A program made the translations under genes and the position numbers. From the NCBI GenBank assembly GCA_017437785.1, contig JAFRXH010000040.1, positions 1 through 64,000 of the forward strand: 64,000 bases of DNA, given 5' to 3'. This document shows, in pieces, positions 1 through 64,000 of the stretch (positions are counted from its first letter, which is position 1; every line of letters starts with the position of its first letter). The notes beneath the pieces were generated by a model. That model was not told the DNA's origin, searched no databases, and was given only the letters and a program-made list of their open reading frames with translations. This DNA comes from Lachnospiraceae bacterium. GTDB lineage: Bacteria > Bacillota > Clostridia > Lachnospirales > Lachnospiraceae.

Positions 1-1476
1 CTCAAATTCAGCTGCGGATATCGATGCCTTATATGCTGCAAGCTTCTTTGCCAGCTCTTCTTCGTTCTTTGCGGTAAGGCCTTTTTCCGGCTTAAGTACC
101 AGTATTGTCTTATGGCTGTTATCGATCAGGTACTTCTTTACCAGCTGCGTATAATACGGTGTTGATATGCGCTCACGCAGTCTCGAATAGATATCAAGCG
201 ACTCCAGATGTATGAAGGGCTTATCCTTATCATACAGCCAGCTGTCCAGCGCCTTTAAACCGTACAGCAGTCCCTTGGGGTATGTACCGGTATCGGCTTC
301 CCTGAAACGGAATTCCAGTGAGTTTACGCATGCCAAAAGTGCATTTTCATCAAAGCCTTCTTTGCATACGCGCTCAAGAGTTTCGGAAACGATCCTTTCA
401 AAATCCTTTAAGTCGCTCTCATCGGCATTCTTTGCCACTATGCTGTAAAAAGGCTGGTATATGCCGTTTTCGTACTGGGAATTTATCTCCGTACCTATGC
501 CTGCATCCAGAAGCGCCTTACGAAGCGGTGTACCGTCCGCACCTACCAGCGCATAGTCGATCATCTGGAAAGCTATATAAAGCTCCGGATCCATAACATC
601 TCCGACTACTGCATTGTAGCTTAGATAAGTCTGCTTCTCTTCGCTCTCTTCATCGGTGATGGGATAAGGCAGCGTGATATAAAGCGGTTTGTCAAACGCC
701 TTCTGCACGCCTACTTCCGATGTTATCTCTATACGCTCGTATTTGCTTAAATATTCCTTATCAAGCCATTCGAGCCTCTCCTGCATATCGGCATTGCCGT
801 ACAGATAGATATACGAATTGACCGGATGATAATAGCTTTTATGGAATTCAAGGAACTGCTCATAACTAAGATCCGGGATGTTCTTCGGGTCACCGCCGCT
901 CTCCACACCGTAGGTCGTATCGGGATAGAGCGAGCTGAATATCTCACGGCTTAATACATCATCGGGTGATGAAAAGGCGCCTTTCATCTCGTTATATACG
1001 ACACCGTTTATCACCAGATCATCGTTTTCATCTGTTTCGTAATGCCAGCCTTCCTGGCGGAATATCTTTTCCTCATTGTAGATATTGGGCTTTAAGACAG
1101 CGTCCATATATACGCTCATAAGATTCTTAAAGTCCTGGTCATTGCATGATGCCACGGGATATACGGTCTTATCCGGATAAGTCATGGCATTAAGGAAAGT
1201 ATTAAGCGAACCCTTTACAAGTTCAACAAACGGATCCTTAAGCGGATACTTTTCGGAACCGCAGAGTACCGAATGTTCCAGTATGTGGGCAACACCCGTA
1301 GAATCCTTGGGCGGTGTACGGAAAGCGATATAGAAGACCTTATTGTCATCATCGTTTTCAAGTATGCTCACGCGCGCACCGCTCTTTATATGCTCCAGAA
1401 GGTACGCTTCCGACTTAAGGTCCTCCGAATAGTGTTTCTCTATAAGCTTATATGCACTTAGTTTTTCCGTGTTCAA
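1..1476 (-). CDS. M16C (presequence protease/insulinase-like) metallopeptidase, 3' part missing
   Basis: This is the N-terminal half (492 codons) of an inverted-zincin peptidase of family M16C; complete family members are near 970 residues, so the rest lies left of the window. Residues 61-74 read GVAHILEHSVLCGS, which holds the inverted zinc motif H64-x-x-E67-H68 typical of PreP-like oligopeptidases that degrade short unstructured peptides. The start is a TTG at 1476: a GGAGGA ribosome site lies 6 bases upstream, and the nearby ATG is followed at once by a stop codon. It follows the 131-residue gene by 19 bases and probably belongs to the same transcript as the rhomboid-like gene. Confidence 0.93.
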   Translation of the reverse strand, partial: MNTEKLSAYKLIEKHYSEDLKSEAYLLEHIKSGARVSILENDDDNKVFYIAFRTPPKDSTGVAHILEHSVLCGSEKYPLKDPFVELVKGSLNTFLNAMTYPDKTVYPVASCNDQDFKNLMSVYMDAVLKPNIYNEEKIFRQEGWHYETDENDDLVINGVVYNEMKGAFSSPDDVLSREIFSSLYPDTTYGVESGGDPKNIPDLSYEQFLEFHKSYYHPVNSYIYLYGNADMQERLEWLDKEYLSKYERIEITSEVGVQKAFDKPLYITLPYPITDEESEEKQTYLSYNAVVGDVMDPELYIAFQMIDYALVGADGTPLRKALLDAGIGTEINSQYENGIYQPFYSIVAKNADESDLKDFERIVSETLERVCKEGFDENALLACVNSLEFRFREADTGTYPKGLLYGLKALDSWLYDKDKPFIHLESLDIYSRLRERISTPYYTQLVKKYLIDNSHKTILVLKPEKGLTAKNEEELAKKLAAYKASISAAEFE

Positions 1477-1495
1477 ATCATTTCCTCCGTATTTT

Positions 1496-1891
1496 TTATA
1501 ATTTAAATCCCATAAGAGCCAGATTGGAAAGGATGATCTCGCTTATCACTATACCCTCGCTTGAGCCTTTGTGCGACTCGACAAAGCTTTTTACATCTTC
1601 CGTATGCTCTTTATATCCGCCGTTTTCAGCGGGCAGATAATACTTTACTTTTAATTTGAGATTATCAAAGATCCTGAAGTTCTTATCTTCTTTGGTAAGC
1701 CCCTTAAGCTGCTCCTCTATGGTCATGTCACTGTCCGTATAGGGAAGTATCAGTCTGTCGATGATCGTCTGGAATTTAAAGGGCAGACGTTCGGCTCCCA
1801 GCAATTCCCCATAGCTGTATCTGGCACCTATCATGGTGCGTGAGAATTCCTGGAGTATGTATTTAAAATCATTGTCACCCGTATTCATCAT
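1496..1891 (-). CDS. Conserved-looking hypothetical protein, 131 aa
   Basis: I do not recognise this protein. It has no signal peptide or membrane segment and is moderately charged, with a possible helical N-terminal half and a hydrophobic C-terminal segment (GIVISEIILSNLALMGF). Its first ATG overlaps the stop of the sigma-like gene upstream (ATGA), and a second ATG follows directly, so translation is probably coupled. It lies between the sigma-like protein and the M16C peptidase in what looks like one operon. That supports its being a real gene but does not tell its role. Confidence 0.75.
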   Translation of the reverse strand: MMNTGDNDFKYILQEFSRTMIGARYSYGELLGAERLPFKFQTIIDRLILPYTDSDMTIEEQLKGLTKEDKNFRIFDNLKLKVKYYLPAENGGYKEHTEDVKSFVESHKGSSEGIVISEIILSNLALMGFKL

Positions 1892-2613
1892 AACGCAATA
1901 TAATCCGCCAGATCTTTACTCAAAACCATCAGCCGGCCCAGTTCATCTTCGTCGATGTCCATCTCTGCGCAGATCTCGGCCGCAGATATCTTACGGTTAA
2001 GCTCCTCATTCATTTCCCTGGCCTTAGTGAGCACGTTCATGATACGCAGCATGGTATGCTCCATCGCCTCGCTTTCCTCACGCTCAACGCCTACCAGTTC
2101 TTCCATCGCGTTCATGGCTGTCCTGGTCACGAGTGCATCACACTCGGAAGGATCCTCTATGCTTCCCAGCATGTTCATGGCAGCCGCCAGTGCCACGTTT
2201 CCTTCGCCTATCAGGTCCGATATCTCGACGCCCTGTCCGCTGTAGAGTCTTGCCAGATCAGCTATGCTCTTTAAATAGCATGCCGTGAGCTTTTCCTTTG
2301 CGGTATTGTCCCCGTTCATTGCCGACATTACCAGCACGCGTTTCATATCCTCGCCTATCTCATCCAGCCCCTCTATCTCCTCAAGGTAGAGATTGATATG
2401 GTCAAGGTCCTCATCGCTCAAGGTCTCAGCTGCAGAAAGCGCTTCATCTATGCCGATATTGTTATCCTTAAAATAACGGTCAAGTACCTTTTCCTGATCG
2501 GCATTAAGCTCACCGAATACTTCCTTTATCTGTTCGCGCCTTATCATACCGCCCTGAAATATCGCGGTATCCTTAAGCGCAGTGACATTCTCTATAAATG
2601 CTTTCTCATCCAT
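1888..2613 (-). CDS. Degenerate sigma-70-like protein
   Basis: The middle of this protein (241 aa from the chosen start) resembles sigma-70 region 2: a stretch LARLYSGQGVEISDLIGEGN matches the usual pattern with ...Y.G.G....DLI.EGN. The C-terminal stretch SAAEICAEMDIDEDEL looks like a region-3-type helix-turn-helix. The aromatic and basic residues of region 2 that melt the promoter (FSTYA..WI type) are not visible and there is no region 4, so it is unlikely to be an ordinary sigma factor. The ATG at 2613 is chosen because GAGGG lies 9 bases upstream; a longer frame reaches 2724 but would lie inside the rhomboid-like gene. Its start overlaps the upstream stop by 8 bases. Confidence 0.8.
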   Translation of the reverse strand: MDEKAFIENVTALKDTAIFQGGMIRREQIKEVFGELNADQEKVLDRYFKDNNIGIDEALSAAETLSDEDLDHINLYLEEIEGLDEIGEDMKRVLVMSAMNGDNTAKEKLTACYLKSIADLARLYSGQGVEISDLIGEGNVALAAAMNMLGSIEDPSECDALVTRTAMNAMEELVGVEREESEAMEHTMLRIMNVLTKAREMNEELNRKISAAEICAEMDIDEDELGRLMVLSKDLADYIAL

Positions 2614-3559
2614 TCTGTGAATCCCTCGTAAAATGTTTATGTGTAAATATATGATCGCTGCAGTACTCGTAATTGCCCTCACACTTAGAACAGAAACGGA
2701 ATTCCAGATCCGGATATTCCTCACTGGTCCTTCCGCAGATAGCGCATTTATGGCGCGCTATAGCCTTTGACTGCACCGAAGCGACCTGCTTTTTGAATTC
2801 CCGCGCCCTGGCACGCATCTGAGGCGTCCGCTTAAAGCCCCTTCTGGTAGTGATAAAGAATACGATAAAGTTACACAATGATGCGCCTATGACAAAGAGT
2901 CCAAGCGGCGTACCGCTCTGCATGCACATCTCGACCGCTTCATATACCAGGATCACCGCATAGATCACTCCCAGTATGCTGACCTTTATGGGGAGCAGGA
3001 ACATGAGCAGCACCTGCATATTGGGATATGTTGCCGCAAAAGCCAGAAAGATCGACATGTTAACGTAATACGTAGAGAACAGTTCGCTCAGCATGGCGAA
3101 ATAATAATTGCCGCCATACATTTTAGGGAATTCCTCACCGTAGCTCAGAAGATATGTCGCATCCGCAGCGGTAACTATATCCGGCATGAATATCATCACA
3201 TAGCCGTACATAAGAAAAGCACCTATCAGGGTAAATATAAGCCCCGAAAAGATATAGTAATTAAAAAAGAATGTCCCCCATGTACGTTCCAATGTGGTTC
3301 CTATCGAATAATAGAAATACATCATGATCAGCACGAAGAACAGATTGGATGTCTCCGGCGGGATAAGCACCCATGATATCACACGCCAGACCTGGCCGTG
3401 TAATATGGCATAGGGATTAAGGGATATCACATCTATTATCCCGGGATTTATAAGCTGCATCAGGTATCCCACACCGTAGCAGAGTATCATGATAAGCGGA
3501 AGCCTGGGTATCGCGTAGCGCCCCAGCTTCTTTTCGAGTTTTGAAATAAATGAAGGCAT
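2606..3559 (-). CDS. Rhomboid-like membrane protein with C-terminal zinc ribbon, probably not a protease
   Basis: The N-terminal 240 residues contain about six hydrophobic segments, with the rhomboid-type loop GQVWRVISWVLIPP after the first. The catalytic GxSG motif and the paired membrane histidine of active rhomboid proteases are not found, so this looks like an inactive member of the fold. After the last membrane segment a basic stretch leads to a probable zinc ribbon: CAIC ... CSKC, then YCSDH and HKH. Of two close ATGs the second (3559) is chosen because AGGAG lies 8 bases before it. It has its own promoter at 3598-3626 and heads the transcript running towards the M16C peptidase. Confidence 0.82.
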   Translation of the reverse strand: MPSFISKLEKKLGRYAIPRLPLIMILCYGVGYLMQLINPGIIDVISLNPYAILHGQVWRVISWVLIPPETSNLFFVLIMMYFYYSIGTTLERTWGTFFFNYYIFSGLIFTLIGAFLMYGYVMIFMPDIVTAADATYLLSYGEEFPKMYGGNYYFAMLSELFSTYYVNMSIFLAFAATYPNMQVLLMFLLPIKVSILGVIYAVILVYEAVEMCMQSGTPLGLFVIGASLCNFIVFFITTRRGFKRTPQMRARAREFKKQVASVQSKAIARHKCAICGRTSEEYPDLEFRFCSKCEGNYEYCSDHIFTHKHFTRDSQNG

Positions 3560-3597
3560 CAGCATTACTCCTGAACTTGATTTTGTTACAGCAGTCT

Positions 3598-3626
3598 ATT
3601 TTACCAAAACAGAGCCAAAAAGTAAA
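3598..3626 (-). promoter_or_regulatory. Sigma-A-type promoter of the rhomboid-like operon
   Basis: On the minus strand TTTACT and TAAAAT are separated by 17 bases. The -35 hexamer abuts the hairpin of the terminator from the upstream channel gene. Confidence 0.6.
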
Positions 3627-3653
3627 CCGGCCCCGAAATTTAATCGGGGCCGG
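3627..3653 (-). terminator. Rho-independent terminator of the MscS-like gene
   Basis: A perfect 10-bp stem (CCGGCCCCGA with its complement) closes a 7-base loop. On the minus strand it is followed by TTTACTTTTTGG. It lies 33 bases past the stop of the channel gene. Confidence 0.8.
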
Positions 3654-3685
3654 CAGCTTTATCTCTGGTTAACCGGATTCAGAGC

Positions 3686-4903
3686 TTATGACTCTTTCTT
3701 CTCCTCATCGATCTTCTTCTCGAGCTTATCGAGCTGATCGGAAGCAAACTTTCTGCCGCCTACACCAAAGGCGATCGCAAAAGCGATACCCAGAGCAGCA
3801 AGTACGATAACGAATGCCGCATTAACGATCGCTGCTGCGATACCCAGCTGGTTAAGTGCCATGAACACTGCAACTACGATCACTGCAGCCTTTGCAAATA
3901 TGGCGTAATCCTTAAGGCCGCCCTTCTTCATAACCTTTTCAAGTGCAGCTGCGCAGAAGAATGCTGCTATCATGATAAGAACTGCAGCCAGTACATTAGG
4001 CATGTAAGCGATGAGCTTCTCGCCTATACCGGAGAGTACATTGAGTTTGAGTACATCGACGCCTTCAACTATGAAGAAGATATCAAGCACTACGGTAACA
4101 ACAAGTCCTACAGTCTTTGAAAGCACAAAGTTCTTTGCCTTATCGCCAACCAGATCCTTAACCTTTGCATCAGCACCCGAGGATGCGATCAGGCGGCATA
4201 CGATCTGGCCGGTAAACTTGCCGATCAGAGCACCGATCCAGATAAGTACTATAGCGATGACTATCTGGGGTATGAAAGAAAATACTACGGTAAGCATTGA
4301 AACTGCCGGTCCGGATACAGCCGTGATGTTAAGCGCCTGCAGAGCTACTATAACAACAGGTATCATGATGAATACGTAAACGATGTAAGCCAGTGTTACG
4401 GAGAAGCGTGCATTTGCATCTGCCTGTATGCCGAACTTCTGCTGAAGCTCATCAACTTTAAGTCTCTGGAAAAGCGGTATGAGAAGCTCACGGACGAGCT
4501 TTGCGATAATAGAACCTGCAATAAGAACTATGATAGCTGCAAAGATGTTGGGTACATAACCCCATACGGAATTAAGAAGCGTTGTAAGCGGAGCGACTAT
4601 GGAGCCTACGCCCAGAGCCGTAAAGATCCCGGGTACAAATAACAGGAACACAAAAAGGTAAACAAATTTACCGATATAATCGATGATGCCGATACCGGTA
4701 TTTAAGGGTGATACATTCTGCGTACCGGGCTGTGCCATGTTAAGCTGTGCCAGCTTGGTCTTCTTAAGCAGACCCACTACAAGACTTCTTACCAGCGACG
4801 CAATGATAAAGCCAAGAACCAAAAGAAGTATAGCCGCAAGTACACCCCCGAAAGAACCGATGATCTTTCCCAACAAGTTACTGAAATACTCACCTATGCC
4901 CAT
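3686..4903 (-). CDS. MscS-like/CmpX-type membrane channel protein with conserved TM-helix repeats
   Basis: The protein (405 aa) consists mainly of long hydrophobic segments arranged as repeats of a conserved transmembrane helix followed by a short amphipathic stretch (for example GSIIAKLVRELLIPLFQRL and GALIGKFTGQIVCRLI). This is the pattern of the small mechanosensitive-channel relatives such as CmpX. A final pore-like segment with many Ala and Gly (ALGIAFAIAFGVGGRKFA) and a charged tail (KKIDEEKKES) end it. Probable role: osmotic or mechanical gating in the cytoplasmic membrane; ion specificity cannot be read. The second ATG (4903) is preferred because GGAGG lies 7 bases upstream. It appears to be a single-gene transcript with its own promoter and terminator. 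Confidence 0.85.
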   Translation of the reverse strand: MGIGEYFSNLLGKIIGSFGGVLAAILLLVLGFIIASLVRSLVVGLLKKTKLAQLNMAQPGTQNVSPLNTGIGIIDYIGKFVYLFVFLLFVPGIFTALGVGSIVAPLTTLLNSVWGYVPNIFAAIIVLIAGSIIAKLVRELLIPLFQRLKVDELQQKFGIQADANARFSVTLAYIVYVFIMIPVVIVALQALNITAVSGPAVSMLTVVFSFIPQIVIAIVLIWIGALIGKFTGQIVCRLIASSGADAKVKDLVGDKAKNFVLSKTVGLVVTVVLDIFFIVEGVDVLKLNVLSGIGEKLIAYMPNVLAAVLIMIAAFFCAAALEKVMKKGGLKDYAIFAKAAVIVVAVFMALNQLGIAAAIVNAAFVIVLAALGIAFAIAFGVGGRKFASDQLDKLEKKIDEEKKES

Positions 4904-4956
4904 TTTCATTCCTCCTTTTTATCTCCGTCACATGAACGGATAATTTTATCTCTAAA

Positions 4957-4985
4957 ACTATAACATCTATTCGGCTTTTATGCAA
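4957..4985 (-). promoter_or_regulatory. Sigma-A-type promoter of the MscS-like gene
   Basis: TTGCAT and TATAGT are separated by 17 bases on the minus strand, about 55 bases before the start codon. Confidence 0.7.
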
Positions 4986-4990
4986 GTCAA

Positions 4991-5018
4991 ACAAAAAGCC
5001 CCTTGATAAGGGGCTTTT
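4991..5018 (-). terminator. Rho-independent terminator of the Asp23-fakA-recG operon
   Basis: An 11-bp perfect stem (AAAAGCCCCTT and its complement) closes a 3-base loop and is followed on the minus strand by TTTTTGTTTG. Confidence 0.92.
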
Positions 5019-5059
5019 ACATGGCATAGTTTAACAAATACCTTTCATTCAAACAGCGC

Positions 5060-7132
5060 TTACAAGCATATGCCGTGGAAATCAATATATGAGAGACTCT
5101 CACGCTCTCTTATGGCAGCCATCAGGGCCGGTATGGTCCGCCCGGGGTCATTTCTAAGCACTTCTTCCACAGTCTGCTTTGTTTCCTTAAGCAGCTCTGC
5201 GTCGGTATATATATCCGCTATCTTAAAATACGGCAGGCCCGACTGGCGCAGCCCGAAGAAATCCCCCGGCCCGCGTTGCTTAAGATCCTCTTCCGCTATC
5301 TTAAATCCGTCGTTGGTCTCCTTAAGTACATTAAGGCGCTCCTTTGTACGCTTGCCAAGCTTCTCATCCTCTTTGCCGGCTACAAAGATACAATACGACT
5401 GGTAGCCGCCGCGTCCCACACGCCCTCTTAACTGATGCAGCTGCGAAAGACCGAAGCGTTCGGCATTCTCCACCACCATAACGCTCGCATTGGGAACATT
5501 CACTCCCACCTCGACTACGGTCGTTGAGATCAGTATATCGCACTCGCCTTTAGAAAAGCGCTCCATAATATCGTTCTTTTCGGCGCTCTTCATCTTTCCG
5601 TGAAGCATCTCTATACGGACGGAAGGCGGAAATATCTGTCTTAATCTCTCACTGTACTGCGTGACGTTGGTCACGTCCTCCAGACCGCCCTCATCCACCA
5701 TTGGACAGATTATGTATGCCTGCCGTCCCTCGCTTATACGCTTGTAGATGAACTGGTATATCTTGGTATGCTCATCTTCGCTCATCACAGCATTTTTTAT
5801 CGGCAGGCGCTCTGCGGGCAGCTCATTGATCACCGACACATCCAGATCCCCGTACAATATAAGCCCCAGAGTCCTGGGTATCGGTGTGGCACTCATAACC
5901 AGCACATGAGGCGCCTTTCCTTTGGCTGCGAGACTCATGCGCTGCCTGACCCCAAACCTGTGCTGTTCATCGGTTATCATCAGCGCCAGGTCCTTTGCGA
6001 TAACATCATCCTGGATCAGGGCATGCGTGCCTATTATCAGGTTATATCTGCCTTCAGCTATACCTTCCTTTGCCTCTCTTTTTTCTTTAGCCTTAAGCGA
6101 ACCGCTCAGCAGCACCGGCTTAAAGCACAGACCGTATTCCCTGCTCATCCTTACGGCATCGTCATAATGCTGCTTTGCCAGCACTTCCGTAGGCGCCATG
6201 ACGGCAGCCTGACGTCCATCCTCACATACTGCCAGGGCCGCTGCAAATGCCACTATGGTCTTTCCGCTGCCCACATCCCCCTGCAGCAGGCGGTTCATAC
6301 AGTATCCGCTCTTCATATCGGCAAATACATCCTCTATCGCCCTTTGCTGTGCGGCCGTCAGCTTAAAAGGCAGATGCGCCTTAAGCTTTTCAAAAGAGGC
6401 CTCCGGATCAGTAGCTATGTAGCTGCTCTTCTCCTTTTCCTCACCTTCTTTTAACAGCTCCATCTTTACAAGAAAAAGAAAGAACTCATCAAAAGCCAGG
6501 CGTCGTCTGGCTTCGTATACCTCATCCATATCCGCCGGCTTATGCATGCGTCTGATAGCCTCGGGTATCGATATAAGCTTTCTGTCTTTAAGTATATAAT
6601 CCGGCAGATATTCTTTGATATCATCGGCCAACACAAGCGCCTGTTCTATAGCCTTCCTAAGCGGTGCATCGTTAAGTTTTTTCGTAAGCGGATAGACGGC
6701 TTTAAGATGCATCAGCGCCTCTTTATACTCATCCTCCGTATAGAACTTAGGCTGCGACAGATAGACCTGCATGCCCTTGCGCTTTGCATACACACGCATG
6801 ATCAGCTCGCGCCCCGCAAACAGGCTTTTCTTTAACCACGGCATGTTAAAAACACTGACACGCGCAGTGCCGCTCTGATCCGAAAAGCTAAACTGTGTCA
6901 TATTCTTTCCGTTACGGTATACGGAGGATACCGCAGAGCTGACCTTTCCTTTAAGCGTGACATAGCCGTCGCCCGCTATAGCCGCTATCGGCGATATCTC
7001 TTTTAAACTCTCATAGTTTCTTGGGAAATAATGCAGCAGATCGTTTAAGTTAAAAAGACCGGCGGAGTAGAAAGACTCCGCCGTCTTATCGGCAATACCT
7101 TTTAAACTTTTTATATCATCACTTAACAGCAT
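5060..7132 (-). CDS. recG: ATP-dependent DNA helicase RecG
   Basis: This 690-residue superfamily 2 helicase remodels stalled replication forks and Holliday junctions. The N-terminal wedge/OB domain (about 1-200) is followed by the helicase core with Walker A GDVGSGKT near residue 283, the DEQH box in ITDEQHRFGVRQR, SATPIPRT as motif III and QLRGRVGRG as motif VI. The length fits the family. Its ATG comes directly after the TAA of fakA with no clear ribosome site, so it is probably translated by coupling. The order Asp23, fakA, recG is conserved in Firmicutes. Confidence 0.98.
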   Translation of the reverse strand: MLLSDDIKSLKGIADKTAESFYSAGLFNLNDLLHYFPRNYESLKEISPIAAIAGDGYVTLKGKVSSAVSSVYRNGKNMTQFSFSDQSGTARVSVFNMPWLKKSLFAGRELIMRVYAKRKGMQVYLSQPKFYTEDEYKEALMHLKAVYPLTKKLNDAPLRKAIEQALVLADDIKEYLPDYILKDRKLISIPEAIRRMHKPADMDEVYEARRRLAFDEFFLFLVKMELLKEGEEKEKSSYIATDPEASFEKLKAHLPFKLTAAQQRAIEDVFADMKSGYCMNRLLQGDVGSGKTIVAFAAALAVCEDGRQAAVMAPTEVLAKQHYDDAVRMSREYGLCFKPVLLSGSLKAKEKREAKEGIAEGRYNLIIGTHALIQDDVIAKDLALMITDEQHRFGVRQRMSLAAKGKAPHVLVMSATPIPRTLGLILYGDLDVSVINELPAERLPIKNAVMSEDEHTKIYQFIYKRISEGRQAYIICPMVDEGGLEDVTNVTQYSERLRQIFPPSVRIEMLHGKMKSAEKNDIMERFSKGECDILISTTVVEVGVNVPNASVMVVENAERFGLSQLHQLRGRVGRGGYQSYCIFVAGKEDEKLGKRTKERLNVLKETNDGFKIAEEDLKQRGPGDFFGLRQSGLPYFKIADIYTDAELLKETKQTVEEVLRNDPGRTIPALMAAIRERESLSYIDFHGICL

Positions 7133-8806
7133 TTATTCTACGGATATTATGTAGTAATATACGGGCTGTCCGCCGGCCTGTATGTCTGCCTCAAGAGCCG
7201 GGAAGCGGTCTGCAACCTTTTTCCTGACAGCTTCGGCGTCAGCTTCCTTAACATCATCGCCAAAGTAGATCGTTATCAGCTCGGATGCATCATCAACCAT
7301 CTTATCAAGCATCTTTAAGATCACTTCATCGATATCTTTGCCGTTTGAAAGTATGCCCTTATCACCGATGCCCATATAGTCATCTTTGTTTATCTGTACA
7401 CCGTCGATAGAGGTGTCGCGTACTGCATAAGTGACCTGTCCGGTCTTTACTGCGCTTATGGCATCCTCCATCAGCTTCTCATTCTCCTCAACGCTCATAT
7501 CAGGCACATATGCGACCAGCGCTGATATACCCTGCGGTATGGTCTTGGTAGGGATCACGATTATCTTCTTATCCTTTGTAAGATCCCTGGCCTGATTTGC
7601 AGCCAGAATGATATTCTTGTTATTGGGCAGTATATAGATATTATCGGCATTGATCGCAGCGATGGCATTGAGCATATCCTCGGTACTGGGATTCATGGTC
7701 TGACCGCCTTCGATCAGGTGATCCACGCCAAGGTTTTTGAATACTTCGCTGAGTCCCGTACCGGCGGATACCGCTATAAAGCCCACTTCTTTTCTGGGCA
7801 TATCTTTAGCGGGAGCTGCTTTAACCGCCTGTGCAGCTTCTGAGGAAGCATCCTTTGCATCACTGCGGCTGCGGTTTACTATCTGCACATCCAGAAGCTC
7901 ACCGAACTTGATGGCTTTCTGCAGTACCATACCGGGATCGTTAGTATTAACGCTGACATTTACTATGCTCTCATCAACAGCAAGAGCGACCTCATCGCCC
8001 ACACTCTCCAGGAACTTGCGCACTTCCTGTTCGCGCTGCAGATGGAAGATCTTTTCCAGCTTGACGGAAAGGCTTGTATGATAGAGATAACGGTACTGGG
8101 GCTTCTTCTCTTCCTCATGCCCAAAGAGCCTTACTTCGGAAGCGCTCTGTGAAGTCTCCTCATCAAGTGTAAACTCTATACCCTTGCCTAAAAGCCCGTC
8201 GTAAAAGCCTTCGAGTACGGCTACAAGTCCGGAACCGCCCGAATCGACCACGCCCGCTTCCTTAAGCACAGGCAGCATCTCGGGAGTCTTATCCAGCACT
8301 TCCTTAGCATACTCTATAGCTTCTTTTAAGAGTACCTCTATATCTTCCTCACCGCGCTCAAACACCTCATTGACCTTTACCGCAACAGCCTTTGCCACGG
8401 TAAGTATGGTACCCTCTTTAGGCTGCATTACAGCCTTATAAGCAGATTCGACAGCCTTATCGCAGCCTGCGCTGATAACAGCCACATCGATGGTGTCGCA
8501 GGTCTTTACCACCTTGGTAAAGCCTCTGAAAAGCTGGCTTAAAATAACGCCGGAATTTCCTCTTGCTCCTCTTAAGGAACCCGAAGAGATGCTTTTGCAC
8601 AGCGTAGCCATATCCGCATCATCAGGAAGTGAATACACATCCTTTGCTGCAGACATAATAGTCAATGTCATATTGGTACCGGTATCACCGTCGGGCACAG
8701 GGAATACATTAAGCTCGTTAATGTGATCCTTATTTGCCTCGAGCTTCTTGGCTCCGGCTAAAAACATTTTTGCGATTATCTTAGCATCAAGAGACTTTGC
8801 TGACAC
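7133..8806 (-). CDS. fakA: Fatty acid kinase ATP-binding subunit FakA (YloV, DAK2 domain)
   Basis: FakA phosphorylates fatty acids held by a DegV-type FakB partner, feeding exogenous fatty acids into phospholipid synthesis. The N-terminal DhaL/DAK2 domain carries NVFPVPDGDTGTNM with the metal-binding D39 and D41. The central and C-terminal regions match the usual length of about 550 residues. No fakB gene is visible in the window. A gap of 16 bases separates it from the upstream Asp23 gene. Confidence 0.96.
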   Translation of the reverse strand: MSAKSLDAKIIAKMFLAGAKKLEANKDHINELNVFPVPDGDTGTNMTLTIMSAAKDVYSLPDDADMATLCKSISSGSLRGARGNSGVILSQLFRGFTKVVKTCDTIDVAVISAGCDKAVESAYKAVMQPKEGTILTVAKAVAVKVNEVFERGEEDIEVLLKEAIEYAKEVLDKTPEMLPVLKEAGVVDSGGSGLVAVLEGFYDGLLGKGIEFTLDEETSQSASEVRLFGHEEEKKPQYRYLYHTSLSVKLEKIFHLQREQEVRKFLESVGDEVALAVDESIVNVSVNTNDPGMVLQKAIKFGELLDVQIVNRSRSDAKDASSEAAQAVKAAPAKDMPRKEVGFIAVSAGTGLSEVFKNLGVDHLIEGGQTMNPSTEDMLNAIAAINADNIYILPNNKNIILAANQARDLTKDKKIIVIPTKTIPQGISALVAYVPDMSVEENEKLMEDAISAVKTGQVTYAVRDTSIDGVQINKDDYMGIGDKGILSNGKDIDEVILKMLDKMVDDASELITIYFGDDVKEADAEAVRKKVADRFPALEADIQAGGQPVYYYIISVE

Positions 8807-8822
8807 TTTACTGATCCTCCTG

Positions 8823-9179
8823 TTAATCGATCACTCTTACACCTTCGACGAAGATGTTGATCTTCTCAACCTCCATGCCGGTGTAGCTTTCCAGCTTATA
8901 CTTCACGTTGCTGATAAGATTCTCGGTCACAGCCATGATGCTCACACCGTATGCGATTATGATATGGAAATCCAGGATCAGCTTGCCGCCGGAATTCTTT
9001 ACGGATATACCGTGATTTACACTTTCCTTTTTAAGTATGCGTACCAGTCCCTCTTTGGGATTGACGCTGGCCATACCCACTATGCCGAAGCATTCATTAG
9101 CAACGGTACCGGCATACTGAGCTATAACGTTCTTGTCGATCTGTATACTGCCCAGATGCGTATCAACCGAATTATTCAT
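8823..9179 (-). CDS. Asp23/Gls24 family envelope stress response protein (YloU type)
   Basis: This 118-residue protein shows the Asp23 pattern: an N-terminal strand (IQIDKNVIAQYAGTVANECFGIVGMA), a central LILDFHIIIAYGVSI segment and the C-terminal VNIFVEGVRV-like ending (INIFVEGVRVID). Family members associate with the membrane periphery and respond to envelope stress. It is the first gene of the operon with fakA and recG, preceded by GGAGG and by a near-consensus promoter. Confidence 0.95.
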   Translation of the reverse strand: MNNSVDTHLGSIQIDKNVIAQYAGTVANECFGIVGMASVNPKEGLVRILKKESVNHGISVKNSGGKLILDFHIIIAYGVSIMAVTENLISNVKYKLESYTGMEVEKINIFVEGVRVID

Positions 9180-9219
9180 AGCCGCCCTCCTGTATTAGTT
9201 ATTTGAAACTGCCTTATGT

Positions 9220-9248
9220 ATTATATATGAAAGTCCCCATAAACGCAA
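9220..9248 (-). promoter_or_regulatory. Sigma-A-type promoter of the Asp23-fakA-recG operon
   Basis: TTGCGT and TATAAT are separated by 17 bases on the minus strand, about 40 bases before the start codon. Confidence 0.8.
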
Positions 9249-9250
9249 GA

Positions 9251-9284
9251 AAACCACCCCGCAATTTAAAGGTGGCTTTTTTTT
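9251..9284 (-). terminator. Rho-independent terminator of rpmB
   Basis: On the minus strand AAAGCCACC pairs with GGTGGTTTT (one G-U pair) around a 12-base loop, ending in a T run. It lies about 30 bases past the rpmB stop. Confidence 0.75.
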
Positions 9285-9313
9285 GCATCAAATGGTACGG
9301 AATATAGCACCCA

Positions 9314-9499
9314 TTATGCGCGTTCTACAGCGCCGGACTTAAGACAGGTGGTACATACATGCAGTCTCTTGGGGGTACCGCCGATCTTGCACTTTACGTT
9401 CTTTATATTCGCATTCCACACATGGTTTGATCTTCTGTGGGAGTGACTAACGTTATTTCCGAAATGAGCTCCCTTTCCGCAGATATCACATCTTGCCAT
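9314..9499 (-). CDS. rpmB: 50S ribosomal protein L28
   Basis: This is a component of the large ribosomal subunit. At 61 residues it has the expected length, and it starts MARCDICGKG. It is the zinc-binding form, with C4-x2-C7 and C49-x2-C52. A strong AAAGGAGG ribosome site precedes the ATG. It is transcribed alone, between its own promoter and terminator. Confidence 0.98.
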   Translation of the reverse strand: MARCDICGKGAHFGNNVSHSHRRSNHVWNANIKNVKCKIGGTPKRLHVCTTCLKSGAVERA

Positions 9500-9554
9500 C
9501 TTTAAACACCTCCTTTAGCCTTAAAATATTACGTAAAAAACCCGCAACGCCCAT

Positions 9555-9583
9555 ATATTATCAGATTAGCTAATAAAATGCAA
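9555..9583 (-). promoter_or_regulatory. Sigma-A-type promoter of rpmB
   Basis: TTGCAT and TAATAT are separated by 17 bases on the minus strand. A small AT-rich hairpin (AAAATGC with its complement, 9575-9590) overlaps the -35 and could weakly end the upstream transcript. Confidence 0.7.
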
Positions 9584-9592
9584 GCATTTTTT

Positions 9593-10186
9593 TCAGCTTC
9601 CCGAACGGGCAAATGCAAAACGGTTCTTTAACTCCTCATATTCCTCATTTATCTTGATGAGTATCTCCTGATCGCCGCATATATTATCGGGATGGTATAT
9701 CTTCATCAGGTCTTTGTAGCGTTTCTTAAGAGCCACCATATTATCAACGCCCCTGAAGAAAAGTCCCGTTGCGTATACTTCCTTGCGTGCTGCATAATTG
9801 GCTCTGCGTAGCCTTATCTTTTCCTGCTCTACCTGTCTGTATTCTTCCTTAAGCTTTGCACGGTCCTCATCGAATAATGCGTAAGAGCGCTGTATTATCT
9901 TCTGCTTCTTGTCAAGCATGCGCTCATCATCCTTAAGACGCTTACGCTCATATTCAACAGACTCACGCAGCTGGTTCATCTCTATGGAGAGCTGTCTTTT
10001 CTCGCGCTGCAGCTGCTTGCGCTCATTGGCTATCGCTTTACGTTCCCTGTGCAGCTCGTCCAGATCGGCTTCTATCTGTGTACGTTCCGCCTGGATACGC
10101 ACACTTTCCTTAAAGAGCTGATGTTTTATATCCATCAGTTCTTCCGGGTCCGCGATATTATCAAGCCTGTCGGATAAGCTGTCCAT
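9593..10186 (-). CDS. Coiled-coil protein with C-terminal J-domain
   Basis: Residues of about 15-130 form one long charged coiled coil rich in Arg, Lys, Glu and Gln. After it, near residues 150-190, comes LKKRYKDLMKIYHPDN, a J-domain helix II ending in the HPD tripeptide, then a helix III-like stretch IKINEEYEELKNRF. The J-domain is expected to stimulate the ATPase of a DnaK-type chaperone. There are no Gly/Phe or zinc-finger regions, so it is not DnaJ itself. It lies 9 bases after the gerW gene in the shikimate-sporulation gene run. Its client is unknown. Confidence 0.85.
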   Translation of the reverse strand: MDSLSDRLDNIADPEELMDIKHQLFKESVRIQAERTQIEADLDELHRERKAIANERKQLQREKRQLSIEMNQLRESVEYERKRLKDDERMLDKKQKIIQRSYALFDEDRAKLKEEYRQVEQEKIRLRRANYAARKEVYATGLFFRGVDNMVALKKRYKDLMKIYHPDNICGDQEILIKINEEYEELKNRFAFARSGS

Positions 10187-10195
10187 GCCGCCTCA

Positions 10196-10630
10196 TCAAT
10201 CCTTCTTATCAAACGATCCGGATTCCGATACATCTTCTCCCTTGGGGAAAGCCGCCTCACTCACTTCTTCGCTGTCAACATCCACAGCCTTTCTTGCCTT
10301 GAACTTTTCTATAAGTTCGGGGATCAGATCAGCGATCTTTGAAACACTGTTTGTATCCTTAACACTGATCATCCTTGCATGTCCGTCCTGGATGACGAGC
10401 ACGGCAGAGGGTGAAAGCTTAGCATTCATGCCGCCCAGTCCGCTGTCCTTCTTACTGCCGTTTGCCTTGATCCCGGCACCGGCCGCCACACCAAAGGACA
10501 CATCCACCAGGGGGATTATGGTGGTATCTCCCAGTTTGAGGGGCTCACCTATCACGGTCTTGGATCCCACAAGATGTTCCATGTTACTGATAAGGGAATC
10601 CATCACATTTGTGATATTGTTCTCAGCCAT
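10196..10630 (-). CDS. GerW family sporulation protein (YtfJ)
   Basis: This 144-residue protein matches the GerW/YtfJ family: the N-terminal MDSLISNMEHLVGSKTVIGEP, then TIIPLVDVSFGVAAGAG, then a Gly-rich loop and AVLVIQDGHARMI. In Bacillus the homologue affects spore germination with certain nutrients; many non-sporulating Clostridia keep it too. Its start overlaps the DUF2953 gene by 8 bases, the usual pairing in this class. Confidence 0.93.
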   Translation of the reverse strand: MAENNITNVMDSLISNMEHLVGSKTVIGEPLKLGDTTIIPLVDVSFGVAAGAGIKANGSKKDSGLGGMNAKLSPSAVLVIQDGHARMISVKDTNSVSKIADLIPELIEKFKARKAVDVDSEEVSEAAFPKGEDVSESGSFDKKD

Positions 10631-11699
10631 TTTTCTTCTCCTCCGCTTCCTCTTCTCTCTTTAATCTCTTTATAAAATACTTGACTTTCTTATTAAACAG
10701 GATCAGGGCTCCGTGCCAGGCCAGTGCAAATAATAACACCCTGCCTCTCAGATCAGCTTCAAAGTCAAAGTACTTATCATCCTGATAAGCATTAACATAA
10801 ACCTTTCCGCGTCTGCCGCGTATCAGTTCTATAAAGGGCATGGCAAATACTTCGTACTCATATACCTTTGCCACGGCTGCCGGATCATCATCGGCTATAT
10901 TAACCTCTGCGTCAAAACGCGTGGGCTTTACAGCCTTAAGTATTCCTGTCACATGCTTCTTTACATATTCGTATACCCATTCGGCACCCTCACTGCCAAG
11001 AAGCCTGTGATAATATTCTATAGTATCAAAAAGCGAGCTTACTTTTTCTTTTATGCCTTCCAGCTTTTCAAAAAGAACATCCCCGCCTTCTTCGATCATA
11101 TCCGGCAGGTCATATAAGATATCTTCTGTCTTATCCGCGATCTCATCCAGCCATTCAAAAAAGCTTATCTTTTTCTTTCGTGTAAATATATCCTTTAAGC
11201 TTTTTTTCTTACCCGTATCAGCGTGATCGCCGTCCCCGTCAGTGCTGTCTTTTGCTGCTTCTTCGGATCCGGACAATGTTTCATTTTCCGCTGCAGCTGC
11301 ATTTACTTCCTGTGGTTTATCTTCTGCGGACTCCGGCTCTTTTTCTTCTTTTTCATCCGGCAGGGGATCTTTCTTTTTGCGCCGCGCTTTCAACCGCTCC
11401 TTTTCTCTTGCCTTTTCCTCTTTAAGCTTTGCCTTCTGTGCCCTTTTCTTCTTATCATAAAACGGTATGCCCAGTATCTTTATACGCAGGTTTATCCCGT
11501 CATCATAAGTCAGCAGCACCACTACGAAATGCAAAAGCCAGGTAACTTTGGCGTAAGCGCTTATCCCGTCATTTTTCTGGCCGTGTACTTTATATCTGTA
11601 CGGTACGAACAGTATTAGCAGGACTGCAGCGAGTAAAAAAACAAGTATGCACAAGAGCACTATGCCAACGATCTTTAAAATACCCAGAAAAGTTCCCAT
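10623..11699 (-). CDS. DUF2953 domain membrane protein
   Basis: This 358-residue protein has one N-terminal membrane segment (about 8-31) followed by a segment with YKVHGQKNDGISAYAKVTWLL and LRIKILGIPFY, typical of DUF2953. A long, highly charged Lys/Glu linker (about 85-170) separates this from a C-terminal part with FDAEVNIADDDPAA and LRGRVLLF. Family members are paired with gerW/ytfJ genes, as here. Function is unknown; a role at the membrane linked to the spore or envelope is possible. Confidence 0.9.
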   Translation of the reverse strand: MGTFLGILKIVGIVLLCILVFLLAAVLLILFVPYRYKVHGQKNDGISAYAKVTWLLHFVVVLLTYDDGINLRIKILGIPFYDKKKRAQKAKLKEEKAREKERLKARRKKKDPLPDEKEEKEPESAEDKPQEVNAAAAENETLSGSEEAAKDSTDGDGDHADTGKKKSLKDIFTRKKKISFFEWLDEIADKTEDILYDLPDMIEEGGDVLFEKLEGIKEKVSSLFDTIEYYHRLLGSEGAEWVYEYVKKHVTGILKAVKPTRFDAEVNIADDDPAAVAKVYEYEVFAMPFIELIRGRRGKVYVNAYQDDKYFDFEADLRGRVLLFALAWHGALILFNKKVKYFIKRLKREEEAEEKKNG

Positions 11700-11701
11700 T
11701 C

Positions 11702-11989
11702 TCAGGCACCCTCACGATCGAGCGCATAATAAGCCAGATACATAAGGGCCTTATCATAATCCTCAGCAAGCCCCAGTATATGCATGTTTCTAACGCGGTA
11801 ATAACGCTGATTCAGATCCTTACTCTTTAAAAACTCTGCGTTGCCGGAAGGAGTCCTTAAGATAACATAGATATCCTCAGGTATGTCTCCCTTCATAAAG
11901 CTTTCGCAGAGCCTCATCTTCTTCTCTTTAAGAGCGCTGCTTACGTACAGGCCCGGATCAAAGGTAAACATAAGCCTCACCCATTCCAT
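11702..11989 (-). CDS. Hypothetical protein, 95 aa
   Basis: I do not recognise a domain. The protein is soluble, with aromatic and charged residues (DLNQRYYRVRNMHILGLAEDYDKALMYLAYYAL cut by no membrane segment). It starts inside the last codons of the Nudix gene (overlap 13 bases) and ends 2 bases before the DUF2953 start, so it is certainly in the operon and translationally coupled. Confidence 0.7.
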   Translation of the reverse strand: MEWVRLMFTFDPGLYVSSALKEKKMRLCESFMKGDIPEDIYVILRTPSGNAEFLKSKDLNQRYYRVRNMHILGLAEDYDKALMYLAYYALDREGA

Positions 11990-12417
11990 AAACGTGCGCG
12001 GTAGAGCCGCTGATAATCTTCGTATGCCTGCTCTAATATCTGCTTCTCGTTGGCAAATTTAAGCAGATGGTAAGCCTCATGGTATTTATAATAACCCGAA
12101 TCACAGAAAAATTCTTCCCGCTGCGGCCTGGAATAATAGCTGTTTGACTTCATCAGATACCAGTGGACTTCCTTCTCCACTACATCTTCCGGCACATTAA
12201 AGCTGTAATCGCTCTTTCCTATATACTTAACGATACGCGCCTTAACCCCTGTTTCTTCGCCCACCTCACGAAGGGCGGTCTGGGGAAATTCCTCCCCCTT
12301 CTCTACCGTGCCCTTTGGAAGCACCCAGCCTTCATATCTGTTTCTGTAATTCTTATAAAGCAAGAGTATCTTGCCACGAAAGATCACCACACCACCGCAG
12401 CTGACTGCTTCTATCAT
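11977..12417 (-). CDS. Nudix hydrolase
   Basis: The Nudix box is complete: G-x5-E-x7-REV-x-EE-x-G-V, starting at GTVEKGEE and ending REVGEETGV. Such enzymes cleave nucleoside diphosphates linked to another group; the substrate cannot be told. The start at 12417 (MIEAVSCGGVV) has GGAGG 8 bases before it and matches the usual beginning of the fold; the longer frame to 12465 would overlap aroK. The protein is 146 residues. Confidence 0.93.
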   Translation of the reverse strand: MIEAVSCGGVVIFRGKILLLYKNYRNRYEGWVLPKGTVEKGEEFPQTALREVGEETGVKARIVKYIGKSDYSFNVPEDVVEKEVHWYLMKSNSYYSRPQREEFFCDSGYYKYHEAYHLLKFANEKQILEQAYEDYQRLYRARLWNG

Positions 12418-12461
12418 TATGTAGTCCTCCTGTGGATGTGCACAATTAAAGTTATTATAGC

Positions 12462-12986
12462 TCAATCATTGAGCTTGCGCAAGATAAAATCTGCGCACTC
12501 TTTAACGCCCGCCTCATCGGTATCTACTATGATATCCGCACCGTCTTCATAAGCCGCTTCCCTTTCCGTAAGCATCGCCGCGATGCGTTTTTCTTTTTCG
12601 GCCATATCCTTAGCTCCCGCAAGCAGCGGCCGGCTGTCGTCTTCAGAAAGCCTCCGCGCTATGGCCGCAGGAGACGCCTTAAGGTAAAAAACGCACCCCA
12701 GGTCTCTTAAGAATTCCCTGTTGGCGCTGCGAAGCGGCATCCCCCCGCCTGTGGAGAGTATCCCGCAGAATCCTTCTTCTTTAAGCTTTTCAAGAAGACT
12801 GGTCTCCTTGTCCCTGAAATAAGCTTCACCGTATTGCTTAAAAATACTGCTGATGCTCATTCCCTCAAGCTCTTCTATACGTGCATCGGTATCGAGTACC
12901 TCTGCGCCCAGTATTCTTCCAAGCTCTGCAGCCACACTGCTTTTACCGGCTCCCATATAACCTGTAAGCACTACAGCTTTATCCAT
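12462..12986 (-). CDS. aroK: Shikimate kinase
   Basis: AroK phosphorylates shikimate at O3 in the pathway to chorismate. It has the P-loop GYMGAGKS (9-16), the D32-T-D34 shikimate and magnesium site, and the GGG loop (STGGGMPLR). ATG 12986 is chosen because it gives the family's usual MDKAVVLTG start; a GTG at 12998, directly after the aroQ stop, is a real alternative. aroE, aroQ and aroK are consecutive here, three successive or near-successive steps of the same pathway. Confidence 0.96.
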   Translation of the reverse strand: MDKAVVLTGYMGAGKSSVAAELGRILGAEVLDTDARIEELEGMSISSIFKQYGEAYFRDKETSLLEKLKEEGFCGILSTGGGMPLRSANREFLRDLGCVFYLKASPAAIARRLSEDDSRPLLAGAKDMAEKEKRIAAMLTEREAAYEDGADIIVDTDEAGVKECADFILRKLND

Positions 12987-12998
12987 ATATCCACCCAC

Positions 12999-13445
12999 TC
13001 ACGACTGCCTTTCGTTTATCAGCCCGATGATATCATCTACAGCCACAAGATAGCCCTTAAGCCCCAGGCCCTTTATCTGTTTATCGCACACTTCGGCAGT
13101 AACGGAAGTATGTCTGAACTCTTCACGCTGCATGATATCCGAGATATGTATCTCTATCTTGGGCATGTCAACAGATGCCAGCGCATCTCTGATAGCGTAG
13201 CTGTAATGCGTGTATGCACCGGGATTGATGATGATGCCTTCGGTCTCATCGAAGTACGCATCCTGTATCCTGTCGATTATCGCACCTTCATGATTGGACT
13301 GGAATACTTCTATCCTTACATCTGCTTCTTTTGCTTTTTCTTCTATCATCTTAAGCAGGTGATCGTAATCTTCATTTCCGTATACAGCCTTTTCCCTGAT
13401 CCCCAGGAAATTAATATTAGGTCCGTTGATTATAAGAAGCTTCAT
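12999..13445 (-). CDS. aroQ: 3-dehydroquinate dehydratase, type II
   Basis: This enzyme forms 3-dehydroshikimate from 3-dehydroquinate. At 148 residues it is the size of the dodecameric type II enzyme. It begins LLIINGPNINFLGIRE, the type II signature, with R17 and Y22 on the flexible active-site loop, FQSNHEGAIID and INPGAYTHYS following, and IHISDIMQREEFRH near the end. Confidence 0.97.
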   Translation of the reverse strand: MKLLIINGPNINFLGIREKAVYGNEDYDHLLKMIEEKAKEADVRIEVFQSNHEGAIIDRIQDAYFDETEGIIINPGAYTHYSYAIRDALASVDMPKIEIHISDIMQREEFRHTSVTAEVCDKQIKGLGLKGYLVAVDDIIGLINERQS

Positions 13446-13470
13446 ACCACTTCTCCCTTCTTATCCGTTA

Positions 13471-14361
13471 TCATCCCATTACTCTCTTTGCCAGTCCGGG
13501 ATATATCTGCATCGCCACTTCATCGGAGATGCTCACATCGTTCCATATCTCATAAGAGCGTATTCCCTGGAACAAAAGCATCTTAAGCCCGTTATACGCC
13601 TTATTATCTTTATCCGCAGCCTCTATGGCTTTCATAAATGCAGTCTTTGCAGGATTAAAGATTATATCAACGCCCCTGTCACAGAGTTTATAAAATGCCT
13701 CATCTTTTATGAGTATATCATCCACATTCGGACACATCCCCACGCTGGTCGTATTTACCGCCAGCCATTTTCCCCCGGTCCCTCTCATGCTCTTTAAAAG
13801 ATCGTCATAAGAGTGCGCAGCCTCCATATCACACTCCGGATATAAAGGTGCAAATTCTTCTGCCAAAGCCAGCGCTTTCTCACAGGTCCTGTTATATATC
13901 ACAAGCTTTGCGGCACCGCATTTTAAAAGTGCGCAGATAATGGCCCTGGCCGCACCGCCGGCCCCAAGCACACATACATACCTGCCTTTAACCGCAATAC
14001 CGTCAGATTCCAGTGCGCGTATAAAGCCGGGCATGTCGGTATTATATCCCTGCCATCCGCCATCCACACGCTTGAGTGTATTGACCGCTCCTATCCTTGC
14101 AGCCGCTTCATCCTCACTCAGCAGAAATTCCCTTACTGCCTGCTTATGCGGCACGGTCACATTCAGCCCCTTTATCTTAAGGGCATAAGCGCCTTCTACC
14201 GCTGCCTTGAGCGCAGCTACTTCCACATCATAAGCAAGATAGCGCAGGTCATGACCGAAATGTTCCGAAAGAGAATTATGGATAAAGGGCGAGACCGAAT
14301 GCCCCACCGGATGGCCCAAAAGCCCGAAGAGCGCAGTATGCGCCGTTATCTCAAAGCTCAT
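13471..14361 (-). CDS. aroE: Shikimate dehydrogenase
   Basis: AroE reduces 3-dehydroshikimate to shikimate with NADPH. Visible features are the substrate serines S22 and S24 (GHSVSPFIHN), the catalytic pair K73 (NVTVPHK) and D109 (GYNTD), the dinucleotide loop GAGGAARAI and the NRT motif after it that favours NADP. It is 296 residues long, normal for the family. The start overlaps the end of yqeG by 4 bases. Confidence 0.97.
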   Translation of the reverse strand: MSFEITAHTALFGLLGHPVGHSVSPFIHNSLSEHFGHDLRYLAYDVEVAALKAAVEGAYALKIKGLNVTVPHKQAVREFLLSEDEAAARIGAVNTLKRVDGGWQGYNTDMPGFIRALESDGIAVKGRYVCVLGAGGAARAIICALLKCGAAKLVIYNRTCEKALALAEEFAPLYPECDMEAAHSYDDLLKSMRGTGGKWLAVNTTSVGMCPNVDDILIKDEAFYKLCDRGVDIIFNPAKTAFMKAIEAADKDNKAYNGLKMLLFQGIRSYEIWNDVSISDEVAMQIYPGLAKRVMG

Positions 14362-14870
14362 TTCTTAAGCCTCTTTTCTATGATATATGCCAGTTTTATG
14401 GGGAATTCCAGTATACGCTTAAGATGTATATGCGGCGGCTCCTTAAAACTGATACGCCCTACCAGCACGCTGTGAAGGCCGCTCCTGTTAGCTCCCCATA
14501 TATCGGTAAAAAGCTGGTCTCCCACAACCAGGACCTCTTCTCTCTTAAGTCCCATCTTCCTGACTGCCTCCAGATAGCCTTTGCTCCCCGGCTTTCCCGC
14601 TTTATAGACATAACCGCTTCCAACGCCCGCAGCAAAGCTCTTTACGCGCGGCTCCTCATTGTTCGATACTATCTCGACTTTAAAACCACGTTTCTTAAGA
14701 CGCTTTACCAAAAGCGCGGATTTTGCAGTTGCAGGTGCATCATGGGGGACCAGAGTATTGTCGATATCAAAGATAATGCCCTTATACCCGCGGTCGTGAA
14801 AAGCCTCGTAGTCAACGGTATAGGCACTTTTATAATATGTATCGGGATAAAGATTCTTAAATATGCTCAT
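14358..14870 (-). CDS. yqeG: YqeG family HAD phosphatase
   Basis: This is a HAD superfamily IIIA protein: motif I is FDIDNTLV with D35 and D37, motif II is VSNN, and motif IV is VVGDQLFTDIWGAN. Family members are found across Firmicutes, often near aroE; the physiological substrate is not established, although cytosolic phosphatase activity is expected. The ATG at 14870 has no ribosome site, and the promoter at 14877-14905 would start transcription at that very base. A TTG at 14876 would lie upstream of that transcript start and is therefore disfavoured. Confidence 0.92.
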   Translation of the reverse strand: MSIFKNLYPDTYYKSAYTVDYEAFHDRGYKGIIFDIDNTLVPHDAPATAKSALLVKRLKKRGFKVEIVSNNEEPRVKSFAAGVGSGYVYKAGKPGSKGYLEAVRKMGLKREEVLVVGDQLFTDIWGANRSGLHSVLVGRISFKEPPHIHLKRILEFPIKLAYIIEKRLKK

Positions 14871-14876
14871 TGGCAA

Positions 14877-14905
14877 ATGATATCACAGACCTCTCATGTT
14901 TTCAA
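14877..14905 (-). promoter_or_regulatory. Promoter giving a leaderless yqeG-aro transcript
   Basis: TTGAAA and TATCAT are separated by 17 bases on the minus strand. With the -10 ending at 14877, the expected first transcribed base is 14870, the A of the yqeG ATG. Confidence 0.65.
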
Positions 14906-14910
14906 CGTAA

Positions 14911-16410
14911 TTATTTGGTGGACAGTTCAAAATAGAACTCAACACCGTCATCATAATTCCTGACGCCGTATTGCTGATGCAGGGATTCCATTATCGCCTT
15001 TACTATGGAAAGTCCCAGACCGCTTCCTCCGTATTCCCTGGTCCTGGCCTTATCTACTTTGTAAAATTTTTCCCAAAGCCTGCCAAGACTCTCTTCCGGT
15101 ATCGGATCTCCGCTGTTGAACACGCAGGTCCTGACCTTATCTTCTATACGCTCCGTTTTTATTATTATCTCTTTTCGTCCGCTGCAGTGGTTTACCGCAT
15201 TCGAGATATAATTGCGCAGCACCTCTTCCACCTGGTACTCATCTCCCCACACATAAAGTCCGCTCTGCGGCTCGTAGATCATCCTTATCTCCTTTTGCTC
15301 ACACATCTGCGCAAAAGAATTGACCGTCCCGCTTATCAGCGCATCCAGATCAAAGCGCTCTATCACCATCTGGTCTTCGCCGCTCTCCACCTGATTTAAG
15401 GATATAAGGAATTTGACCAGATGGTTCATCTTCCTGGTCTCGTCCATGATAACGTCGCAATAATAATCAAGGCTTTCCTTATCCTCTATGATACCGTCCT
15501 TAAGGCCCTCGGCATATCCCTGTATAAGGGCGATGGGAGTCTTTAACTCATGGGATACGTTTGATAAGAATTCCTTCCTGCGCTCATCCGCATGCATCCT
15601 GGCTTCCACATCCCTCTGCAGCTCCAGATTGGCAGTCTTTAAGCGGCTGATATTATCCTTTAAGCTGTCGGCCATGCGGTTCATATTATCGCCCAGAAGG
15701 TCCAATTCGTTTCCGCAGCAGCTTGTGTATCTGGCTTCAAAGTCCATCTCCGACATCCTTTTTGAAACACCCACAAGCCTCATTATAGGCCGTGTCACAC
15801 GGTTAGTAACTCCCCAGATGATTATTCCCGCTATCAAAAAAGCAATGCCGCCGATCGATATCAGCATATTGTTTGCGATACGTGCACTCTCCCTTATACT
15901 CTCAAGAGGCGTGCGTATCATAAAGAAGCGGTCATCATTAAGATTGCCCCAGATCACGGCATACTCACTGCCGCTGCTTGGATCGGGCAGATAGCATAAA
16001 CAGTATTTATCTGTCTCTTCGATAATCTTTTTCTGGATATTGTCCCTGGCAAAAACTATATCCCTCAGCTGCCTGCTGATCTGCCCGGGATCCTTTATAT
16101 TGGAATATACGGTATTGGAAGAAGCATCCGTAACGACAAAGTTCAGATTATAATTATTGCACAGACGCAGTATCTCGCTTTCAAATTCCGGATCCTCAAA
16201 GCTATGCTCCGTATTGGCCTCGTCCAGAACGGAATAAACCTCCATGAGGTTATCCCTTTTGTATCTCAGATAATTATTTTCCAGGAGAAAATGATTAAAA
16301 AACCAGATGCCGAAGAATATGACCCCCAGAAGGATCAGATAAGTAAGCGTCATCTGGAATTTGAGCGTATGAAAGATGCCTCCGTTTTTGTCTTTCTTTT
16401 TCCCGGGCAT
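14911..16410 (-). CDS. Membrane sensor histidine kinase (HAMP, HisKA, HATPase_c)
   Basis: This 499-residue kinase has membrane segments near residues 18-40 and 185-207, bounding an extracellular sensor of about 145 residues. A HAMP linker follows (NRVTRPIMRLVGV), then the H-box FLSNVSHELKTPIALIQGY, the N-box VLRNYISNAVNHCS and the G-box GGSGLGLSIVKAI. It would phosphorylate the response regulator encoded 2 bases upstream. No known ligand motif is visible in the sensor. Confidence 0.96.
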   Translation of the reverse strand: MPGKKKDKNGGIFHTLKFQMTLTYLILLGVIFFGIWFFNHFLLENNYLRYKRDNLMEVYSVLDEANTEHSFEDPEFESEILRLCNNYNLNFVVTDASSNTVYSNIKDPGQISRQLRDIVFARDNIQKKIIEETDKYCLCYLPDPSSGSEYAVIWGNLNDDRFFMIRTPLESIRESARIANNMLISIGGIAFLIAGIIIWGVTNRVTRPIMRLVGVSKRMSEMDFEARYTSCCGNELDLLGDNMNRMADSLKDNISRLKTANLELQRDVEARMHADERRKEFLSNVSHELKTPIALIQGYAEGLKDGIIEDKESLDYYCDVIMDETRKMNHLVKFLISLNQVESGEDQMVIERFDLDALISGTVNSFAQMCEQKEIRMIYEPQSGLYVWGDEYQVEEVLRNYISNAVNHCSGRKEIIIKTERIEDKVRTCVFNSGDPIPEESLGRLWEKFYKVDKARTREYGGSGLGLSIVKAIMESLHQQYGVRNYDDGVEFYFELSTK

Positions 16411-16412
16411 TT

Positions 16413-17096
16413 TTACGCTTCCTTGGTATCAAATTTATAGCCAAGTCCCCATATGGTATGGATCAGGTCGCCCTTTTTACCCATCTTGCTGCGAAGTTTC
16501 TTTACATGGGTATCTATGGTCCTGGCATCGCCGAAATAATCATAGTTCCACACGCTGTTCAATATCTTCTCGCGTGACAGGGCTATGCCCTGGTTCTCCA
16601 TAAAAAAGCTTAAAAGCTCAAACTCCTTATAGGAAAGGTCTATCAGCTGTCCGTCAACATATACCGTATGTGCCTGCTTATCGACCACTACGCCGCCGGC
16701 CTCGATACGCGAATCCTCGGATACGCCGGTGGTACGGCGCAGTATAGCCTCCACTCTGGCCACCAGTATCTTGGGGCTGAAAGGCTTTGACATATATTCA
16801 TCCACCCCAAGCTGGAATCCCAAAAGCTCGTCACGTTCTTCGCCACGGGCCGTGAGCATTATGATCGGTACATTGGAAGTCTTTCTTATCTCCTTGCAGA
16901 CTTCCCAGCCGTCCATTTTGGGCATCATCACATCCAGTATAAGAAGATCTATATTATTATCAGAGTAAAACACATCAAGCGCAGCGCTTCCGTCTTCGGC
17001 TTCAAGCACCGCATAATCATTCTTTACAAGGAAATCCCTGACCAGCTTACGCATCCTGCTCTCATCATCAACGACCAATATCCTTGCTTTTTCCAT
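16413..17096 (-). CDS. OmpR/PhoB-type response regulator
   Basis: This 227-residue protein has a receiver domain with D10 and D11, the phosphoacceptor D55 (LILDVMMPKMDGWEV), a T (MLTARGEE) and K (YMSKPFSP), followed by a winged-helix DNA-binding domain (DLSYKEFELLSFFMEN to the IHTIWGLGYKF wing). It is co-transcribed with the histidine kinase. Target genes cannot be told from the window. Confidence 0.97.
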   Translation of the reverse strand: MEKARILVVDDESRMRKLVRDFLVKNDYAVLEAEDGSAALDVFYSDNNIDLLILDVMMPKMDGWEVCKEIRKTSNVPIIMLTARGEERDELLGFQLGVDEYMSKPFSPKILVARVEAILRRTTGVSEDSRIEAGGVVVDKQAHTVYVDGQLIDLSYKEFELLSFFMENQGIALSREKILNSVWNYDYFGDARTIDTHVKKLRSKMGKKGDLIHTIWGLGYKFDTKEA

Positions 17097-17111
17097 AATC
17101 GTTCTCCTGTG

Positions 17112-17140
17112 ATCCTATGCTGTATTTTTTACTTAAGCAA
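17112..17140 (-). promoter_or_regulatory. Candidate promoter of the two-component operon
   Basis: TTGCTT and TAGGAT are separated by 17 bases on the minus strand, which places the transcript start only a few bases before the GGAG ribosome site. Confidence 0.4.
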
Positions 17141-17180
17141 TATGAATATAACAGACTTTTATGTCGATTCTGTGAAATGC

Positions 17181-17777
17181 TCAGTTTTTTTCTTTTTTCA
17201 GTTCCAGTTCTTTCTGCCGGATGACATCCTCTCTCTCCTTAAGGTCCATTTCCCAGGAGGAATACTTATCCTGCAGCACTCTTTCGTAATTTAGTATATT
17301 GGGATTATCGCTGACCAAAGCGATTATCAGCATGGCTACCAGAGCCACCACCAGAAAAGTGATGACGATCTTCATCGTACCGTTACTGTGCCTGAGACTT
17401 TTGGTCTTCTTTTTTTCATTTTTAAGATTATCTTTAAGCTCATTAACGATCACGCGGTAATGTGCCCGCTCGCTCATGTAATCCGAAGGGATACAGGGTA
17501 TCACCCCGCCCAGATCGCTCTTCCTGTCTTCGAGATAAGCGCGCAGATGTACAAGATACGCATATCCCTCAACAGTTTTAAAAACGCGTCCCTCCAAAGC
17601 CTTTTTATAAAAAGCCAGCACTAAAGCCGGCTTAGTATAATCAAGCTGTTTTTCAAGACGCTCAATACGCTGGGCTTCGATCTTTGCCTCTTCAGCCTCA
17701 GCGACATATTCAAATATATACATGCCCTGTTCTATCCGTGTGGGCTTGCCTTCTTCCTTTACTTCCTCTTCAGCCAT
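17181..17777 (-). CDS. Hypothetical membrane protein, 198 aa
   Basis: I do not recognise the family. The first 125 residues are soluble and charged, with a helical stretch (EYVAEAEEAKIEAQRIERLE). One membrane segment follows (about 134-153, IVITFLVVALVAMLIIALV), then about 40 residues of probable coiled coil ending in Lys/Glu repeats. It looks like a single-pass protein with both ends available for partners. It follows nrdR by 7 bases and is probably co-transcribed with it. Confidence 0.75.
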   Translation of the reverse strand: MAEEEVKEEGKPTRIEQGMYIFEYVAEAEEAKIEAQRIERLEKQLDYTKPALVLAFYKKALEGRVFKTVEGYAYLVHLRAYLEDRKSDLGGVIPCIPSDYMSERAHYRVIVNELKDNLKNEKKKTKSLRHSNGTMKIVITFLVVALVAMLIIALVSDNPNILNYERVLQDKYSSWEMDLKEREDVIRQKELELKKEKN

Positions 17778-17784
17778 TTATGTA

Positions 17785-18240
17785 TCACTTCTTATCAAGT
17801 ACCTTCTTGAGCTCATCCATAAAGGTATTGATATCCTTAAACTCCCTGTAGACCGAAGCAAAACGCACATATGCAACGGCTTCCAGATTCTCAAGCTTCT
17901 CCATTACTATCTCGCCGATAACAGCGCTGGGCACTTCCTTTTCCTCACGCTTAAATACTTCGGTCTCGACTTCATCAATAAGTTTTGTGATAGCCTCAGC
18001 GCTTATAGGGCGCTTATGGCACGCACGCAGCACTCCGGCCTCTATCTTCTTACGGTCATATGCCTCGCGGTTATTATCCTTTTTGATCACTATGAGCGGG
18101 ATAGTCTCAACTTTCTCGTACGTAGTGAAGCGCTTATCACATTCATCGCATACCCTGCGCCTGCGGATGGATGCATTATCGTCTGCAGGACGTGAATCCA
18201 CAACTCTGGTATTTTCGTGACCGCAAAAAGGACATTTCAT
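17785..18240 (-). CDS. nrdR: Transcriptional repressor NrdR
   Basis: NrdR senses ATP and dATP and represses ribonucleotide reductase genes. The N-terminal zinc ribbon has C3-x2-C6 and C31-x2-C34, with the RRRRVC DNA-binding stretch before the second pair; the ATP-cone occupies about 49-139 (IVIKKDNNREAYDRKKI). The protein is 151 residues, normal for the family. The ATG at 18240 has GGAGGGG 7 bases upstream; an 11-residue extension to 18273 is rejected. No ribonucleotide reductase gene lies nearby. Confidence 0.97.
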   Translation of the reverse strand: MKCPFCGHENTRVVDSRPADDNASIRRRRVCDECDKRFTTYEKVETIPLIVIKKDNNREAYDRKKIEAGVLRACHKRPISAEAITKLIDEVETEVFKREEKEVPSAVIGEIVMEKLENLEAVAYVRFASVYREFKDINTFMDELKKVLDKK

Positions 18241-18271
18241 AATCTTTCCCCTCCGTTTCTTTATATGAAAC

Positions 18272-18311
18272 AATCTTTAAAGATTATAACGGAATAAAAA
18301 TATTATGTCAA
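18272..18311 (-). promoter_or_regulatory. Consensus promoter of nrdR with a 14-bp palindrome over the -10
   Basis: TTGACA (18306-18311) and TATAAT (18283-18288) are separated by 17 bases: a perfect sigma-A promoter on the minus strand. The palindrome AATCTTTAAAGATT (18272-18285) overlaps the -10 and start site, a natural operator position. Confidence 0.8.
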
Positions 18312-18318
18312 CCAATTT

Positions 18319-18894
18319 TCACATGAATTCTATGGTCCCTTTTACATCATCCATACTCTTTATAACAGCCAGGGACTCAAGTTTTATCCCCTTTTCACGA
18401 AGGGCGCGTCCGCCGTTCTGAAAGCCCTTTTCTATCGCGATCCCCACTCCGGCCAGAGTAGCTCCGGCCTGCTTTATCATTTCCATCAGACCGTTTATCG
18501 CATTTCCGTTTGCCAGGAAATCATCGATTATCAGCACATGGTCATTGGGTGTAAGGAAACGCTTGGATATCACCACATTGTAAACTCTCTGGTGCGTGAA
18601 GGATTCAACCTGTGTGGTATATAATTCACCGTCAAGGTTGATGGTCATCGTCTTTTTGGCAAATACCACGGGCGCGTCAAAATACTGTGCCGCTATGGCT
18701 GCAATACCTATGCCCGAAGCCTCTATCGTAAGTATCTTATTTACCTTAATGCCTTCAAAAAGCCGTTTCCACTCTTTACCCATTTCGTTAAAGAGCGCTA
18801 TGTCCATCTGGTGGTTTAAGAAGGAATCGACCTTTAATACATTCCCCGCTTTAACAACACCGTCTTTTCTGATACGTTCTTCCAGCAAATGCAT
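18319..18894 (-). CDS. xpt: Xanthine phosphoribosyltransferase
   Basis: Xpt makes XMP from xanthine and PRPP. This 191-residue protein has the family's N-terminal region (MHLLEERIRKDGVVKAGNVLKVDSFLNHQMD) and the PRPP-binding segment VLIIDDFLANGNAI. It is the last gene of the nucleoside importer operon, 12 bases after the second permease, so imported purine nucleosides can be salvaged. No clear terminator follows; the nrdR promoter begins 8 bases past its stop on the other side. Confidence 0.96.
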   Translation of the reverse strand: MHLLEERIRKDGVVKAGNVLKVDSFLNHQMDIALFNEMGKEWKRLFEGIKVNKILTIEASGIGIAAIAAQYFDAPVVFAKKTMTINLDGELYTTQVESFTHQRVYNVVISKRFLTPNDHVLIIDDFLANGNAINGLMEMIKQAGATLAGVGIAIEKGFQNGGRALREKGIKLESLAVIKSMDDVKGTIEFM

Positions 18895-18906
18895 GATATC
18901 CCCTCC

Positions 18907-19890
18907 TTATCTGTCTTCCCTGAAATACGGCTGCCCAAGTGCTGCCGGCGGCTGTTTCTCCCTGCTGTTGGTCAGGCTGGTAAATACCAGCACTATTATC
19001 GTTACCACATAAGGAAGCATCTTGAATATCTCCTGTGATGCTCTTGTAAGTCCCGGTATATACAGATACATCCAGTAGAGCACGCCGAAAAGATAAGCGC
19101 CCCATATGGCATTCTTTGCTTTCCACGTTGCAAATATGACCAATGCCACAGCCAGCCAGCCCAGTTTTTCTATGCTTCCGTCATTCGCCCAGGTTCCTTT
19201 GATATAATCCATTACATAATAACCTCCGCCGAATCCGCATATACCGGAACCTATACATATCGCAAAGTATTTATTCGCTGTAACATTGATGCCGGCCGCA
19301 TCAGCAGCCTGGGGATTTTCCCCGACAGTTCTTAAGTTAAGGCCGGCCGCCGTACGGTCCATAAAAAGCTGCACCAGCACAGCCAGTATTATAGCCAGAT
19401 AAACCATAAAGCCGTATGAAAAGAACAGCTTGCCCACGACCCCCAGATCCGCAAGGAACGGGATGTTGCGTCTGAACGCAGCCGATGTCACCGGCACCGA
19501 GATCTGCTCAAACCTGCCGGCAAGCGTATTTAATGATCCGCCGAAGAAATTAGCCACGCCCGAGCCGAATATTGAAAGTGCAAGGCCGGTTACGTTTTGG
19601 TTGGCACGAAGCGTTATCGTTAAAAACGCATATATAAGACCGCCTATGGCAGCTCCGGCAAAAGATGCCGTCATAGCCAGCAGCACACAGATAACAGGTG
19701 AGGGCGACTCAGTATTTCCTTCATAGATAAACACTGCCACAAGCGATGATATTCCGCCCAGATACATGATACCGGGTACGCCCAGATTAAGATTTCCGGC
19801 CTTTTCCGTTATTATCTCTCCCACACAGCCAAACATTATCACCGTGCCGAAGAATACAGCCGCCTGGAATAAAGATATGAATCCCTGCAT
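18907..19890 (-). CDS. Nucleoside ABC transporter permease (NupQ type)
   Basis: This 327-residue membrane protein has about eight hydrophobic segments and the family sequence GEIITEKAGNLNLGVPGIMYLGG near the start, typical of the BPD_transp_2 permeases that work with BMP-type lipoproteins. It pairs with the permease encoded 3 bases upstream to form the heterodimeric channel. Confidence 0.94.
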   Translation of the reverse strand: MQGFISLFQAAVFFGTVIMFGCVGEIITEKAGNLNLGVPGIMYLGGISSLVAVFIYEGNTESPSPVICVLLAMTASFAGAAIGGLIYAFLTITLRANQNVTGLALSIFGSGVANFFGGSLNTLAGRFEQISVPVTSAAFRRNIPFLADLGVVGKLFFSYGFMVYLAIILAVLVQLFMDRTAAGLNLRTVGENPQAADAAGINVTANKYFAICIGSGICGFGGGYYVMDYIKGTWANDGSIEKLGWLAVALVIFATWKAKNAIWGAYLFGVLYWMYLYIPGLTRASQEIFKMLPYVVTIIVLVFTSLTNSREKQPPAALGQPYFREDR

Positions 19891-19893
19891 GAC

Positions 19894-20997
19894 TCAGCCC
19901 TCCCCCTTTTCTTTGGCTCCGCGAAAGATCAGTCTGTAATTGATAAAGAACTCGCTGCCCAGGATAAAGAATAAGATTATTCCCGTTATCATTTCCGACG
20001 CATAGGAATTCAGCTTGCACTTAGATGCTATCTCTCCCGCACCGCTCTGTAAAAAAGCAAGGAGCAGCGATATCAGGAGCATGGTAGCCGAATCAAATTT
20101 GGCAAGCCAGGCCACGATGATAGCCGTAAATCCGCGGCCTCCCGCAGTGGATGTCGATATGGTATGGGAAGCGCCCGCCACTGCCATAAATCCGGCCAGT
20201 CCGCAGAGAGCCCCCGAAAGCAGCATGGTACGGATTATGACCCAGCCCACACTGATGCCGGCGTAGCGCGCCGTGTTTTCGGATTCACCAACTACCGAGA
20301 TCTCATATCCGTGCTTGGTAAACTTAAGGTAGACAAACATAAGCACAGCCAGTAAAAGGACCAGTACCACGCTAATGAAATAACGGCTTTCCATAACCGC
20401 CGGAAACCACCCTTCCTGGGTTTTCTGATTGATGATACCAACGGTGTTTGAGCCGTAAGGATTTTCCCACTTAGCCACAAAAAAGGACGTAAGCTGTATT
20501 GCCACATAATTCATCATCAGGGTAAAGAGCGTTTCATTGGTATTCCACTTAGCCTTAAATACCGCGGGCAAAAGGCCCCACAGCGCTCCCGCTATCATGC
20601 TTCCCACAAGCATTACCGCAAATAAAGCAACCGGCGGCAGCGCTTTGAGATAGATCATACATCCTGCAGTTACGATCCCGCCTATAAGCACCTGTCCTTC
20701 CGCACCTATGTTCCAGAAACGCATCTTAAACGCCGGCGCAAGACCTATGGCTATGCATGCGAGCATCGTCATCTCTTTGATCGTCGACCATATCCTGGTC
20801 TTAGTACCGAATGCTCCGGTGATCATAGTTGAATATACTTCCAACGGATTAAGCTTTGTGATCGCAAATATCAGCAGTCCGCAGACTATCAGCGCTATTA
20901 TGAGGCTTAACAGTCTGATGGTGATCTTTTTAAAGCCCGGCATGCCATCACGTTTTGCCAGCCTCACAAACGGCTCCTTCTTTACTGCCCCGGCCAT
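19894..20997 (-). CDS. Nucleoside ABC transporter permease (NupP type)
   Basis: This 367-residue membrane protein is the larger of the two BPD_transp_2 permeases. It has the family segment RFWNIGAEGQVLIGGIV and the cytoplasmic coupling region EYARYAGISV-like (ENTARYAGISVGWVIIR). Its start shares one base with the stop of the ATPase gene, so the two are coupled. Confidence 0.94.
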   Translation of the reverse strand: MAGAVKKEPFVRLAKRDGMPGFKKITIRLLSLIIALIVCGLLIFAITKLNPLEVYSTMITGAFGTKTRIWSTIKEMTMLACIAIGLAPAFKMRFWNIGAEGQVLIGGIVTAGCMIYLKALPPVALFAVMLVGSMIAGALWGLLPAVFKAKWNTNETLFTLMMNYVAIQLTSFFVAKWENPYGSNTVGIINQKTQEGWFPAVMESRYFISVVLVLLLAVLMFVYLKFTKHGYEISVVGESENTARYAGISVGWVIIRTMLLSGALCGLAGFMAVAGASHTISTSTAGGRGFTAIIVAWLAKFDSATMLLISLLLAFLQSGAGEIASKCKLNSYASEMITGIILFFILGSEFFINYRLIFRGAKEKGEG

Positions 20998-22532
20998 CAG
21001 CTATTCTCCTTTCCGGCATATGTAGTCATCATGCGTCCTATCTCTTCCTTCCTGGCAGTTCTGCCGTCGAGTATACCGCTGACCCTTCCGCCGCAGAGTA
21101 CCAGTATGCGGTCGCAGAGTTCCATCAGCACATCCAGATCCTCTCCGACATATATCACAGCCACTCCGGCACTCTTTTGTTCATTCAGCAGTCTGTAGAT
21201 CGTATACGATGTATTGATATCAAGACCTCTTACGGCATACGCGGTCATCAGTACAGCCGGGGAGGCAGCGATCTCACGCCCCACAAGCACCTTCTGTACA
21301 TTACCGCCCGATAAGCGGCGCACCGGCGTCGATATCCCCGGAGTCACCACCTTAAGGTCCTTAAGTATCTGCTCTGCCAGTGCTTTGGGCTTTTTCTTGT
21401 CGGTAAATATCGAATGTCCTTCACTGTAATCCTTAAGCATCATATTTTCCGACATTCCCATGGAACCCACCAGTCCCATTCCCAGCCTGTCCTCCGGTAC
21501 AAACGAAAGATGCACGCCCAGCTGTCTTATCTTTTTGGGTGTAAGTCCAAGGAGCTCATGTTCCTTACCGTCTTCCGGAGAATAATAGCTTATCCTGCTT
21601 CCCGGCATGGTATTCTGCAGTCCGGCCACGGATTCTAAAAGTTCCTTCTGGCCATTACCCGATACTCCCGCAATGCCCAGGATCTCTCCGCCGTATGCAT
21701 CAAAGCTCACATCATTAAGTACCTGCAGCCCGTCGGTATTATAGCAGCTTAAATGCTCTACCTTAAGTCTTAGTTTCTTATCCTTTACTTCCGGGCGGTC
21801 GATATTAAGCTCGACCTTCTCGCCCACCATCATCTCCGTCAGCTTCTCCTGGGTCGCATCCCTGGTAGCTACCGCATCTATATACGCACCCTTTCTTAAG
21901 ATAGCCACCCTGTCGGATATTGCCAGGACTTCATGAAGCTTATGCGTGATGATCACCACGGTCTTTCCGTCCTTTTTCATATTGCGGACAACGTCAAACA
22001 GACGCTCCGTCTCCTGCGGCGTAAGCACTGCCGTAGGCTCATCCAGTATCAGTATGTCCGCTCCGCGGTATATCACCTTTATTATCTCAAGTGTCTGTTT
22101 TTCAGACACGCTCATATCATAGACTTTTTTCTCCGGATCCATTACAAATCCGTATTTATCACAGATCTTCCTTATCTCCTGCGACACGGCGCGCAGATCA
22201 AATCCGTCTTTTCTCTTAATGCCCACCACCACATTCTGTGCAGCACTAAAAACATCCACCAGCTTAAAATGCTGATGGACCATACCTATCCCGCATGCAA
22301 ACGCATCCTTTGGATCCCTTATATTCACTTCCTTCCCGCCCACCGTGATAGTGCCGTGGTCGGGATAATATATGCCGGAAAGCATATTCATAAGGGTGGT
22401 CTTTCCGCTGCCGTTTTCACCAAGCAGTGAAAGTATCTCTCCCTTATAGATATCCATGCTGACATTGTCGTTTGCCAGCACATCACCGAAACTTTTGGTA
22501 ACATTACGTAAAGAAATAACAGCTTCGCTCAT
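20997..22532 (-). CDS. Nucleoside ABC transporter ATP-binding protein (NupO type)
   Basis: This protein has two fused nucleotide-binding domains in 511 residues. The first has Walker A GENGSGKTT (38-46), a SVSEKQ signature and Walker B ILILDEPTAVLTP. The second keeps LSGGNVQK but its P-loop reads GVSGNGQKE and its Walker B VLMTAYAVRGLDI, so one ATP site is degenerate, as is normal for this family of importers. It is the first gene after the hairpin that follows the binding-protein gene. Confidence 0.95.
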   Translation of the reverse strand: MSEAVISLRNVTKSFGDVLANDNVSMDIYKGEILSLLGENGSGKTTLMNMLSGIYYPDHGTITVGGKEVNIRDPKDAFACGIGMVHQHFKLVDVFSAAQNVVVGIKRKDGFDLRAVSQEIRKICDKYGFVMDPEKKVYDMSVSEKQTLEIIKVIYRGADILILDEPTAVLTPQETERLFDVVRNMKKDGKTVVIITHKLHEVLAISDRVAILRKGAYIDAVATRDATQEKLTEMMVGEKVELNIDRPEVKDKKLRLKVEHLSCYNTDGLQVLNDVSFDAYGGEILGIAGVSGNGQKELLESVAGLQNTMPGSRISYYSPEDGKEHELLGLTPKKIRQLGVHLSFVPEDRLGMGLVGSMGMSENMMLKDYSEGHSIFTDKKKPKALAEQILKDLKVVTPGISTPVRRLSGGNVQKVLVGREIAASPAVLMTAYAVRGLDINTSYTIYRLLNEQKSAGVAVIYVGEDLDVLMELCDRILVLCGGRVSGILDGRTARKEEIGRMMTTYAGKENS

Positions 22533-22559
22533 GATTACCCCTTATTGATATTTCAGAAA

Positions 22560-22582
22560 GGGGGAGTGCTCTGCACTCCCCC
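22560..22582 (-). terminator. Intra-operon stem-loop after the BMP lipoprotein gene
   Basis: A perfect 10-bp GC-rich stem (GGGGGAGTGC with its complement) closes a 3-base loop, 10 bases past the lipoprotein stop. Only CTTTCTG follows on the minus strand, so it is a weak terminator or an mRNA-stabilising hairpin that would let the binding protein be made in excess over the membrane components. Confidence 0.7.
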
Positions 22583-22592
22583 ACAAAGAAAC

Positions 22593-23843
22593 TCAGTTAA
22601 GTTCTTTTATACCGTCGATACGCAGTGAGAAATAAGGTGCCGAAACATGTTCGGATTCATGGAAGTATCCGTCGCTTATCGCTTCATATCCGTCATCGAG
22701 TACAAACGAGCTTAAGTTGGCTCCGTCCACGGTAAACTTGGATGTATCGAATACATGTAAGGATCCGTCCTTTATAGCAGCTTCAACTTCTGCCACCTTA
22801 TCGGCAGTACCTTCAGCAACAGAAGGTCCTAATTTGGTGATAGCCACAGCTCCCTGTGAATAGCCTTCTGCCCAGTTGGTATCGATCTTTGATCCTGCAA
22901 GTACCTGGTCGAATGCATGCTTGTAGTATACCGACCAGTTATTGGTAGCTGATGTAAGTGCCGCATCAGGTGCTACACTTAACATATCCACATTATAGCC
23001 TACGGAATAAGCAACCTTGCCGGAATCCAGGGCAGCCTGTACAGCGGTAGGAGCACCGGTGGAATCAGCATGCTGTCCGATTATGACGCAGCCGTCTGCC
23101 ATAAGCGCATTTGCAGCTTCACCTTCAGCGGTTATGTCAAACCAGGAGTTGGTGTAGGTAACTTCCATGGATACGTTCTGATATACTCTCTGTACGCCCA
23201 GGAAGAATGCGGTGTATCCGGAAACCACCTCTGCGTAAGGATAAGCGCCTACATATCCGATCAGCACATTGCCGTTTGCATCATAATTCTCTGCACTGAG
23301 CTTGTTCTGTGCAGCCAGCTCTGCCACTTTCATACCCGCAACCACACCGGATACATAACGGCTTTCATATATCTTTGTAAATGCATTTGAAAAGTTTTCG
23401 AGTCCGCTTGAAGCAGCGGTATCGCCTGTCATTGATACAAATGAAACATCAGGATATTCAGAAGCAACCTGCTGCATAAATGACTGATGACCGTAGCTGT
23501 TAGAGAAGATAGCGCTGCATCCCTGATCCACAAGGTCCTTCGCAGCTGTCTCACAACTCTCATCTTCGGGCACGGAATACTTCCAGATGATATTCTCGGC
23601 AGCAATACCGGCATCTGCAGCCGCCTTCTTAATGCCTTCGATATGAGCGTAGGTATAGCCCTCGTTCTCATCACCGACCAAAATAGCACCGATCTTTGTT
23701 CCGTTGCCGGCAGCTCCGCCGTTTGAAGCTCCGCCGTCGTTTCCGCCATTTCCGCCGTTTCCGCCGTTTCCGCCGGATGTACATCCCACAGTGCCAAACA
23801 ACATGATGCCTGCCATCAAAGCAGCATAAACTCTCTTTTTCAT
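22593..23843 (-). CDS. BMP family nucleoside-binding lipoprotein
   Basis: This is the substrate-binding protein of the importer (416 residues from the chosen start). A signal peptide ends in the lipobox-like FGTVGC with C21 as the lipid anchor, followed by a Gly/Asn-rich flexible linker of repeated GGN triplets. The PnrA/Med-type domain begins KIGAILVGDENEGYTYAHIEGI. The ATG at 23843 has GGAGG 6 bases upstream; the longer frame to 23882 is rejected. The presence of xpt in the operon suggests guanosine, inosine or xanthosine as ligand (inference). Confidence 0.95.
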   Translation of the reverse strand: MKKRVYAALMAGIMLFGTVGCTSGGNGGNGGNGGNDGGASNGGAAGNGTKIGAILVGDENEGYTYAHIEGIKKAAADAGIAAENIIWKYSVPEDESCETAAKDLVDQGCSAIFSNSYGHQSFMQQVASEYPDVSFVSMTGDTAASSGLENFSNAFTKIYESRYVSGVVAGMKVAELAAQNKLSAENYDANGNVLIGYVGAYPYAEVVSGYTAFFLGVQRVYQNVSMEVTYTNSWFDITAEGEAANALMADGCVIIGQHADSTGAPTAVQAALDSGKVAYSVGYNVDMLSVAPDAALTSATNNWSVYYKHAFDQVLAGSKIDTNWAEGYSQGAVAITKLGPSVAEGTADKVAEVEAAIKDGSLHVFDTSKFTVDGANLSSFVLDDGYEAISDGYFHESEHVSAPYFSLRIDGIKELN

Positions 23844-23886
23844 GATTTCCTCCTTAGATATAGATACGATAAATGAAAACAAGTGT

Positions 23887-23915
23887 ATCTTACCGCAAAG
23901 GATTGGTGATGTAAA
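23887..23915 (-). promoter_or_regulatory. Promoter of the nucleoside importer-xpt operon
   Basis: TTTACA and TAAGAT are separated by 17 bases on the minus strand. The whole upstream gap is 80 bases, too short for a purine riboswitch, and none is seen. Confidence 0.65.
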
Positions 23916-23924
23916 TAGTCATTT

Positions 23925-25835
23925 TTAATCAAGAGGCATGCCCGAATCGATCAGTTTATGTACACGTTCCTTTTCCTGATACATGGAGTCATCGGCCCTT
24001 TTGATGTAATCTTCTATAGTGCCTTCATCGTAAGGTTCGATCACCGTATACCCTATGCTGGCATGCAGCATAAAGGAAAGATTTAACGACCTGAAATACT
24101 CCGTCATGTTGACTCTGATGGCTTTAAGCTCCATCGGGATACATTCGGCTGCTACGCATTCTCCCACGGCTATGAACTCATCCCCGCCGTATCTCCCAAA
24201 AATCCAGTCACTGGGCGAAAACTTCTGAAAAGCATCAGCCGTAGCTTTTATCGCAAAGTCACCGTTTAAGTGCCCATGCTCATCATTTATCGTCTTCATC
24301 CTGTCTATATCGGTAAACACCAGGATGGACCTTTCTCCCTTTTCTTTCCTCCGGTTGATATACTCATAAAGAACATTATGGCAGCCGGTACGGTTATACA
24401 ATCCGGTAAGCGCATCTGTCATGTATATCTTCTTAAGCTCACGGTTATTCTTCTGTGCAAAGATATAACGTCTCATACTGAAAAGGATGGCGTTAAGACT
24501 CATTATAAAGCTTCTCAGATTACCGTTGTAGAGCATCTTCGGATTGTTCTTTATCGCTATATATCCAATGATATAATCATGATGATTGAGCGGCGCCAAT
24601 ATATACATATTGGAAGCACCTTCTTCATGTTCGTACCCCGGATAGAGCTCTCTTGAATTAAAGGAAGAAATGGAATGCTTCTTTCCTTTCTTAAGTTCAT
24701 ACAGGATGTCCATCTTCGAACTGTATCCTCTTATCCTCTGCGGATAGGATTCATCCTCCAGTTCAAAAAAAGCAGGTTCGGTACAGATACAATAATCACT
24801 TCCGAAATCAGGCAGATCACGGACAATCTTCAATCCGTTTTCGTAGAAATCCTCTTTTCTTTCGGCATTGGATAAAGCCATCTGCAGCCTCTGGAAGAAA
24901 ACCTCCATGATGGAAATGTTTAAGTTATCGAAATAAAGATTGCGTATGCGGTCAAAACGGTAGTCACTCATCTCTTTGGACGCCTGACACCCGCAGCTTT
25001 CGGCAGGGATCAAGAAAGAATTGACTATATCGTCAAAACGTTCCCCGGGATGAGCTATCTGATACTTAAGCCGCTCATACGCTCTTTCGCCCAGCTTATC
25101 CCATCCCCTCGAAACCGAAGTAAGTATGGGTACGGTATAACGCCCTTCGGCTATCGAATCAAAACCGGTAAGTATAACATCTTCCGGCACCTTTAAACCA
25201 TGCTCCGCCAAAGCCCTGTTGGCACCGATAGCCATTATGTCATTCGCACATACAAAAGCATCGGGGAGCTCGCGTCCCTCATCCAGATATCTGTTTATCT
25301 GAAGATACGCGCTGTAAGGGCTGAAATCACCGTCAATATCGCAGAAAAGCTCAAGACCGTGTTTACTGAGCGCATCGGTCAGAGCCTGTCTTCTTATGGT
25401 GTTTTCCACATTTTCCTTAACGCCGTTAACATAGGCCACCTTCTTAACACCGTGTTTCTCTATAAGATGCACGGAAAGATCATACATTCCTTCATAATTT
25501 TCGGAACATATGCTCGACATATTGGGAACATGCCCTTCGAGCGAAAGCATCGGAACACCCGCCCTCTGGAAGCGTGCGCACACTCTTTCCTGCTCATCAG
25601 GGAAATTATACGTATTGGTAAGCATGATGGCCCCGTCATAATCGGCAGGATCCGGAAGATGAAAGATATTTAACTGGCATTTATTCTGGAGCTCATCATC
25701 AATAACGGTACAGTATGTAAGAAATACAAAAACATCCGTGCCGTCTTCTTTGGCTTTTCTCTGTATGCCCCCAAGTACATGTTCGATGAACTCATTACTG
25801 TAGCCATTTGTAAAGATCGCTATTCTGTTCTTCAT
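23925..25835 (-). CDS. LacI-type ligand-binding domain fused to a GGDEF diguanylate cyclase
   Basis: Residues 1-285 are a periplasmic-binding-protein fold like the effector domain of LacI repressors (RIAIFTNGYSNEFIEHVLGGI, DAFVCANDIMAIGANRAL, VILTGFDSIAEGRYTVP), but the helix-turn-helix is absent. A middle region of about 180 residues follows, then a GGDEF domain (LTGLYNRTGCHNVL ... FGRYGGDEFIAVGE) with intact active site. The RxxD inhibitory site five residues before GGDEF is absent. No signal peptide or membrane segment is seen, so it should act in the cytoplasm, making c-di-GMP in response to a small ligand such as a sugar. The ATG at 25835 is preferred to 25844. Confidence 0.9.
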   Translation of the reverse strand: MKNRIAIFTNGYSNEFIEHVLGGIQRKAKEDGTDVFVFLTYCTVIDDELQNKCQLNIFHLPDPADYDGAIMLTNTYNFPDEQERVCARFQRAGVPMLSLEGHVPNMSSICSENYEGMYDLSVHLIEKHGVKKVAYVNGVKENVENTIRRQALTDALSKHGLELFCDIDGDFSPYSAYLQINRYLDEGRELPDAFVCANDIMAIGANRALAEHGLKVPEDVILTGFDSIAEGRYTVPILTSVSRGWDKLGERAYERLKYQIAHPGERFDDIVNSFLIPAESCGCQASKEMSDYRFDRIRNLYFDNLNISIMEVFFQRLQMALSNAERKEDFYENGLKIVRDLPDFGSDYCICTEPAFFELEDESYPQRIRGYSSKMDILYELKKGKKHSISSFNSRELYPGYEHEEGASNMYILAPLNHHDYIIGYIAIKNNPKMLYNGNLRSFIMSLNAILFSMRRYIFAQKNNRELKKIYMTDALTGLYNRTGCHNVLYEYINRRKEKGERSILVFTDIDRMKTINDEHGHLNGDFAIKATADAFQKFSPSDWIFGRYGGDEFIAVGECVAAECIPMELKAIRVNMTEYFRSLNLSFMLHASIGYTVIEPYDEGTIEDYIKRADDSMYQEKERVHKLIDSGMPLD

Positions 25836-26140
25836 ATACCCCATTTATAGTGGAGCCGGTTGCGTTTTTGTCGAACACCGCCCCCTGATTTAGTTTTAAA
25901 TACTTAATGCTTTCCTTCGCATATTCTTCTGATGCAAGGAAGGCATCCAGACTTACTTCTGCATGGTTTTCGGAATAAAACATATCTACTATTTATTTTT
26001 CCTCGAAAACATAGATTTTGTCAATAAAATATTCGAAAATCATTCCCGTAAACAGTTTTCTTACAAAAGTGGTGCGCAAACAAAAAAACCGGAGCTTTGA
26101 TCAGCCCCGGTCTTTTTGAATCTGTACAGATACCTGTGTT
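25836..26140. other. Gene-free region with a terminator and a candidate promoter
   Basis: These 305 bases hold the terminator at 26082-26111 and a candidate minus-strand promoter (TTGACA 26019-26024, 18 bases, AAAAAT 25995-26000) that would give the LacI-GGDEF gene a leader of about 150 bases. A 62-codon frame (25795-25983) is not accepted as a gene. Confidence 0.45.
26082..26111 (-). terminator. Rho-independent terminator of the lipoprotein-MMPL operon
   Basis: On the minus strand ACCGGGGCT pairs with AGCTCCGGT (one G-U pair) around a 6-base loop, followed by TTTTTTTG. Confidence 0.9.
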
Positions 26141-28606
26141 TTATTTTACAGAACCTGTCTTGAAGATGAAGCGTACGCTGTTATCAAAATCATCGCCTTC
26201 ATCATATGCGCCTGTGAAGCTGGTGTAGGTTTCGCCTGCGCGCCTTATTGCTTTGATGCGGTTTATTGTATCCGCTGCATCGTCACCCAGCAGCTGTGAT
26301 ATTTTGCTGATGCCTTCCTCGTCGAACTTGACCATGCCGTTCATAAGTTCCTTTGCGCCGTCATCCAGAGTGGCTGCTCCGTCGTTCAGTTTTCCTGCGC
26401 CGCTGTATAACCTGCCCGCTCCGTCATCAAGGCTGCGTGCGCCGTTATCAAGTTCTACAGCTCCGTTCAGCAGATCTGTCACGCCGTTATTTAATGTGCC
26501 TGCGCCCTCGTACAATGAACCTGCGCCCTCGTTTAAAGTCTTTATGCCGTTCTTAAGTTCAGCTGCGCCGCTGTTTAATTTCTGTGCGCCTTCTTTTACT
26601 CCGGATGCCCCGCTGTTAAGCTTATCATTATTGTCTGCAAGCTTTTTGGTTCCTGCCTGAAGACTGTCTGCGCCTTCCGAAAGGCTTGCCAGACCGCCGT
26701 CAAGAGCGCTTATGCCATCGCTTATGCTCTTAAGTCCGCCTGCAAGCGCTGCATTTCCTCCGCTTAACTGATCCGCGCCGTTCTTTAACTGACCTATGCC
26801 GTCTGATAAGCCGCTGCCCAGCTGCTGCATGCTTTCTGTCATCTGTGAATATATCACCGACTCACCGCTCATTATACCGATAATGGATGCAAGCTTTGAC
26901 TGTGCCCCTGCCAGCGCAGCCGCATCTGTTGACGCGCCGCTTACAACTGCATAGTGAGCGCTGTTATATGTTGCCAGAGCATCCCTGCAATCTTCTGCAG
27001 AATAGCCGCAGATCGCTTTAAGGCTTTCCGTATTTGCTGCAAGAGCTTCGGGTATTGCAAGATATTCGGCAGGAACAGCTCCGTTCTGATCTATCGCGCT
27101 CATAAGACTGCTCATCCATGATGCCGCTCCATCCAGCAGCTGAACCGCGCTGCTCATCTGCTGCACGCTCTCAGTAAGCTGTGTATTCATTCCTTCGCTG
27201 AGTCTGCTTATGCCGTCGCTAAGGTTCGATGCTCCGTCTGCCAGGGCATTTGCATTCTCTACTATGGCGTTATCCCTGAATCCTGCCTGCAGTTGGTCTG
27301 CTCCGTCCTTTGCGCTCTTTGCGCCTTCGCTCAGTTTAACTGCGCCGTCATATACACTTGCCACGCCTGCCGTATAATCCTTAATGCCGTCGCACAGACT
27401 TGCCGCACCGTTATACAGAGCCGATGTTCCGTCGCTCAGTGTGCCTGCGCCGTCATAAAGCTTTGCGCTTCCATCCTTTAATTCAGCGGTGCCGCTATAA
27501 AGCTTTGCGCTTCCGTCGCTTAAAGCTCCCGCGCCATCCTTAAGCTTACCGGTTCCGTCTGCCAGCTGCTGCGTGCCGTCAAATAACTGCTTTGTACCGT
27601 CATATAATTCTGCCGTTCCGTCTTTTAATGCAGCCGTTCCATCCTTCAATGCTGTCGATCCGTCTACCAGCTGCTTTGAACCGTCGCTCAGTTCATCCAT
27701 CTTTCCCTGTACTTCGCTCAGGTCTATGCCTTCGCCTGCGCCCAGCTGACTGAACACATCGCAGCCTGCAAGCGTAAGTGTCATGCCCAGTTCAAAATCC
27801 GTTGCATCCGCTTCTATCCTTATCTGCTCAGGGAAGTTCATATCCTCAAGACGTTCTTTTGTTTCTTCGTTTTCGGTACGCTCTATCACGCCGTCCCAGT
27901 CAAGGCTGTCTCTCAGTCCGGGATAAGCGATACCAACAACGATCTGTTCATTTCCGTCATCAATAAGTTTTGCATTTTCCACTTCTACATTGCTGAAGTG
28001 ATCTTCCGGCAGCATCAATCCGCTCACTGCCATGAAGGGTACATACACATCGTAGGAATTACCGTCCACTTCAACACTCTCGCTTAAGTTATTCTTATAA
28101 TCGAGGATTATGCTTACATGTCCGTCGGCTCCTGCGATCTGCTCTGCGCTCACCGCTTCACCGTTCAGCTCATAAGAGATATTCACCTCTAAAGGAAGTT
28201 CTTTATCCGTGCTGCCCTGATAGAAAACATCCGATCCGGCAGCATCCCAGGTTATGGTCCCGTCGTCGTTTTGCGTATAATCACCGTAGCCCTTTACATT
28301 GACGATATCTTTAAGTTCGGTTGAATCCGTCACTTCCGCGCTGCCGTCTTTATTCTTAAGCTGGTCGGATACAATCACCGAAGACTGCTCGCCATCCGCA
28401 TTCATAAGGACATACACCGTCTCTGTTTTTCCTGCCGAACTGGAATGCGAAGGTATCACCTGCTCCATAGCCTCGAAAAGTATGTCGTCATCATCATCCT
28501 TTGCCTGAACCTGAATATCCGCATTATCAGCAGCCGCGCAGCCTGCCAGCATAGATGTTATCGTTGCCGCGCTTATTAACTGTGCCATATACTTTTTATT
28601 CTTCAT
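26141..28606 (-). CDS. Large lipoprotein with XXXLXXG heptad repeats (YhgE/Pip-like)
   Basis: This 821-residue protein has a signal peptide ending in the lipobox LAGC (C23), then a mixed beta-type domain (about 35-300). About 43 heptads of the kind L-x-D/N-G-x-x follow in two blocks (DNA about 27280-27690 and 26340-26815), separated by an Ala/Ser-rich insert. Such repeats occur in YhgE/Pip-type proteins, which normally also have membrane segments; here there are none, so it would be tethered outside the membrane by lipid. The ATG at 28606 has GGAGG 8 bases upstream. It follows the MMPL gene by 37 bases and probably acts with it. Confidence 0.88.
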   Translation of the reverse strand: MKNKKYMAQLISAATITSMLAGCAAADNADIQVQAKDDDDDILFEAMEQVIPSHSSSAGKTETVYVLMNADGEQSSVIVSDQLKNKDGSAEVTDSTELKDIVNVKGYGDYTQNDDGTITWDAAGSDVFYQGSTDKELPLEVNISYELNGEAVSAEQIAGADGHVSIILDYKNNLSESVEVDGNSYDVYVPFMAVSGLMLPEDHFSNVEVENAKLIDDGNEQIVVGIAYPGLRDSLDWDGVIERTENEETKERLEDMNFPEQIRIEADATDFELGMTLTLAGCDVFSQLGAGEGIDLSEVQGKMDELSDGSKQLVDGSTALKDGTAALKDGTAELYDGTKQLFDGTQQLADGTGKLKDGAGALSDGSAKLYSGTAELKDGSAKLYDGAGTLSDGTSALYNGAASLCDGIKDYTAGVASVYDGAVKLSEGAKSAKDGADQLQAGFRDNAIVENANALADGASNLSDGISRLSEGMNTQLTESVQQMSSAVQLLDGAASWMSSLMSAIDQNGAVPAEYLAIPEALAANTESLKAICGYSAEDCRDALATYNSAHYAVVSGASTDAAALAGAQSKLASIIGIMSGESVIYSQMTESMQQLGSGLSDGIGQLKNGADQLSGGNAALAGGLKSISDGISALDGGLASLSEGADSLQAGTKKLADNNDKLNSGASGVKEGAQKLNSGAAELKNGIKTLNEGAGSLYEGAGTLNNGVTDLLNGAVELDNGARSLDDGAGRLYSGAGKLNDGAATLDDGAKELMNGMVKFDEEGISKISQLLGDDAADTINRIKAIRRAGETYTSFTGAYDEGDDFDNSVRFIFKTGSVK

Positions 28607-28643
28607 CTCTGTTTCCTCCTTTTCTTTTATCCTGCTGTTAACA

Positions 28644-30743
28644 TCAGCAATGTACCGTTTCTTTAAACGAAACATCTTTTTTATCTTTATGATCTCCCAG
28701 CGTGGTCGCCAGTATCAGCTTATCAAATATCATAAGGAAACTGGGCAGTACAAAGATCACGCAGAACATACTCACTATCGCGCCTCTGGCCATCAGTGTG
28801 CATAACGCGCTTATCATATCTATCTTTGAATACAGGCCTACGCCAAATGTTGCCGCAAAGAAGGATAAGGCGCTCACAAGTATCGACTTGGAAGAGGTCT
28901 GCACTGCAATGCTTATCGCATCATGCTTGTTAAGTCCCGACCTGCGTTCCTTTAAATATCTTGTTGTCATCAGTATCGCATAATCAACAGTGGATCCCAG
29001 CTGTATGGTTCCTATAACTATGCTCGCCACAAAAGGAAGACTCGTTCCGGTATAGAAAGGTATGGCCATGTTGAAGAATATGCCGCCTTCTATAACGGCC
29101 ACCAGTATCGCCGGTATGGATACCGATCTGAAAACCAGTAATATGATCGCAAATACTATACCTATCGATGCAGAGTTTACCTTTGTAAAATCGCTGTCTG
29201 TTGTCTTTATCAGATCTTCCGTTCCGGGCGCTTCGCCTACCAGCATTGCGCTGCTGTCATATCTCTTTGCCAGCGCGGATATCTGATCGCATTGCCTGCC
29301 GGATTCAGGTGACGCCACTTCAAATTCAGAGCCTATCAGAAGTATCTGCCACTTATCATCCATAAAGGACTCCTTCAGCTCATCAGGTATCACTTCTTCG
29401 GGAATGCCGGCGCCCTTTACCGTATTGAAGCCCAGCGCATATTTAACGCCGTCTGTTTTCTCTATCTCGGATGTAAGGGATCTTACTTCTTTTTCCGGAA
29501 GATCTGCAGAGAGCATCAGCATATGTGTTGTGCTCATATTAAACTCATCCGAAAGCTTATCGTTTGCCACTATGCTTGGCAGATCTTTGGGAAGCGTTGA
29601 GTCCAGATTATAGTACACTCCCACATTTTTATTTCCGTAGATCGAAGGTATCAGTATTATCAGATAAGCTGCCAGCAGTATCTTGTAATGCTTTAATACG
29701 AATGCTCCAAGGCCTTTCATCTCAGGTATCAGAGGCTTATGCTTTGTCTTTTCCAAAGCCTTATCGAATATAAGTATCATCGAAGGCAGTACTGTCACGC
29801 AGCAGATAACGCCTATCAAAACACCTTTCGACATTACCACGCCCAGATCAAATCCCAGCGTAAAGCTCATGAAGCATAAGGCTATGAAACCGGCTATGGT
29901 TGTTATCGAAGAACCCAGTACCGACGAAAAAGTTGCCGATATCGCTTTTGCCATTGCTTCGTTATTATCATTACTGCAAAGCTTCTGTTCTTCGTAGCTG
30001 TGCCACAGGAAAATGGAATAATCCATGGTAACGCCCAGCTGTAATACTGCTGCCAGCGCTTTGGTCACATACGAAACCTGACCCAGGAAATAATTGCTTC
30101 CCATATTGTAGACGATTGCCATTCCTATGCCTGCCAGGAAAATGAACGGCGCCAGGAAAGAATCCATCGCCAGCGAAAGCACTATCACGGAACAGATCAC
30201 GGCTATGCCTACATATATCGGCGTTTCCGAATCTGCCAGATCCTGCGTATCCACCAATACGCCCGACATGCCTGATATGAAGCACTGCTCATTGCAGATC
30301 TTTCTCATCTGCCTGATGGCTGCTATCACCGGATCCGAACTCGATGTATTATCAAAGAGTACAAAGAGCATCGTTGCATCGCCTTTATTAAAGATGTCAT
30401 TCAGCTCATCCGGAAGCATCTCTGCCGGGATCGAAAGATCCATAAGGCTGTCCTGCCATAACACATCTTTAACATGATCCACATTCATAAGTTTATCTTT
30501 AAGTACAGCCACATCCTTATCCGGCATCCCCTCTACTATTACCATGGAGAATGCCCCCATTCCGAAATCCTCTACCATGATATCCTGTCCCTTCATGGTG
30601 TCGATCTCTTTAGGAAGATAACTGAGCATATCGTAATTTACTCTGGTCTTAAAATACAGAAAAGCCGAAGGCAGCATAAGCAGCACTGCCAGTATCAGTA
30701 TCAGGTATCTTCCTTTAACAATACCTTTTGAAATCTTATTCAT
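28644..30743 (-). CDS. MMPL/RND superfamily transporter
   Basis: This 699-residue protein is made of two similar halves. Each has one membrane segment, a large extracytoplasmic domain and a block of about five membrane segments (AVLQLGVTMDYSIFLWHSYEE in the first half, GTIQLGSTVDYAILMTTRYLKE in the second). The paired D in VTMDYSIF and STVDYAIL is the family's proton-relay position. Such proteins export lipids, drugs or siderophores. ATG 30743 is chosen because GGGAGG lies 6 bases upstream. Expression is probably controlled by the TetR proteins encoded across the shared promoter region. Confidence 0.93.
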   Translation of the reverse strand: MNKISKGIVKGRYLILILAVLLMLPSAFLYFKTRVNYDMLSYLPKEIDTMKGQDIMVEDFGMGAFSMVIVEGMPDKDVAVLKDKLMNVDHVKDVLWQDSLMDLSIPAEMLPDELNDIFNKGDATMLFVLFDNTSSSDPVIAAIRQMRKICNEQCFISGMSGVLVDTQDLADSETPIYVGIAVICSVIVLSLAMDSFLAPFIFLAGIGMAIVYNMGSNYFLGQVSYVTKALAAVLQLGVTMDYSIFLWHSYEEQKLCSNDNNEAMAKAISATFSSVLGSSITTIAGFIALCFMSFTLGFDLGVVMSKGVLIGVICCVTVLPSMILIFDKALEKTKHKPLIPEMKGLGAFVLKHYKILLAAYLIILIPSIYGNKNVGVYYNLDSTLPKDLPSIVANDKLSDEFNMSTTHMLMLSADLPEKEVRSLTSEIEKTDGVKYALGFNTVKGAGIPEEVIPDELKESFMDDKWQILLIGSEFEVASPESGRQCDQISALAKRYDSSAMLVGEAPGTEDLIKTTDSDFTKVNSASIGIVFAIILLVFRSVSIPAILVAVIEGGIFFNMAIPFYTGTSLPFVASIVIGTIQLGSTVDYAILMTTRYLKERRSGLNKHDAISIAVQTSSKSILVSALSFFAATFGVGLYSKIDMISALCTLMARGAIVSMFCVIFVLPSFLMIFDKLILATTLGDHKDKKDVSFKETVHC

Positions 30744-30764
30744 CATTAACCTCCCTTCTGAATC

Positions 30765-30823
30765 TTGACCAACAGTCATTTTTGTGATAGGCTAAAGATA
30801 ATTCAAAACTGACCAACGGTCAA
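30765..30823. promoter_or_regulatory. Divergent promoters with two TetR-type operators
   Basis: Two near-identical palindromes, TGACCAACAGTCA (30766-30778) and TGACCAACGGTCA (30810-30822, perfect half sites), have centres 44 bp apart. Each carries the -35 hexamer TTGACC of one promoter: plus strand 30765-30770, 17 bases, TAGGCT 30788-30793; minus strand 30818-30823, 17 bases, TATCTT 30795-30800. A repressor bound at both would silence the MMPL operon and the regulator together. Confidence 0.75.
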
Positions 30824-30873
30824 TAGACACTTTTAAAAAAGTGTTCGAAAAATTCCTGCAGGAGGATGAACAG

Positions 30874-31476
30874 ATGGAAAAAGAAAAAAACACTTTAAAG
30901 AAACTTATCAAAAAGAACAGCCTGATGAACGCTGCGTTTGAGCTGTTTACGGAGCGCGGTTTTTCCAACACTTCCATAGCCGACATCGCAGAAAAAGCAA
31001 AGGTCGCAAAAGGAACTTTCTATCTATATTTTAAGGACAAATACGATCTGCGCGCCATGATCACCATGCACAAGGCCGAGCAGGTATTTATGAAAGCCTG
31101 GGAAGAAAGCGGCATAAACAATAAAATGAGCTTTGAAAAAACAGTGCTCAGACTGTGTTCCACAACTATAGACATACTTGCATCAGATAAGATCCTTACG
31201 CGTTTTCTGGTAAAGAACCTCAGTTTTGGCATGTTCAAATTCGGAGAATTGAATATCAATGATAAGGCTACACCTTTTTATACGCTGGTAGACGAAGCGC
31301 TCAAACGTTCAAAAGTAAAATACCGTGATCCGGAGATAATGCTGTATCTTATTTTTGAACTGATAGGCTCCGCCAGCTACAGTGCCATCACCGACGAAGT
31401 ACCCGTGCCCATCACGGAGTTAAAACCGCATCTGCTTGAGAATGCGCGTAATATAATGAAACTGTATGAAGAATAA
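30874..31476 (+). CDS. TetR/AcrR family regulator
   Basis: This 200-residue protein has an N-terminal TetR helix-turn-helix (SLMNAAFELFTERGFSNTSIADIAEKAKVAKGTFYLYF is the classic region, spread over residues 17-54). The C-terminal domain has no recognised ligand signature. ATG 30874 is preferred over the upstream GTG because GGAGG lies 8 bases before it. It is divergent from the MMPL operon and next to the paired operators, so it is the likely repressor of both. Confidence 0.95.
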   Translation: MEKEKNTLKKLIKKNSLMNAAFELFTERGFSNTSIADIAEKAKVAKGTFYLYFKDKYDLRAMITMHKAEQVFMKAWEESGINNKMSFEKTVLRLCSTTIDILASDKILTRFLVKNLSFGMFKFGELNINDKATPFYTLVDEALKRSKVKYRDPEIMLYLIFELIGSASYSAITDEVPVPITELKPHLLENARNIMKLYEE

Positions 31477-31525
31477 AAAATACTTCGCTGCACAGAGAAT
31501 GAACTATATATAAGGAGGCCCGATG

Positions 31526-32062
31526 ATGAATACTGAAACAGAAGAAAAGATACTAAACGCAGCGCTTAAGCTTCTTGAGGAAAAGAATCTTGATAAGATC
31601 AGTGTAAAGGATATCTGCGATGAATGCGGGATAAACCGAAATACCTTCTATTATCACTACACTGATATCTATGCCGTACTGGATGCGCTGCTTGAAAACG
31701 CAAGCACCCTCATGAAAAAAGAAGGCGAAGGCAGTGACATGCTTACGGATTATGAAAAACGCGTTGCCTTTATAAGCACCAATAAGAAGGCTGTCATGCA
31801 TGTTTATCAGTCAAAACAGCGTGAGACCATCAGTTCATATATACACAGGCTGAGTCATGATTTTGTTTCGGAATATGTATATAAAGCAGCAGAAGGAAAG
31901 AAAGTATCGGAAAACGATATACTCTTTATATGCAGCTTTTATGAATGCGCCCTTGAAGGTCTTATCTACCGCTGGCTGGAAAACAACATGCCTTTATATG
32001 ATGAAGATCTGCACCACAGATTCGCAGACGCATTTAAAACTACAATAAAAGCTTTACTGTAA
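31526..32062 (+). CDS. TetR/AcrR family regulator (second)
   Basis: This 178-residue protein has a TetR helix-turn-helix (KILNAALKLLEEKNLDKISV, DICDECGINRNTFYYHYTD) and a C-terminal region like that of DhaS-type regulators. It follows the first TetR gene by 49 bases, with GGAGG 7 bases before the second of two adjacent ATGs. No promoter of its own is clear. Whether it binds the same operators is unknown. Confidence 0.93.
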   Translation: MNTETEEKILNAALKLLEEKNLDKISVKDICDECGINRNTFYYHYTDIYAVLDALLENASTLMKKEGEGSDMLTDYEKRVAFISTNKKAVMHVYQSKQRETISSYIHRLSHDFVSEYVYKAAEGKKVSENDILFICSFYECALEGLIYRWLENNMPLYDEDLHHRFADAFKTTIKALL

Positions 32063-32076
32063 GATTGTAGGTAAAT

Positions 32077-32121
32077 CCGTGTTTTGAACACCTTTATGGA
32101 CAGGTGTTCGTCAATACACGG
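32077..32121 (-). repeat. Two-part hairpin beyond the tmRNA 3' end
   Basis: GAACACC pairs with GGTGTTC around a 10-base loop, and outside an internal loop CCGTGT pairs with ACACGG. It lies 6 bases past the tmRNA end and 15 past the TetR stop. No T run follows on the minus strand; it may be a processing signal or a weak terminator. Confidence 0.5.
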
Positions 32122-32126
32122 TGTAG

Positions 32127-32457
32127 TGGACCTGAGGGGAATTGAACCCCTGTCCGAAATACCCGCCATCGCCCTTCTACTATCATAGCCGGTGATCAGA
32201 CATTCCCTCTGCCGTTATGTCATCGGCAACGTAACGGTTTTAGTAGCTTCATGGATCTGCCATATGCTCAAAGCTTTGCATATGCGTTTCCTGCGATCCG
32301 ACGCCCTTACCTCAACGCGCAGGTGCGAAGAGAAGGACGGGCTGCACTTAGGCAGCCAGTGCTAAATTATCTTCAGCGTTTAGTTTAATTTTGGGTTTAC
32401 GCACTCCTGCGGATAGCTTCTTCGACTTAAGATACCCCGTCGAAACCTGTCAGGCCC
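32127..32457 (-). ncRNA. ssrA: Transfer-messenger RNA (tmRNA)
   Basis: tmRNA rescues stalled ribosomes with SmpB. The 5' end GGGCCTG (from 32457) pairs with CAGGTCC near the 3' end to form the acceptor stem, and a T-arm with GGTTCAATTCC follows the usual pattern (32134-32153). The tag reading frame, read on the minus strand, ends at 32348: AEDNLALAA then TAA, first codon at 32377. CCA is not encoded (CTA follows the discriminator A). It lies next to smpB, rnr and secG, a conserved Firmicutes grouping. Confidence 0.96.
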
Positions 32458-32487
32458 GTATTATTTATAATATAGACCCACTAAAAA

Positions 32488-32516
32488 ATTTTACAATGGG
32501 GAGGTTTTATTGTCAA
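32488..32516 (-). promoter_or_regulatory. Promoter of ssrA
   Basis: TTGACA and TAAAAT are separated by 17 bases on the minus strand, starting 4 bases past the smpB stop. The expected transcript has a leader of about 24 bases before the mature tmRNA, to be removed by RNase P. Confidence 0.8.
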
Positions 32517-32520
32517 GCGC

Positions 32521-32985
32521 CTATAGATTCCTGACCTTAAACTCTCTTTCTACCTCTCTTCTGGCGTCCTTCTTGGCGATATCCTGCCTCTTGTCATAGA
32601 TTTTCTTACCTTTGGCCAGGCCTATCTCGAGCTTCGCCCTGCCGTCTTTGAAATATACCTGCAGAGGCATTATGGTAAAGCCTTTTTCCGAAGTATCGCC
32701 CACAAGCTTGTTGATCTCGGATTTATGCAGAAGCAGCTTTCTGGTGCGCATCGGATCGCGGTTAAAGATATTGCCGTGATCATAGGGGCTTATGTTCATT
32801 CCTACAACATATGCCTCCCCGTCTTCTATCTGCACATAAGCTTCCTTTATGCTGCACTTGCCGGCGCGGAGGCTCTTGACCTCCGTCCCGGCCAGGGACA
32901 ATCCCGCTTCATACTTCTCAAGGATGAAATAATCATGAAAAGCCTTCTTATTATTTGCGACGAGCTTTATACCATCTTTTTTCAT
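32521..32985 (-). CDS. smpB: SsrA-binding protein
   Basis: SmpB brings tmRNA to stalled ribosomes. This 154-residue protein has the family sequence VANNKKAFHDYFILEKYEAGLSL near the start, GTEVKSLRAGKCSIKEAYV, and the C-terminal tail GKKIYDKRQDIAKKDARRE that enters the mRNA channel. The start at 32985 lies inside the rnr gene (35-base overlap) without a strong ribosome site; the longer frame to 33156 has no family similarity. Confidence 0.97.
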   Translation of the reverse strand: MKKDGIKLVANNKKAFHDYFILEKYEAGLSLAGTEVKSLRAGKCSIKEAYVQIEDGEAYVVGMNISPYDHGNIFNRDPMRTRKLLLHKSEINKLVGDTSEKGFTIMPLQVYFKDGRAKLEIGLAKGKKIYDKRQDIAKKDARREVEREFKVRNL

Positions 32986-35017
32986 GCTTTTTCTTCTTCC
33001 CTTTCTTATCCTCAGCTGCAAGCTCAAAATCGATCGTATGCAGCAATCTGTCAACCGATACCAGCTTAACGCTAACCTTCTGTCCAAGAGAAAAACGCTT
33101 CCTTGTACGGCGTCCCACAAGCGCGTGTTCCTTTTCGACATAACTGTATTCATCACCGCTTATCTTTGTGAGAGCCACCATTCCCTCTACGGTATTGGGC
33201 AGCGCAACATACATGCCCCATCCGGTCACGCCGCTTATCACGCCCTCAAATTCTTCCCCGATATGATCCGACATATATTCGGCTGCCTTCATCTTATCCG
33301 CTTCACGTTCTGCGTCCGCAGCCTTGCGTTCGCACTGTGAGCATCTGTCAGCCACGCCTCTTAATATCTCACCGTAGTGGGCTATACGTTTTTTCTTAAG
33401 TTTATCATGCAGCTGTTCCTTAAGTATACGGTGTATCTGCAGATCAGGATAACGTCTGATCGGAGACGTAAAGTGCGTATATTCTTTTGCGGCCAGGCCG
33501 TAATGTCCCACACACTCTGTGGAATATCTTGCCTGCTTCATGCTGCGCAGTGTAAGCGATCTTATCAGATCCTCCTGCGGAGTACCCGCGCAGTCTGCGA
33601 TCATGCGCTGGACTTCCTTAGGTTTTATCTTACCCGGATCCGCCTTTATATTATAACCGAATCCTCTGAGCAGGTCTATAAGTTCTCCCATGCGGTCCGC
33701 ATCCGGTGTCTCATGTACCCTGTAGAGGAAAGGCAGGTCCTTGCCAAGCATATATCCGGCGACGCACTCATTAGCACTTAACATGAACTGTTCGATCATA
33801 GCCGTGGCGGTATTATGTTCATATGCCTTTATATCGGTAACACGCCCGTCATCGTCCAGTTCTATTTTGGTCTCCGGAAGGTCAAAGTCTATCGCTCCGC
33901 GCTTATGGCGCATTTTCTTAAGTGCCAATGCAAGGCGTTCCATGCGCTTAAACATCGCGGTAAATCCTTTATACTCTTTGAGCAGCGCCCTGTCATTCCC
34001 TTCAAGTATGGCTGCCACATTGGTATAAGTCATGCGCCTGTCCACGTTTATCACGGATTCGCAGATCTCGTAATCCTTTATCACGCCGGCTTCGGTAATG
34101 CGCATGATACAGCTCATTGCCAGCCTGTCTTCACCCGCATTTAATGAACAGATCCCGTTTGAAAGCCGCTCGGGCAGCATAGGGATCACCTTTCCCGGCA
34201 GATATACGCTGTTTCCGCGCTTAAGCGCTTCTTTATCAAGTACACTGTCTTCCTTAACGTAATGACTTACATCCGCTATATGAACGCCCAGGATATAATC
34301 CTTGCCTTTTCTGGACAAACTCACCGCATCATCCAGATCCTTCGAATCTTCGCCGTCGATGGTTACCATCTTTACATCGCGCAGGTCCCTGCGCCCTCTT
34401 AATTCACTCTTCCTTATCTTAAGAGGCACGCGCTCCGATGCATCCCTTACTTCTTCGCTGAAATCGAAGGGCAGATCATGCGCACGTATGACCGACATGA
34501 TATCAACTCCGGGAGCAAAGGGATCGCCAAGCACCTCGCTGATCCTGCCTTCGGGACGCATATGGCCTTCACCGTAAGATAAAAGCTCTACTACGACCTT
34601 CTCACCGTCTTTTGCCTTAAACTCCATCCCGGGCGCGATATGGATGTCATCCGTCACACGGATATTATCGGGTATGACAAAGCCGAAGCCACGGCCTTCC
34701 TGATAGGTACCTATAAGGCTTTTGATGCCGTGATCCAGCACCTTGAGCACACGTCCTTCGCAGCGCCTGCCGCGGCCGTTTATAAGCTCCACCTTGACCT
34801 TATCCTGATGAAAAGCTCCGTTAAGCTTTGATGCAGCCACAAAGATATCCTCATCAAGCCCTTCGCACTCCACAAAACCGAAACCTTTACGGTTAGTGGT
34901 GATCACCCCTTCATAGATCTCTTTGCCCTTTTTGCCTTTCTGTTTTTTAAAGGGCTTAACAGCAGGTGCCTTAGCATGCTTTTTCTTTCTAGTTGTATTG
35001 ATCGTTACTTTAGTCAT
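32951..35017 (-). CDS. rnr: Ribonuclease R
   Basis: RNase R is a processive 3'-5' exoribonuclease that degrades structured RNA, including non-stop mRNAs released by tmRNA. The 688-residue protein has a Lys-rich N-terminus, cold-shock-like domains (GFGFVECEGLDEDIFV and GRGFGFVIPDN), the RNB catalytic domain with GEDSKDLDDAVSL, and an S1 domain near the C-terminus (FEGVISGVTGWGMYVAL) followed by a Lys-rich tail. The ATG at 35017 is preceded by AAAGGAAG; the longer frame to 35047 would run into the terminator of secG. Confidence 0.97.
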   Translation of the reverse strand: MTKVTINTTRKKKHAKAPAVKPFKKQKGKKGKEIYEGVITTNRKGFGFVECEGLDEDIFVAASKLNGAFHQDKVKVELINGRGRRCEGRVLKVLDHGIKSLIGTYQEGRGFGFVIPDNIRVTDDIHIAPGMEFKAKDGEKVVVELLSYGEGHMRPEGRISEVLGDPFAPGVDIMSVIRAHDLPFDFSEEVRDASERVPLKIRKSELRGRRDLRDVKMVTIDGEDSKDLDDAVSLSRKGKDYILGVHIADVSHYVKEDSVLDKEALKRGNSVYLPGKVIPMLPERLSNGICSLNAGEDRLAMSCIMRITEAGVIKDYEICESVINVDRRMTYTNVAAILEGNDRALLKEYKGFTAMFKRMERLALALKKMRHKRGAIDFDLPETKIELDDDGRVTDIKAYEHNTATAMIEQFMLSANECVAGYMLGKDLPFLYRVHETPDADRMGELIDLLRGFGYNIKADPGKIKPKEVQRMIADCAGTPQEDLIRSLTLRSMKQARYSTECVGHYGLAAKEYTHFTSPIRRYPDLQIHRILKEQLHDKLKKKRIAHYGEILRGVADRCSQCERKAADAEREADKMKAAEYMSDHIGEEFEGVISGVTGWGMYVALPNTVEGMVALTKISGDEYSYVEKEHALVGRRTRKRFSLGQKVSVKLVSVDRLLHTIDFELAAEDKKGKKKKHEKRWYKARRK

Positions 35018-35042
35018 TTCTTCCTTTCTTTCATTATGAGCA

Positions 35043-35076
35043 AACAAAAAGCCCCTCTTAGATATTTAAGAGGGGC
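35043..35076 (-). terminator. Rho-independent terminator of secG
   Basis: A 10-bp stem (GCCCCTCTTA with its complement) closes a 6-base loop and is followed on the minus strand by TTTTTGTTTG. Partial read-through would supply rnr and smpB, for which no separate promoter was seen. Confidence 0.9.
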
Positions 35077-35094
35077 CGTAAAAACTTCTTTACT

Positions 35095-35331
35095 TTAGAA
35101 TACCGTGATATTCAGTACTGCCGCAAGCAATATGGCTACAACGGAAAGCACTCTGGTCACCAAAAGGATCATGCCCTCACGGGAACGTCCCTTATTTTTA
35201 TCCCAGTATGTGTCGGATGAAGAGCCGCCTGTAAGACCGCTGATACCCGAATCACGCCCCTTCTGCATAAGTACTACAACGCAAAGTACAACGCAGACTA
35301 TTATAAACAAGATAGTTAATGCTGTTCTCAT
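35095..35331 (-). CDS. secG: Preprotein translocase subunit SecG
   Basis: SecG is the small helper subunit of the SecYEG channel. This 78-residue protein has two membrane segments, with the family motif VLMQKGRDSGISGLTGG between them. GGAGG lies 7 bases before ATG 35331; the longer frame to 35391 is rejected. Confidence 0.96.
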   Translation of the reverse strand: MRTALTILFIIVCVVLCVVVLMQKGRDSGISGLTGGSSSDTYWDKNKGRSREGMILLVTRVLSVVAILLAAVLNITVF

Positions 35332-35362
35332 AACAAAACCTCCTGAATTTCCAAACAGAGAT

Positions 35363-35391
35363 AATTTACCACATAACAAAATAAAAAGCAA
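35363..35391 (-). promoter_or_regulatory. Promoter of secG
   Basis: TTGCTT and TAAATT are separated by 17 bases on the minus strand. Confidence 0.55.
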
Positions 35392-35431
35392 GTACTTTTT
35401 TTATCGTAAACCTGATATGGCAGTAAGACGC

Positions 35432-35578
35432 TGTTACTATTCACAGCCCTTCGTGCTGTGATAGTAACGGGTTTTGCCAATGAAAATCGCCTGCGGCGAT
35501 GGGCAAAACCCTTCTCTCCCGGAATGTTTTGGGTCGTAATCGCGCAGCAAGTGCGCGATTCGACTGTGAATAGTAACA
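35432..35578. mobile_element. MITE-like element with 15-bp terminal inverted repeats
   Basis: The ends are perfect 15-bp inverted repeats (TGTTACTATTCACAG at 35432 and its complement ending at 35578). A third, one-base-shorter copy of the right end lies inside at 35455-35468 and pairs with the left end as a hairpin. Two more hairpins follow: GGGTTTTGCC with GGCAAAACCC (35469-35511, with a nested 6-bp stem), and 35533-35564 with AATCGCGCA in the stem. It encodes nothing credible. It sits between the secG promoter and the aroF promoter. Confidence 0.7.
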
Positions 35579-35617
35579 ACCCGCTTGTCATCTCTGCCGA
35601 AAATACAGGTATCCCGC

Positions 35618-35646
35618 TTGCCATCGGCACTGCCCGGTGTTATAAT
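35618..35646 (+). promoter_or_regulatory. Promoter of aroF
   Basis: TTGCCA (35618-35623) and a consensus TATAAT (35641-35646) are separated by 17 bases, about 40 bases before the start codon. Confidence 0.8.
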
Positions 35647-35686
35647 CAATCGATTTGATTTATGAATATTTTGGGAGGAAAAAGAA

Positions 35687-36715
35687 ATGTCTTTTAAGAT
35701 AAAACGCGCTCTCCCCACACCGGAGGAGATATGCTCACAGTATCCGGTACCCGAGGAGCTAAAAGAACTCAAAAAGAAACGCGATCAGGAGATCAGCGAT
35801 GTAATAAGCGGTAAGAGCGATAAATTCCTGCTGATAATCGGCCCCTGCTCTGCCGACAACGAAGAAGCTGTCGTGGATTATACCGACCGTCTGGCACGTA
35901 TCTATCCCAAGGTAAGCGACAAGCTGATACTGATCCCCCGTGTATATACCAACAAGCCCCGTACCAACGGTGACGGCTATAAGGGGATAGTCTCCCAGCC
36001 CGATCCGCAGCAGAGTGAAGATTTTCTTCATGGCCTGATCGCTATGCGCCAGATGCACCTGCGTGTCATGAGCGAATCGCATCTTACCGCAGCCGATGAG
36101 ATGCTCTATCCCGAGAACTGGCCTTATATCTCGGACATACTCTCTTATGTAGCTATCGGCGCGCGTTCCGTTGAGGACCAGCAGCACAGGCTTACCAGCA
36201 GCGGCTTTGATGTGGCTACCGGCATGAAGAATCCCACCAGCGGACATCTGTCGGTAATGCTCAATTCCATCTATGCCGCACAGCAGCCCCACTCTTTTAT
36301 ATTCAGGGGAAATGAGGTCGAGACCAGCGGCAACCCCTTAGCACACGCCATACTGCGCGGTGCAGTAAACAAAAACGGATCCAATATCTCCAATTATCAT
36401 TATGAAGACCTGGCCCTGCTTCTTGAGCTGTATCAGGAGCGCAACGTCGTTAACCCGGCCTGCATAATCGATGCCAATCATAACAATTCCGGCAAGCGCT
36501 TTGCGGAGCAGCCCCGTATCATCAAGGAAGTACTGCACTCCCGCCGCGTCAATCCCGAGATCAGAAAGCTCGTCAAAGGCGTCATGGTCGAAAGCTACAT
36601 CAAAGAAGGCAGTCAGAAGATCGGCGAAGGCATCTACGGAAAATCCATAACCGATCCCTGCCTTGGCTGGGCCGACTCCGAGCAGCTCATCTACGACATA
36701 GCTGACCTCGTCTGA
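35687..36715 (+). CDS. aroF: 3-deoxy-7-phosphoheptulonate synthase, class I
   Basis: DAHP synthase makes the first intermediate of the shikimate pathway from phosphoenolpyruvate and erythrose 4-phosphate. The 342-residue protein has the class I motifs GPCSADNEEAV, YTNKPRTNGDGYKG (the KPRT phosphate-binding loop), AIGARSVEDQQHR, a metal-ligand region DANHNNSGKRF and the C-terminal SITDPCLGW. GGAGG lies 8 bases before the ATG. It is isolated from aroE/aroQ/aroK, lies opposite to its neighbours and is flanked by repeat elements on both sides. No separate regulatory domain is seen; allosteric specificity cannot be read, so the letter F is only a family name. Confidence 0.95.
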   Translation: MSFKIKRALPTPEEICSQYPVPEELKELKKKRDQEISDVISGKSDKFLLIIGPCSADNEEAVVDYTDRLARIYPKVSDKLILIPRVYTNKPRTNGDGYKGIVSQPDPQQSEDFLHGLIAMRQMHLRVMSESHLTAADEMLYPENWPYISDILSYVAIGARSVEDQQHRLTSSGFDVATGMKNPTSGHLSVMLNSIYAAQQPHSFIFRGNEVETSGNPLAHAILRGAVNKNGSNISNYHYEDLALLLELYQERNVVNPACIIDANHNNSGKRFAEQPRIIKEVLHSRRVNPEIRKLVKGVMVESYIKEGSQKIGEGIYGKSITDPCLGWADSEQLIYDIADLV

Positions 36716-36727
36716 TCCCCATGAACC

Positions 36728-37092
36728 CAGGGGACGGTTCTCTGTGTTCATTTCATCGATACAGGGGACGGTTCTCTGTGTTCACAAAGATTTACAATGC
36801 TAAAAAAACAGGCAGAAGCATCGTGCACCATTGTAGTGAGGCCGCTGTTTTGTGACTGCGATAGGTTTACCAGGGATGGACCGCCACGGATGGCGGGACA
36901 AGGTCGACAGTGGATATGGATTTCCACTGTCGACCGGTCACGGACGGTTCCATTGAATAGATCGCGGTCACTTAAAACAGTGAGCCAAACGGAACCGGTG
37001 CACGTGCTCTGCCTGTTTTTTAGCATCAATGAATATATGAACACAGAGAACCGTCCCCTGTACCCACTATGAACACAGAGAACCGTCCCCTG
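36728..37092. repeat. Palindromic repeat element with paired direct and inverted 23-bp repeats
   Basis: Two direct copies of a 23-bp unit (36728-36750 and 36762-36784, core GGGGACGGTTCTCTGTG) face two inverted copies (37038-37060 and 37070-37092). Between them the arms continue to pair: 36799-36829 with 36997-37024, GTGACTGCGAT (36852-36862) with ATCGCGGTCAC (36961-36971), CTGTTTT with AAAACAG, and a perfect 13-bp central stem (36902-36914 with 36923-36935). The whole can fold into one long imperfect hairpin. It lies in the 3' untranslated region of aroF, before the shared terminator. Confidence 0.8.
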
Positions 37093-37143
37093 TACCCATC
37101 CCTGTGTTCGTCCCCCGGGGTCATAAGGGCGGCGGGGAGTGTG

Positions 37144-37173
37144 AAAAACCCCGGCTGCAAAGCCGGGGTTTTT
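37144..37173. terminator. Bidirectional terminator between aroF and xerD
   Basis: A perfect 13-bp stem (AAAAACCCCGGCT with its complement) closes a GCAA tetraloop, with T runs in both directions. It serves the converging aroF and xerD genes. Confidence 0.95.
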
Positions 37174-37213
37174 CTTAAAAATAGAGGAGAATAATGATTT
37201 ACAAAAATGGGGA

Positions 37214-38125
37214 TCATCCCCTGGGGAAATTCTTTACATATACTTCGCGGAGCTTGTTCTGCGACATGTTTGCGTATATCTGTGTGGTTGAGATATCGGA
37301 ATGTCCCAGCATCTCCTGTACGCTGCGAAGGTCTGCACCGTTCTCTACCAGATGTGCTGCAAATGAATGGCGCAGGGTATGCGGTGTGATATCGGCAGTG
37401 ATGCCTGCCTTTCTTGCGTAATATTTTACCAGTTTCCAGAAGCCCTGACGGCTCATGGGCTGACCTGAGCAGTTGGTAAAGAGCACGTCGGATGTCTGAT
37501 CCTCAAGCATAAGATCCCTTGCATTCTTAAGGTAGTCAGTCAGAGCTCTCTTTGCGGGTGCACCGAAAGGAACCACGCGCTCCTTCTTTGCATCCCTGCA
37601 TACTATATATCCTATCTGAAGGTTCACATCAGAAACATTAAGGCTTATAAGCTCGGATACCCTTATGCCTGTAGCATAAAGCAGCTCAAGCATTGCACGG
37701 TCACGCAGATCCTTGGGCGCAGCTCCTCTGGGCTGGTCTAAAAGCCTGTTTACTTCATCCGTGGTAAGTATCTCGGGCATCTTCTTTTCGATCCTGGGTG
37801 CCTTAAGATCCTCTGCTATGTCTTCGCTTACATATCCCTTACGGAAAAGGAAATGGAAGAATGCCTTTATCGAAGCTATGTTACGGGATACAGTAGCTGC
37901 TGCGGCTCCTCCTTTCTCCATAAGCAGGATATAATTCTGAAGTGTTGTTGCACTTACTTTTGAAAGCTCATCTACGCCCTGCGTATACAGAAAGCTTTCA
38001 AGTTTAGCTATATCCCTCTTATAGGAAAGCTCCGTATTGTGGGATGTCTTCTTAACATCTCGCAGATAAGTAATAAACTCATCCAGCTCTTTCTCCATCA
38101 TGCTGACTTCACCGGCATTTACCAT
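37214..38125 (-). CDS. xerD: Site-specific tyrosine recombinase XerD
   Basis: XerD resolves chromosome dimers at dif together with XerC-type partners. This 303-residue protein has an N-terminal SAM-like DNA-binding domain and the complete catalytic set: R155 (GIRVSE), K180/K181, H249-x-x-R252 (HTLRHSF), H275 (LGHSDISTTQIY) and the nucleophile Y284. Neighbours are housekeeping genes and no attachment sites are seen, so it is taken as the chromosomal Xer protein and not a mobile-element integrase. GAGGG lies 7 bases before the ATG. A strong promoter lies about 100 bases upstream. Confidence 0.94.
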   Translation of the reverse strand: MVNAGEVSMMEKELDEFITYLRDVKKTSHNTELSYKRDIAKLESFLYTQGVDELSKVSATTLQNYILLMEKGGAAAATVSRNIASIKAFFHFLFRKGYVSEDIAEDLKAPRIEKKMPEILTTDEVNRLLDQPRGAAPKDLRDRAMLELLYATGIRVSELISLNVSDVNLQIGYIVCRDAKKERVVPFGAPAKRALTDYLKNARDLMLEDQTSDVLFTNCSGQPMSRQGFWKLVKYYARKAGITADITPHTLRHSFAAHLVENGADLRSVQEMLGHSDISTTQIYANMSQNKLREVYVKNFPRG

Positions 38126-38166
38126 CTCTAAACCCTCTTCATAATTTATTTTCCGCTCCCAAGCGT

Positions 38167-38200
38167 TACATAAATCAGCTACATAAAGCTATTTACATAA
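38167..38200. repeat. Three TACATAA direct repeats in the xerD leader
   Basis: TACATAA occurs at 38167, 38180 and 38194, that is 13 and 14 bases apart, in the untranslated leader between the xerD promoter and start codon. Confidence 0.45.
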
Positions 38201-38223
38201 GCCTTCCGCGGCTTTCACAAGTG

Positions 38224-38252
38224 ATTATAAATGGGGGTTTTTAGAAAAGCAA
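38224..38252 (-). promoter_or_regulatory. Promoter of xerD
   Basis: TTGCTT and consensus TATAAT are separated by 17 bases on the minus strand; a leader of about 90 bases follows. The rest of the 244-base gap to nudF holds only AT-rich sequence and no certain terminator. Confidence 0.75.
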
Positions 38253-38369
38253 ACAGAAAATCAAGTGTTTTTTTGCCTTTGGATAAGGCTTTTTATGGTT
38301 AACACAAAATATCGCAGATCATATTTTTATGTCCACCACATCTTGACGAAAAGAAAAAAGTTTATTGAC

Positions 38370-38939
38370 TCATTTGGTCAAATATGCGTATGCAGAGACG
38401 GCTGCAACCGTTTTTCCGTCGTTAAGACGGCCGGAAAATATCATTTCCATGAGCTCTTTTAAGTCCCAGGCTTCCACATTTATAAATTCATCTGCATCCA
38501 GATGGCGCTCCCTGCGCTTTAAGCCTTTGGCAAGATATATGTCTATCTTCTCCCCGCTGTATGCAACCGTAGGATAAAAAGCCATAAGGAAGCTTACGTC
38601 CGTTGCACAAAAGCCTGTCTCTTCCTCAAGTTCACGTATAGCCGCCTCTTTTGTAGGCTCATCCGCACCTTCCAGTCCGCCGGCGGGTATCTCCAGCATA
38701 AAGCGGTCAAAAGCATTGCGGTACTGTCTTACCAGTATGATACGCCCGTCATCATCAACGGGCAGCACAGCCGCCGCCCCCTGATGATAGATATAATCCC
38801 ATACACGTATATTCCCGTTGGGGATACGCACCGTATCATGGCAATAGGTAAGTATGGAACCTTTCGCCACCTCCTTACGCTCAAGCCGTTCTATCTTCAT
38901 TTTTTCAAGCGCATCCTGCTTTAAAAGTTCATGGGACAT
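38370..38939 (-). CDS. nudF: ADP-ribose pyrophosphatase-type Nudix hydrolase
   Basis: This 189-residue protein has a complete Nudix box (GGLEGADEP to REL-EEETGF) preceded by the family's LVRQYRNAFDRFMLEIPAGG, which marks the ADP-ribose/NDP-sugar pyrophosphatase group. It would hydrolyse ADP-ribose to AMP and ribose 5-phosphate. It follows pepC by 23 bases and is the last gene of the long run. Confidence 0.92.
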   Translation of the reverse strand: MSHELLKQDALEKMKIERLERKEVAKGSILTYCHDTVRIPNGNIRVWDYIYHQGAAAVLPVDDDGRIILVRQYRNAFDRFMLEIPAGGLEGADEPTKEAAIRELEEETGFCATDVSFLMAFYPTVAYSGEKIDIYLAKGLKRRERHLDADEFINVEAWDLKELMEMIFSGRLNDGKTVAAVSAYAYLTK

Positions 38940-38962
38940 AACGCGGTACCTCTTTAAATATT

Positions 38963-40309
38963 TCAGTCTGCCAGTGTTCCGAAAGGATCCCAGGGCTCTA
39001 ATTCCTTAAGCTTCTGGTCAAGAAGCTTTCTGGTCGCGGCATCAAGATATTTCTTATTGACAACAACCTGATAAACATAATCATCAAACCACTCATCGCT
39101 GGCAACATAATATCCGTCCACACCGGAATCCTTGCCCCAGCTGTTTTCTATACGCCAGCGCTCGGGCTTTCCCTTTTCATCAAGGTTTACGCCCAGGATC
39201 ACCATGGCATGGTTCATAGCACTGTTACCGTAATCAAGAGCCTGTGCCTTGCTAAATCCGAACTTTACATTAAAGAGCTCTTCCAGAGCCGTGCTTTTTT
39301 TATCAAACACGCCTTCCTTACGTGCCCCGAACATCCTGCAGTCCGATCCGAACCATACGGGATGCCCGTCTTTTAACTGCTTTATCACGGCTTTTTTTAT
39401 CTTATTCATCTCAAGGTTTAAGTATCTCACCGGATCGCCGTCTGCCACATTTCCCAGAAACTTGACCGTATACATCTTTCCGTAAGGCTTATCCTTTGTG
39501 GGCGCATTGATAACGGATACCTGATCTTCAAGCTTGATCCCGACATATTTCTTAAAGAAGTCCACGGGGCTTATGCCAAATTCCTGCGTAACCTTTCCGT
39601 CTTTATCCTTAAGGATCAGGTCAAAGCTCTTAGGCGGCTCGCCAAGCGTAATGCATAACATGCGGTAGATCTCGCCCACATACCCTTCCTTCATGCTCCG
39701 GATCGCAGCAGGAGAAGCTCCGCCCTTAAGTGCTTCGCGCAGATTCATGGCATCTTCACGCAGCTTTCCGGTAAGATACATGTCAAACCAGCGTGATGCT
39801 TCGGCTCCCTTTGCATCGGGATAAGCGTATTTGGGAACCACACCGTATTTCTTTACAAGATTGGAGAGCATGTCCCACTGTCCGCCGTCACATAAAGGAT
39901 CGGCGTTGATGAACTGAAACAGTCTGCCGTCAATGGGCTCATCCGCCGTCTTTATCACATTCTCAAGATAGTAATTTGCCTTTTCCAGCTTATCATAAAA
40001 GAACATATAATTCTGGGAAAGCTCAAAAGTTTCCAGCTTGTATTTCTTTATTATCTCAAACCTGAAAGTATTGAGAGCGGAAAATATCCAGCATCTTCCG
40101 CTGGCCTTCTGATCCGTGATCTTGCCCTGCTTAAGATCGATATTGAATGTAAACGGAAGTCTGGACACCTCGGAAAGATCCGTAGCTGCTTCCATGATGC
40201 CGTTCTTTGAAGCGGCGCGTGCTGCGATAAGATTTGCACGGTCTGCATTAAACTCCCTGCTCATCTTTTTAAGCTGATCCGCCGTAATGCCCTTTGCCTT
40301 TGATGTCAT
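38963..40309 (-). CDS. pepC: Aminopeptidase C (bleomycin hydrolase family, C1B)
   Basis: This cytosolic cysteine aminopeptidase of 448 residues has the active-site cysteine C73 in GRCWIFSALN, the histidine in SAMNHAMVILGV and the asparagine in WRIENSWG. It has no signal peptide. The C-terminal residues sit in the active site in this family and set aminopeptidase specificity. Its ATG lies directly beside the rqcH stop. Confidence 0.96.
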   Translation of the reverse strand: MTSKAKGITADQLKKMSREFNADRANLIAARAASKNGIMEAATDLSEVSRLPFTFNIDLKQGKITDQKASGRCWIFSALNTFRFEIIKKYKLETFELSQNYMFFYDKLEKANYYLENVIKTADEPIDGRLFQFINADPLCDGGQWDMLSNLVKKYGVVPKYAYPDAKGAEASRWFDMYLTGKLREDAMNLREALKGGASPAAIRSMKEGYVGEIYRMLCITLGEPPKSFDLILKDKDGKVTQEFGISPVDFFKKYVGIKLEDQVSVINAPTKDKPYGKMYTVKFLGNVADGDPVRYLNLEMNKIKKAVIKQLKDGHPVWFGSDCRMFGARKEGVFDKKSTALEELFNVKFGFSKAQALDYGNSAMNHAMVILGVNLDEKGKPERWRIENSWGKDSGVDGYYVASDEWFDDYVYQVVVNKKYLDAATRKLLDQKLKELEPWDPFGTLAD

Positions 40310-42043
40310 TTATTTTTCCTCCTTTAGTCCGTTTATCCCGGGTCTGACCACACAGGAATAATTAGTATAATATACAACAAATCCCGGTGCGGCTCCCGCA
40401 GGCTTTTTTAATTCCTTTTTTTTCAGATAATCCACCTCGGCCTTATCCTGATCCGATGCCGTGGAATAATAAGCCGCCAGCGCTGCAGCCTGTTCGAACA
40501 CCTTATCGGGCAGTTCCCTGTTCCCGCTCTTTACTATCACATGCGATCCCGGAACCTTCTTTGCGTGGAACCACCAGTCACCGCTCTCCGCAAATTTAAA
40601 AGACAGCTCGTCATTCTGGTAATTATTCTTACCGACATAAATGTGGAAACCGTCTTCAGTCACATAATGCAGAGGCTTCGAAGTATTCTTCACTTTCTTT
40701 TCCCCGCTTTTTTTCCTGATGTATCCGGTATCCTTAAGCTCTTCGCGTATCTCCTTAAGGTCTTCTTCCCTGCGGGCGATATCCAGCGAAAGCTGCACAC
40801 TGTTAAGATGCTCTAGCTCCGCTCCGGTGGTCTTTACCAGCTCGCTTAACGCCTCGTAGGTACGTTTCTGCTTCTGATACTTTTCATAATACCTTGCAGC
40901 ATTCTCCATCGGGGTCAGATCGGGATCCAAACTGATACGCACCGTCGTATTATCATAATAATTCAGCGCTTCATACTCCTTCGCACCTTTTTCTATCTGA
41001 AAGGCGTATGCCGTAAGCAGTTCCCCGTACAACTTAAGCTTCTCTCTCTTTTCGGTATCGGCCAGCTGTTTTTCCTGGAGGTTCAGTTTTTTGACATTAC
41101 GCTCTATAGCTGTCTGTACTATATGGCGCAGATCCGTAGATCTCTGCCTTATGCGTACCAGAGCTTCCTTCTGCGAATAGTAATCTTCCAGAAGCTCCGA
41201 CATACTCTCATATGTACTCTTCTGTTTGTACGCTCCGGTATCGATAGCGCAGAAATCCTTAGGCTCTTCCCCCTCATAATAAATGCAGGGATCAAAGCTC
41301 TTAGTCCTTACTCTATCCATTATCCCGCTGAAACTCTCATACAGCGCTTTTTTATCTTCCGGTGAGATATCAAGCGTAGCCGTATCCATACGCTCATCGA
41401 TCCCCGAAAGCCGTACTATCTCGGCTGCCATCATGGGTGAGATACCTGCGTAGCAATCCATGACAGCGCCCGCGGCGTCTTTCCCCTTTGCGGCATCCTT
41501 AAGGAAATCCTCATACGCCACATTTAAAGGATCGGACTTTTTACCCGCACCTGCCACAAAATAGTCCCTGCCCGGCAGCACTTCCCTGACAGAGCTTACC
41601 ATCGCCGATACTCTTTTTATTGCATCGACTATACGGTTATTTTCGTCAATAAGTATCACATTACTGTGCTTGCCCATGATCTCGCATATAAGTGTCTTCC
41701 GTTTAAGATCACCCATCTCATCATAGTGCTCGAGCTCTATGCGTATTATCCTTTCAAGGGAAGGCTGCGAAATTCCCATCACCCTTGCGCCGGACAGATA
41801 CTTTCTCAAAAGCATGCAAAAAGCCGGTGCTGTAGCAGGGCTTGGTTTGTTCTCCTTGCACAGATATACCAGCGGCAGCGAAGCATCCGCAGAAAGCAAT
41901 AAACGATATTGCCCTGATGTGCTCTTTATCGTGAGCATCAGGGCATCTTTCTCGGGCTGCGCTATCTTGGATATCCTGCCTCCGCACAGCTTGTCATTCA
42001 GTTCTTTTACCACAGCCGCAACTGCTATACCATCATAAGCCAT
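40310..42043 (-). CDS. rqcH: NFACT protein RqcH (Rqc2 homologue)
   Basis: RqcH binds 50S subunits blocked by a nascent chain and adds C-terminal alanine tails that mark the chain for degradation. The 577-residue protein has the N-terminal NFACT-N domain (MAYDGIAVAAVVKEL, ICEIMGKHSNVILID), helix-hairpin-helix and coiled-coil regions (about 265-430) and the NFACT-R domain (HIYVGKNNYQNDELSFKFAESGDWWFHAK). Position 97-98 reads E-R where the family usually has D-R. It follows rpe by 37 bases. Confidence 0.95.
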   Translation of the reverse strand: MAYDGIAVAAVVKELNDKLCGGRISKIAQPEKDALMLTIKSTSGQYRLLLSADASLPLVYLCKENKPSPATAPAFCMLLRKYLSGARVMGISQPSLERIIRIELEHYDEMGDLKRKTLICEIMGKHSNVILIDENNRIVDAIKRVSAMVSSVREVLPGRDYFVAGAGKKSDPLNVAYEDFLKDAAKGKDAAGAVMDCYAGISPMMAAEIVRLSGIDERMDTATLDISPEDKKALYESFSGIMDRVRTKSFDPCIYYEGEEPKDFCAIDTGAYKQKSTYESMSELLEDYYSQKEALVRIRQRSTDLRHIVQTAIERNVKKLNLQEKQLADTEKREKLKLYGELLTAYAFQIEKGAKEYEALNYYDNTTVRISLDPDLTPMENAARYYEKYQKQKRTYEALSELVKTTGAELEHLNSVQLSLDIARREEDLKEIREELKDTGYIRKKSGEKKVKNTSKPLHYVTEDGFHIYVGKNNYQNDELSFKFAESGDWWFHAKKVPGSHVIVKSGNRELPDKVFEQAAALAAYYSTASDQDKAEVDYLKKKELKKPAGAAPGFVVYYTNYSCVVRPGINGLKEEK

Positions 42044-42080
42044 GATCTGTTATCCCTATAAGACGCAATGCTGCTTATTT

Positions 42081-42743
42081 TCAGCGTCCCATTATCCTCA
42101 TAAGTTCTTTCGTATTTTCGGCAGCATTTCCGCGGAATACCGCCGATCCGGCAACTATCACATTTGCACCGTAAGCTATTATCTCGGCAATATTATCCGT
42201 GCGTATGCCGCCGTCCACTTCTATATCACATTCGATCGACTTGTCCTCAACATACTCTCTGAGCTGCGATACCTTATTAAGGCATTCGGGCAATACACTC
42301 TGTCCGCCGAATCCCGGCTCGACTGTCATCGCCAGTATCATATCCAGCGAAGGCAGCAGGGCTTTAACTTCATCGACAGAAGTAGCGGGCTTGATCGCCA
42401 TGCCGGCTTTTTTCCCGTTATCATGTATCATCTTTATCGCCTTCACCGGATCTTCGCAGGCCTCATAGTGAACAGTGATGATATCCGCACCCAGTGATGC
42501 AAATTCTTCGATATAGCGTTCGGGCCTGACTATCATAAGATGCACATCCAGTGTCAGATCCGTAGCCTTCCTGAGCTGGCTGAGTATCGGCATGCCGAAA
42601 GATATAGCCGGCACGAAGCTTCCGTCCATCACGTCATAATGGACATATTCGGCTCCGCCTGCTTCAATACGGCGTATTTCCTCTCCCAGGTTCAAAAAGT
42701 CCGCCGCCAAAATGGAGGGGGCGAGAATATTACGTTTTTTCAT
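42081..42743 (-). CDS. rpe: Ribulose-phosphate 3-epimerase
   Basis: Rpe interconverts ribulose 5-phosphate and xylulose 5-phosphate in the pentose phosphate pathway. The 220-residue TIM barrel shows LAPSILAADFLNL, the metal-site HYDVMDGSFVPAISFG, LDVHLMI, MTVEPGFGGQ and the phosphate-binding ending DGGIRTDNI ... VAGSAVF. The start at 42743 lies 4 bases after the rsgA stop; the longer frame to 42788 is rejected. It is commonly next to rsgA and prkC. Confidence 0.97.
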   Translation of the reverse strand: MKKRNILAPSILAADFLNLGEEIRRIEAGGAEYVHYDVMDGSFVPAISFGMPILSQLRKATDLTLDVHLMIVRPERYIEEFASLGADIITVHYEACEDPVKAIKMIHDNGKKAGMAIKPATSVDEVKALLPSLDMILAMTVEPGFGGQSVLPECLNKVSQLREYVEDKSIECDIEVDGGIRTDNIAEIIAYGANVIVAGSAVFRGNAAENTKELMRIMGR

Positions 42744-42747
42744 ATCC

Positions 42748-43632
42748 TTAATACCTCTTCCTGTCATTAAGCTCCGTATAAACTGCACAATAGTTATCGT
42801 ATCTTAAGCGCGGGATAAGGCCGCTTACTGCCGCTTCTCTCACCTTACAGCCGGGTTCTTTGATATGCATACAGTCTAAAAACCGGCATTCTGCAGCATA
42901 AGGTTCAAACTCCGGATATTCTCCTCTTACTTCATCAGCCTCGATATCCGTAAGTTCAAGTGCCGTAAAGCCAGGGGTATCCATGATATATCCGCCGCCT
43001 TCGATCGCAAAAAGCTCCGAATGCCTGGTGGTATGCTTACCCCTTTTTAATTTCCTGCTTATCTCGCCTGTGGCCGCTTCCGCCGCGGGACACAAAGCAT
43101 TTAAGATGGTCGATTTGCCGACTCCGGAAGGGCCTGCCAAAAGGCTGATCTTTCCGCAGAGTATCTCCTTTAAGGTGTCCTTAAAAGAATCTTCAAGAGC
43201 GCACAGCGCTCTCACATCGGAAACCGCATCTTTATATGCGCACAGCATATCATTTACGGTATTTTCATCGACCAGATCTTTTTTATTAAAGATCAATACA
43301 CAGGGAACATCATTCCGACGAAGGGTTATAAGAAAACGGTCAAGAAGCACCGGATTGGGTCTGGGCCTGTCAAATGCAAAGACTAAAAGCGCCTGATCCA
43401 CATTAGCAGCTTCCGGCCGGATAAGCCTGTTTTTCCTTGGTAAAAGCTCATCAACGCTGCCGACTGAAGCGGCTTCATCGATGATGCTGATACGCACCTT
43501 ATCCCCTACCAGAAGCTTTTCGTTATCTTTTCTGAATATCCCCCTGCCGCGGCATTCATAAACCCTGCCGCCTTCGACTTCAACATAATAGAAGCCGCCT
43601 ATCCCCTTAAGAATCCTTCCCTCTGCGGGCAC
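42748..43632 (-). CDS. rsgA: Small ribosomal subunit biogenesis GTPase RsgA
   Basis: RsgA checks late 30S maturation. The 294-residue protein has an N-terminal OB fold, then a circularly permuted GTPase: G4 (FNKKDLV) comes before the P-loop GPSGVGKST and G3 (DTPGF). A C-terminal zinc site follows (C-R-F-L-D-C-M-H-x5-C). The GTG start shares one base with the prkC stop. Confidence 0.97.
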   Translation of the reverse strand: MPAEGRILKGIGGFYYVEVEGGRVYECRGRGIFRKDNEKLLVGDKVRISIIDEAASVGSVDELLPRKNRLIRPEAANVDQALLVFAFDRPRPNPVLLDRFLITLRRNDVPCVLIFNKKDLVDENTVNDMLCAYKDAVSDVRALCALEDSFKDTLKEILCGKISLLAGPSGVGKSTILNALCPAAEAATGEISRKLKRGKHTTRHSELFAIEGGGYIMDTPGFTALELTDIEADEVRGEYPEFEPYAAECRFLDCMHIKEPGCKVREAAVSGLIPRLRYDNYCAVYTELNDRKRY

Positions 43633-45971
43633 TATTGCAATACCTCTTTAAATTCTACCTTTTCGGGATTTGATGTCTTCTGTACCTGAACCTGCTGTAC
43701 CGACATATTTCCCTCTTCATCATATACTTCCTGATCCTCGGTTACGGTGTAATCAATGGTTATCGTTCCCCAGGATCTCATATACATACCTGTAACATTT
43801 ATCTCAACCGGGAAGGTATCCGTGGTCGCTGCCCAGAGTTTCTCCCCGTATTCATCCTTTAAGGTTATCGTCGCATTTCCGCCCTGATATCCCGCCGGAG
43901 CATTTACCGTATGATTCTCCAGTTTATATGTAGCGGGCTTTCTGCCTTTGCTGACTCTGTATTCTATCTCCGAATCAGTGCTGATATTTGTTCCCGCGGA
44001 ATAATTCTGGAAACAGATCTTTCCTTCTTCATAATCATCATTGTACTCATCTTCACCGTGAGTCGCGGATAATCCCGCCTCCTCAAGGATCTTTTTAGCC
44101 TCTTCTTCGGTCTTGCCCTTAAGATCGGGCATCGCTACCATTACAAGCTCTTTTCCAAGGCTTATATAAATGGTCACCTTGCTGCCTATAGCGGCATAAC
44201 CGCCCGCAGCAGGCTCCTGTCTAATGACATCCCCCTTCGGAACGGTATCATGGTTTTCGTTAAGCACCTCTACCTCAAAGCTGTCGTCTTCGAGCAGCTT
44301 CCTTGCTTCCGGGCGTGAATGCCCCACGACATCGGGGATCGGAAGGGTGCCTTTCGCGGTATTGCCTACCGCGGTGGTAGGTGTGGCATCAGCTGCCTGT
44401 GTGGGTGCGGGCGTAGGTGAAGGATCCTTCTCCTTGCCGAAACCTACAGCATGCCATACGATGTAAAGGAATATGATAGCCAGTATGATCGCACCTATGA
44501 TCAGCAGTATGGTAGTAAGTATCTCCATCCTGGGGTCCGTCTCATCCTCAAAGCGGTCTTCCCTGGATCTTGATCTCCTCTTGCTGTTAGGCCTTCTGTT
44601 AGAACTGCTCTGTGAGCTGCTCTTTTTCCTTGGCACATCCGGTGCCACGGGACGCTTGTTTGCAGCGGACATAGGCACGGCATTCTCATCCCTTGAAGCC
44701 TGTTCCCTCTTGGACGAAGAAGATCTCTTCTTTTTCTTCTTCCCGCCCGCAGAGCTGTTTTCTCTCTTGCGCCCGCTGATTATAGGCTCAAGTATGGGGC
44801 CGTTAGCATAAGGATCCTCTTCGGCATTCGGATATTCACCCTCATACTCGGGGTATTCGCCTTCATATTCGGGATACTCTCCCTCATATTCGGGGTATTC
44901 GCCTTCATACTCAGGATACTCTCCCTCATATTCCGGATATTCCCCTTCACCTTCTGCGTATTCACCCTGCTCATCGGTATATTCGCCGTCATCCGGGATA
45001 TTATCTTCACGGCCTTCGCCACCGCCCATCATAGCCGCATCAAACGAATCACGCTGGTTTGCCTGCCTTCTGATACGCTTTAATTCCTGGGGTGAGATAT
45101 CCTTTGTGGCGCCATGCTCGTCATTTTCATCAAGCTTGACAAAATCCTCATCTGGGCTGATCAGCGACCTCTTAAGATCTTCTATCAGTTCGGGTGCTGA
45201 CTGGTAACGTCTGTCGGGAGATTTCTGCGTGCACTTAAGTACTATCTTTTCAAGGCTTACAGGTATTTCCGGAACATAATCCCTGGGTGAGGGCATTGGC
45301 TCCTGGATATGCTTTATCGCTACGGCAACCGTAGTATCGCCGTTAAAAGGCACACGGCCCGTAAGCATCTCAAACAAAGTGATACCCAAAGAATAGATAT
45401 CGCTCTTTTCATCCGAAAAACCGCCCCTTACCTGCTCGGGGGAAGTATAATGGACACTGCCCATTACATTTGATGTTATGGTATTGCTGGTAGCTGCCTT
45501 CGCTATACCGAAGTCCGTTACCTTAACCTTGCCATCCATACTGATGATGACATTCTGCGGCTTGATATCCCTGTGGATGATATGATTATTATGAGCCGCC
45601 TCTATGCCCTGGGCAACCTGTATCGCGATGCTCACCGCCTCGCGTACCGAAAGCCTGGCCTTTTTCTCTATATACTTCTTAAGCGTGATGCCTTCGACTA
45701 ACTCCATTACTATAAAATGGGATCCGCTTTCTTCTCCGACATCATACACATTTACGATATTAGGGTGCATCAGACCTGCCGCCGACTGCGCCTCAGAGCG
45801 GAATTTCTGCAGAAAATCCTTGTTCTCGGAGAACTCCTGCTTAAGCACCTTTACAGCAACATGCCTGTTAAGCTTATGGTCCTTGGCCCTGTAAACGTCA
45901 CTCATACCGCCGGTGCCGATCTTTTCAAGAATCTCGTAGCGGTCTGCAACTGTCATACCTATCTTGATCAT
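43632..45971 (-). CDS. prkC: Serine/threonine protein kinase PrkC with PASTA domains
   Basis: This 779-residue sensor kinase has a cytoplasmic kinase domain (about 10-270: GTGGMSDVYRAKD, catalytic HRDIKPQNVI, DFGIAKA, SPEQVRGG), a long acidic and basic linker (about 280-480), one membrane segment (about 485-510) and an extracellular part with two clear PASTA domains (PDVVGHSRPEARKLLEDD and MPDLKGKTEEEAKKILEEAG). A further C-terminal domain of about 110 residues is not recognised. PASTA domains bind peptidoglycan fragments. The linker has eight heptapeptide repeats (see 44820-44987). It lies 9 bases after its cognate phosphatase gene. Confidence 0.97.
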   Translation of the reverse strand: MIKIGMTVADRYEILEKIGTGGMSDVYRAKDHKLNRHVAVKVLKQEFSENKDFLQKFRSEAQSAAGLMHPNIVNVYDVGEESGSHFIVMELVEGITLKKYIEKKARLSVREAVSIAIQVAQGIEAAHNNHIIHRDIKPQNVIISMDGKVKVTDFGIAKAATSNTITSNVMGSVHYTSPEQVRGGFSDEKSDIYSLGITLFEMLTGRVPFNGDTTVAVAIKHIQEPMPSPRDYVPEIPVSLEKIVLKCTQKSPDRRYQSAPELIEDLKRSLISPDEDFVKLDENDEHGATKDISPQELKRIRRQANQRDSFDAAMMGGGEGREDNIPDDGEYTDEQGEYAEGEGEYPEYEGEYPEYEGEYPEYEGEYPEYEGEYPEYEGEYPNAEEDPYANGPILEPIISGRKRENSSAGGKKKKKRSSSSKREQASRDENAVPMSAANKRPVAPDVPRKKSSSQSSSNRRPNSKRRSRSREDRFEDETDPRMEILTTILLIIGAIILAIIFLYIVWHAVGFGKEKDPSPTPAPTQAADATPTTAVGNTAKGTLPIPDVVGHSRPEARKLLEDDSFEVEVLNENHDTVPKGDVIRQEPAAGGYAAIGSKVTIYISLGKELVMVAMPDLKGKTEEEAKKILEEAGLSATHGEDEYNDDYEEGKICFQNYSAGTNISTDSEIEYRVSKGRKPATYKLENHTVNAPAGYQGGNATITLKDEYGEKLWAATTDTFPVEINVTGMYMRSWGTITIDYTVTEDQEVYDEEGNMSVQQVQVQKTSNPEKVEFKEVLQ
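44820..44987 (-). repeat. 21-bp coding tandem repeat in prkC
   Basis: Eight successive heptapeptides begin GEY: two diverged units, five exact GEYPEYE units and one diverged GEYPNAE. They lie in the cytoplasmic linker between the kinase domain and the membrane segment. Synonymous differences between units show the array is not brand new. Confidence 0.9.
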
Positions 45972-45980
45972 TACTGCTCC

Positions 45981-46718
45981 TTAACCTTCCACCCTCACTA
46001 AAATTACGGTTATATTATCACGTCCGCCATTCATATTGGCAGCGGCCACAAGGCGCTCTGCCTTATCCCTTAACGTGCCTTCGCTTTCAACTATACCCAT
46101 TATCTCCGAATCTTCCAGCATATTGGAAAGACCGTCCGAACACATAAGTATCATATCACCCACTACCAGATCCTCAACCTCAAAAAAGTCGGGATCAACT
46201 TCTTCCATCACACCTACAGCGCGGGTGATGATATTCTTATCAGGATGGTTACGGGCCGACTTCCTCTCCAGCTCTCCCATCTGCACCATCTCTTCGACAA
46301 GCGAATGGTCCACGGTGACCTGTTTTATCTCGCCGTTGCTGATAAGATAAAGCCTGCTGTCGCCGACATTGGCAACGCACAGGCCGTCCTCATCTATTGA
46401 AGCCACGACCAGAGTGGTGCCCATGCCGAAGTAATTATCATCCGACATAGCCTTTGCCCTGACTCTTCTGTTAGCTTCTCTGATGGCATTGGATATCACA
46501 CGTATGCTTCCGCGCTCCGGTGAAGAATTGATCTGCGATACCATGGTCTCCACCGCACATTTCGATGCATACTCTCCTGCTTTGTGCCCGCCCATTCCGT
46601 CTGCAACTATAAAAAGGTCGGGCAATGTCCCGACGGGCACTTCAGAGGTGAACACGTAATCCTGATTAAGTTTTCTCAGCTTGCCTATATCGGTAAGCGA
46701 ATACGAGCTAAGCTTCAT
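45981..46718 (-). CDS. prpC: PP2C-type serine/threonine phosphatase
   Basis: This 245-residue metal-dependent phosphatase opposes PrkC. Its metal-site motifs are KLRKLNQDYV, VADGMGGHKAGEYAS, NVGDSRLYLI, LMCSDGLSNML and GGRDNITVILV. The start at 46718 (MKLSSYSLTDIG) fits the family; the GTG at 46766 would add 16 unmatched residues. It lies between rlmN and prkC, the usual Firmicutes order. Confidence 0.96.
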   Translation of the reverse strand: MKLSSYSLTDIGKLRKLNQDYVFTSEVPVGTLPDLFIVADGMGGHKAGEYASKCAVETMVSQINSSPERGSIRVISNAIREANRRVRAKAMSDDNYFGMGTTLVVASIDEDGLCVANVGDSRLYLISNGEIKQVTVDHSLVEEMVQMGELERKSARNHPDKNIITRAVGVMEEVDPDFFEVEDLVVGDMILMCSDGLSNMLEDSEIMGIVESEGTLRDKAERLVAAANMNGGRDNITVILVRVEG

Positions 46719-46800
46719 TATCTGACTTCTTTTAATAGTTTCTATGATCTTTTCAGACCACGCCACATTTTAGCACATCTTGGGGGTCTGGTCAATCAGT

Positions 46801-47835
46801 TTACATAATATTGTTATCGTTACGTCTTAACTGGCCGCAGGCTCCGTCTATATCCCTGCCCAGTTCGCGGCGCACTGTAGCATTCACTTTCATTCCGGTA
46901 AGTTTTTGCAGAAACCTCTGTACTGCGGCACGGTCAGGTTCTTTAAGCCCCGCTTCCGTAACGGGATTTACAGGTATCAGGTTCACATGTGCAGACCTTT
47001 TCCCGCCGGCCAGTGCAGCCAGGCCTTTTACATCCTCATCGGTATCGTTTACTCCCGCTATCAGCGAGTATTCAAATGTCACTCTTCTTCCCGTCTTTTC
47101 AAAATACTCATCCACCGCATCCATCAACTGTGCTATGGTATAGCTTTTGGCCACGGGCATGATCTTTCTTCTCTTCTCGTCATTTACGGCATGCAGCGAC
47201 AAAGCCAGGGTAATGCCCAGCCCCTCATCAGCGAGCTTCTTTATCCCGGGTACTATACCGCAGGTAGACAGCGTGATATTGCGCACGCTCAGATTAAGGC
47301 CTTTGTCCGAATTGATCATGCGTATGAACCTTACCACGTTTTCGTAGTTGTCCATAGGCTCACCTATACCCATGATCACTATATTATCCACACGCTTGTC
47401 CAGATCACGTGTCACACCATAGATCTGTTCGAGCATTTCAGCAGCCGTCAGATTTCTTACCAGCCCTCCCAGTGTGGAAGCGCAGAAAGCACAGCCCATG
47501 CGGCAGCCCACCTGTGATGAGATGCATACGCTGTGTCCGTGATGATAATCCATCGATACGGTCTCTATACGGTTCCCATCCGGAAGTTCAAACAGATATT
47601 TGACCGTGCCGTCCACTTTGGATACCTGTTTTCTGACAGGCTTTAATACCGTATACGAGTATTCCCCTTTAAGCTTCTCTTTTAAAGCTGCCGGAATATT
47701 GCTCATATCGTCAAAAGAGGTGACGAGCTTTTCATGCATCCAGGAATATATCTGGCCTGCCCTGAAGCTCTTCTCCCCCATAAGCTCCACCTCTGTCTTA
47801 AGCTCATCAAATGTCAGGCTTTTTATATCTTTCAT
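46801..47835 (-). CDS. rlmN: Dual-specificity RNA methyltransferase RlmN
   Basis: This radical SAM enzyme methylates C2 of A2503 in 23S rRNA and of A37 in some tRNAs. The 344-residue protein has the CRMGCAFCAS iron-sulfur motif (C-x3-C-x2-C), the glycine-rich IMGIGEPMDNYENV and the catalytic region with LSLHAVND. It overlaps the rsmB stop by 4 bases. Confidence 0.97.
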   Translation of the reverse strand: MKDIKSLTFDELKTEVELMGEKSFRAGQIYSWMHEKLVTSFDDMSNIPAALKEKLKGEYSYTVLKPVRKQVSKVDGTVKYLFELPDGNRIETVSMDYHHGHSVCISSQVGCRMGCAFCASTLGGLVRNLTAAEMLEQIYGVTRDLDKRVDNIVIMGIGEPMDNYENVVRFIRMINSDKGLNLSVRNITLSTCGIVPGIKKLADEGLGITLALSLHAVNDEKRRKIMPVAKSYTIAQLMDAVDEYFEKTGRRVTFEYSLIAGVNDTDEDVKGLAALAGGKRSAHVNLIPVNPVTEAGLKEPDRAAVQRFLQKLTGMKVNATVRRELGRDIDGACGQLRRNDNNIM

Positions 47836-49199
47836 TTTACTCTCCGCTGCAGTGATATGAAAAATCCGTCATATAAGGGTGCATCTTCATCCCCTTTGCT
47901 TATCAGCTGAAGATATCCTTCATGCGCCGTATCGTTTTTAAGCGCATCAGGAAGTTCATCATAAAAATCCACGCTTTCCAGCCCATGCTCATCTAAAAGC
48001 CGGCGCCTGTTATCTTCATTCTCCCTGCGGCTTACCGTGCATGTACTGTACAGAAGAAGCCCGCCCGGCTTAACGTATCTTACCGCATTCTTAAGTATCT
48101 CACGCTGCAGGGACGCCAGCTGATCTATGTCTTCGCTCTTAAGCCTGTAGCGTATATCAGCCTTACGCCCCATTACCCCCAGTCCCGAACAGGGCAGATC
48201 GGCTATGACCACATCTGCCTTATCGCATAATGTCTCATCAAAGACCGTAGCATCATGCACCGCCGTGATAATATTGTCAAAGCCCAGCCTGCCGGCGTTT
48301 TCCCTTATCTTATCCGCTTTGGCTTCGCTTATGTCAAAGGAATATACTTTTCCGTCCGGCGCAGAAGCCTTTGCGGCACACATGCTCTTTCCCCCGGGCG
48401 CCGCACACAGATCTATCACTGTATCACCCTTTTTGATGCCGGCAACATGCGCACATACCGCACTGGCTGCATCCTGCACTATGAACGCACCCTCATCATA
48501 GCCGTAAAGCCTTCTTACACCCGGTACGTCCGTTAGCATATAGAGTGAGTCGCCATAAGGGCTCTTTTGAGCCTTTATACCGTCTTTTTCCCATTCCTTA
48601 AGCAGCTTGTCCGCATCGGCGTTAAGAACATTAACACTTACGTTTCTTTCTTTAAGACAGGCCTTAAACATCTGCTCCGCAGTATCTCTCCCGCGCTCCG
48701 CAACTATCAGCTCAACTATCCATTCCGGCATGGAATAATAAACACTAAAAAAGCCCACAGGGTCTTTTTCCCTGTCAGGCCAGCTTATCTTATCCTTATT
48801 ACGCGCGATGTTACGAAGGACTCCGTTTACAAAACCCTTTAAGCCCGAGAATCCTTTAGATACAGCTAAAGCAACCGCCTCGTTACACGCGGCCGCATCT
48901 GTCACGGAATCCATAAAGAGTATCTGGTATACTCCCATACGCATTATCATCTTTACGGCGCTCTTCATCTTAGCACTCTTAGTCGTAGCGAAAGAATCGG
49001 TTATATAGTCGAGAGTAATGGCCCTCTCCATGCAGCCTTCCGCAAGATGACGTATAAATGCTTTATCCCTCTGTTCAAGATAATCATTTTTATCCAAAAC
49101 AGCCTTGATCAGATCCGTGCTTTTTACCGCAGACTTTTCGGCTTCGATCAGGATATCCAGTACCAGCCTGCGGCTTAAGGTTGCTTTTGCACTGCTCAT
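47832..49199 (-). CDS. rsmB: 16S rRNA (cytosine(967)-C(5))-methyltransferase RsmB
   Basis: This 455-residue protein has an N-terminal NusB-like domain (about 1-140) and a C-terminal SAM-dependent methyltransferase domain with DLCAAPGGKSM, ADLPCSGLGVMGRK and the catalytic cysteine in LLYSTCTV. It shares one base with fmt and overlaps rlmN, so the three genes are translationally coupled. Confidence 0.97.
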   Translation of the reverse strand: MSSAKATLSRRLVLDILIEAEKSAVKSTDLIKAVLDKNDYLEQRDKAFIRHLAEGCMERAITLDYITDSFATTKSAKMKSAVKMIMRMGVYQILFMDSVTDAAACNEAVALAVSKGFSGLKGFVNGVLRNIARNKDKISWPDREKDPVGFFSVYYSMPEWIVELIVAERGRDTAEQMFKACLKERNVSVNVLNADADKLLKEWEKDGIKAQKSPYGDSLYMLTDVPGVRRLYGYDEGAFIVQDAASAVCAHVAGIKKGDTVIDLCAAPGGKSMCAAKASAPDGKVYSFDISEAKADKIRENAGRLGFDNIITAVHDATVFDETLCDKADVVIADLPCSGLGVMGRKADIRYRLKSEDIDQLASLQREILKNAVRYVKPGGLLLYSTCTVSRRENEDNRRRLLDEHGLESVDFYDELPDALKNDTAHEGYLQLISKGDEDAPLYDGFFISLQRRVK

Positions 49200-50131
49200 T
49201 ATCCCAGATGCTCCCCGGTCTCGATCCTGACACCTCTTAAGAAATCCGCGCAGGACATACGCTTCCTGCCTTCAATCTGAAGCTCTTTTATCTTAAGCAC
49301 TCCCCTGCCGCAGGCTACAAGGAAGCTGTCCTTATCAACTCCGACTACCATTCCCTGTGCACCTTTATCCTCTTCTGCGTCAACTACTTCCGCCTTCCAT
49401 ATCTTTAATACTTTCGAATGAAGACTGGTATATGCTCCGGGCCAGGGATCGGTCCCTCTTATAAGACGTTCTATCTCCTGCGCACTCCTGAACCAGTTTA
49501 TGCGTCCGTCTTCTTTTGTAAGCATCCCCACATGCGTAGCCTTTGATCCATCCTGCTTTACGGGACTTAAGCTCCCTGTTTCCAGTGCCGACAGTGCTTC
49601 TGTTATCAGCTCAGACCCTAATACCGAGAGCTTATCAAACAGGCTTCCGCCGGTCTCATCAGCATCAATAGCCACTTCGCGCTGCAAAAGTATATCACCG
49701 GTGTCTATGCCCTCATCCATCTGCATGATGGTAACGCCGCTCTTTTCATCACCGTTGATCACGGCATACTGAATGGGCGCCGCACCTCTGTACTGCGGCA
49801 ACAGCGAAGCATGTATGTTGAGACAGCCAAAGCGCGGCATATCCAGTATCTCTTTCGAAAGGATCTGTCCGAAGGCAGCCACGACAAAAACATCCGCCGG
49901 ATACTTTTTTAATTCTTCCACAGCTTCGGCGCGCTTTATCCTTTCAGGCTGGAAGATCTTAAGTCCGTATTCCAGCGCGCATTCCTTTACGGGGCAGGGA
50001 GACGGCTCCTTGCTGCGTCCCTTGGGCCTGTCGGGCTGGCACACGACCAGACTTATCTCATGACCTGCTTCTATCAATGCCTTAAGAGGTCCTACCGAAA
50101 AATCGGGAGTCCCCATATATACTATCTTCAT
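49199..50131 (-). CDS. fmt: Methionyl-tRNA formyltransferase
   Basis: Fmt formylates initiator Met-tRNA. The 310-residue protein has IVYMGTPDFSVGPL at the start and the catalytic NIHASLLPQYRGAAPIQ with Asn and His; D in MQMDEGIDTGDI is the third catalytic residue. It lies 2 bases after def, the gene whose product removes the formyl group, a conserved pairing. Confidence 0.98.
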   Translation of the reverse strand: MKIVYMGTPDFSVGPLKALIEAGHEISLVVCQPDRPKGRSKEPSPCPVKECALEYGLKIFQPERIKRAEAVEELKKYPADVFVVAAFGQILSKEILDMPRFGCLNIHASLLPQYRGAAPIQYAVINGDEKSGVTIMQMDEGIDTGDILLQREVAIDADETGGSLFDKLSVLGSELITEALSALETGSLSPVKQDGSKATHVGMLTKEDGRINWFRSAQEIERLIRGTDPWPGAYTSLHSKVLKIWKAEVVDAEEDKGAQGMVVGVDKDSFLVACGRGVLKIKELQIEGRKRMSCADFLRGVRIETGEHLG

Positions 50132-50133
50132 GA

Positions 50134-50628
50134 TCAGTCCTCATCCTCTTCGTCGTCATCCGCAGGCGGATTTACATCTTCCAGATCACCCTCGACTTTC
50201 GTCGTATACATCACGCCGTCAAGATGATCCAGTTCATGGCAGATAGCTCTGGCCAGAAGTTCTTCGCCTTCTAACGTGAACTCTTCCATATTGCGGTCAA
50301 GCGCCTTTGCCTTTACACGGGCGGGGCGTTTGACTATACCCATCTTACCGGGTACGGAAAGACAGCCTTCGTAGTTTTCCTGCTCTCCTTCGGTCTCTAT
50401 GATCTCGGGATTGATCAGTACATAAGGATCCTCACCGGTCACATCTATAACCACGATGCGCCTAAGCACTCCAACCTGCGGTGCCGCAAGCCCCACTCCG
50501 TTGGCATCATACATGGTATCAAACATATCATCGATCAGCTCATTAAGATGATCCGTCATCTTCTTTACGGGTCTGCAGACGGTCTCAAGCGTCTCATCCC
50601 CCAGTTTCCTTACGTTTCTGATAGCCAT
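50134..50628 (-). CDS. def: Peptide deformylase
   Basis: Def removes the N-formyl group from new proteins. Its three motifs are intact: [18 protein letters not shown] (metal cysteine) and HELDHLDG (two metal histidines and catalytic Glu). The 164-residue protein ends in an acidic tail (DDDEEDED). A gap of 24 bases separates it from priA. Confidence 0.98.
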
Positions 50629-50652
50629 TTTTATTCTCCTTAATTTTATTGG

Positions 50653-52893
50653 TCAAAATGAATTAACAGGATCAAAGTCAAACTGAAGCATCACATCCGC
50701 GGAAGCATCCATCATATTAAGCTCCGCTTCCGTCTCCTCAGCAATATCTTTAACACGGTGCAGAAGTGCGATATCCTTATGCCTTACATAAAGCCCCGTA
50801 CGGTAAGTATCCTTAAGCTTGCCGATAAGCGCTTCGGCCGGTCCTATCAGTTCGGGTACCTCCCCTTCCATTGAACTTATGGCCTGCGCGATGCGCCCTG
50901 CCCGTTCCATACCGGCCTCCGCATCCGATGAATAAAACTGCATCGTCAGCATATGACATACGGGCGGGAAGTCTGCCAGTTCCCTGTAGGATAATTCCTG
51001 CTCGTAAAAGCTCTCGTAATCATGCTGTGCCGCAAGGGTTATGGCATAATGTTCGGGGTTGTAGGTCTGTATCACCACTTCACCCGGCTTCTGCGCCCTT
51101 CCCGCACGGCCCGCGGCCTGCGCCAGCAGCTGGAAAGTCCGCTCCGCGGAGTGATAATCACTCAGATTAAGTGACATATCCGCTGCCAGTGCTCCCACCA
51201 GAGTCACATTAGGGAAATCATGCCCTTTTACTATCATCTGCGTCCCCAGCAGTATATCGGCTTCCCCGTCCGCAAAAGAAGACAGTATCCTGTCGTAGTC
51301 ATCTTTATTCTTTGTGGTATCGGCATCCATACGCAGTATCCTTGCCGAAGGATAGAGCTTTTTAAGCTCACTCTCCATCTTCTCGGTACCGGCCTTAAAG
51401 CCCGCTATATACTTTGAACCGCACTTGGGGCAAAGCTTTGGCTTAGGCTGCGTATGTCCGCAATAATGACAGTGGAGCAATCCGTCCCTATGCTCTGTCA
51501 TCGACACAGAACAATGAGGGCAGTTTACCACAAAGCCACAGCTACGGCAAGAGATAAATCCCGCTATCCCCCTTCTGTTGATGAAGAGCATACTCTGTTC
51601 GCCCTTAAGCATACGCTCGGTGATAAGAGATGACAGCCGTCTTGATAAAAAGCCCTTGTTTCCGCTCTTAAGCTCGGCGCGCATATCTTCTATATACACC
51701 TTGGGGAGCTCGGCTTTTCCGTAGCGTGTCTTAAGTGAGAACAGCCTGTACTCATCCTCCTGCGTCTTATGATAAGACTCTATGGAGGGAGTGGCACTGC
51801 CCAGTACCAGAAGGGCTTTCTCCCTCTCAGCCAGATAAGCTGCCACTTCACGCGCGTGGTATTTGGGCATCTTCTCGCTTTTATAGCTTAGCTCATGCTC
51901 TTCATCTATTATGATTATTCCCGGATCTGCGAACGGGATAAACAGGGCCGATCTGGGCCCTATTATGATATCCAGCTCTCCGTTTTTGGCACGCTCATAC
52001 TGATCGTAGCGCTCGCCTTCGGAAAGCTTTGAATGCATGACGGAAACGCGGTCCTTAAAGCGGGCATAAAAACGCATGAGTGTCTGGAAAGTAAGCGATA
52101 TCTCGGGTATCAGCACTATCGCCTGTCTGCCTTCGGACACCACTTTTTCTATCAGTTCAAGATATACCTCGGTCTTTCCGCTGCCGGTAACGCCATGTAT
52201 CAGCGCCGGCCGCAGATCACCCCTGTCCCTGGCATTTAATATCTCATCAACTACAGCCTGCTGCTCTTCATTTAAGGTGGTCTTTTCGGAATACCTGCCG
52301 CTTTTGGCTACAGGGGCACGGTATCGCCTGATGCTCTCGATAGTTATAAAGCCGTCCTTCTGGGCTGTCTTAAGTACTGCCGCAGACACATTAAGCTTAT
52401 CCTTTATCATATCTTCGGGCAGCTCTTCCGAAAGTATAAGCGCCTTATAAAGCCTGATCCTGGCAGCATAGCGCAGCGGGTTCAGCCCCTGTACCTCACG
52501 GATCAGTCTTTCCGGCTGTGCCTGCCTTTTGATAAGCTTAAAGGTCAGCTCCTTCATCTTCTTTTTGACAGGGAGCACGGTACGCATAGCGCCTATCAGC
52601 GTCCCACCGTAATTCTTTTTCATCCATGCCGCAAGGGCAAGGGTGCGTCCTTCGATGTTAACGGAGCCTTCGTTTACGGAAGAGATGTATTTAAGCTTAT
52701 CATCAGGCAGGGCGGCTCTGTCATTTATCGCGACCACATACCCTTTCCTTAGGGTATTTCCCCTGCCAAAGGGAATGCTCACTTCCATCCCCTCTTCGAG
52801 ACGGTCCATAAGCTCATCCGGGATCATATAGGTAAACGGCTTGTCCAGCTTCTCAAGCGCTATATCGATTATGACCGATGCATATCTGCCCAT
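50653..52893 (-). CDS. priA: Primosomal protein N' (replication restart helicase PriA)
   Basis: PriA reloads the replisome at repaired forks. The 746-residue protein has an N-terminal DNA-binding domain, Walker A GVTGSGKTEVYL, the DEEH box IIDEEHE, two zinc sites (CRSCGFVVNCPHC and CHYCGHTQPKPKLCPKCG) and motif VI QAAGRAGR. Its ATG lies directly beside the murE stop. Confidence 0.98.
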   Translation of the reverse strand: MGRYASVIIDIALEKLDKPFTYMIPDELMDRLEEGMEVSIPFGRGNTLRKGYVVAINDRAALPDDKLKYISSVNEGSVNIEGRTLALAAWMKKNYGGTLIGAMRTVLPVKKKMKELTFKLIKRQAQPERLIREVQGLNPLRYAARIRLYKALILSEELPEDMIKDKLNVSAAVLKTAQKDGFITIESIRRYRAPVAKSGRYSEKTTLNEEQQAVVDEILNARDRGDLRPALIHGVTGSGKTEVYLELIEKVVSEGRQAIVLIPEISLTFQTLMRFYARFKDRVSVMHSKLSEGERYDQYERAKNGELDIIIGPRSALFIPFADPGIIIIDEEHELSYKSEKMPKYHAREVAAYLAEREKALLVLGSATPSIESYHKTQEDEYRLFSLKTRYGKAELPKVYIEDMRAELKSGNKGFLSRRLSSLITERMLKGEQSMLFINRRGIAGFISCRSCGFVVNCPHCSVSMTEHRDGLLHCHYCGHTQPKPKLCPKCGSKYIAGFKAGTEKMESELKKLYPSARILRMDADTTKNKDDYDRILSSFADGEADILLGTQMIVKGHDFPNVTLVGALAADMSLNLSDYHSAERTFQLLAQAAGRAGRAQKPGEVVIQTYNPEHYAITLAAQHDYESFYEQELSYRELADFPPVCHMLTMQFYSSDAEAGMERAGRIAQAISSMEGEVPELIGPAEALIGKLKDTYRTGLYVRHKDIALLHRVKDIAEETEAELNMMDASADVMLQFDFDPVNSF

Positions 52894-54438
52894 CTACTTA
52901 TCCGCCAGATAGGGATAACGCTTTAACATGCGGCTGATAGCAGCACTGTCATTATCTTCCTTAAGTATTTCGTATACCAGCTCACGCTCGTCCATATGAT
53001 GCTTTACGCCCTTTATCTCCTGATAATCCTCATGGCCCTTACCGGCCAGTATCACGATATCTCCGGCCTTTGCTTCATGCATGGCATAAGCTATCGCCTG
53101 TTTGCGGTCCGCTATGGTCACGTGCTTACCGTTTGTGTGTGCTATCCCCTCTTCTATGTCGGCGATTATATCCATAGGTTCCTCATCCCTGGGATTATCC
53201 GAGGTGATAACAGTCAGATCCGACAGGCGCCCGCTGGCCTCGCCCATCTCGTAGCGCCTGGACTTGGCCCTGTTGCCGCCGCAGCCAAAGAGCGTGATAA
53301 GCCTGCCCCTGCAATACTCACGCAGAGCTTTGAGCAGGCTCTCAAGAGCCATCGCATTATGGGCATAATCTATCATAACAGCATGATCCTCTGCCACAGG
53401 CAGAAGTTCCATGCGTCCCTTGATAAGGGCCTTGCCAAGACCCTTTTCGATCTTTGGTATGTCCTGTTTGTCAAAACTGTTCCTTAACGCACATACAGCA
53501 GTCAGTGCAGACAGTATATTATAAGCGGAAAAACGTCCGGGATACGGAAGCAGCATATCGTAACGCTCCGCGCCTGCCACAAAGCCCAGCTTGCTTCCCA
53601 GTGCTCCGGCTTCAAAAGACGGTTCAAAGCTCACCGCTCTCACATCCGCCCTTTCACTAAAGCCGTATCTTATCACCTTTTCACAGGTACTGCCTTTTAA
53701 TATATCGCCGCACTTTTCATCATCATCATTAACAACGGCTGTTTTGCAGCTTTTGAACAACAGGCTCTTGCAATGAAGATAATCATCTATATCCTTATGC
53801 TCACCCGGACCTATATGATCGGGTGAGAAATTGGTAAATACGCCCACATCAAAACATATCCCCGCTGTGCGGTTCATCATAAGTCCCTGGGACGAAACCT
53901 CCATAACGACGCAGTCAAGTCCCGCATCGACCATCTCTTTCAGATACGACTGCAGGGTATAGGATTCAGGAGTGGTATTTACAGACGGGATATGCCTTAA
54001 GCCCGTATCCGTCTCTACCGTGCCTATCAGGCCGCAGCGCCACCCAAGCTCTTCCATAGCCGACCTGACCATAAATGCCGTGGTGGACTTACCCTTTGTA
54101 CCGGTGATCCCTATGGTCTTAAGCTTTTCCGACGGGCGGTCAAAATACTCCTTTGAGCATATGGCCAGCGCATAACGGCTGTCCTTGACAATATACAGGG
54201 CACAGCCTGCTTCTTCACAGGCTTTCTTCTGCTCATCATCCGCATATTCCGCGATCACGGCAGCCGCGCCTTTTGCAGCAGCCTCAGCTATCGCACTGTG
54301 TCCGTCAAACTTTGCCCCCTTTATGGCAATATACAGACAACCTTCGCAGATCTTTCGCGAATCATAGACCAGTCCGCTTATCTTACGTGTGTCTGCGGAT
54401 ATTTCCAGCTCTTTGGTTAATTCATACAGATTTTTCAT
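52894..54438 (-). CDS. murE: UDP-N-acetylmuramoyl-tripeptide synthetase MurE
   Basis: MurE adds the third residue of the peptidoglycan stem peptide. The 514-residue protein has the ATP-binding GITGTKGKSTTAF, the substrate region TTPESYTLQ and the DNPRDEEP motif; DNPR is known to select meso-diaminopimelate, so a DAP-type wall is expected. ATG 54438 has GAGG 9 bases upstream; the longer frame to 54471 would overlap its promoter. It stands apart from a mur-fts cluster, next to priA. Confidence 0.97.
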   Translation of the reverse strand: MKNLYELTKELEISADTRKISGLVYDSRKICEGCLYIAIKGAKFDGHSAIAEAAAKGAAAVIAEYADDEQKKACEEAGCALYIVKDSRYALAICSKEYFDRPSEKLKTIGITGTKGKSTTAFMVRSAMEELGWRCGLIGTVETDTGLRHIPSVNTTPESYTLQSYLKEMVDAGLDCVVMEVSSQGLMMNRTAGICFDVGVFTNFSPDHIGPGEHKDIDDYLHCKSLLFKSCKTAVVNDDDEKCGDILKGSTCEKVIRYGFSERADVRAVSFEPSFEAGALGSKLGFVAGAERYDMLLPYPGRFSAYNILSALTAVCALRNSFDKQDIPKIEKGLGKALIKGRMELLPVAEDHAVMIDYAHNAMALESLLKALREYCRGRLITLFGCGGNRAKSRRYEMGEASGRLSDLTVITSDNPRDEEPMDIIADIEEGIAHTNGKHVTIADRKQAIAYAMHEAKAGDIVILAGKGHEDYQEIKGVKHHMDERELVYEILKEDNDSAAISRMLKRYPYLADK

Positions 54439-54459
54439 GATAAAGCACCTCTGTTTATG

Positions 54460-54487
54460 ATTATACCACATCCGGAGGCAAAATCAA
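54460..54487 (-). promoter_or_regulatory. Promoter of murE and the genes downstream
   Basis: TTGATT and consensus TATAAT are separated by 16 bases on the minus strand; the -35 follows the stem of the recJ-side terminator immediately. Confidence 0.7.
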
Positions 54488-54516
54488 AAGACCGCTGTCC
54501 GAAGGCAGCGGTCTTT
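54487..54516 (-). terminator. Rho-independent terminator of the recJ-acyltransferase transcript
   Basis: An 11-bp perfect stem (AAAGACCGCTG with its complement) closes an 8-base loop and is followed on the minus strand by TTTTGATTTT. It lies about 110 bases past the stop of the acyltransferase-like gene. Confidence 0.88.
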
Positions 54517-54573
54517 AAATATGAGGGGGAGATAGTAAATGTGTTTCACTATCTGTAAAGCATAGTAACTCGT

Positions 54574-54603
54574 AATTGTGTCCAATTCGTGTTCAAATTG
54601 TGT
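54574..54603. repeat. Three AATTnTGT-like direct repeats at near-helical spacing
   Basis: AATTGTGT, AATTCGTGT and AATTGTGT begin at 54574, 54584 and 54596 (10 and 12 bases apart), in the untranslated gap between the acyltransferase-like gene and the terminator. A small hairpin (AGATAGT with ACTATCT) follows at 54534-54558. Confidence 0.35.
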
Positions 54604-54628
54604 ATAAATTAATTTTTTTTGATCTTTT

Positions 54629-55714
54629 TCAGAGTATGTCCTCTTCTGTCTCGGCTGCACTGAAATCCCTCTCTCCGAAAAGGAAGGAAAAAACCTTAAG
54701 CCTGAAGATACATATGATCACGATCTCCATCACCAGCACTGCCACACATACGCTGGCCCTGTTGGCAAAATTATTGACAGTCTTCTCAAATACGAAATCT
54801 CCCAGTGCCAGGGCTGCCTTTAATATGCCGAAGCCCGAAAATGTAAGAAAGATTATTATCGCATGCCTGCCCAGGAAATCTATGGGTCTTACCGTTCCTA
54901 TCCAGTTGCATAAGAGCAGCAGCCCGCCGCCGATCGCCAGTGACAGAGGCAGCGTGATAAAAGGCATGTCCAGTATCATGTCCGTATAATCGCATCTATC
55001 GATCAGAAAGGACAGCCCTATACCTGTTCCGATAAAAAGTACACTAAGCAGCACATTGGCCAGCTTTTTTTCCTTAAGCTTTTCCGCCAGGAGACAGAAT
55101 ACTTCGCCAAAAGCACAGAAAAACATCCCTACGCTGCAGCGCCATAAAAGATGAGCCATACGCATGCCGTAAGACGCTATCCCAAGGTCCATATTCCCGG
55201 CATCATACAAGCCGGTATATCCCTTGTAGTACAATATCCCGGTCAGGCAAAAGGCCACTATGCAAAGCAGTATGCATATTGGCAGCAGGCCGAAATTATG
55301 CCTGAAGATCCTGTAGGCGCATACCGCCAGGAAATATGCGCTCATGAAGCCCAGAACGCCTATGCCCCTGAAGCTTACGCTGTCCCAGATATCGTTGTAG
55401 AGCTTAAAAAGTCCGTATGAATCGGGCTTTATGAACATCATTACCGCATCGATGAGCAGATAGATCAGGGAGAACCAGAAAAAAGGCATAAAATCCCGCA
55501 CCAGCCCTTCGGACAGTACCTTTTTCTCATCAGTCTTAAACCCTCTTTTATGCCACAGCGCTCCCGCAGCCATCATAAACATCGGGAAACACGCGCTGTC
55601 AAAGCGGTATTGCAGTTTCGCCGACAGCATGCCGGATGCGGCCGTTACAGTAAGTATTATGCCTATCCCCTTGTAAAGATCCAGCTCACTGTATCTTTTC
55701 TTCTCTGAGTCCAT
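54629..55714 (-). CDS. Acyltransferase-3-like integral membrane protein
   Basis: This 361-residue protein has about ten hydrophobic segments and begins RYSELDLYKGIGIILTV, the opening characteristic of acyltransferase family 3 (OafA/WecH type), then FDSACFPMFMMAAGALW. Such enzymes acylate surface sugars or lipids at the membrane; the acceptor is unknown. The family's usual catalytic His early in the protein is not evident, so activity is uncertain. Its ATG lies directly after the recJ stop. Confidence 0.8.
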   Translation of the reverse strand: MDSEKKRYSELDLYKGIGIILTVTAASGMLSAKLQYRFDSACFPMFMMAAGALWHKRGFKTDEKKVLSEGLVRDFMPFFWFSLIYLLIDAVMMFIKPDSYGLFKLYNDIWDSVSFRGIGVLGFMSAYFLAVCAYRIFRHNFGLLPICILLCIVAFCLTGILYYKGYTGLYDAGNMDLGIASYGMRMAHLLWRCSVGMFFCAFGEVFCLLAEKLKEKKLANVLLSVLFIGTGIGLSFLIDRCDYTDMILDMPFITLPLSLAIGGGLLLLCNWIGTVRPIDFLGRHAIIIFLTFSGFGILKAALALGDFVFEKTVNNFANRASVCVAVLVMEIVIICIFRLKVFSFLFGERDFSAAETEEDIL

Positions 55715-57481
55715 TTACTTATAATCCTCCAGTATAAGCTGAAGCTCCCTTTTGCCGTTGTATTCGTTTATATCGGGTTTATATATGACAGACAGGCCCA
55801 CTCCTTCACCTCTGCCCGAAAGCAGATCTCCAAGCACTCCTTCACCGTACTTCTGTCTTATATAATCCTTAATGGCTTCTGTTTTAAAGAAAGCTTTAAG
55901 CTCGTATAAAACGCCTTCGTCCTCTACCTTAAGCAGGCAAAGCTTTTCTTCTTTACCAAGGGGTTTGATAAGCTTAAGCTTAAGCGACGCCCTGGCGATC
56001 ACAGCCCTCGGATTTCCGTTACCGCAGGGTTCAAGGTATTTAAGTTCGCCAACCAGTGCCATATCCGCATATTTAAGCGGAAGCTCCAGATCGATATCCA
56101 CGCGCTCGCTGAAGTCGGCATCTGTAAGGCGGCAGTTGGCATTTAAGCGCTCACGCAGCTCCGAAAGCTTATCCTCCGGAAGCGAAAATCCCGCAGCCTG
56201 GGCATGACCGCCATAGCGCAGGAAGATATCGCTCACTTCCGTCATGGCGTCATACATATGATAAGCCGGTATCGAACGTGCCGATCCCTTAAGCCCTTCT
56301 TCACCTTTGGTGACTATAAGAGTGGGATGAAAGTATCTTTCTCTTATCCTGCCGGCCACAATACCCGCTATGCTCTCATGACAGTCGCTTAAGTAGATCA
56401 CATAGACCTTGCAGTCTTTGTGTACGCCTTCCTCTATCTGTTCTACGGCAGCATTCACCGCCTTTTCGGTTATGCTCTTACGGCTTTCGTTAAGCTCTTT
56501 GAGCTCGCCTGCGATACGCATGGCCGTCGTCTCATCATCGGTGGTCATAAGTTCCAGCGCACGCAGAGCCGTATCTATGCGCCCTGTGGCGTTTACACAG
56601 GGTCCCAGCATAAACCCCAGATGATAAGCCATTATCTGCTTCGATCCCAGATCCAGCACCGATATCAGCTGCCTTATCCCGGGAGCCGGGTCTTCATTCA
56701 TAAGCTTAAGTCCCTGTTTTACCAGGCAGCGGTTTTCGTCCTTAAGCTCCATTATATCGCCTACCGTGGCAAAAGCAGCATACTGCTGCAATTCTTTATC
56801 CAGCTGTGTCCCGCTGATACTCCTCCCCGCCTTTTTGCTCGCATACTGTATCAGCTTGTATGCGACCAGCCCGCCGCAGATCCCCGGAAAAGGATAAGTG
56901 CTGCCGGGAAGATGCGGATCCACAACCGCTGCAGCTTCCGGTATCAGATATCTGCGTCCTTCGTCCGTATCCTCATAAGGTATCTCGTGATGATCCGTTA
57001 TCAAAAGCGTGATACCCAGTTCTTTCGCCAGCGAAGCTTCTTCTCGCGCCGATATGCCGTTATCACAGGTTATTATCAGGTCTATGCCGTCTTCCTTAGC
57101 CTGCCTTATCATATCGCAGTTCATACCGTATCCGTCACGGACCCTGTGCGGTATCCTTGCATCCACATCACCACCAAGATATTTTATGCCCTTTAACAGA
57201 ACGGTCGACGAACATACTCCGTCAATATCATAATCGCCTATAACACGCAGTTTTTTAGACGTTGCAATATTATCGAGCAGTATGCCGCTTAGCTCATCCA
57301 TACCGTCAAGCAGCCCCGGATCATGCAGTCCCTCTATACCGCCGTGGAGATATGTCTCTATCTCTTCATCCGTGGATACGCCGCGGTTTTTAAGCAGCCT
57401 GGCTACAACGGGCGATATGCCATGGGCCTTGCCTATGGCTGCATAATCCCCGCCTTTTCTTATCAAAAACCAGTCTGACAT
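55715..57481 (-). CDS. recJ: Single-stranded-DNA-specific exonuclease RecJ
   Basis: RecJ digests single-stranded DNA 5'-3' in recombination and base-excision repair. The 588-residue protein shows the DHH-family motifs GDYDIDGVCSSTVLL, TCDNGISA, ITDHHEIPYE and, in the DHHA1 part, GGHAQAAGFSL. ATG 57481 has AAGGAG 6 bases upstream; the longer frame to 57508 is rejected. Confidence 0.97.
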   Translation of the reverse strand: MSDWFLIRKGGDYAAIGKAHGISPVVARLLKNRGVSTDEEIETYLHGGIEGLHDPGLLDGMDELSGILLDNIATSKKLRVIGDYDIDGVCSSTVLLKGIKYLGGDVDARIPHRVRDGYGMNCDMIRQAKEDGIDLIITCDNGISAREEASLAKELGITLLITDHHEIPYEDTDEGRRYLIPEAAAVVDPHLPGSTYPFPGICGGLVAYKLIQYASKKAGRSISGTQLDKELQQYAAFATVGDIMELKDENRCLVKQGLKLMNEDPAPGIRQLISVLDLGSKQIMAYHLGFMLGPCVNATGRIDTALRALELMTTDDETTAMRIAGELKELNESRKSITEKAVNAAVEQIEEGVHKDCKVYVIYLSDCHESIAGIVAGRIRERYFHPTLIVTKGEEGLKGSARSIPAYHMYDAMTEVSDIFLRYGGHAQAAGFSLPEDKLSELRERLNANCRLTDADFSERVDIDLELPLKYADMALVGELKYLEPCGNGNPRAVIARASLKLKLIKPLGKEEKLCLLKVEDEGVLYELKAFFKTEAIKDYIRQKYGEGVLGDLLSGRGEGVGLSVIYKPDINEYNGKRELQLILEDYK

Positions 57482-57509
57482 ATCATTCTCCTTCAAACCA
57501 TTACTCACA

Positions 57510-57567
57510 AGTATAACACGAAATTCACAAAATGAACACTTCCTTTTTCCCGCGTTTATGTTATACT
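57510..57567. promoter_or_regulatory. Divergent extended -10 promoters of recJ and the trigger-factor-like gene
   Basis: The same extended -10 sequence, TGTTATACT, occurs on the minus strand (57510-57518) facing recJ and on the plus strand (57559-57567) facing the trigger-factor-like gene. Neither has a good -35, as expected for the extended type. Confidence 0.6.
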
Positions 57568-57604
57568 AATAAAGCTGTTTTTAGCAAGGAATAAGGGAGG
57601 AAAT

Positions 57605-58768
57605 ATGAAAATGAGCGACGTAAGCAAGTCAAAACAGAAAAGAATGGACCAGCAGCACCAGCGCAGCGTGCAGCACAGAAAGAAGGCGGCAGCAACATTC
57701 TGGAAGATATTCATACCGCTTCTTATAATAGGAGGTATAGTTGCCGGCGTATACTTCTATCAGCAGTCCAAGCTCGACTATTCAAGGTATTTAAATGCAG
57801 ACGGAAGGATAAAGGGTGTCAAAGCTTCCGACTACGTTACCGTAAACGACGAAAACATCAGCTTTTCAAAAGCCGACCTTCTGCCCGATGATGCAGACAT
57901 AGATTCCGAGATAGATTCCGATCTGTCTTCACACCAGTACGTATCCGAAGATGCGGATCTGTTAAGTTCATACGGGGATAAGCTCAGCATCACCTACACT
58001 TCCACCATGGACGGTGCCGAATATATTAATGCAAACGATCCTACCGACTACTCCATAGGTTCGGAAGATATAGCATCCGATTTTGATGATGCTCTTGAAG
58101 ACCGTGCCCCCGGTGAGGATTTCAGCGTAAGCGTTACTTTCCCCGAGGACGATGAGGACAGCGCGCGTGCAGGCAAGACTGCAGAATACAATGTGCACGT
58201 TGTAGGTATATATGTGGATCCCGAACTGGATGACGCCTATATCGCACAGTATCATTCCGACGTGGCTTCCACCGTTGACGGATACCGCCAGAGCCTTATC
58301 GATAAGCACTACGACGAGAACTTAAGCGAAAAGATCGAGGCTTCCCTTTCAACCAACAGCGTTGTAAGCAAATACCCCGAAGCATACATGTCCAATCTGT
58401 CACGCGTCATCTCCGACCAGAGACGCTCTTATATGATATCCATGTATCAGATGTTCGGCATGCAGGCTCCCACGGGCGACACCTGGGAAATGATGGGCGC
58501 CGCTTCTAAAGAAGAATATGAAGCTACCCTTGCCGCAGAAGCAAAACAGGAAACCGAAAAGAACCTTGAGATCCAGTATCTCTTCGATAAATACGGCTTA
58601 AGCTTCAGCGAAGCCGATGTAAAGAATTACATGATCAGCGAAAACGGCATGAATGACTCTTCCTACGATGAGGCCGTTAAAGCCAACGGTTACGGTTTCT
58701 ATGCACAGCAGTATATGAGAAAAGCAGTTCTCGACAAGCTCAAGAGCAGCGTAAAGATCAGCGAATGA
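57605..58768 (+). CDS. Membrane-anchored trigger-factor-like (FKBP plus chaperone domain) protein
   Basis: A basic N-terminus precedes one membrane segment (about 31-52). After a linker comes a probable FKBP-type domain (about 122-205: GDKLSITYTSTMDG, then APGEDFSVSVTFPED and AEYNVHVVGIY) in the form found in trigger factor, then a long helical C-terminal region (about 210-387) like the trigger factor chaperone arms. The orientation (basic end inside) puts the folding domains outside the membrane, so it may help exported proteins fold. Prolyl isomerase activity is not certain. It is transcribed with the glycosyltransferase-like gene 28 bases downstream. Confidence 0.82.
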   Translation: MKMSDVSKSKQKRMDQQHQRSVQHRKKAAATFWKIFIPLLIIGGIVAGVYFYQQSKLDYSRYLNADGRIKGVKASDYVTVNDENISFSKADLLPDDADIDSEIDSDLSSHQYVSEDADLLSSYGDKLSITYTSTMDGAEYINANDPTDYSIGSEDIASDFDDALEDRAPGEDFSVSVTFPEDDEDSARAGKTAEYNVHVVGIYVDPELDDAYIAQYHSDVASTVDGYRQSLIDKHYDENLSEKIEASLSTNSVVSKYPEAYMSNLSRVISDQRRSYMISMYQMFGMQAPTGDTWEMMGAASKEEYEATLAAEAKQETEKNLEIQYLFDKYGLSFSEADVKNYMISENGMNDSSYDEAVKANGYGFYAQQYMRKAVLDKLKSSVKISE

Positions 58769-58796
58769 TCACAGATCCGTTAAGAGAGGAAACATT

Positions 58797-59753
58797 ATGT
58801 CTAAGAAAAACCTGATAATGGGTGTGGTAAAACATTACTGGTGGTATAAGATAGAGCCCTTCTTTGTATCGTGCGCACGGTATAACGGTGAAAACTGCGA
58901 TATCGTAGCTTTTACAAAGGATCTGTCCGCTTTCACCCGCGATAAATTAAGACAGTACCACATACACTGCGTAGAGATACCCGACCGTTTCGAACACGAC
59001 GGTCCCATTGACTACCGCTACGCTCTCTACATCGATATCCTGAACAAAAAAAGAAAAGATTACGACCAGGTTCTCTTCTGTGATACCAGGGATGTTTTCT
59101 TCCAGTCGGCCATGTTCCCCGCCCCTTCCTATGAACCCTATCTGGGTGTAGCCGTGGAAAGCGGAGCCATAAGCGGTGACGACTGGAACCGCCGCTGGAT
59201 GCAGGAGCGTTTTGGTATGGAGCAGTACGAAGCGCTTAAAGATAAGAACGTGCTCTGCGCCGGTACCATATGGGGAAGCAGCGATGTTATCTATTCTTTC
59301 TGCAATTCGATGATAGATAACCTCTCCGACCCTAAGTTCAATTTTATCGATATCAATGACCAGACCTCTTATCAGTATATGGTCTATAATAATGTAGTCC
59401 CCGTCGAAGGTGCAAAGGTCCATTTCAGTCCCCTTGTAGGCGGATGCGTTGCAACCATAGGAAACGAAGGCGACTTCTGCATATCCGGCGACAGGCTCTT
59501 ATGTCCCGAAGGCGGATCAACTGCTCCGGCTCTGGTACACCAGTGGGACCGTCATAAGATACTTTATCCCTTCGTAGATAAGCATCACAAAGAAAAACGC
59601 CCCCGTATACACTGGAAGCGTTATCATGATTATTTAAGCTTTAAGGATATCGCATTATCAAGCTATCACGATAAGCATTACCTCAACATGTTTATCGCCT
59701 GCATCAGATACTTCCTGGCTAAGAAGCCGAAGGGCGAAAAGCTCTGGAAATGA
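58797..59753 (+). CDS. Glycosyltransferase-like protein (GT-A fold, tentative)
   Basis: This 318-residue soluble protein contains YDQVLFCDTRDVFFQS, a DxD-like motif after a hydrophobic strand, as in GT-A glycosyltransferases that bind nucleotide sugars through a metal. Other suggestive parts are VLCAGTIWGSSDVI and NDQTSYQYMVY. A Lys-rich C-terminus with an amphipathic helix (YLNMFIACIRYFLAKKPKGEK) may touch the membrane. The sugar and acceptor are unknown. A GGAGG-like GAGAGGAAAC site precedes the ATG. It ends directly against the stop of the converging gene. Confidence 0.7.
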   Translation: MSKKNLIMGVVKHYWWYKIEPFFVSCARYNGENCDIVAFTKDLSAFTRDKLRQYHIHCVEIPDRFEHDGPIDYRYALYIDILNKKRKDYDQVLFCDTRDVFFQSAMFPAPSYEPYLGVAVESGAISGDDWNRRWMQERFGMEQYEALKDKNVLCAGTIWGSSDVIYSFCNSMIDNLSDPKFNFIDINDQTSYQYMVYNNVVPVEGAKVHFSPLVGGCVATIGNEGDFCISGDRLLCPEGGSTAPALVHQWDRHKILYPFVDKHHKEKRPRIHWKRYHDYLSFKDIALSSYHDKHYLNMFIACIRYFLAKKPKGEKLWK

Positions 59754-61142
59754 TCAGGTCTTTCTTTTCTTAAGATAAACGTACGCACCGGCGGCGCCTC
59801 CTGCAGCAATGATAAGGAGCGCCGCTATTATTATCCCGCCGCCTTTCTTTTTCACGGTCTTTTCCTCCGCTGCCGCATTATCATCGGATACGGTCTCCAC
59901 GACCAGCGGAAGCACATCTTCTTCGGGCTCAAGCAGCGTTACTCCTTCAGGCAGCTCAAGCTTTGGTATCACAGCTTCTGCGGTAACCCCGCATACGCTG
60001 CACACGCCGCTTTTATGGCCTTCTTCATCCACAGTTGCCTCTTTATCGATCGTCCACTCAAAGCTGTGCGCCTTTAAGGTATATTTATCGGTCTCGGTAT
60101 AGCCGCAGTTTGCGCAGGTAAAAGTACTGTATCCGAATTCGCAGGAAGGCTCCGTTACAGTCTCGACCATATCAGGCGCATCGCATTCATGGGGCATTAT
60201 GTCTTTGTCGTAGGTGAAGATCTCATCACGCTCAAAACTCTCCGTATCATTACGGTCGTTATCAAACTCCCATATCATGATCTCTCCGATAAAGCCCTTG
60301 CAATATGCCCTGCGGTTGGTATTATCCTCAAAGAAGCGTATCTTTCCGCTCACGTGGTTTCCGGTGATCCGGCCATGATGATCTGTTCCTGCGGGATAAA
60401 AGATATACATACCGATAAGCCCGCCGTCGTGTACATAACCGTGATCCGAATCAAATCCGGCTATCTTCACATCACAGTCATTCACATCGGGATATCCGGC
60501 TGCGCAGATCCCGCCCATATACTGTTCATCCTTTGAAGAGGCATCCGTATCAATACAGCACAGTGTCACATCCGCGGTCGTTTTTTCTATGTTCCCGCAG
60601 CCGTAGCCTATCACACCGCCCACTCCAAACATCCCCTCATGCGCCCTCAGGGTGAGATACCCGCTGATATCGGAATTGATGATGCTGCTGTTTTCCATAT
60701 AGCCGGCTACACCCCCTATAAAACAGGGTTTGTCTGTTTCAACTTCCATACGCAGGTTGATAAGCTTAAGGTTTTTAACCTCGGCACCATCTTCGAGCAC
60801 CTCAAAAAAGCCCGCAAAAGAAGTATCGTACCCCTTCATATTGCCGTCATAGGTCTTTCTTACGAAGCTTCCTGTATTTTTGACCGTTGCATTGAGTATC
60901 GCAAAACTGTTTCCGTCGAAATGTCCCGTAAATACCATGGGCTTCCATTCGATACCGCTCAGATCTATATCGGCGATCAGACGGTAGTTTCCGTCGGGGC
61001 TCATATTCATAAGCTCCTCGGCGGTGCTTATCTCCGTATAGTCCGTATCATCCGAAGCATATGCCTCAAGCGGCCTTATCAATACGGCCGTGATAAAAAA
61101 TATGAGTGCCGCCAAAGGCAGCCACGACATACGATGTTTCAT
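59754..61142 (-). CDS. Secreted GLUG-type repeat protein with C-terminal membrane anchor
   Basis: This 462-residue protein has a signal peptide (about 1-29, ending AYASD), then a region with EISTAEELMNMSPDGNYRLIADIDL, the usual entry to GLUG-motif surface proteins, followed by beta-solenoid-like strands (GGVAGYMENSSIINSDISG, GGVIGYGCGNIEKT). Two CxxC pairs near residues 340 and 382 (TFTCANCGYTE, GVCSVCGVT) recall a zinc-ribbon-like repeat of surface proteins. It ends in a membrane helix and KKRK, a simple C-terminal anchor. Its ATG overlaps the murI stop by 4 bases. Confidence 0.85.
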   Translation of the reverse strand: MKHRMSWLPLAALIFFITAVLIRPLEAYASDDTDYTEISTAEELMNMSPDGNYRLIADIDLSGIEWKPMVFTGHFDGNSFAILNATVKNTGSFVRKTYDGNMKGYDTSFAGFFEVLEDGAEVKNLKLINLRMEVETDKPCFIGGVAGYMENSSIINSDISGYLTLRAHEGMFGVGGVIGYGCGNIEKTTADVTLCCIDTDASSKDEQYMGGICAAGYPDVNDCDVKIAGFDSDHGYVHDGGLIGMYIFYPAGTDHHGRITGNHVSGKIRFFEDNTNRRAYCKGFIGEIMIWEFDNDRNDTESFERDEIFTYDKDIMPHECDAPDMVETVTEPSCEFGYSTFTCANCGYTETDKYTLKAHSFEWTIDKEATVDEEGHKSGVCSVCGVTAEAVIPKLELPEGVTLLEPEEDVLPLVVETVSDDNAAAEEKTVKKKGGGIIIAALLIIAAGGAAGAYVYLKKRKT

Positions 61143-61909
61143 TCCACCTCCAGATGTTTCATAACTTGTTCATAATACTTAAGAGTCTTTTCATCCGTCA
61201 CTTCCCTGCCCGAACGGTAGAAACATAGACTCCTTTTTCCCTCAGATACAGCCCCGCGGCTTAAGAGCAGCTTTTTAAGATTCCTTGCCGTACCTGCGCT
61301 GCCGTCTATCATTTCCGTACCGGGAGCAAAAATACTCTTAAGTGCTTTCTTAAAATGATTAAAATGCGTACAGCCAAATACCACTATGCCGTAATCTCCC
61401 GGGCTTATATCCACCAGATCTTTTTTTATGCACTCCATAAGCTCTGCGGAATCGAAATCCCCTCTCTCCGCATGATCCACAAGCCCCGGCATGGCCCTTA
61501 CATCAACCAGTCCTTTATCATCCACACGGCTTATCAGATCCTCAAGCTTCTTTTCGCGGGCGGTAACACTGGTCGCTATCACCAGTATACGCTTACCTGC
61601 GTTGTGTTCCACCGCGGGTTTTACCGCCGGCTCTATACCTATTATGGGTATCTCAAAGCGCTCTCTCAGATACGATGCCGCCGCAGCCGTGGCCGTATTG
61701 CAGGCTATCACCACCGCCTCGCATCCCTTATCCATAAGGAAGCGCACCGCTTTCTCGGAATATTCCCTTATCTGTTCGGTACTCTTTTCCCCATAGGGCA
61801 CGTTATCCGTATCGGCATAATAAAAGTATGCCTCATCCGGAAGCAGCTTAAGCGCCTCATGCAGCACCGTAAGCCCGCCTATGCCCGAATCAAACATACC
61901 TATCTTCAT
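61139..61909 (-). CDS. murI: Glutamate racemase
   Basis: MurI makes D-glutamate for peptidoglycan. The 256-residue protein begins MKIGMFDSGIGGLTVL and has the two catalytic cysteines in VIACNTATA and VFGCTHF. The ATG overlaps the stop of rluF by 4 bases. Confidence 0.97.
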   Translation of the reverse strand: MKIGMFDSGIGGLTVLHEALKLLPDEAYFYYADTDNVPYGEKSTEQIREYSEKAVRFLMDKGCEAVVIACNTATAAAASYLRERFEIPIIGIEPAVKPAVEHNAGKRILVIATSVTAREKKLEDLISRVDDKGLVDVRAMPGLVDHAERGDFDSAELMECIKKDLVDISPGDYGIVVFGCTHFNHFKKALKSIFAPGTEMIDGSAGTARNLKKLLLSRGAVSEGKRSLCFYRSGREVTDEKTLKYYEQVMKHLEVE

Positions 61910-62625
61910 CTCTTAAGTCCCACCGCCTTATAAAGTTCGTTAAGCTGCGTATCCGTAAGCTCGGTATACTCTCCGCTTTTAAGGTCACCCAGGCTCACGG
62001 TAACAACCCTTATACGTTTAAGCGCGTTCACATGATATCCTGCCAGTCTCCACATACGCCTGATCTGCCGGTTTAAGCCCTCCGTGATCACCATGCGCAC
62101 TGTTCTTGCACTGATCTTTTCTATCCTGCAGGGCCTGGTCTTTTTCTTAAGATCTTCGATCCATACGCCTTTGGACAGCCGCGCTATATCATCAGGCTGC
62201 GGCTCTTTGTTAAGCTTTACTATGTATTCCTTCTCATGGCCGCTTTTTCCCCTCATCATGGCGTTGATGAGCTCGCCGTCATTAGTCAGAAGAAGCAGGC
62301 CTTCACTGTCCTTATCCAGTCTGCCTGCATAAGTCACGCGTATGGGATAATCAATATCATCTAAAACGGTAGCCTCAGCATGATCGTCAGCGGCAGTCAC
62401 GGTCACACCTACCGGCTTGTAATAAGCCAGTACCACTTTCTTTTCCGTGCGCCTGCATTCTGCGCCATCGCAGGTAACAACGTCACCGGGCATCACCCAG
62501 TCGCCCGGCTGCGCTGTATTATTGTTTATGCATATACGTCCTTCTGCTATAAGCCTGTCCGCTTCACGTCTCGAGCACAACCCGCATTCGGCCAGGTACT
62601 TGTTTATCCTTATGCCTTCACTCAT
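61906..62625 (-). CDS. rluF: 23S rRNA pseudouridine synthase RluF type
   Basis: This 239-residue protein has an N-terminal S4 RNA-binding domain (IRINKYLAECGLCSRREADRLI), then the RsuA-type catalytic core with YYKPVGVTVT, the catalytic Asp in GRLDKDSEGLLLL and GLNRQIRRM. Full similarity, including GHEKEYIV, points to the RluF branch. ATG 62625 overlaps the TGA of the lysA-family gene; a frame from 62643 lacks a ribosome site. Confidence 0.92.
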   Translation of the reverse strand: MSEGIRINKYLAECGLCSRREADRLIAEGRICINNNTAQPGDWVMPGDVVTCDGAECRRTEKKVVLAYYKPVGVTVTAADDHAEATVLDDIDYPIRVTYAGRLDKDSEGLLLLTNDGELINAMMRGKSGHEKEYIVKLNKEPQPDDIARLSKGVWIEDLKKKTRPCRIEKISARTVRMVITEGLNRQIRRMWRLAGYHVNALKRIRVVTVSLGDLKSGEYTELTDTQLNELYKAVGLKR

Positions 62626-63899
62626 TTCTTTTCCGTCAGACATCTGTATTCATCAAAGCAGTCAAAAGTTGCAAAATAATCGGCAGGCGTCTGCGCGCGG
62701 CGTATCAGCTGCACGCTTCCGTCTTCCTTAAGCAGAAGCTCCGCAGACTTAAGCTTTCCGTTATAATTATAGCCCATCGAGAAGCCGTGGGCACCGGTAT
62801 CGTGAATAGCAAGATAATCACCGATATCTATCTTCGGAAGCTGTCTGTCGATAGCAAATTTATCATTGTTCTCGCATAAAGAACCTGTCACATCGTAAGT
62901 GTGATCGCAGGGTTCGTTCTCCTTGCCCAGTACCGTGATGTGATGATAAGCTCCATACATTGCAGGTCTCATCAGATTGACCGCGCAGGCATCTACGCCT
63001 ATATATTCCTTATGAGTGTGCTTTTCGTGTATAACCTTTGTTACCAGCATTCCGTAAGGTCCCATCATAAACCTTCCCAGCTCGGTATAGATAGCTACAT
63101 CCGCAAGACCCGCAGGCACCAGGACTTCCTCAAATACCTTTCTTACGCCTTCACCTATGATCCTTATATCATTAGGGGTCTGCTCAGGTCTGTAAGGTAT
63201 TCCCACTCCGCCCGACAGATTGATGAAGGAAAGGCTCACTCCTGTCTTTTCCTTTATCTGCACAGCCAGCTCAAAAAGCTGTTTTGCCAGCATGGGATAA
63301 TAATCATTGGTCACCGTATTGCTGGCAAGGAAAGCGTGAAGGCCGAATTCCTCTACGCCCTTTTGCTTTAAGATGCCATATGCCTCAAAGATCTGCTCTG
63401 TGGTCAGACCGTATTTTGCATCTCCGGGATTATCCATGATGCCGTTGCTTATCTTAAACACCCCGCCGGGATTATAGCGCAGGCTCAGTCTCTTCGGGAG
63501 CCTGCCCAGTATACCTTCAAGGAAATCTATATGTGTGATGTCATCAAGATTAATGGTCGCACCAAGCTTTGCAGCCAGTTCAAAATCCTCTGCCGGTGTA
63601 TCGTTTGATGAAAACATGATATCCCTTCCGGTGATGCCGGCAGCATCGGAGAGCATCAGCTCGGTTAAAGATGAGCAGTCACTTCCGCAGCCGTATTCAT
63701 GTAATATCTTCATCAGGAAAGGATTGGGCGTTGCTTTTACCGCAAAGAATTCCTTATATCCTTTGTTCCAGGAAAACGCTTCTTTAAGCGCCTTCGCATT
63801 TTCCCTTATGCCCTTTTCATCATAGATATGAAAAGGCGTAGGATACTTCTTTACGATCTCCTCGATCATTTCCTTAGTAACAAAAGCTTTCTTTTCCAT
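62622..63899 (-). CDS. lysA: Diaminopimelate decarboxylase family protein (LysA-like)
   Basis: This 425-residue fold-III PLP enzyme would form lysine from meso-diaminopimelate. It has the PLP lysine K55 (EFFAVKATPNP), SGGVGIPYRPE for the phosphate, a C-terminal TGSLCENNDKFA with the Cys-Glu pair that faces the partner active site, and HDTGAHGFSMGYNYNG. It is of the shorter-loop type frequent in Clostridia; a related amino acid substrate is possible. GGGAGG lies 12 bases before the ATG. Confidence 0.9.
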   Translation of the reverse strand: MEKKAFVTKEMIEEIVKKYPTPFHIYDEKGIRENAKALKEAFSWNKGYKEFFAVKATPNPFLMKILHEYGCGSDCSSLTELMLSDAAGITGRDIMFSSNDTPAEDFELAAKLGATINLDDITHIDFLEGILGRLPKRLSLRYNPGGVFKISNGIMDNPGDAKYGLTTEQIFEAYGILKQKGVEEFGLHAFLASNTVTNDYYPMLAKQLFELAVQIKEKTGVSLSFINLSGGVGIPYRPEQTPNDIRIIGEGVRKVFEEVLVPAGLADVAIYTELGRFMMGPYGMLVTKVIHEKHTHKEYIGVDACAVNLMRPAMYGAYHHITVLGKENEPCDHTYDVTGSLCENNDKFAIDRQLPKIDIGDYLAIHDTGAHGFSMGYNYNGKLKSAELLLKEDGSVQLIRRAQTPADYFATFDCFDEYRCLTEKK

Positions 63900-63918
63900 T
63901 TTATTTCGGAACCTCCCT

Positions 63919-64000
63919 TTAGATGATCTTCCAGTCCACCGGCTCTACACCGTTTGCGGACAGGAATTCATTACATTTTGAAAAATGCCTGCACCCGAAA
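63919..64000 (-). CDS. ung: Uracil-DNA glycosylase, C-terminal 26 residues only
   Basis: The frame entering from the right edge reads FGCRHFSKCNEFLSANG and ends VDWKII then TAA. This matches the ending of family 1 uracil-DNA glycosylases (usually FG.RHFSK.N.YL ... PIDWQ.), which remove uracil from DNA. The catalytic motifs lie outside the window. It is 19 bases before the lysA-family gene. Confidence 0.85.
   Translation of the reverse strand, partial: FGCRHFSKCNEFLSANGVEPVDWKII

Follow-up and report, generated by a model that had tools for sequence, protein, structure and literature searches.

The 365-bp palindrome behind aroF in the 64,000-nucleotide stretch of Lachnospiraceae DNA analysed here (the window) is most likely a nested, non-autonomous and probably mobile palindromic DNA that was inserted at this site and has a TwoAYGGAY element as its core. 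It is best read as a REPIN-like palindrome with the TwoAYGGAY element in its loop. Multiple copies, nesting, empty sites in relatives, lineage-specific arms and similar copies at unrelated sites were all observed; that the element and its copies are mobile is probable from this distribution, no movement having been observed. These results indicate that TwoAYGGAY behaves here rather as DNA that spreads than as a regulatory RNA. The original prediction, made from the sequence of the window, had recognized the palindrome but had not identified its centre as a member of the Rfam family TwoAYGGAY, which is a dispersed palindromic element in its own right.

Results

Organization and fold of the element

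The element is bracketed by four copies of a 23-nt unit, CAGGGGACGGTTCTCTGTGTTCA, two of them direct (36728-36750 and 36762-36784, plus strand) and two inverted (37038-37060 and 37070-37092). The unit arm pairs are 93-100% complementary across 24-30 nt. Further inside, the arms 36803-36816 and 37008-37021 are paired at 14 of 14 positions, and a perfect 13-bp stem (36902-36914 with 36923-36935) forms the second hairpin of TwoAYGGAY. Units and pairing arms were found where the original prediction had placed them, and the perfect stem is confirmed (Table 1). The core of the unit, the 13-mer GGGGACGGTTCTC, has four occurrences in the window, where 0.02 would be expected.

As RNA, the region 36716-37105 has a folding energy of -228.3 kcal/mol (z -17.6), and as DNA one of -131.8 kcal/mol (z -18.0); in neither case did any of 100 shuffled sequences fold as well. 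The structure differs from the single giant imperfect hairpin that had been proposed in that its top is a fork of two hairpins and not a plain hairpin or single rod.

The aroF stop codon (36713-36715) lies on one side of the element and an inverted repeat with a T run on the other. The latter is taken for the aroF terminator, and it was unlisted by a simple terminator scan. The element thus lies inside the predicted aroF 3' UTR, in agreement with the location first assigned to it. No sigma-70-like promoter was listed across 36600-37250. A second palindrome is present upstream of aroF (35432-35578), with 15-nt perfect arms (TGTTACTATTCACAG) placed 117 nt apart and an inner inverted repeat; its 13-mer arm was seen at one other locus (L188) among 404 loci, overlapping records of its own locus aside.

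Table 1. Features of the element and its surroundings, in positions of the window.
Feature	Position	Strand	Remarks
aroF (name from the original prediction)	35687..36715	+	342 aa
Outer unit 1, REP-like, REPIN half	36728..36751	+	arm pairing; 37 genome-wide matches
Inner unit 2, REPIN half	36760..36784	+	100% complementary to 37038-37062
Left arm of TwoAYGGAY element	36797..36828	+	outside Rfam model
TwoAYGGAY RNA (RF01731)	36829..36997	+	69.5 bits, gathering 43, model 1-168
Hairpin 1	36881..36896	+	loop ACGGAT (36886-36891)
Hairpin 2	36902..36935	+	perfect 13-bp stem; loop TATGGATT; ATGGAT at 36916-36921
Right arm of TwoAYGGAY element	36998..37026	+	
Inner unit 3	37038..37062	-	partner of unit 2
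Outer unit 4	37069..37092	-	partner of unit 1
Terminator-like hairpin	37143..37174		counterpart retained in G025 and G001 empty sites
xerD-like gene (name from the original prediction)	37214..38125	-	convergent neighbour

The TwoAYGGAY core is a dispersed palindrome

In a covariance search the centre of the element matched the RF01731 model at full length and above its gathering threshold, with both AYGGAY-loop hairpins. The sole other above-threshold match in an Rfam scan of the whole window was tmRNA (RF00023; 32124-32457, minus strand). Sub-threshold Rfam matches (TD-2 and others) were weak and were taken as overlap or chance.

Eleven TwoAYGGAY copies are present in the 3.2-Mb genome from which the window derives (hereafter own genome). 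Of the 35 genus genomes, 26 contain the family, as do 33 of 116 genomes overall, own counted; among these are genomes that lack the unit of the window and some that lack a Y1 match. A search of phage and plasmid collections at blastn sensitivity gave no match to the core.

For comparison, 98 oriented copies from 10 Lachnospiraceae genomes were picked from the listed matches, a sample of the copies in the 33 positive genomes; the search across genomes had scored no more than 21 candidates in each. The 40-nt flanks of the Rfam core are self-pairing in 96 of the 98, better than 95% of cross-genome flank pairs. The arm sequences differ between genomes and are common within subfamilies. Eleven copies in G094 represent a single composite, about 600 bp long and ending near TAAACTG on one side and CAGTTTA on the other, and are set in unrelated flanks; nine hold its left half, which is missing in one and broken off by the contig end in another. 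In G019 and its relatives, some copies of the terminal repeat enclose a core with an internal deletion, and in G008 the repeat stands as a palindrome with no core.

Other features of these copies were also seen. The left half of the G094 composite contains a further palindrome, without a threshold Rfam match in L203 and L207. In 5 of the 11 G094 copies (L203, L207 and others) the TAA of the terminal TAAACTG is the stop codon of the upstream gene, and several have a facing gene whose stop is at or close to the opposite end. Divergent inverted pairs of TwoAYGGAY copies occur in own genome at L114 (C65:112441/112721), where the palindrome GCCACCGGTGGC is repeated at the boundaries, and at L113 (C16); similar inverted pairs are found in G018, G032, G065 and G094.

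The 23-nt unit and Y1 transposases

The unit is dispersed in own genome. With at most two mismatches allowed, a 17-mer of its core matched at 37 places in 3.2 Mb, against none for the reversed pattern and about 0.5 expected from a simple equal-base estimate, and a single copy is thereby ruled out. Many units fold on themselves as a hairpin (GGGTACAG...CTGTACCC). Four complete close inverted pairs, 35-41 nt apart, are present at C31, C81 (two) and C106, and five more units lie less than 50 bp from a contig end, within pairs that appear to be cut. Own genome was the only one of the 35 genus genomes to show the stem-bearing unit, against 26 with TwoAYGGAY; the ranges of shell and core therefore differ. 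The 23-mer had no exact match in a genome-contig collection, from which own genome is possibly left out.

It had been suggested that the whole 365-bp composite is a single unit mobilized by a Y1 (TnpA_REP) transposase. The likeness of the unit to a Y1-associated motif holds, as the GGGGACGG core is found around 6 of 30 inspected Y1 loci, one of them in own genome. No Y1 gene flanked by the unit of the window was found. The two Y1 genes of own genome, at L049 (C33) and L111 (C98), each have their own inverted units nearby, which by eye are GAGGACA...TGTCCTC and GGTCAGGTACTGTGAAC; those at L049 carry the GGGGACGG core with other stems and those at L111 are unrelated. The GGGTACA-stem unit was seen by eye at none of 30 Y1 loci, own assembly being in 107 contigs so that a gap is possible. 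TwoAYGGAY was above threshold at none of the 31 Y1 loci scanned, with a reach of at most 1.5 kb per side, and presence of the two across the genus gave no linkage (Y1 match in 13 of 26 TwoAYGGAY-positive and 2 of 9 negative genomes, p 0.24). TwoAYGGAY matches number at least 21 in G030 and at least 17 in G034, neither of which has a Y1 match. Of the 37 units 30 were read, and 5 of these had a GT[AG]G in the 12 nt preceding them; there is no consistent foot.

In 5 of 11 own copies, flanks 55-250 nt out from the core pair more strongly than 99% of a cross-genome null, as do those of 7 of 86 copies from the other nine genomes; this null includes some homologous pairs (maximum 150), and C50 barely passes (27.0 against 26.2). 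The window copy lies within two unit pairs and the C50 copy within one, with the same left unit-to-core distance of 65 nt. At C81 a degraded unit (CGGTTCTCT/CGGTTCTGT) occupies a similar place. The copy at C65:41560 (L115), in a divergent intergenic region, is inside a different palindrome (CACCTCATCCGTC ... CTCAAGGGGAAGGC). No other TwoAYGGAY copy was seen to have the outer unit pair.

A single Y1-mobilized composite is thus favoured by the unit core common to some Y1 genes and by the return of inner unit pair and core at C50. Against it stand the Y1 genes with other units, the genomes rich in TwoAYGGAY without a Y1 match and the outer pair seen at the window copy only, and we consider it rather doubtful as an account of the whole. 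The first interpretation stands in part: a dispersed repeat with empty sites and a Y1-like core is present, but a Y1 gene with the matching unit is not among the loci found. From the nesting we infer either insertion into palindrome loops or movement of the composite together, and the data fit both.

Empty sites in relatives and the aroF 3' UTR

Many Lachnospiraceae have aroF and xerD next to each other in convergent orientation. The interval between them measures 501 bp in own genome, against 90 bp in G025 and 139 bp in G001, the nearest relatives by AroF (96%), both of which are without the element and retain the terminator-like hairpin. Empty aroF-xerD intervals, which the original prediction had pointed to as a check, are thus present in the closest relatives. 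Among 110 loci surveyed, 49 rows have both genes in the order of own genome, own included, and at least seven pairs of these rows are one record twice. The unit was in none of the 48 other rows. Their intervals are 16-286 bp in 41 and 786-1201 bp in seven, and no TwoAYGGAY above threshold was found at the seven long-interval loci or at the 286-bp locus.

Two other loci of own genome gave the same picture. At C65:41560 an interval of 555 bp corresponds to empty ones of 93 bp in G025 and 92 bp in G001. At C65:112441/112721, an interval of 854 bp is reduced to 105 bp in G001; in G025 no right half was found beside the left. Empty sites were therefore seen at 3 of 3 own-genome loci tested, out of about nine loci. 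The TwoAYGGAY core matches of G001 are at other places than the C65 loci compared. No target-site duplication was recognized, the junctions at the compared empty sites being too diverged to call.

In G001 a TwoAYGGAY copy (L238, 1059-1222) lies upstream of aroF, where the downstream element is absent. The aroF 3' intervals of L243 and L238 hold other repeat-like inserts, as judged by eye, and the site may therefore be an insertion hot spot.

The place of the element, between the aroF stop and a terminator-like hairpin, would also suit a device selected by the host, in which the hairpin shields aroF mRNA from 3' exonucleases or damps read-through into xerD. Gene calls (by a simple ORF rule) flank 92 of the 98 sampled copies on either side; of these 92, 58 are downstream of a same-strand gene and 34 are not, and 29 have convergent and 13 divergent flanking genes. 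Without G094 the same-strand count is 45 of 74, and the orientation bias is therefore weak. Divergent sites exist, C65:41560 among them, and the short aroF-xerD interval of the 41 rows argues against a device of this kind at aroF. We regard such a selected function as improbable and continue to favour an inserted, probably mobile palindrome.

RNA or DNA

In a stem kept as RNA, G-U pairs should far exceed A-C on the transcribed strand. When the arms and the outer core stem of all TwoAYGGAY copies were counted, G-U and A-C were equal (151 each), i.e. strand-symmetric. The 6S RNA control, under the same treatment, gave 29 G-U and 1 A-C; the two ratios differ with p about 1e-7 when copies are counted as independent, though they are related. 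This control comprised 16 loci (17 matches minus the partial L370), with only 5 of the 17 above the family cut-off, and was chosen because a tRNA stem control (46 Watson-Crick, 3 G-U, 0 A-C) gave just 7 genes.

The own-genome stems lean as in RNA, with 25 G-U and 12 A-C summed over three stem regions. The core stem alone has 8 G-U and 0 A-C in own genome, against 4 and 12 in G094 and 2 and 6 in G030. Mismatches in the small hairpins are few (3 G-U and 0 A-C in hairpin 1; 9 and 6 in hairpin 2). With the own-genome lean, this means that the hairpins may still act as RNA.

As a regulatory RNA, TwoAYGGAY has been proposed to bind CsrA through its GGA loops and so to act as a decoy (PMC4333381, in its available part). 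The GGA is mostly kept, in 76 of 98 hairpin-1 and 94 of 98 hairpin-2 loops. Hairpin 1 has few non-Watson-Crick pairs, A-G/G-A neighbours are present in many hairpin-2 stems, and a csrA match (E <= 0.001) was found in 28 of 33 TwoAYGGAY-positive against 55 of 83 negative genomes (p 0.07; two of the csrA matches, 83 in total, score under the cut-off of the family). These points, with the G-U lean of the own-genome stems, speak for a decoy. Own genome (100% complete) gave no match to csrA, and GGA is nonetheless present in 22 of 22 loops; G012, G019, G065 and G079 have csrA, and the hairpin-1 GGA is absent in 22 of their 23 copies. The GGA loops thus do not track csrA as we would expect of a decoy, which weakens the idea. 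Outer stems that are strand-symmetric overall and dispersed copies with empty sites also count against it, and a CsrA decoy is quite improbable as the explanation of TwoAYGGAY.

A small protein is practically dismissed: ORFs of 91 aa (36797-37072, plus strand) and 98 aa (36748-37044, minus strand) are open in the element, and stops break both frames in all four other same-subtype copies of own genome, which excludes conserved coding for those copies and leaves nothing of the conserved protein that the original prediction had named as contrary evidence.

Discussion

The preferred reading, a mobile palindrome nested in another, would proceed as follows. After the split from the nearest sampled relatives, the element would have been inserted between aroF and its terminator. 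Its shell consists of two REPIN-like inverted unit pairs, one within the other, and its core is TwoAYGGAY, a dispersed Lachnospiraceae palindrome with two conserved hairpins. A Y1 (HUH) transposase, no longer present or unrecognized, may mobilize the units in trans as single-stranded hairpins, while the core may travel in the loops of palindromes or by an enzyme of its own that recognizes its two hairpins. For the host the element would be mainly a passenger of the aroF 3' UTR, with a possible effect on the stability of the mRNA 3' end. Units and core might also have met by chance; among the other 10 copies of own genome the architecture returns only at C50 and, in weak form, at C81.

A broader proposal is put forward tentatively: TwoAYGGAY could be the structured core of an undescribed, Lachnospiraceae-wide class of mobile palindromic DNA, which would be moved by a non-Y1 enzyme, have its hairpins recognized in single-stranded form, and settle in the loops of REPINs to give layered palindromes. 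The present data indicate dispersed palindromic DNA with empty sites, a long outer stem that is strand-symmetric over the whole sample, and loops that do not follow csrA. If this is right, probable mobile DNA is what an annotated RNA family should be taken for, and the enzyme that moves it becomes a testable question. The element behind aroF is also a concrete example of a palindromic element that sits in the loop of a second one.

Bacterial MITEs are short and non-coding, with inverted repeats and empty sites, and the element resembles them in all these respects. It differs in having no recognized parent transposon or target-site duplication. To our knowledge, a conserved two-hairpin core is unusual among MITEs.

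The TIR repeats of TIRYTs and TIRtrons (Di Nocera 2013, PMC3733652) have a GGGGWSAS motif, are self-complementary and are dispersed as dimers or clusters, according to the available part of that paper, which also reports REP dimers within palindromes in other species. The GGGG-based motif and the self-complementary terminal repeats are shared with the element, but GGGGACGG of the unit fits 7 of 8 GGGGWSAS positions and no TIRYT gene with the repeat of the window was found. With REPINs and RAYT-associated REPs, as the accessible text of Bertels and Rainey (2011, PMC3116915) describes them, the element has in common inverted unit pairs, hairpins and dispersal in the genome. Unlike them it has no matching RAYT and no consistent GT[AG]G foot, and it carries an element of about 230 bp in its loop.

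Within TwoAYGGAY itself, RF01731 is of the type Cis-reg in Rfam, and the available part of Weinberg 2010 (PMC2864571) tabulates the family as a probable RNA that is probably not cis-regulatory. In the accessible parts of the literature, exclusive of the supplement of that 2010 paper, no description of TwoAYGGAY as mobile or repeated was found. The element of the window agrees with the family in matching its full-length model with both AYGGAY hairpins, and differs in that the family here lies at the centre of longer palindromes, which are dispersed and have arms specific to the lineage.
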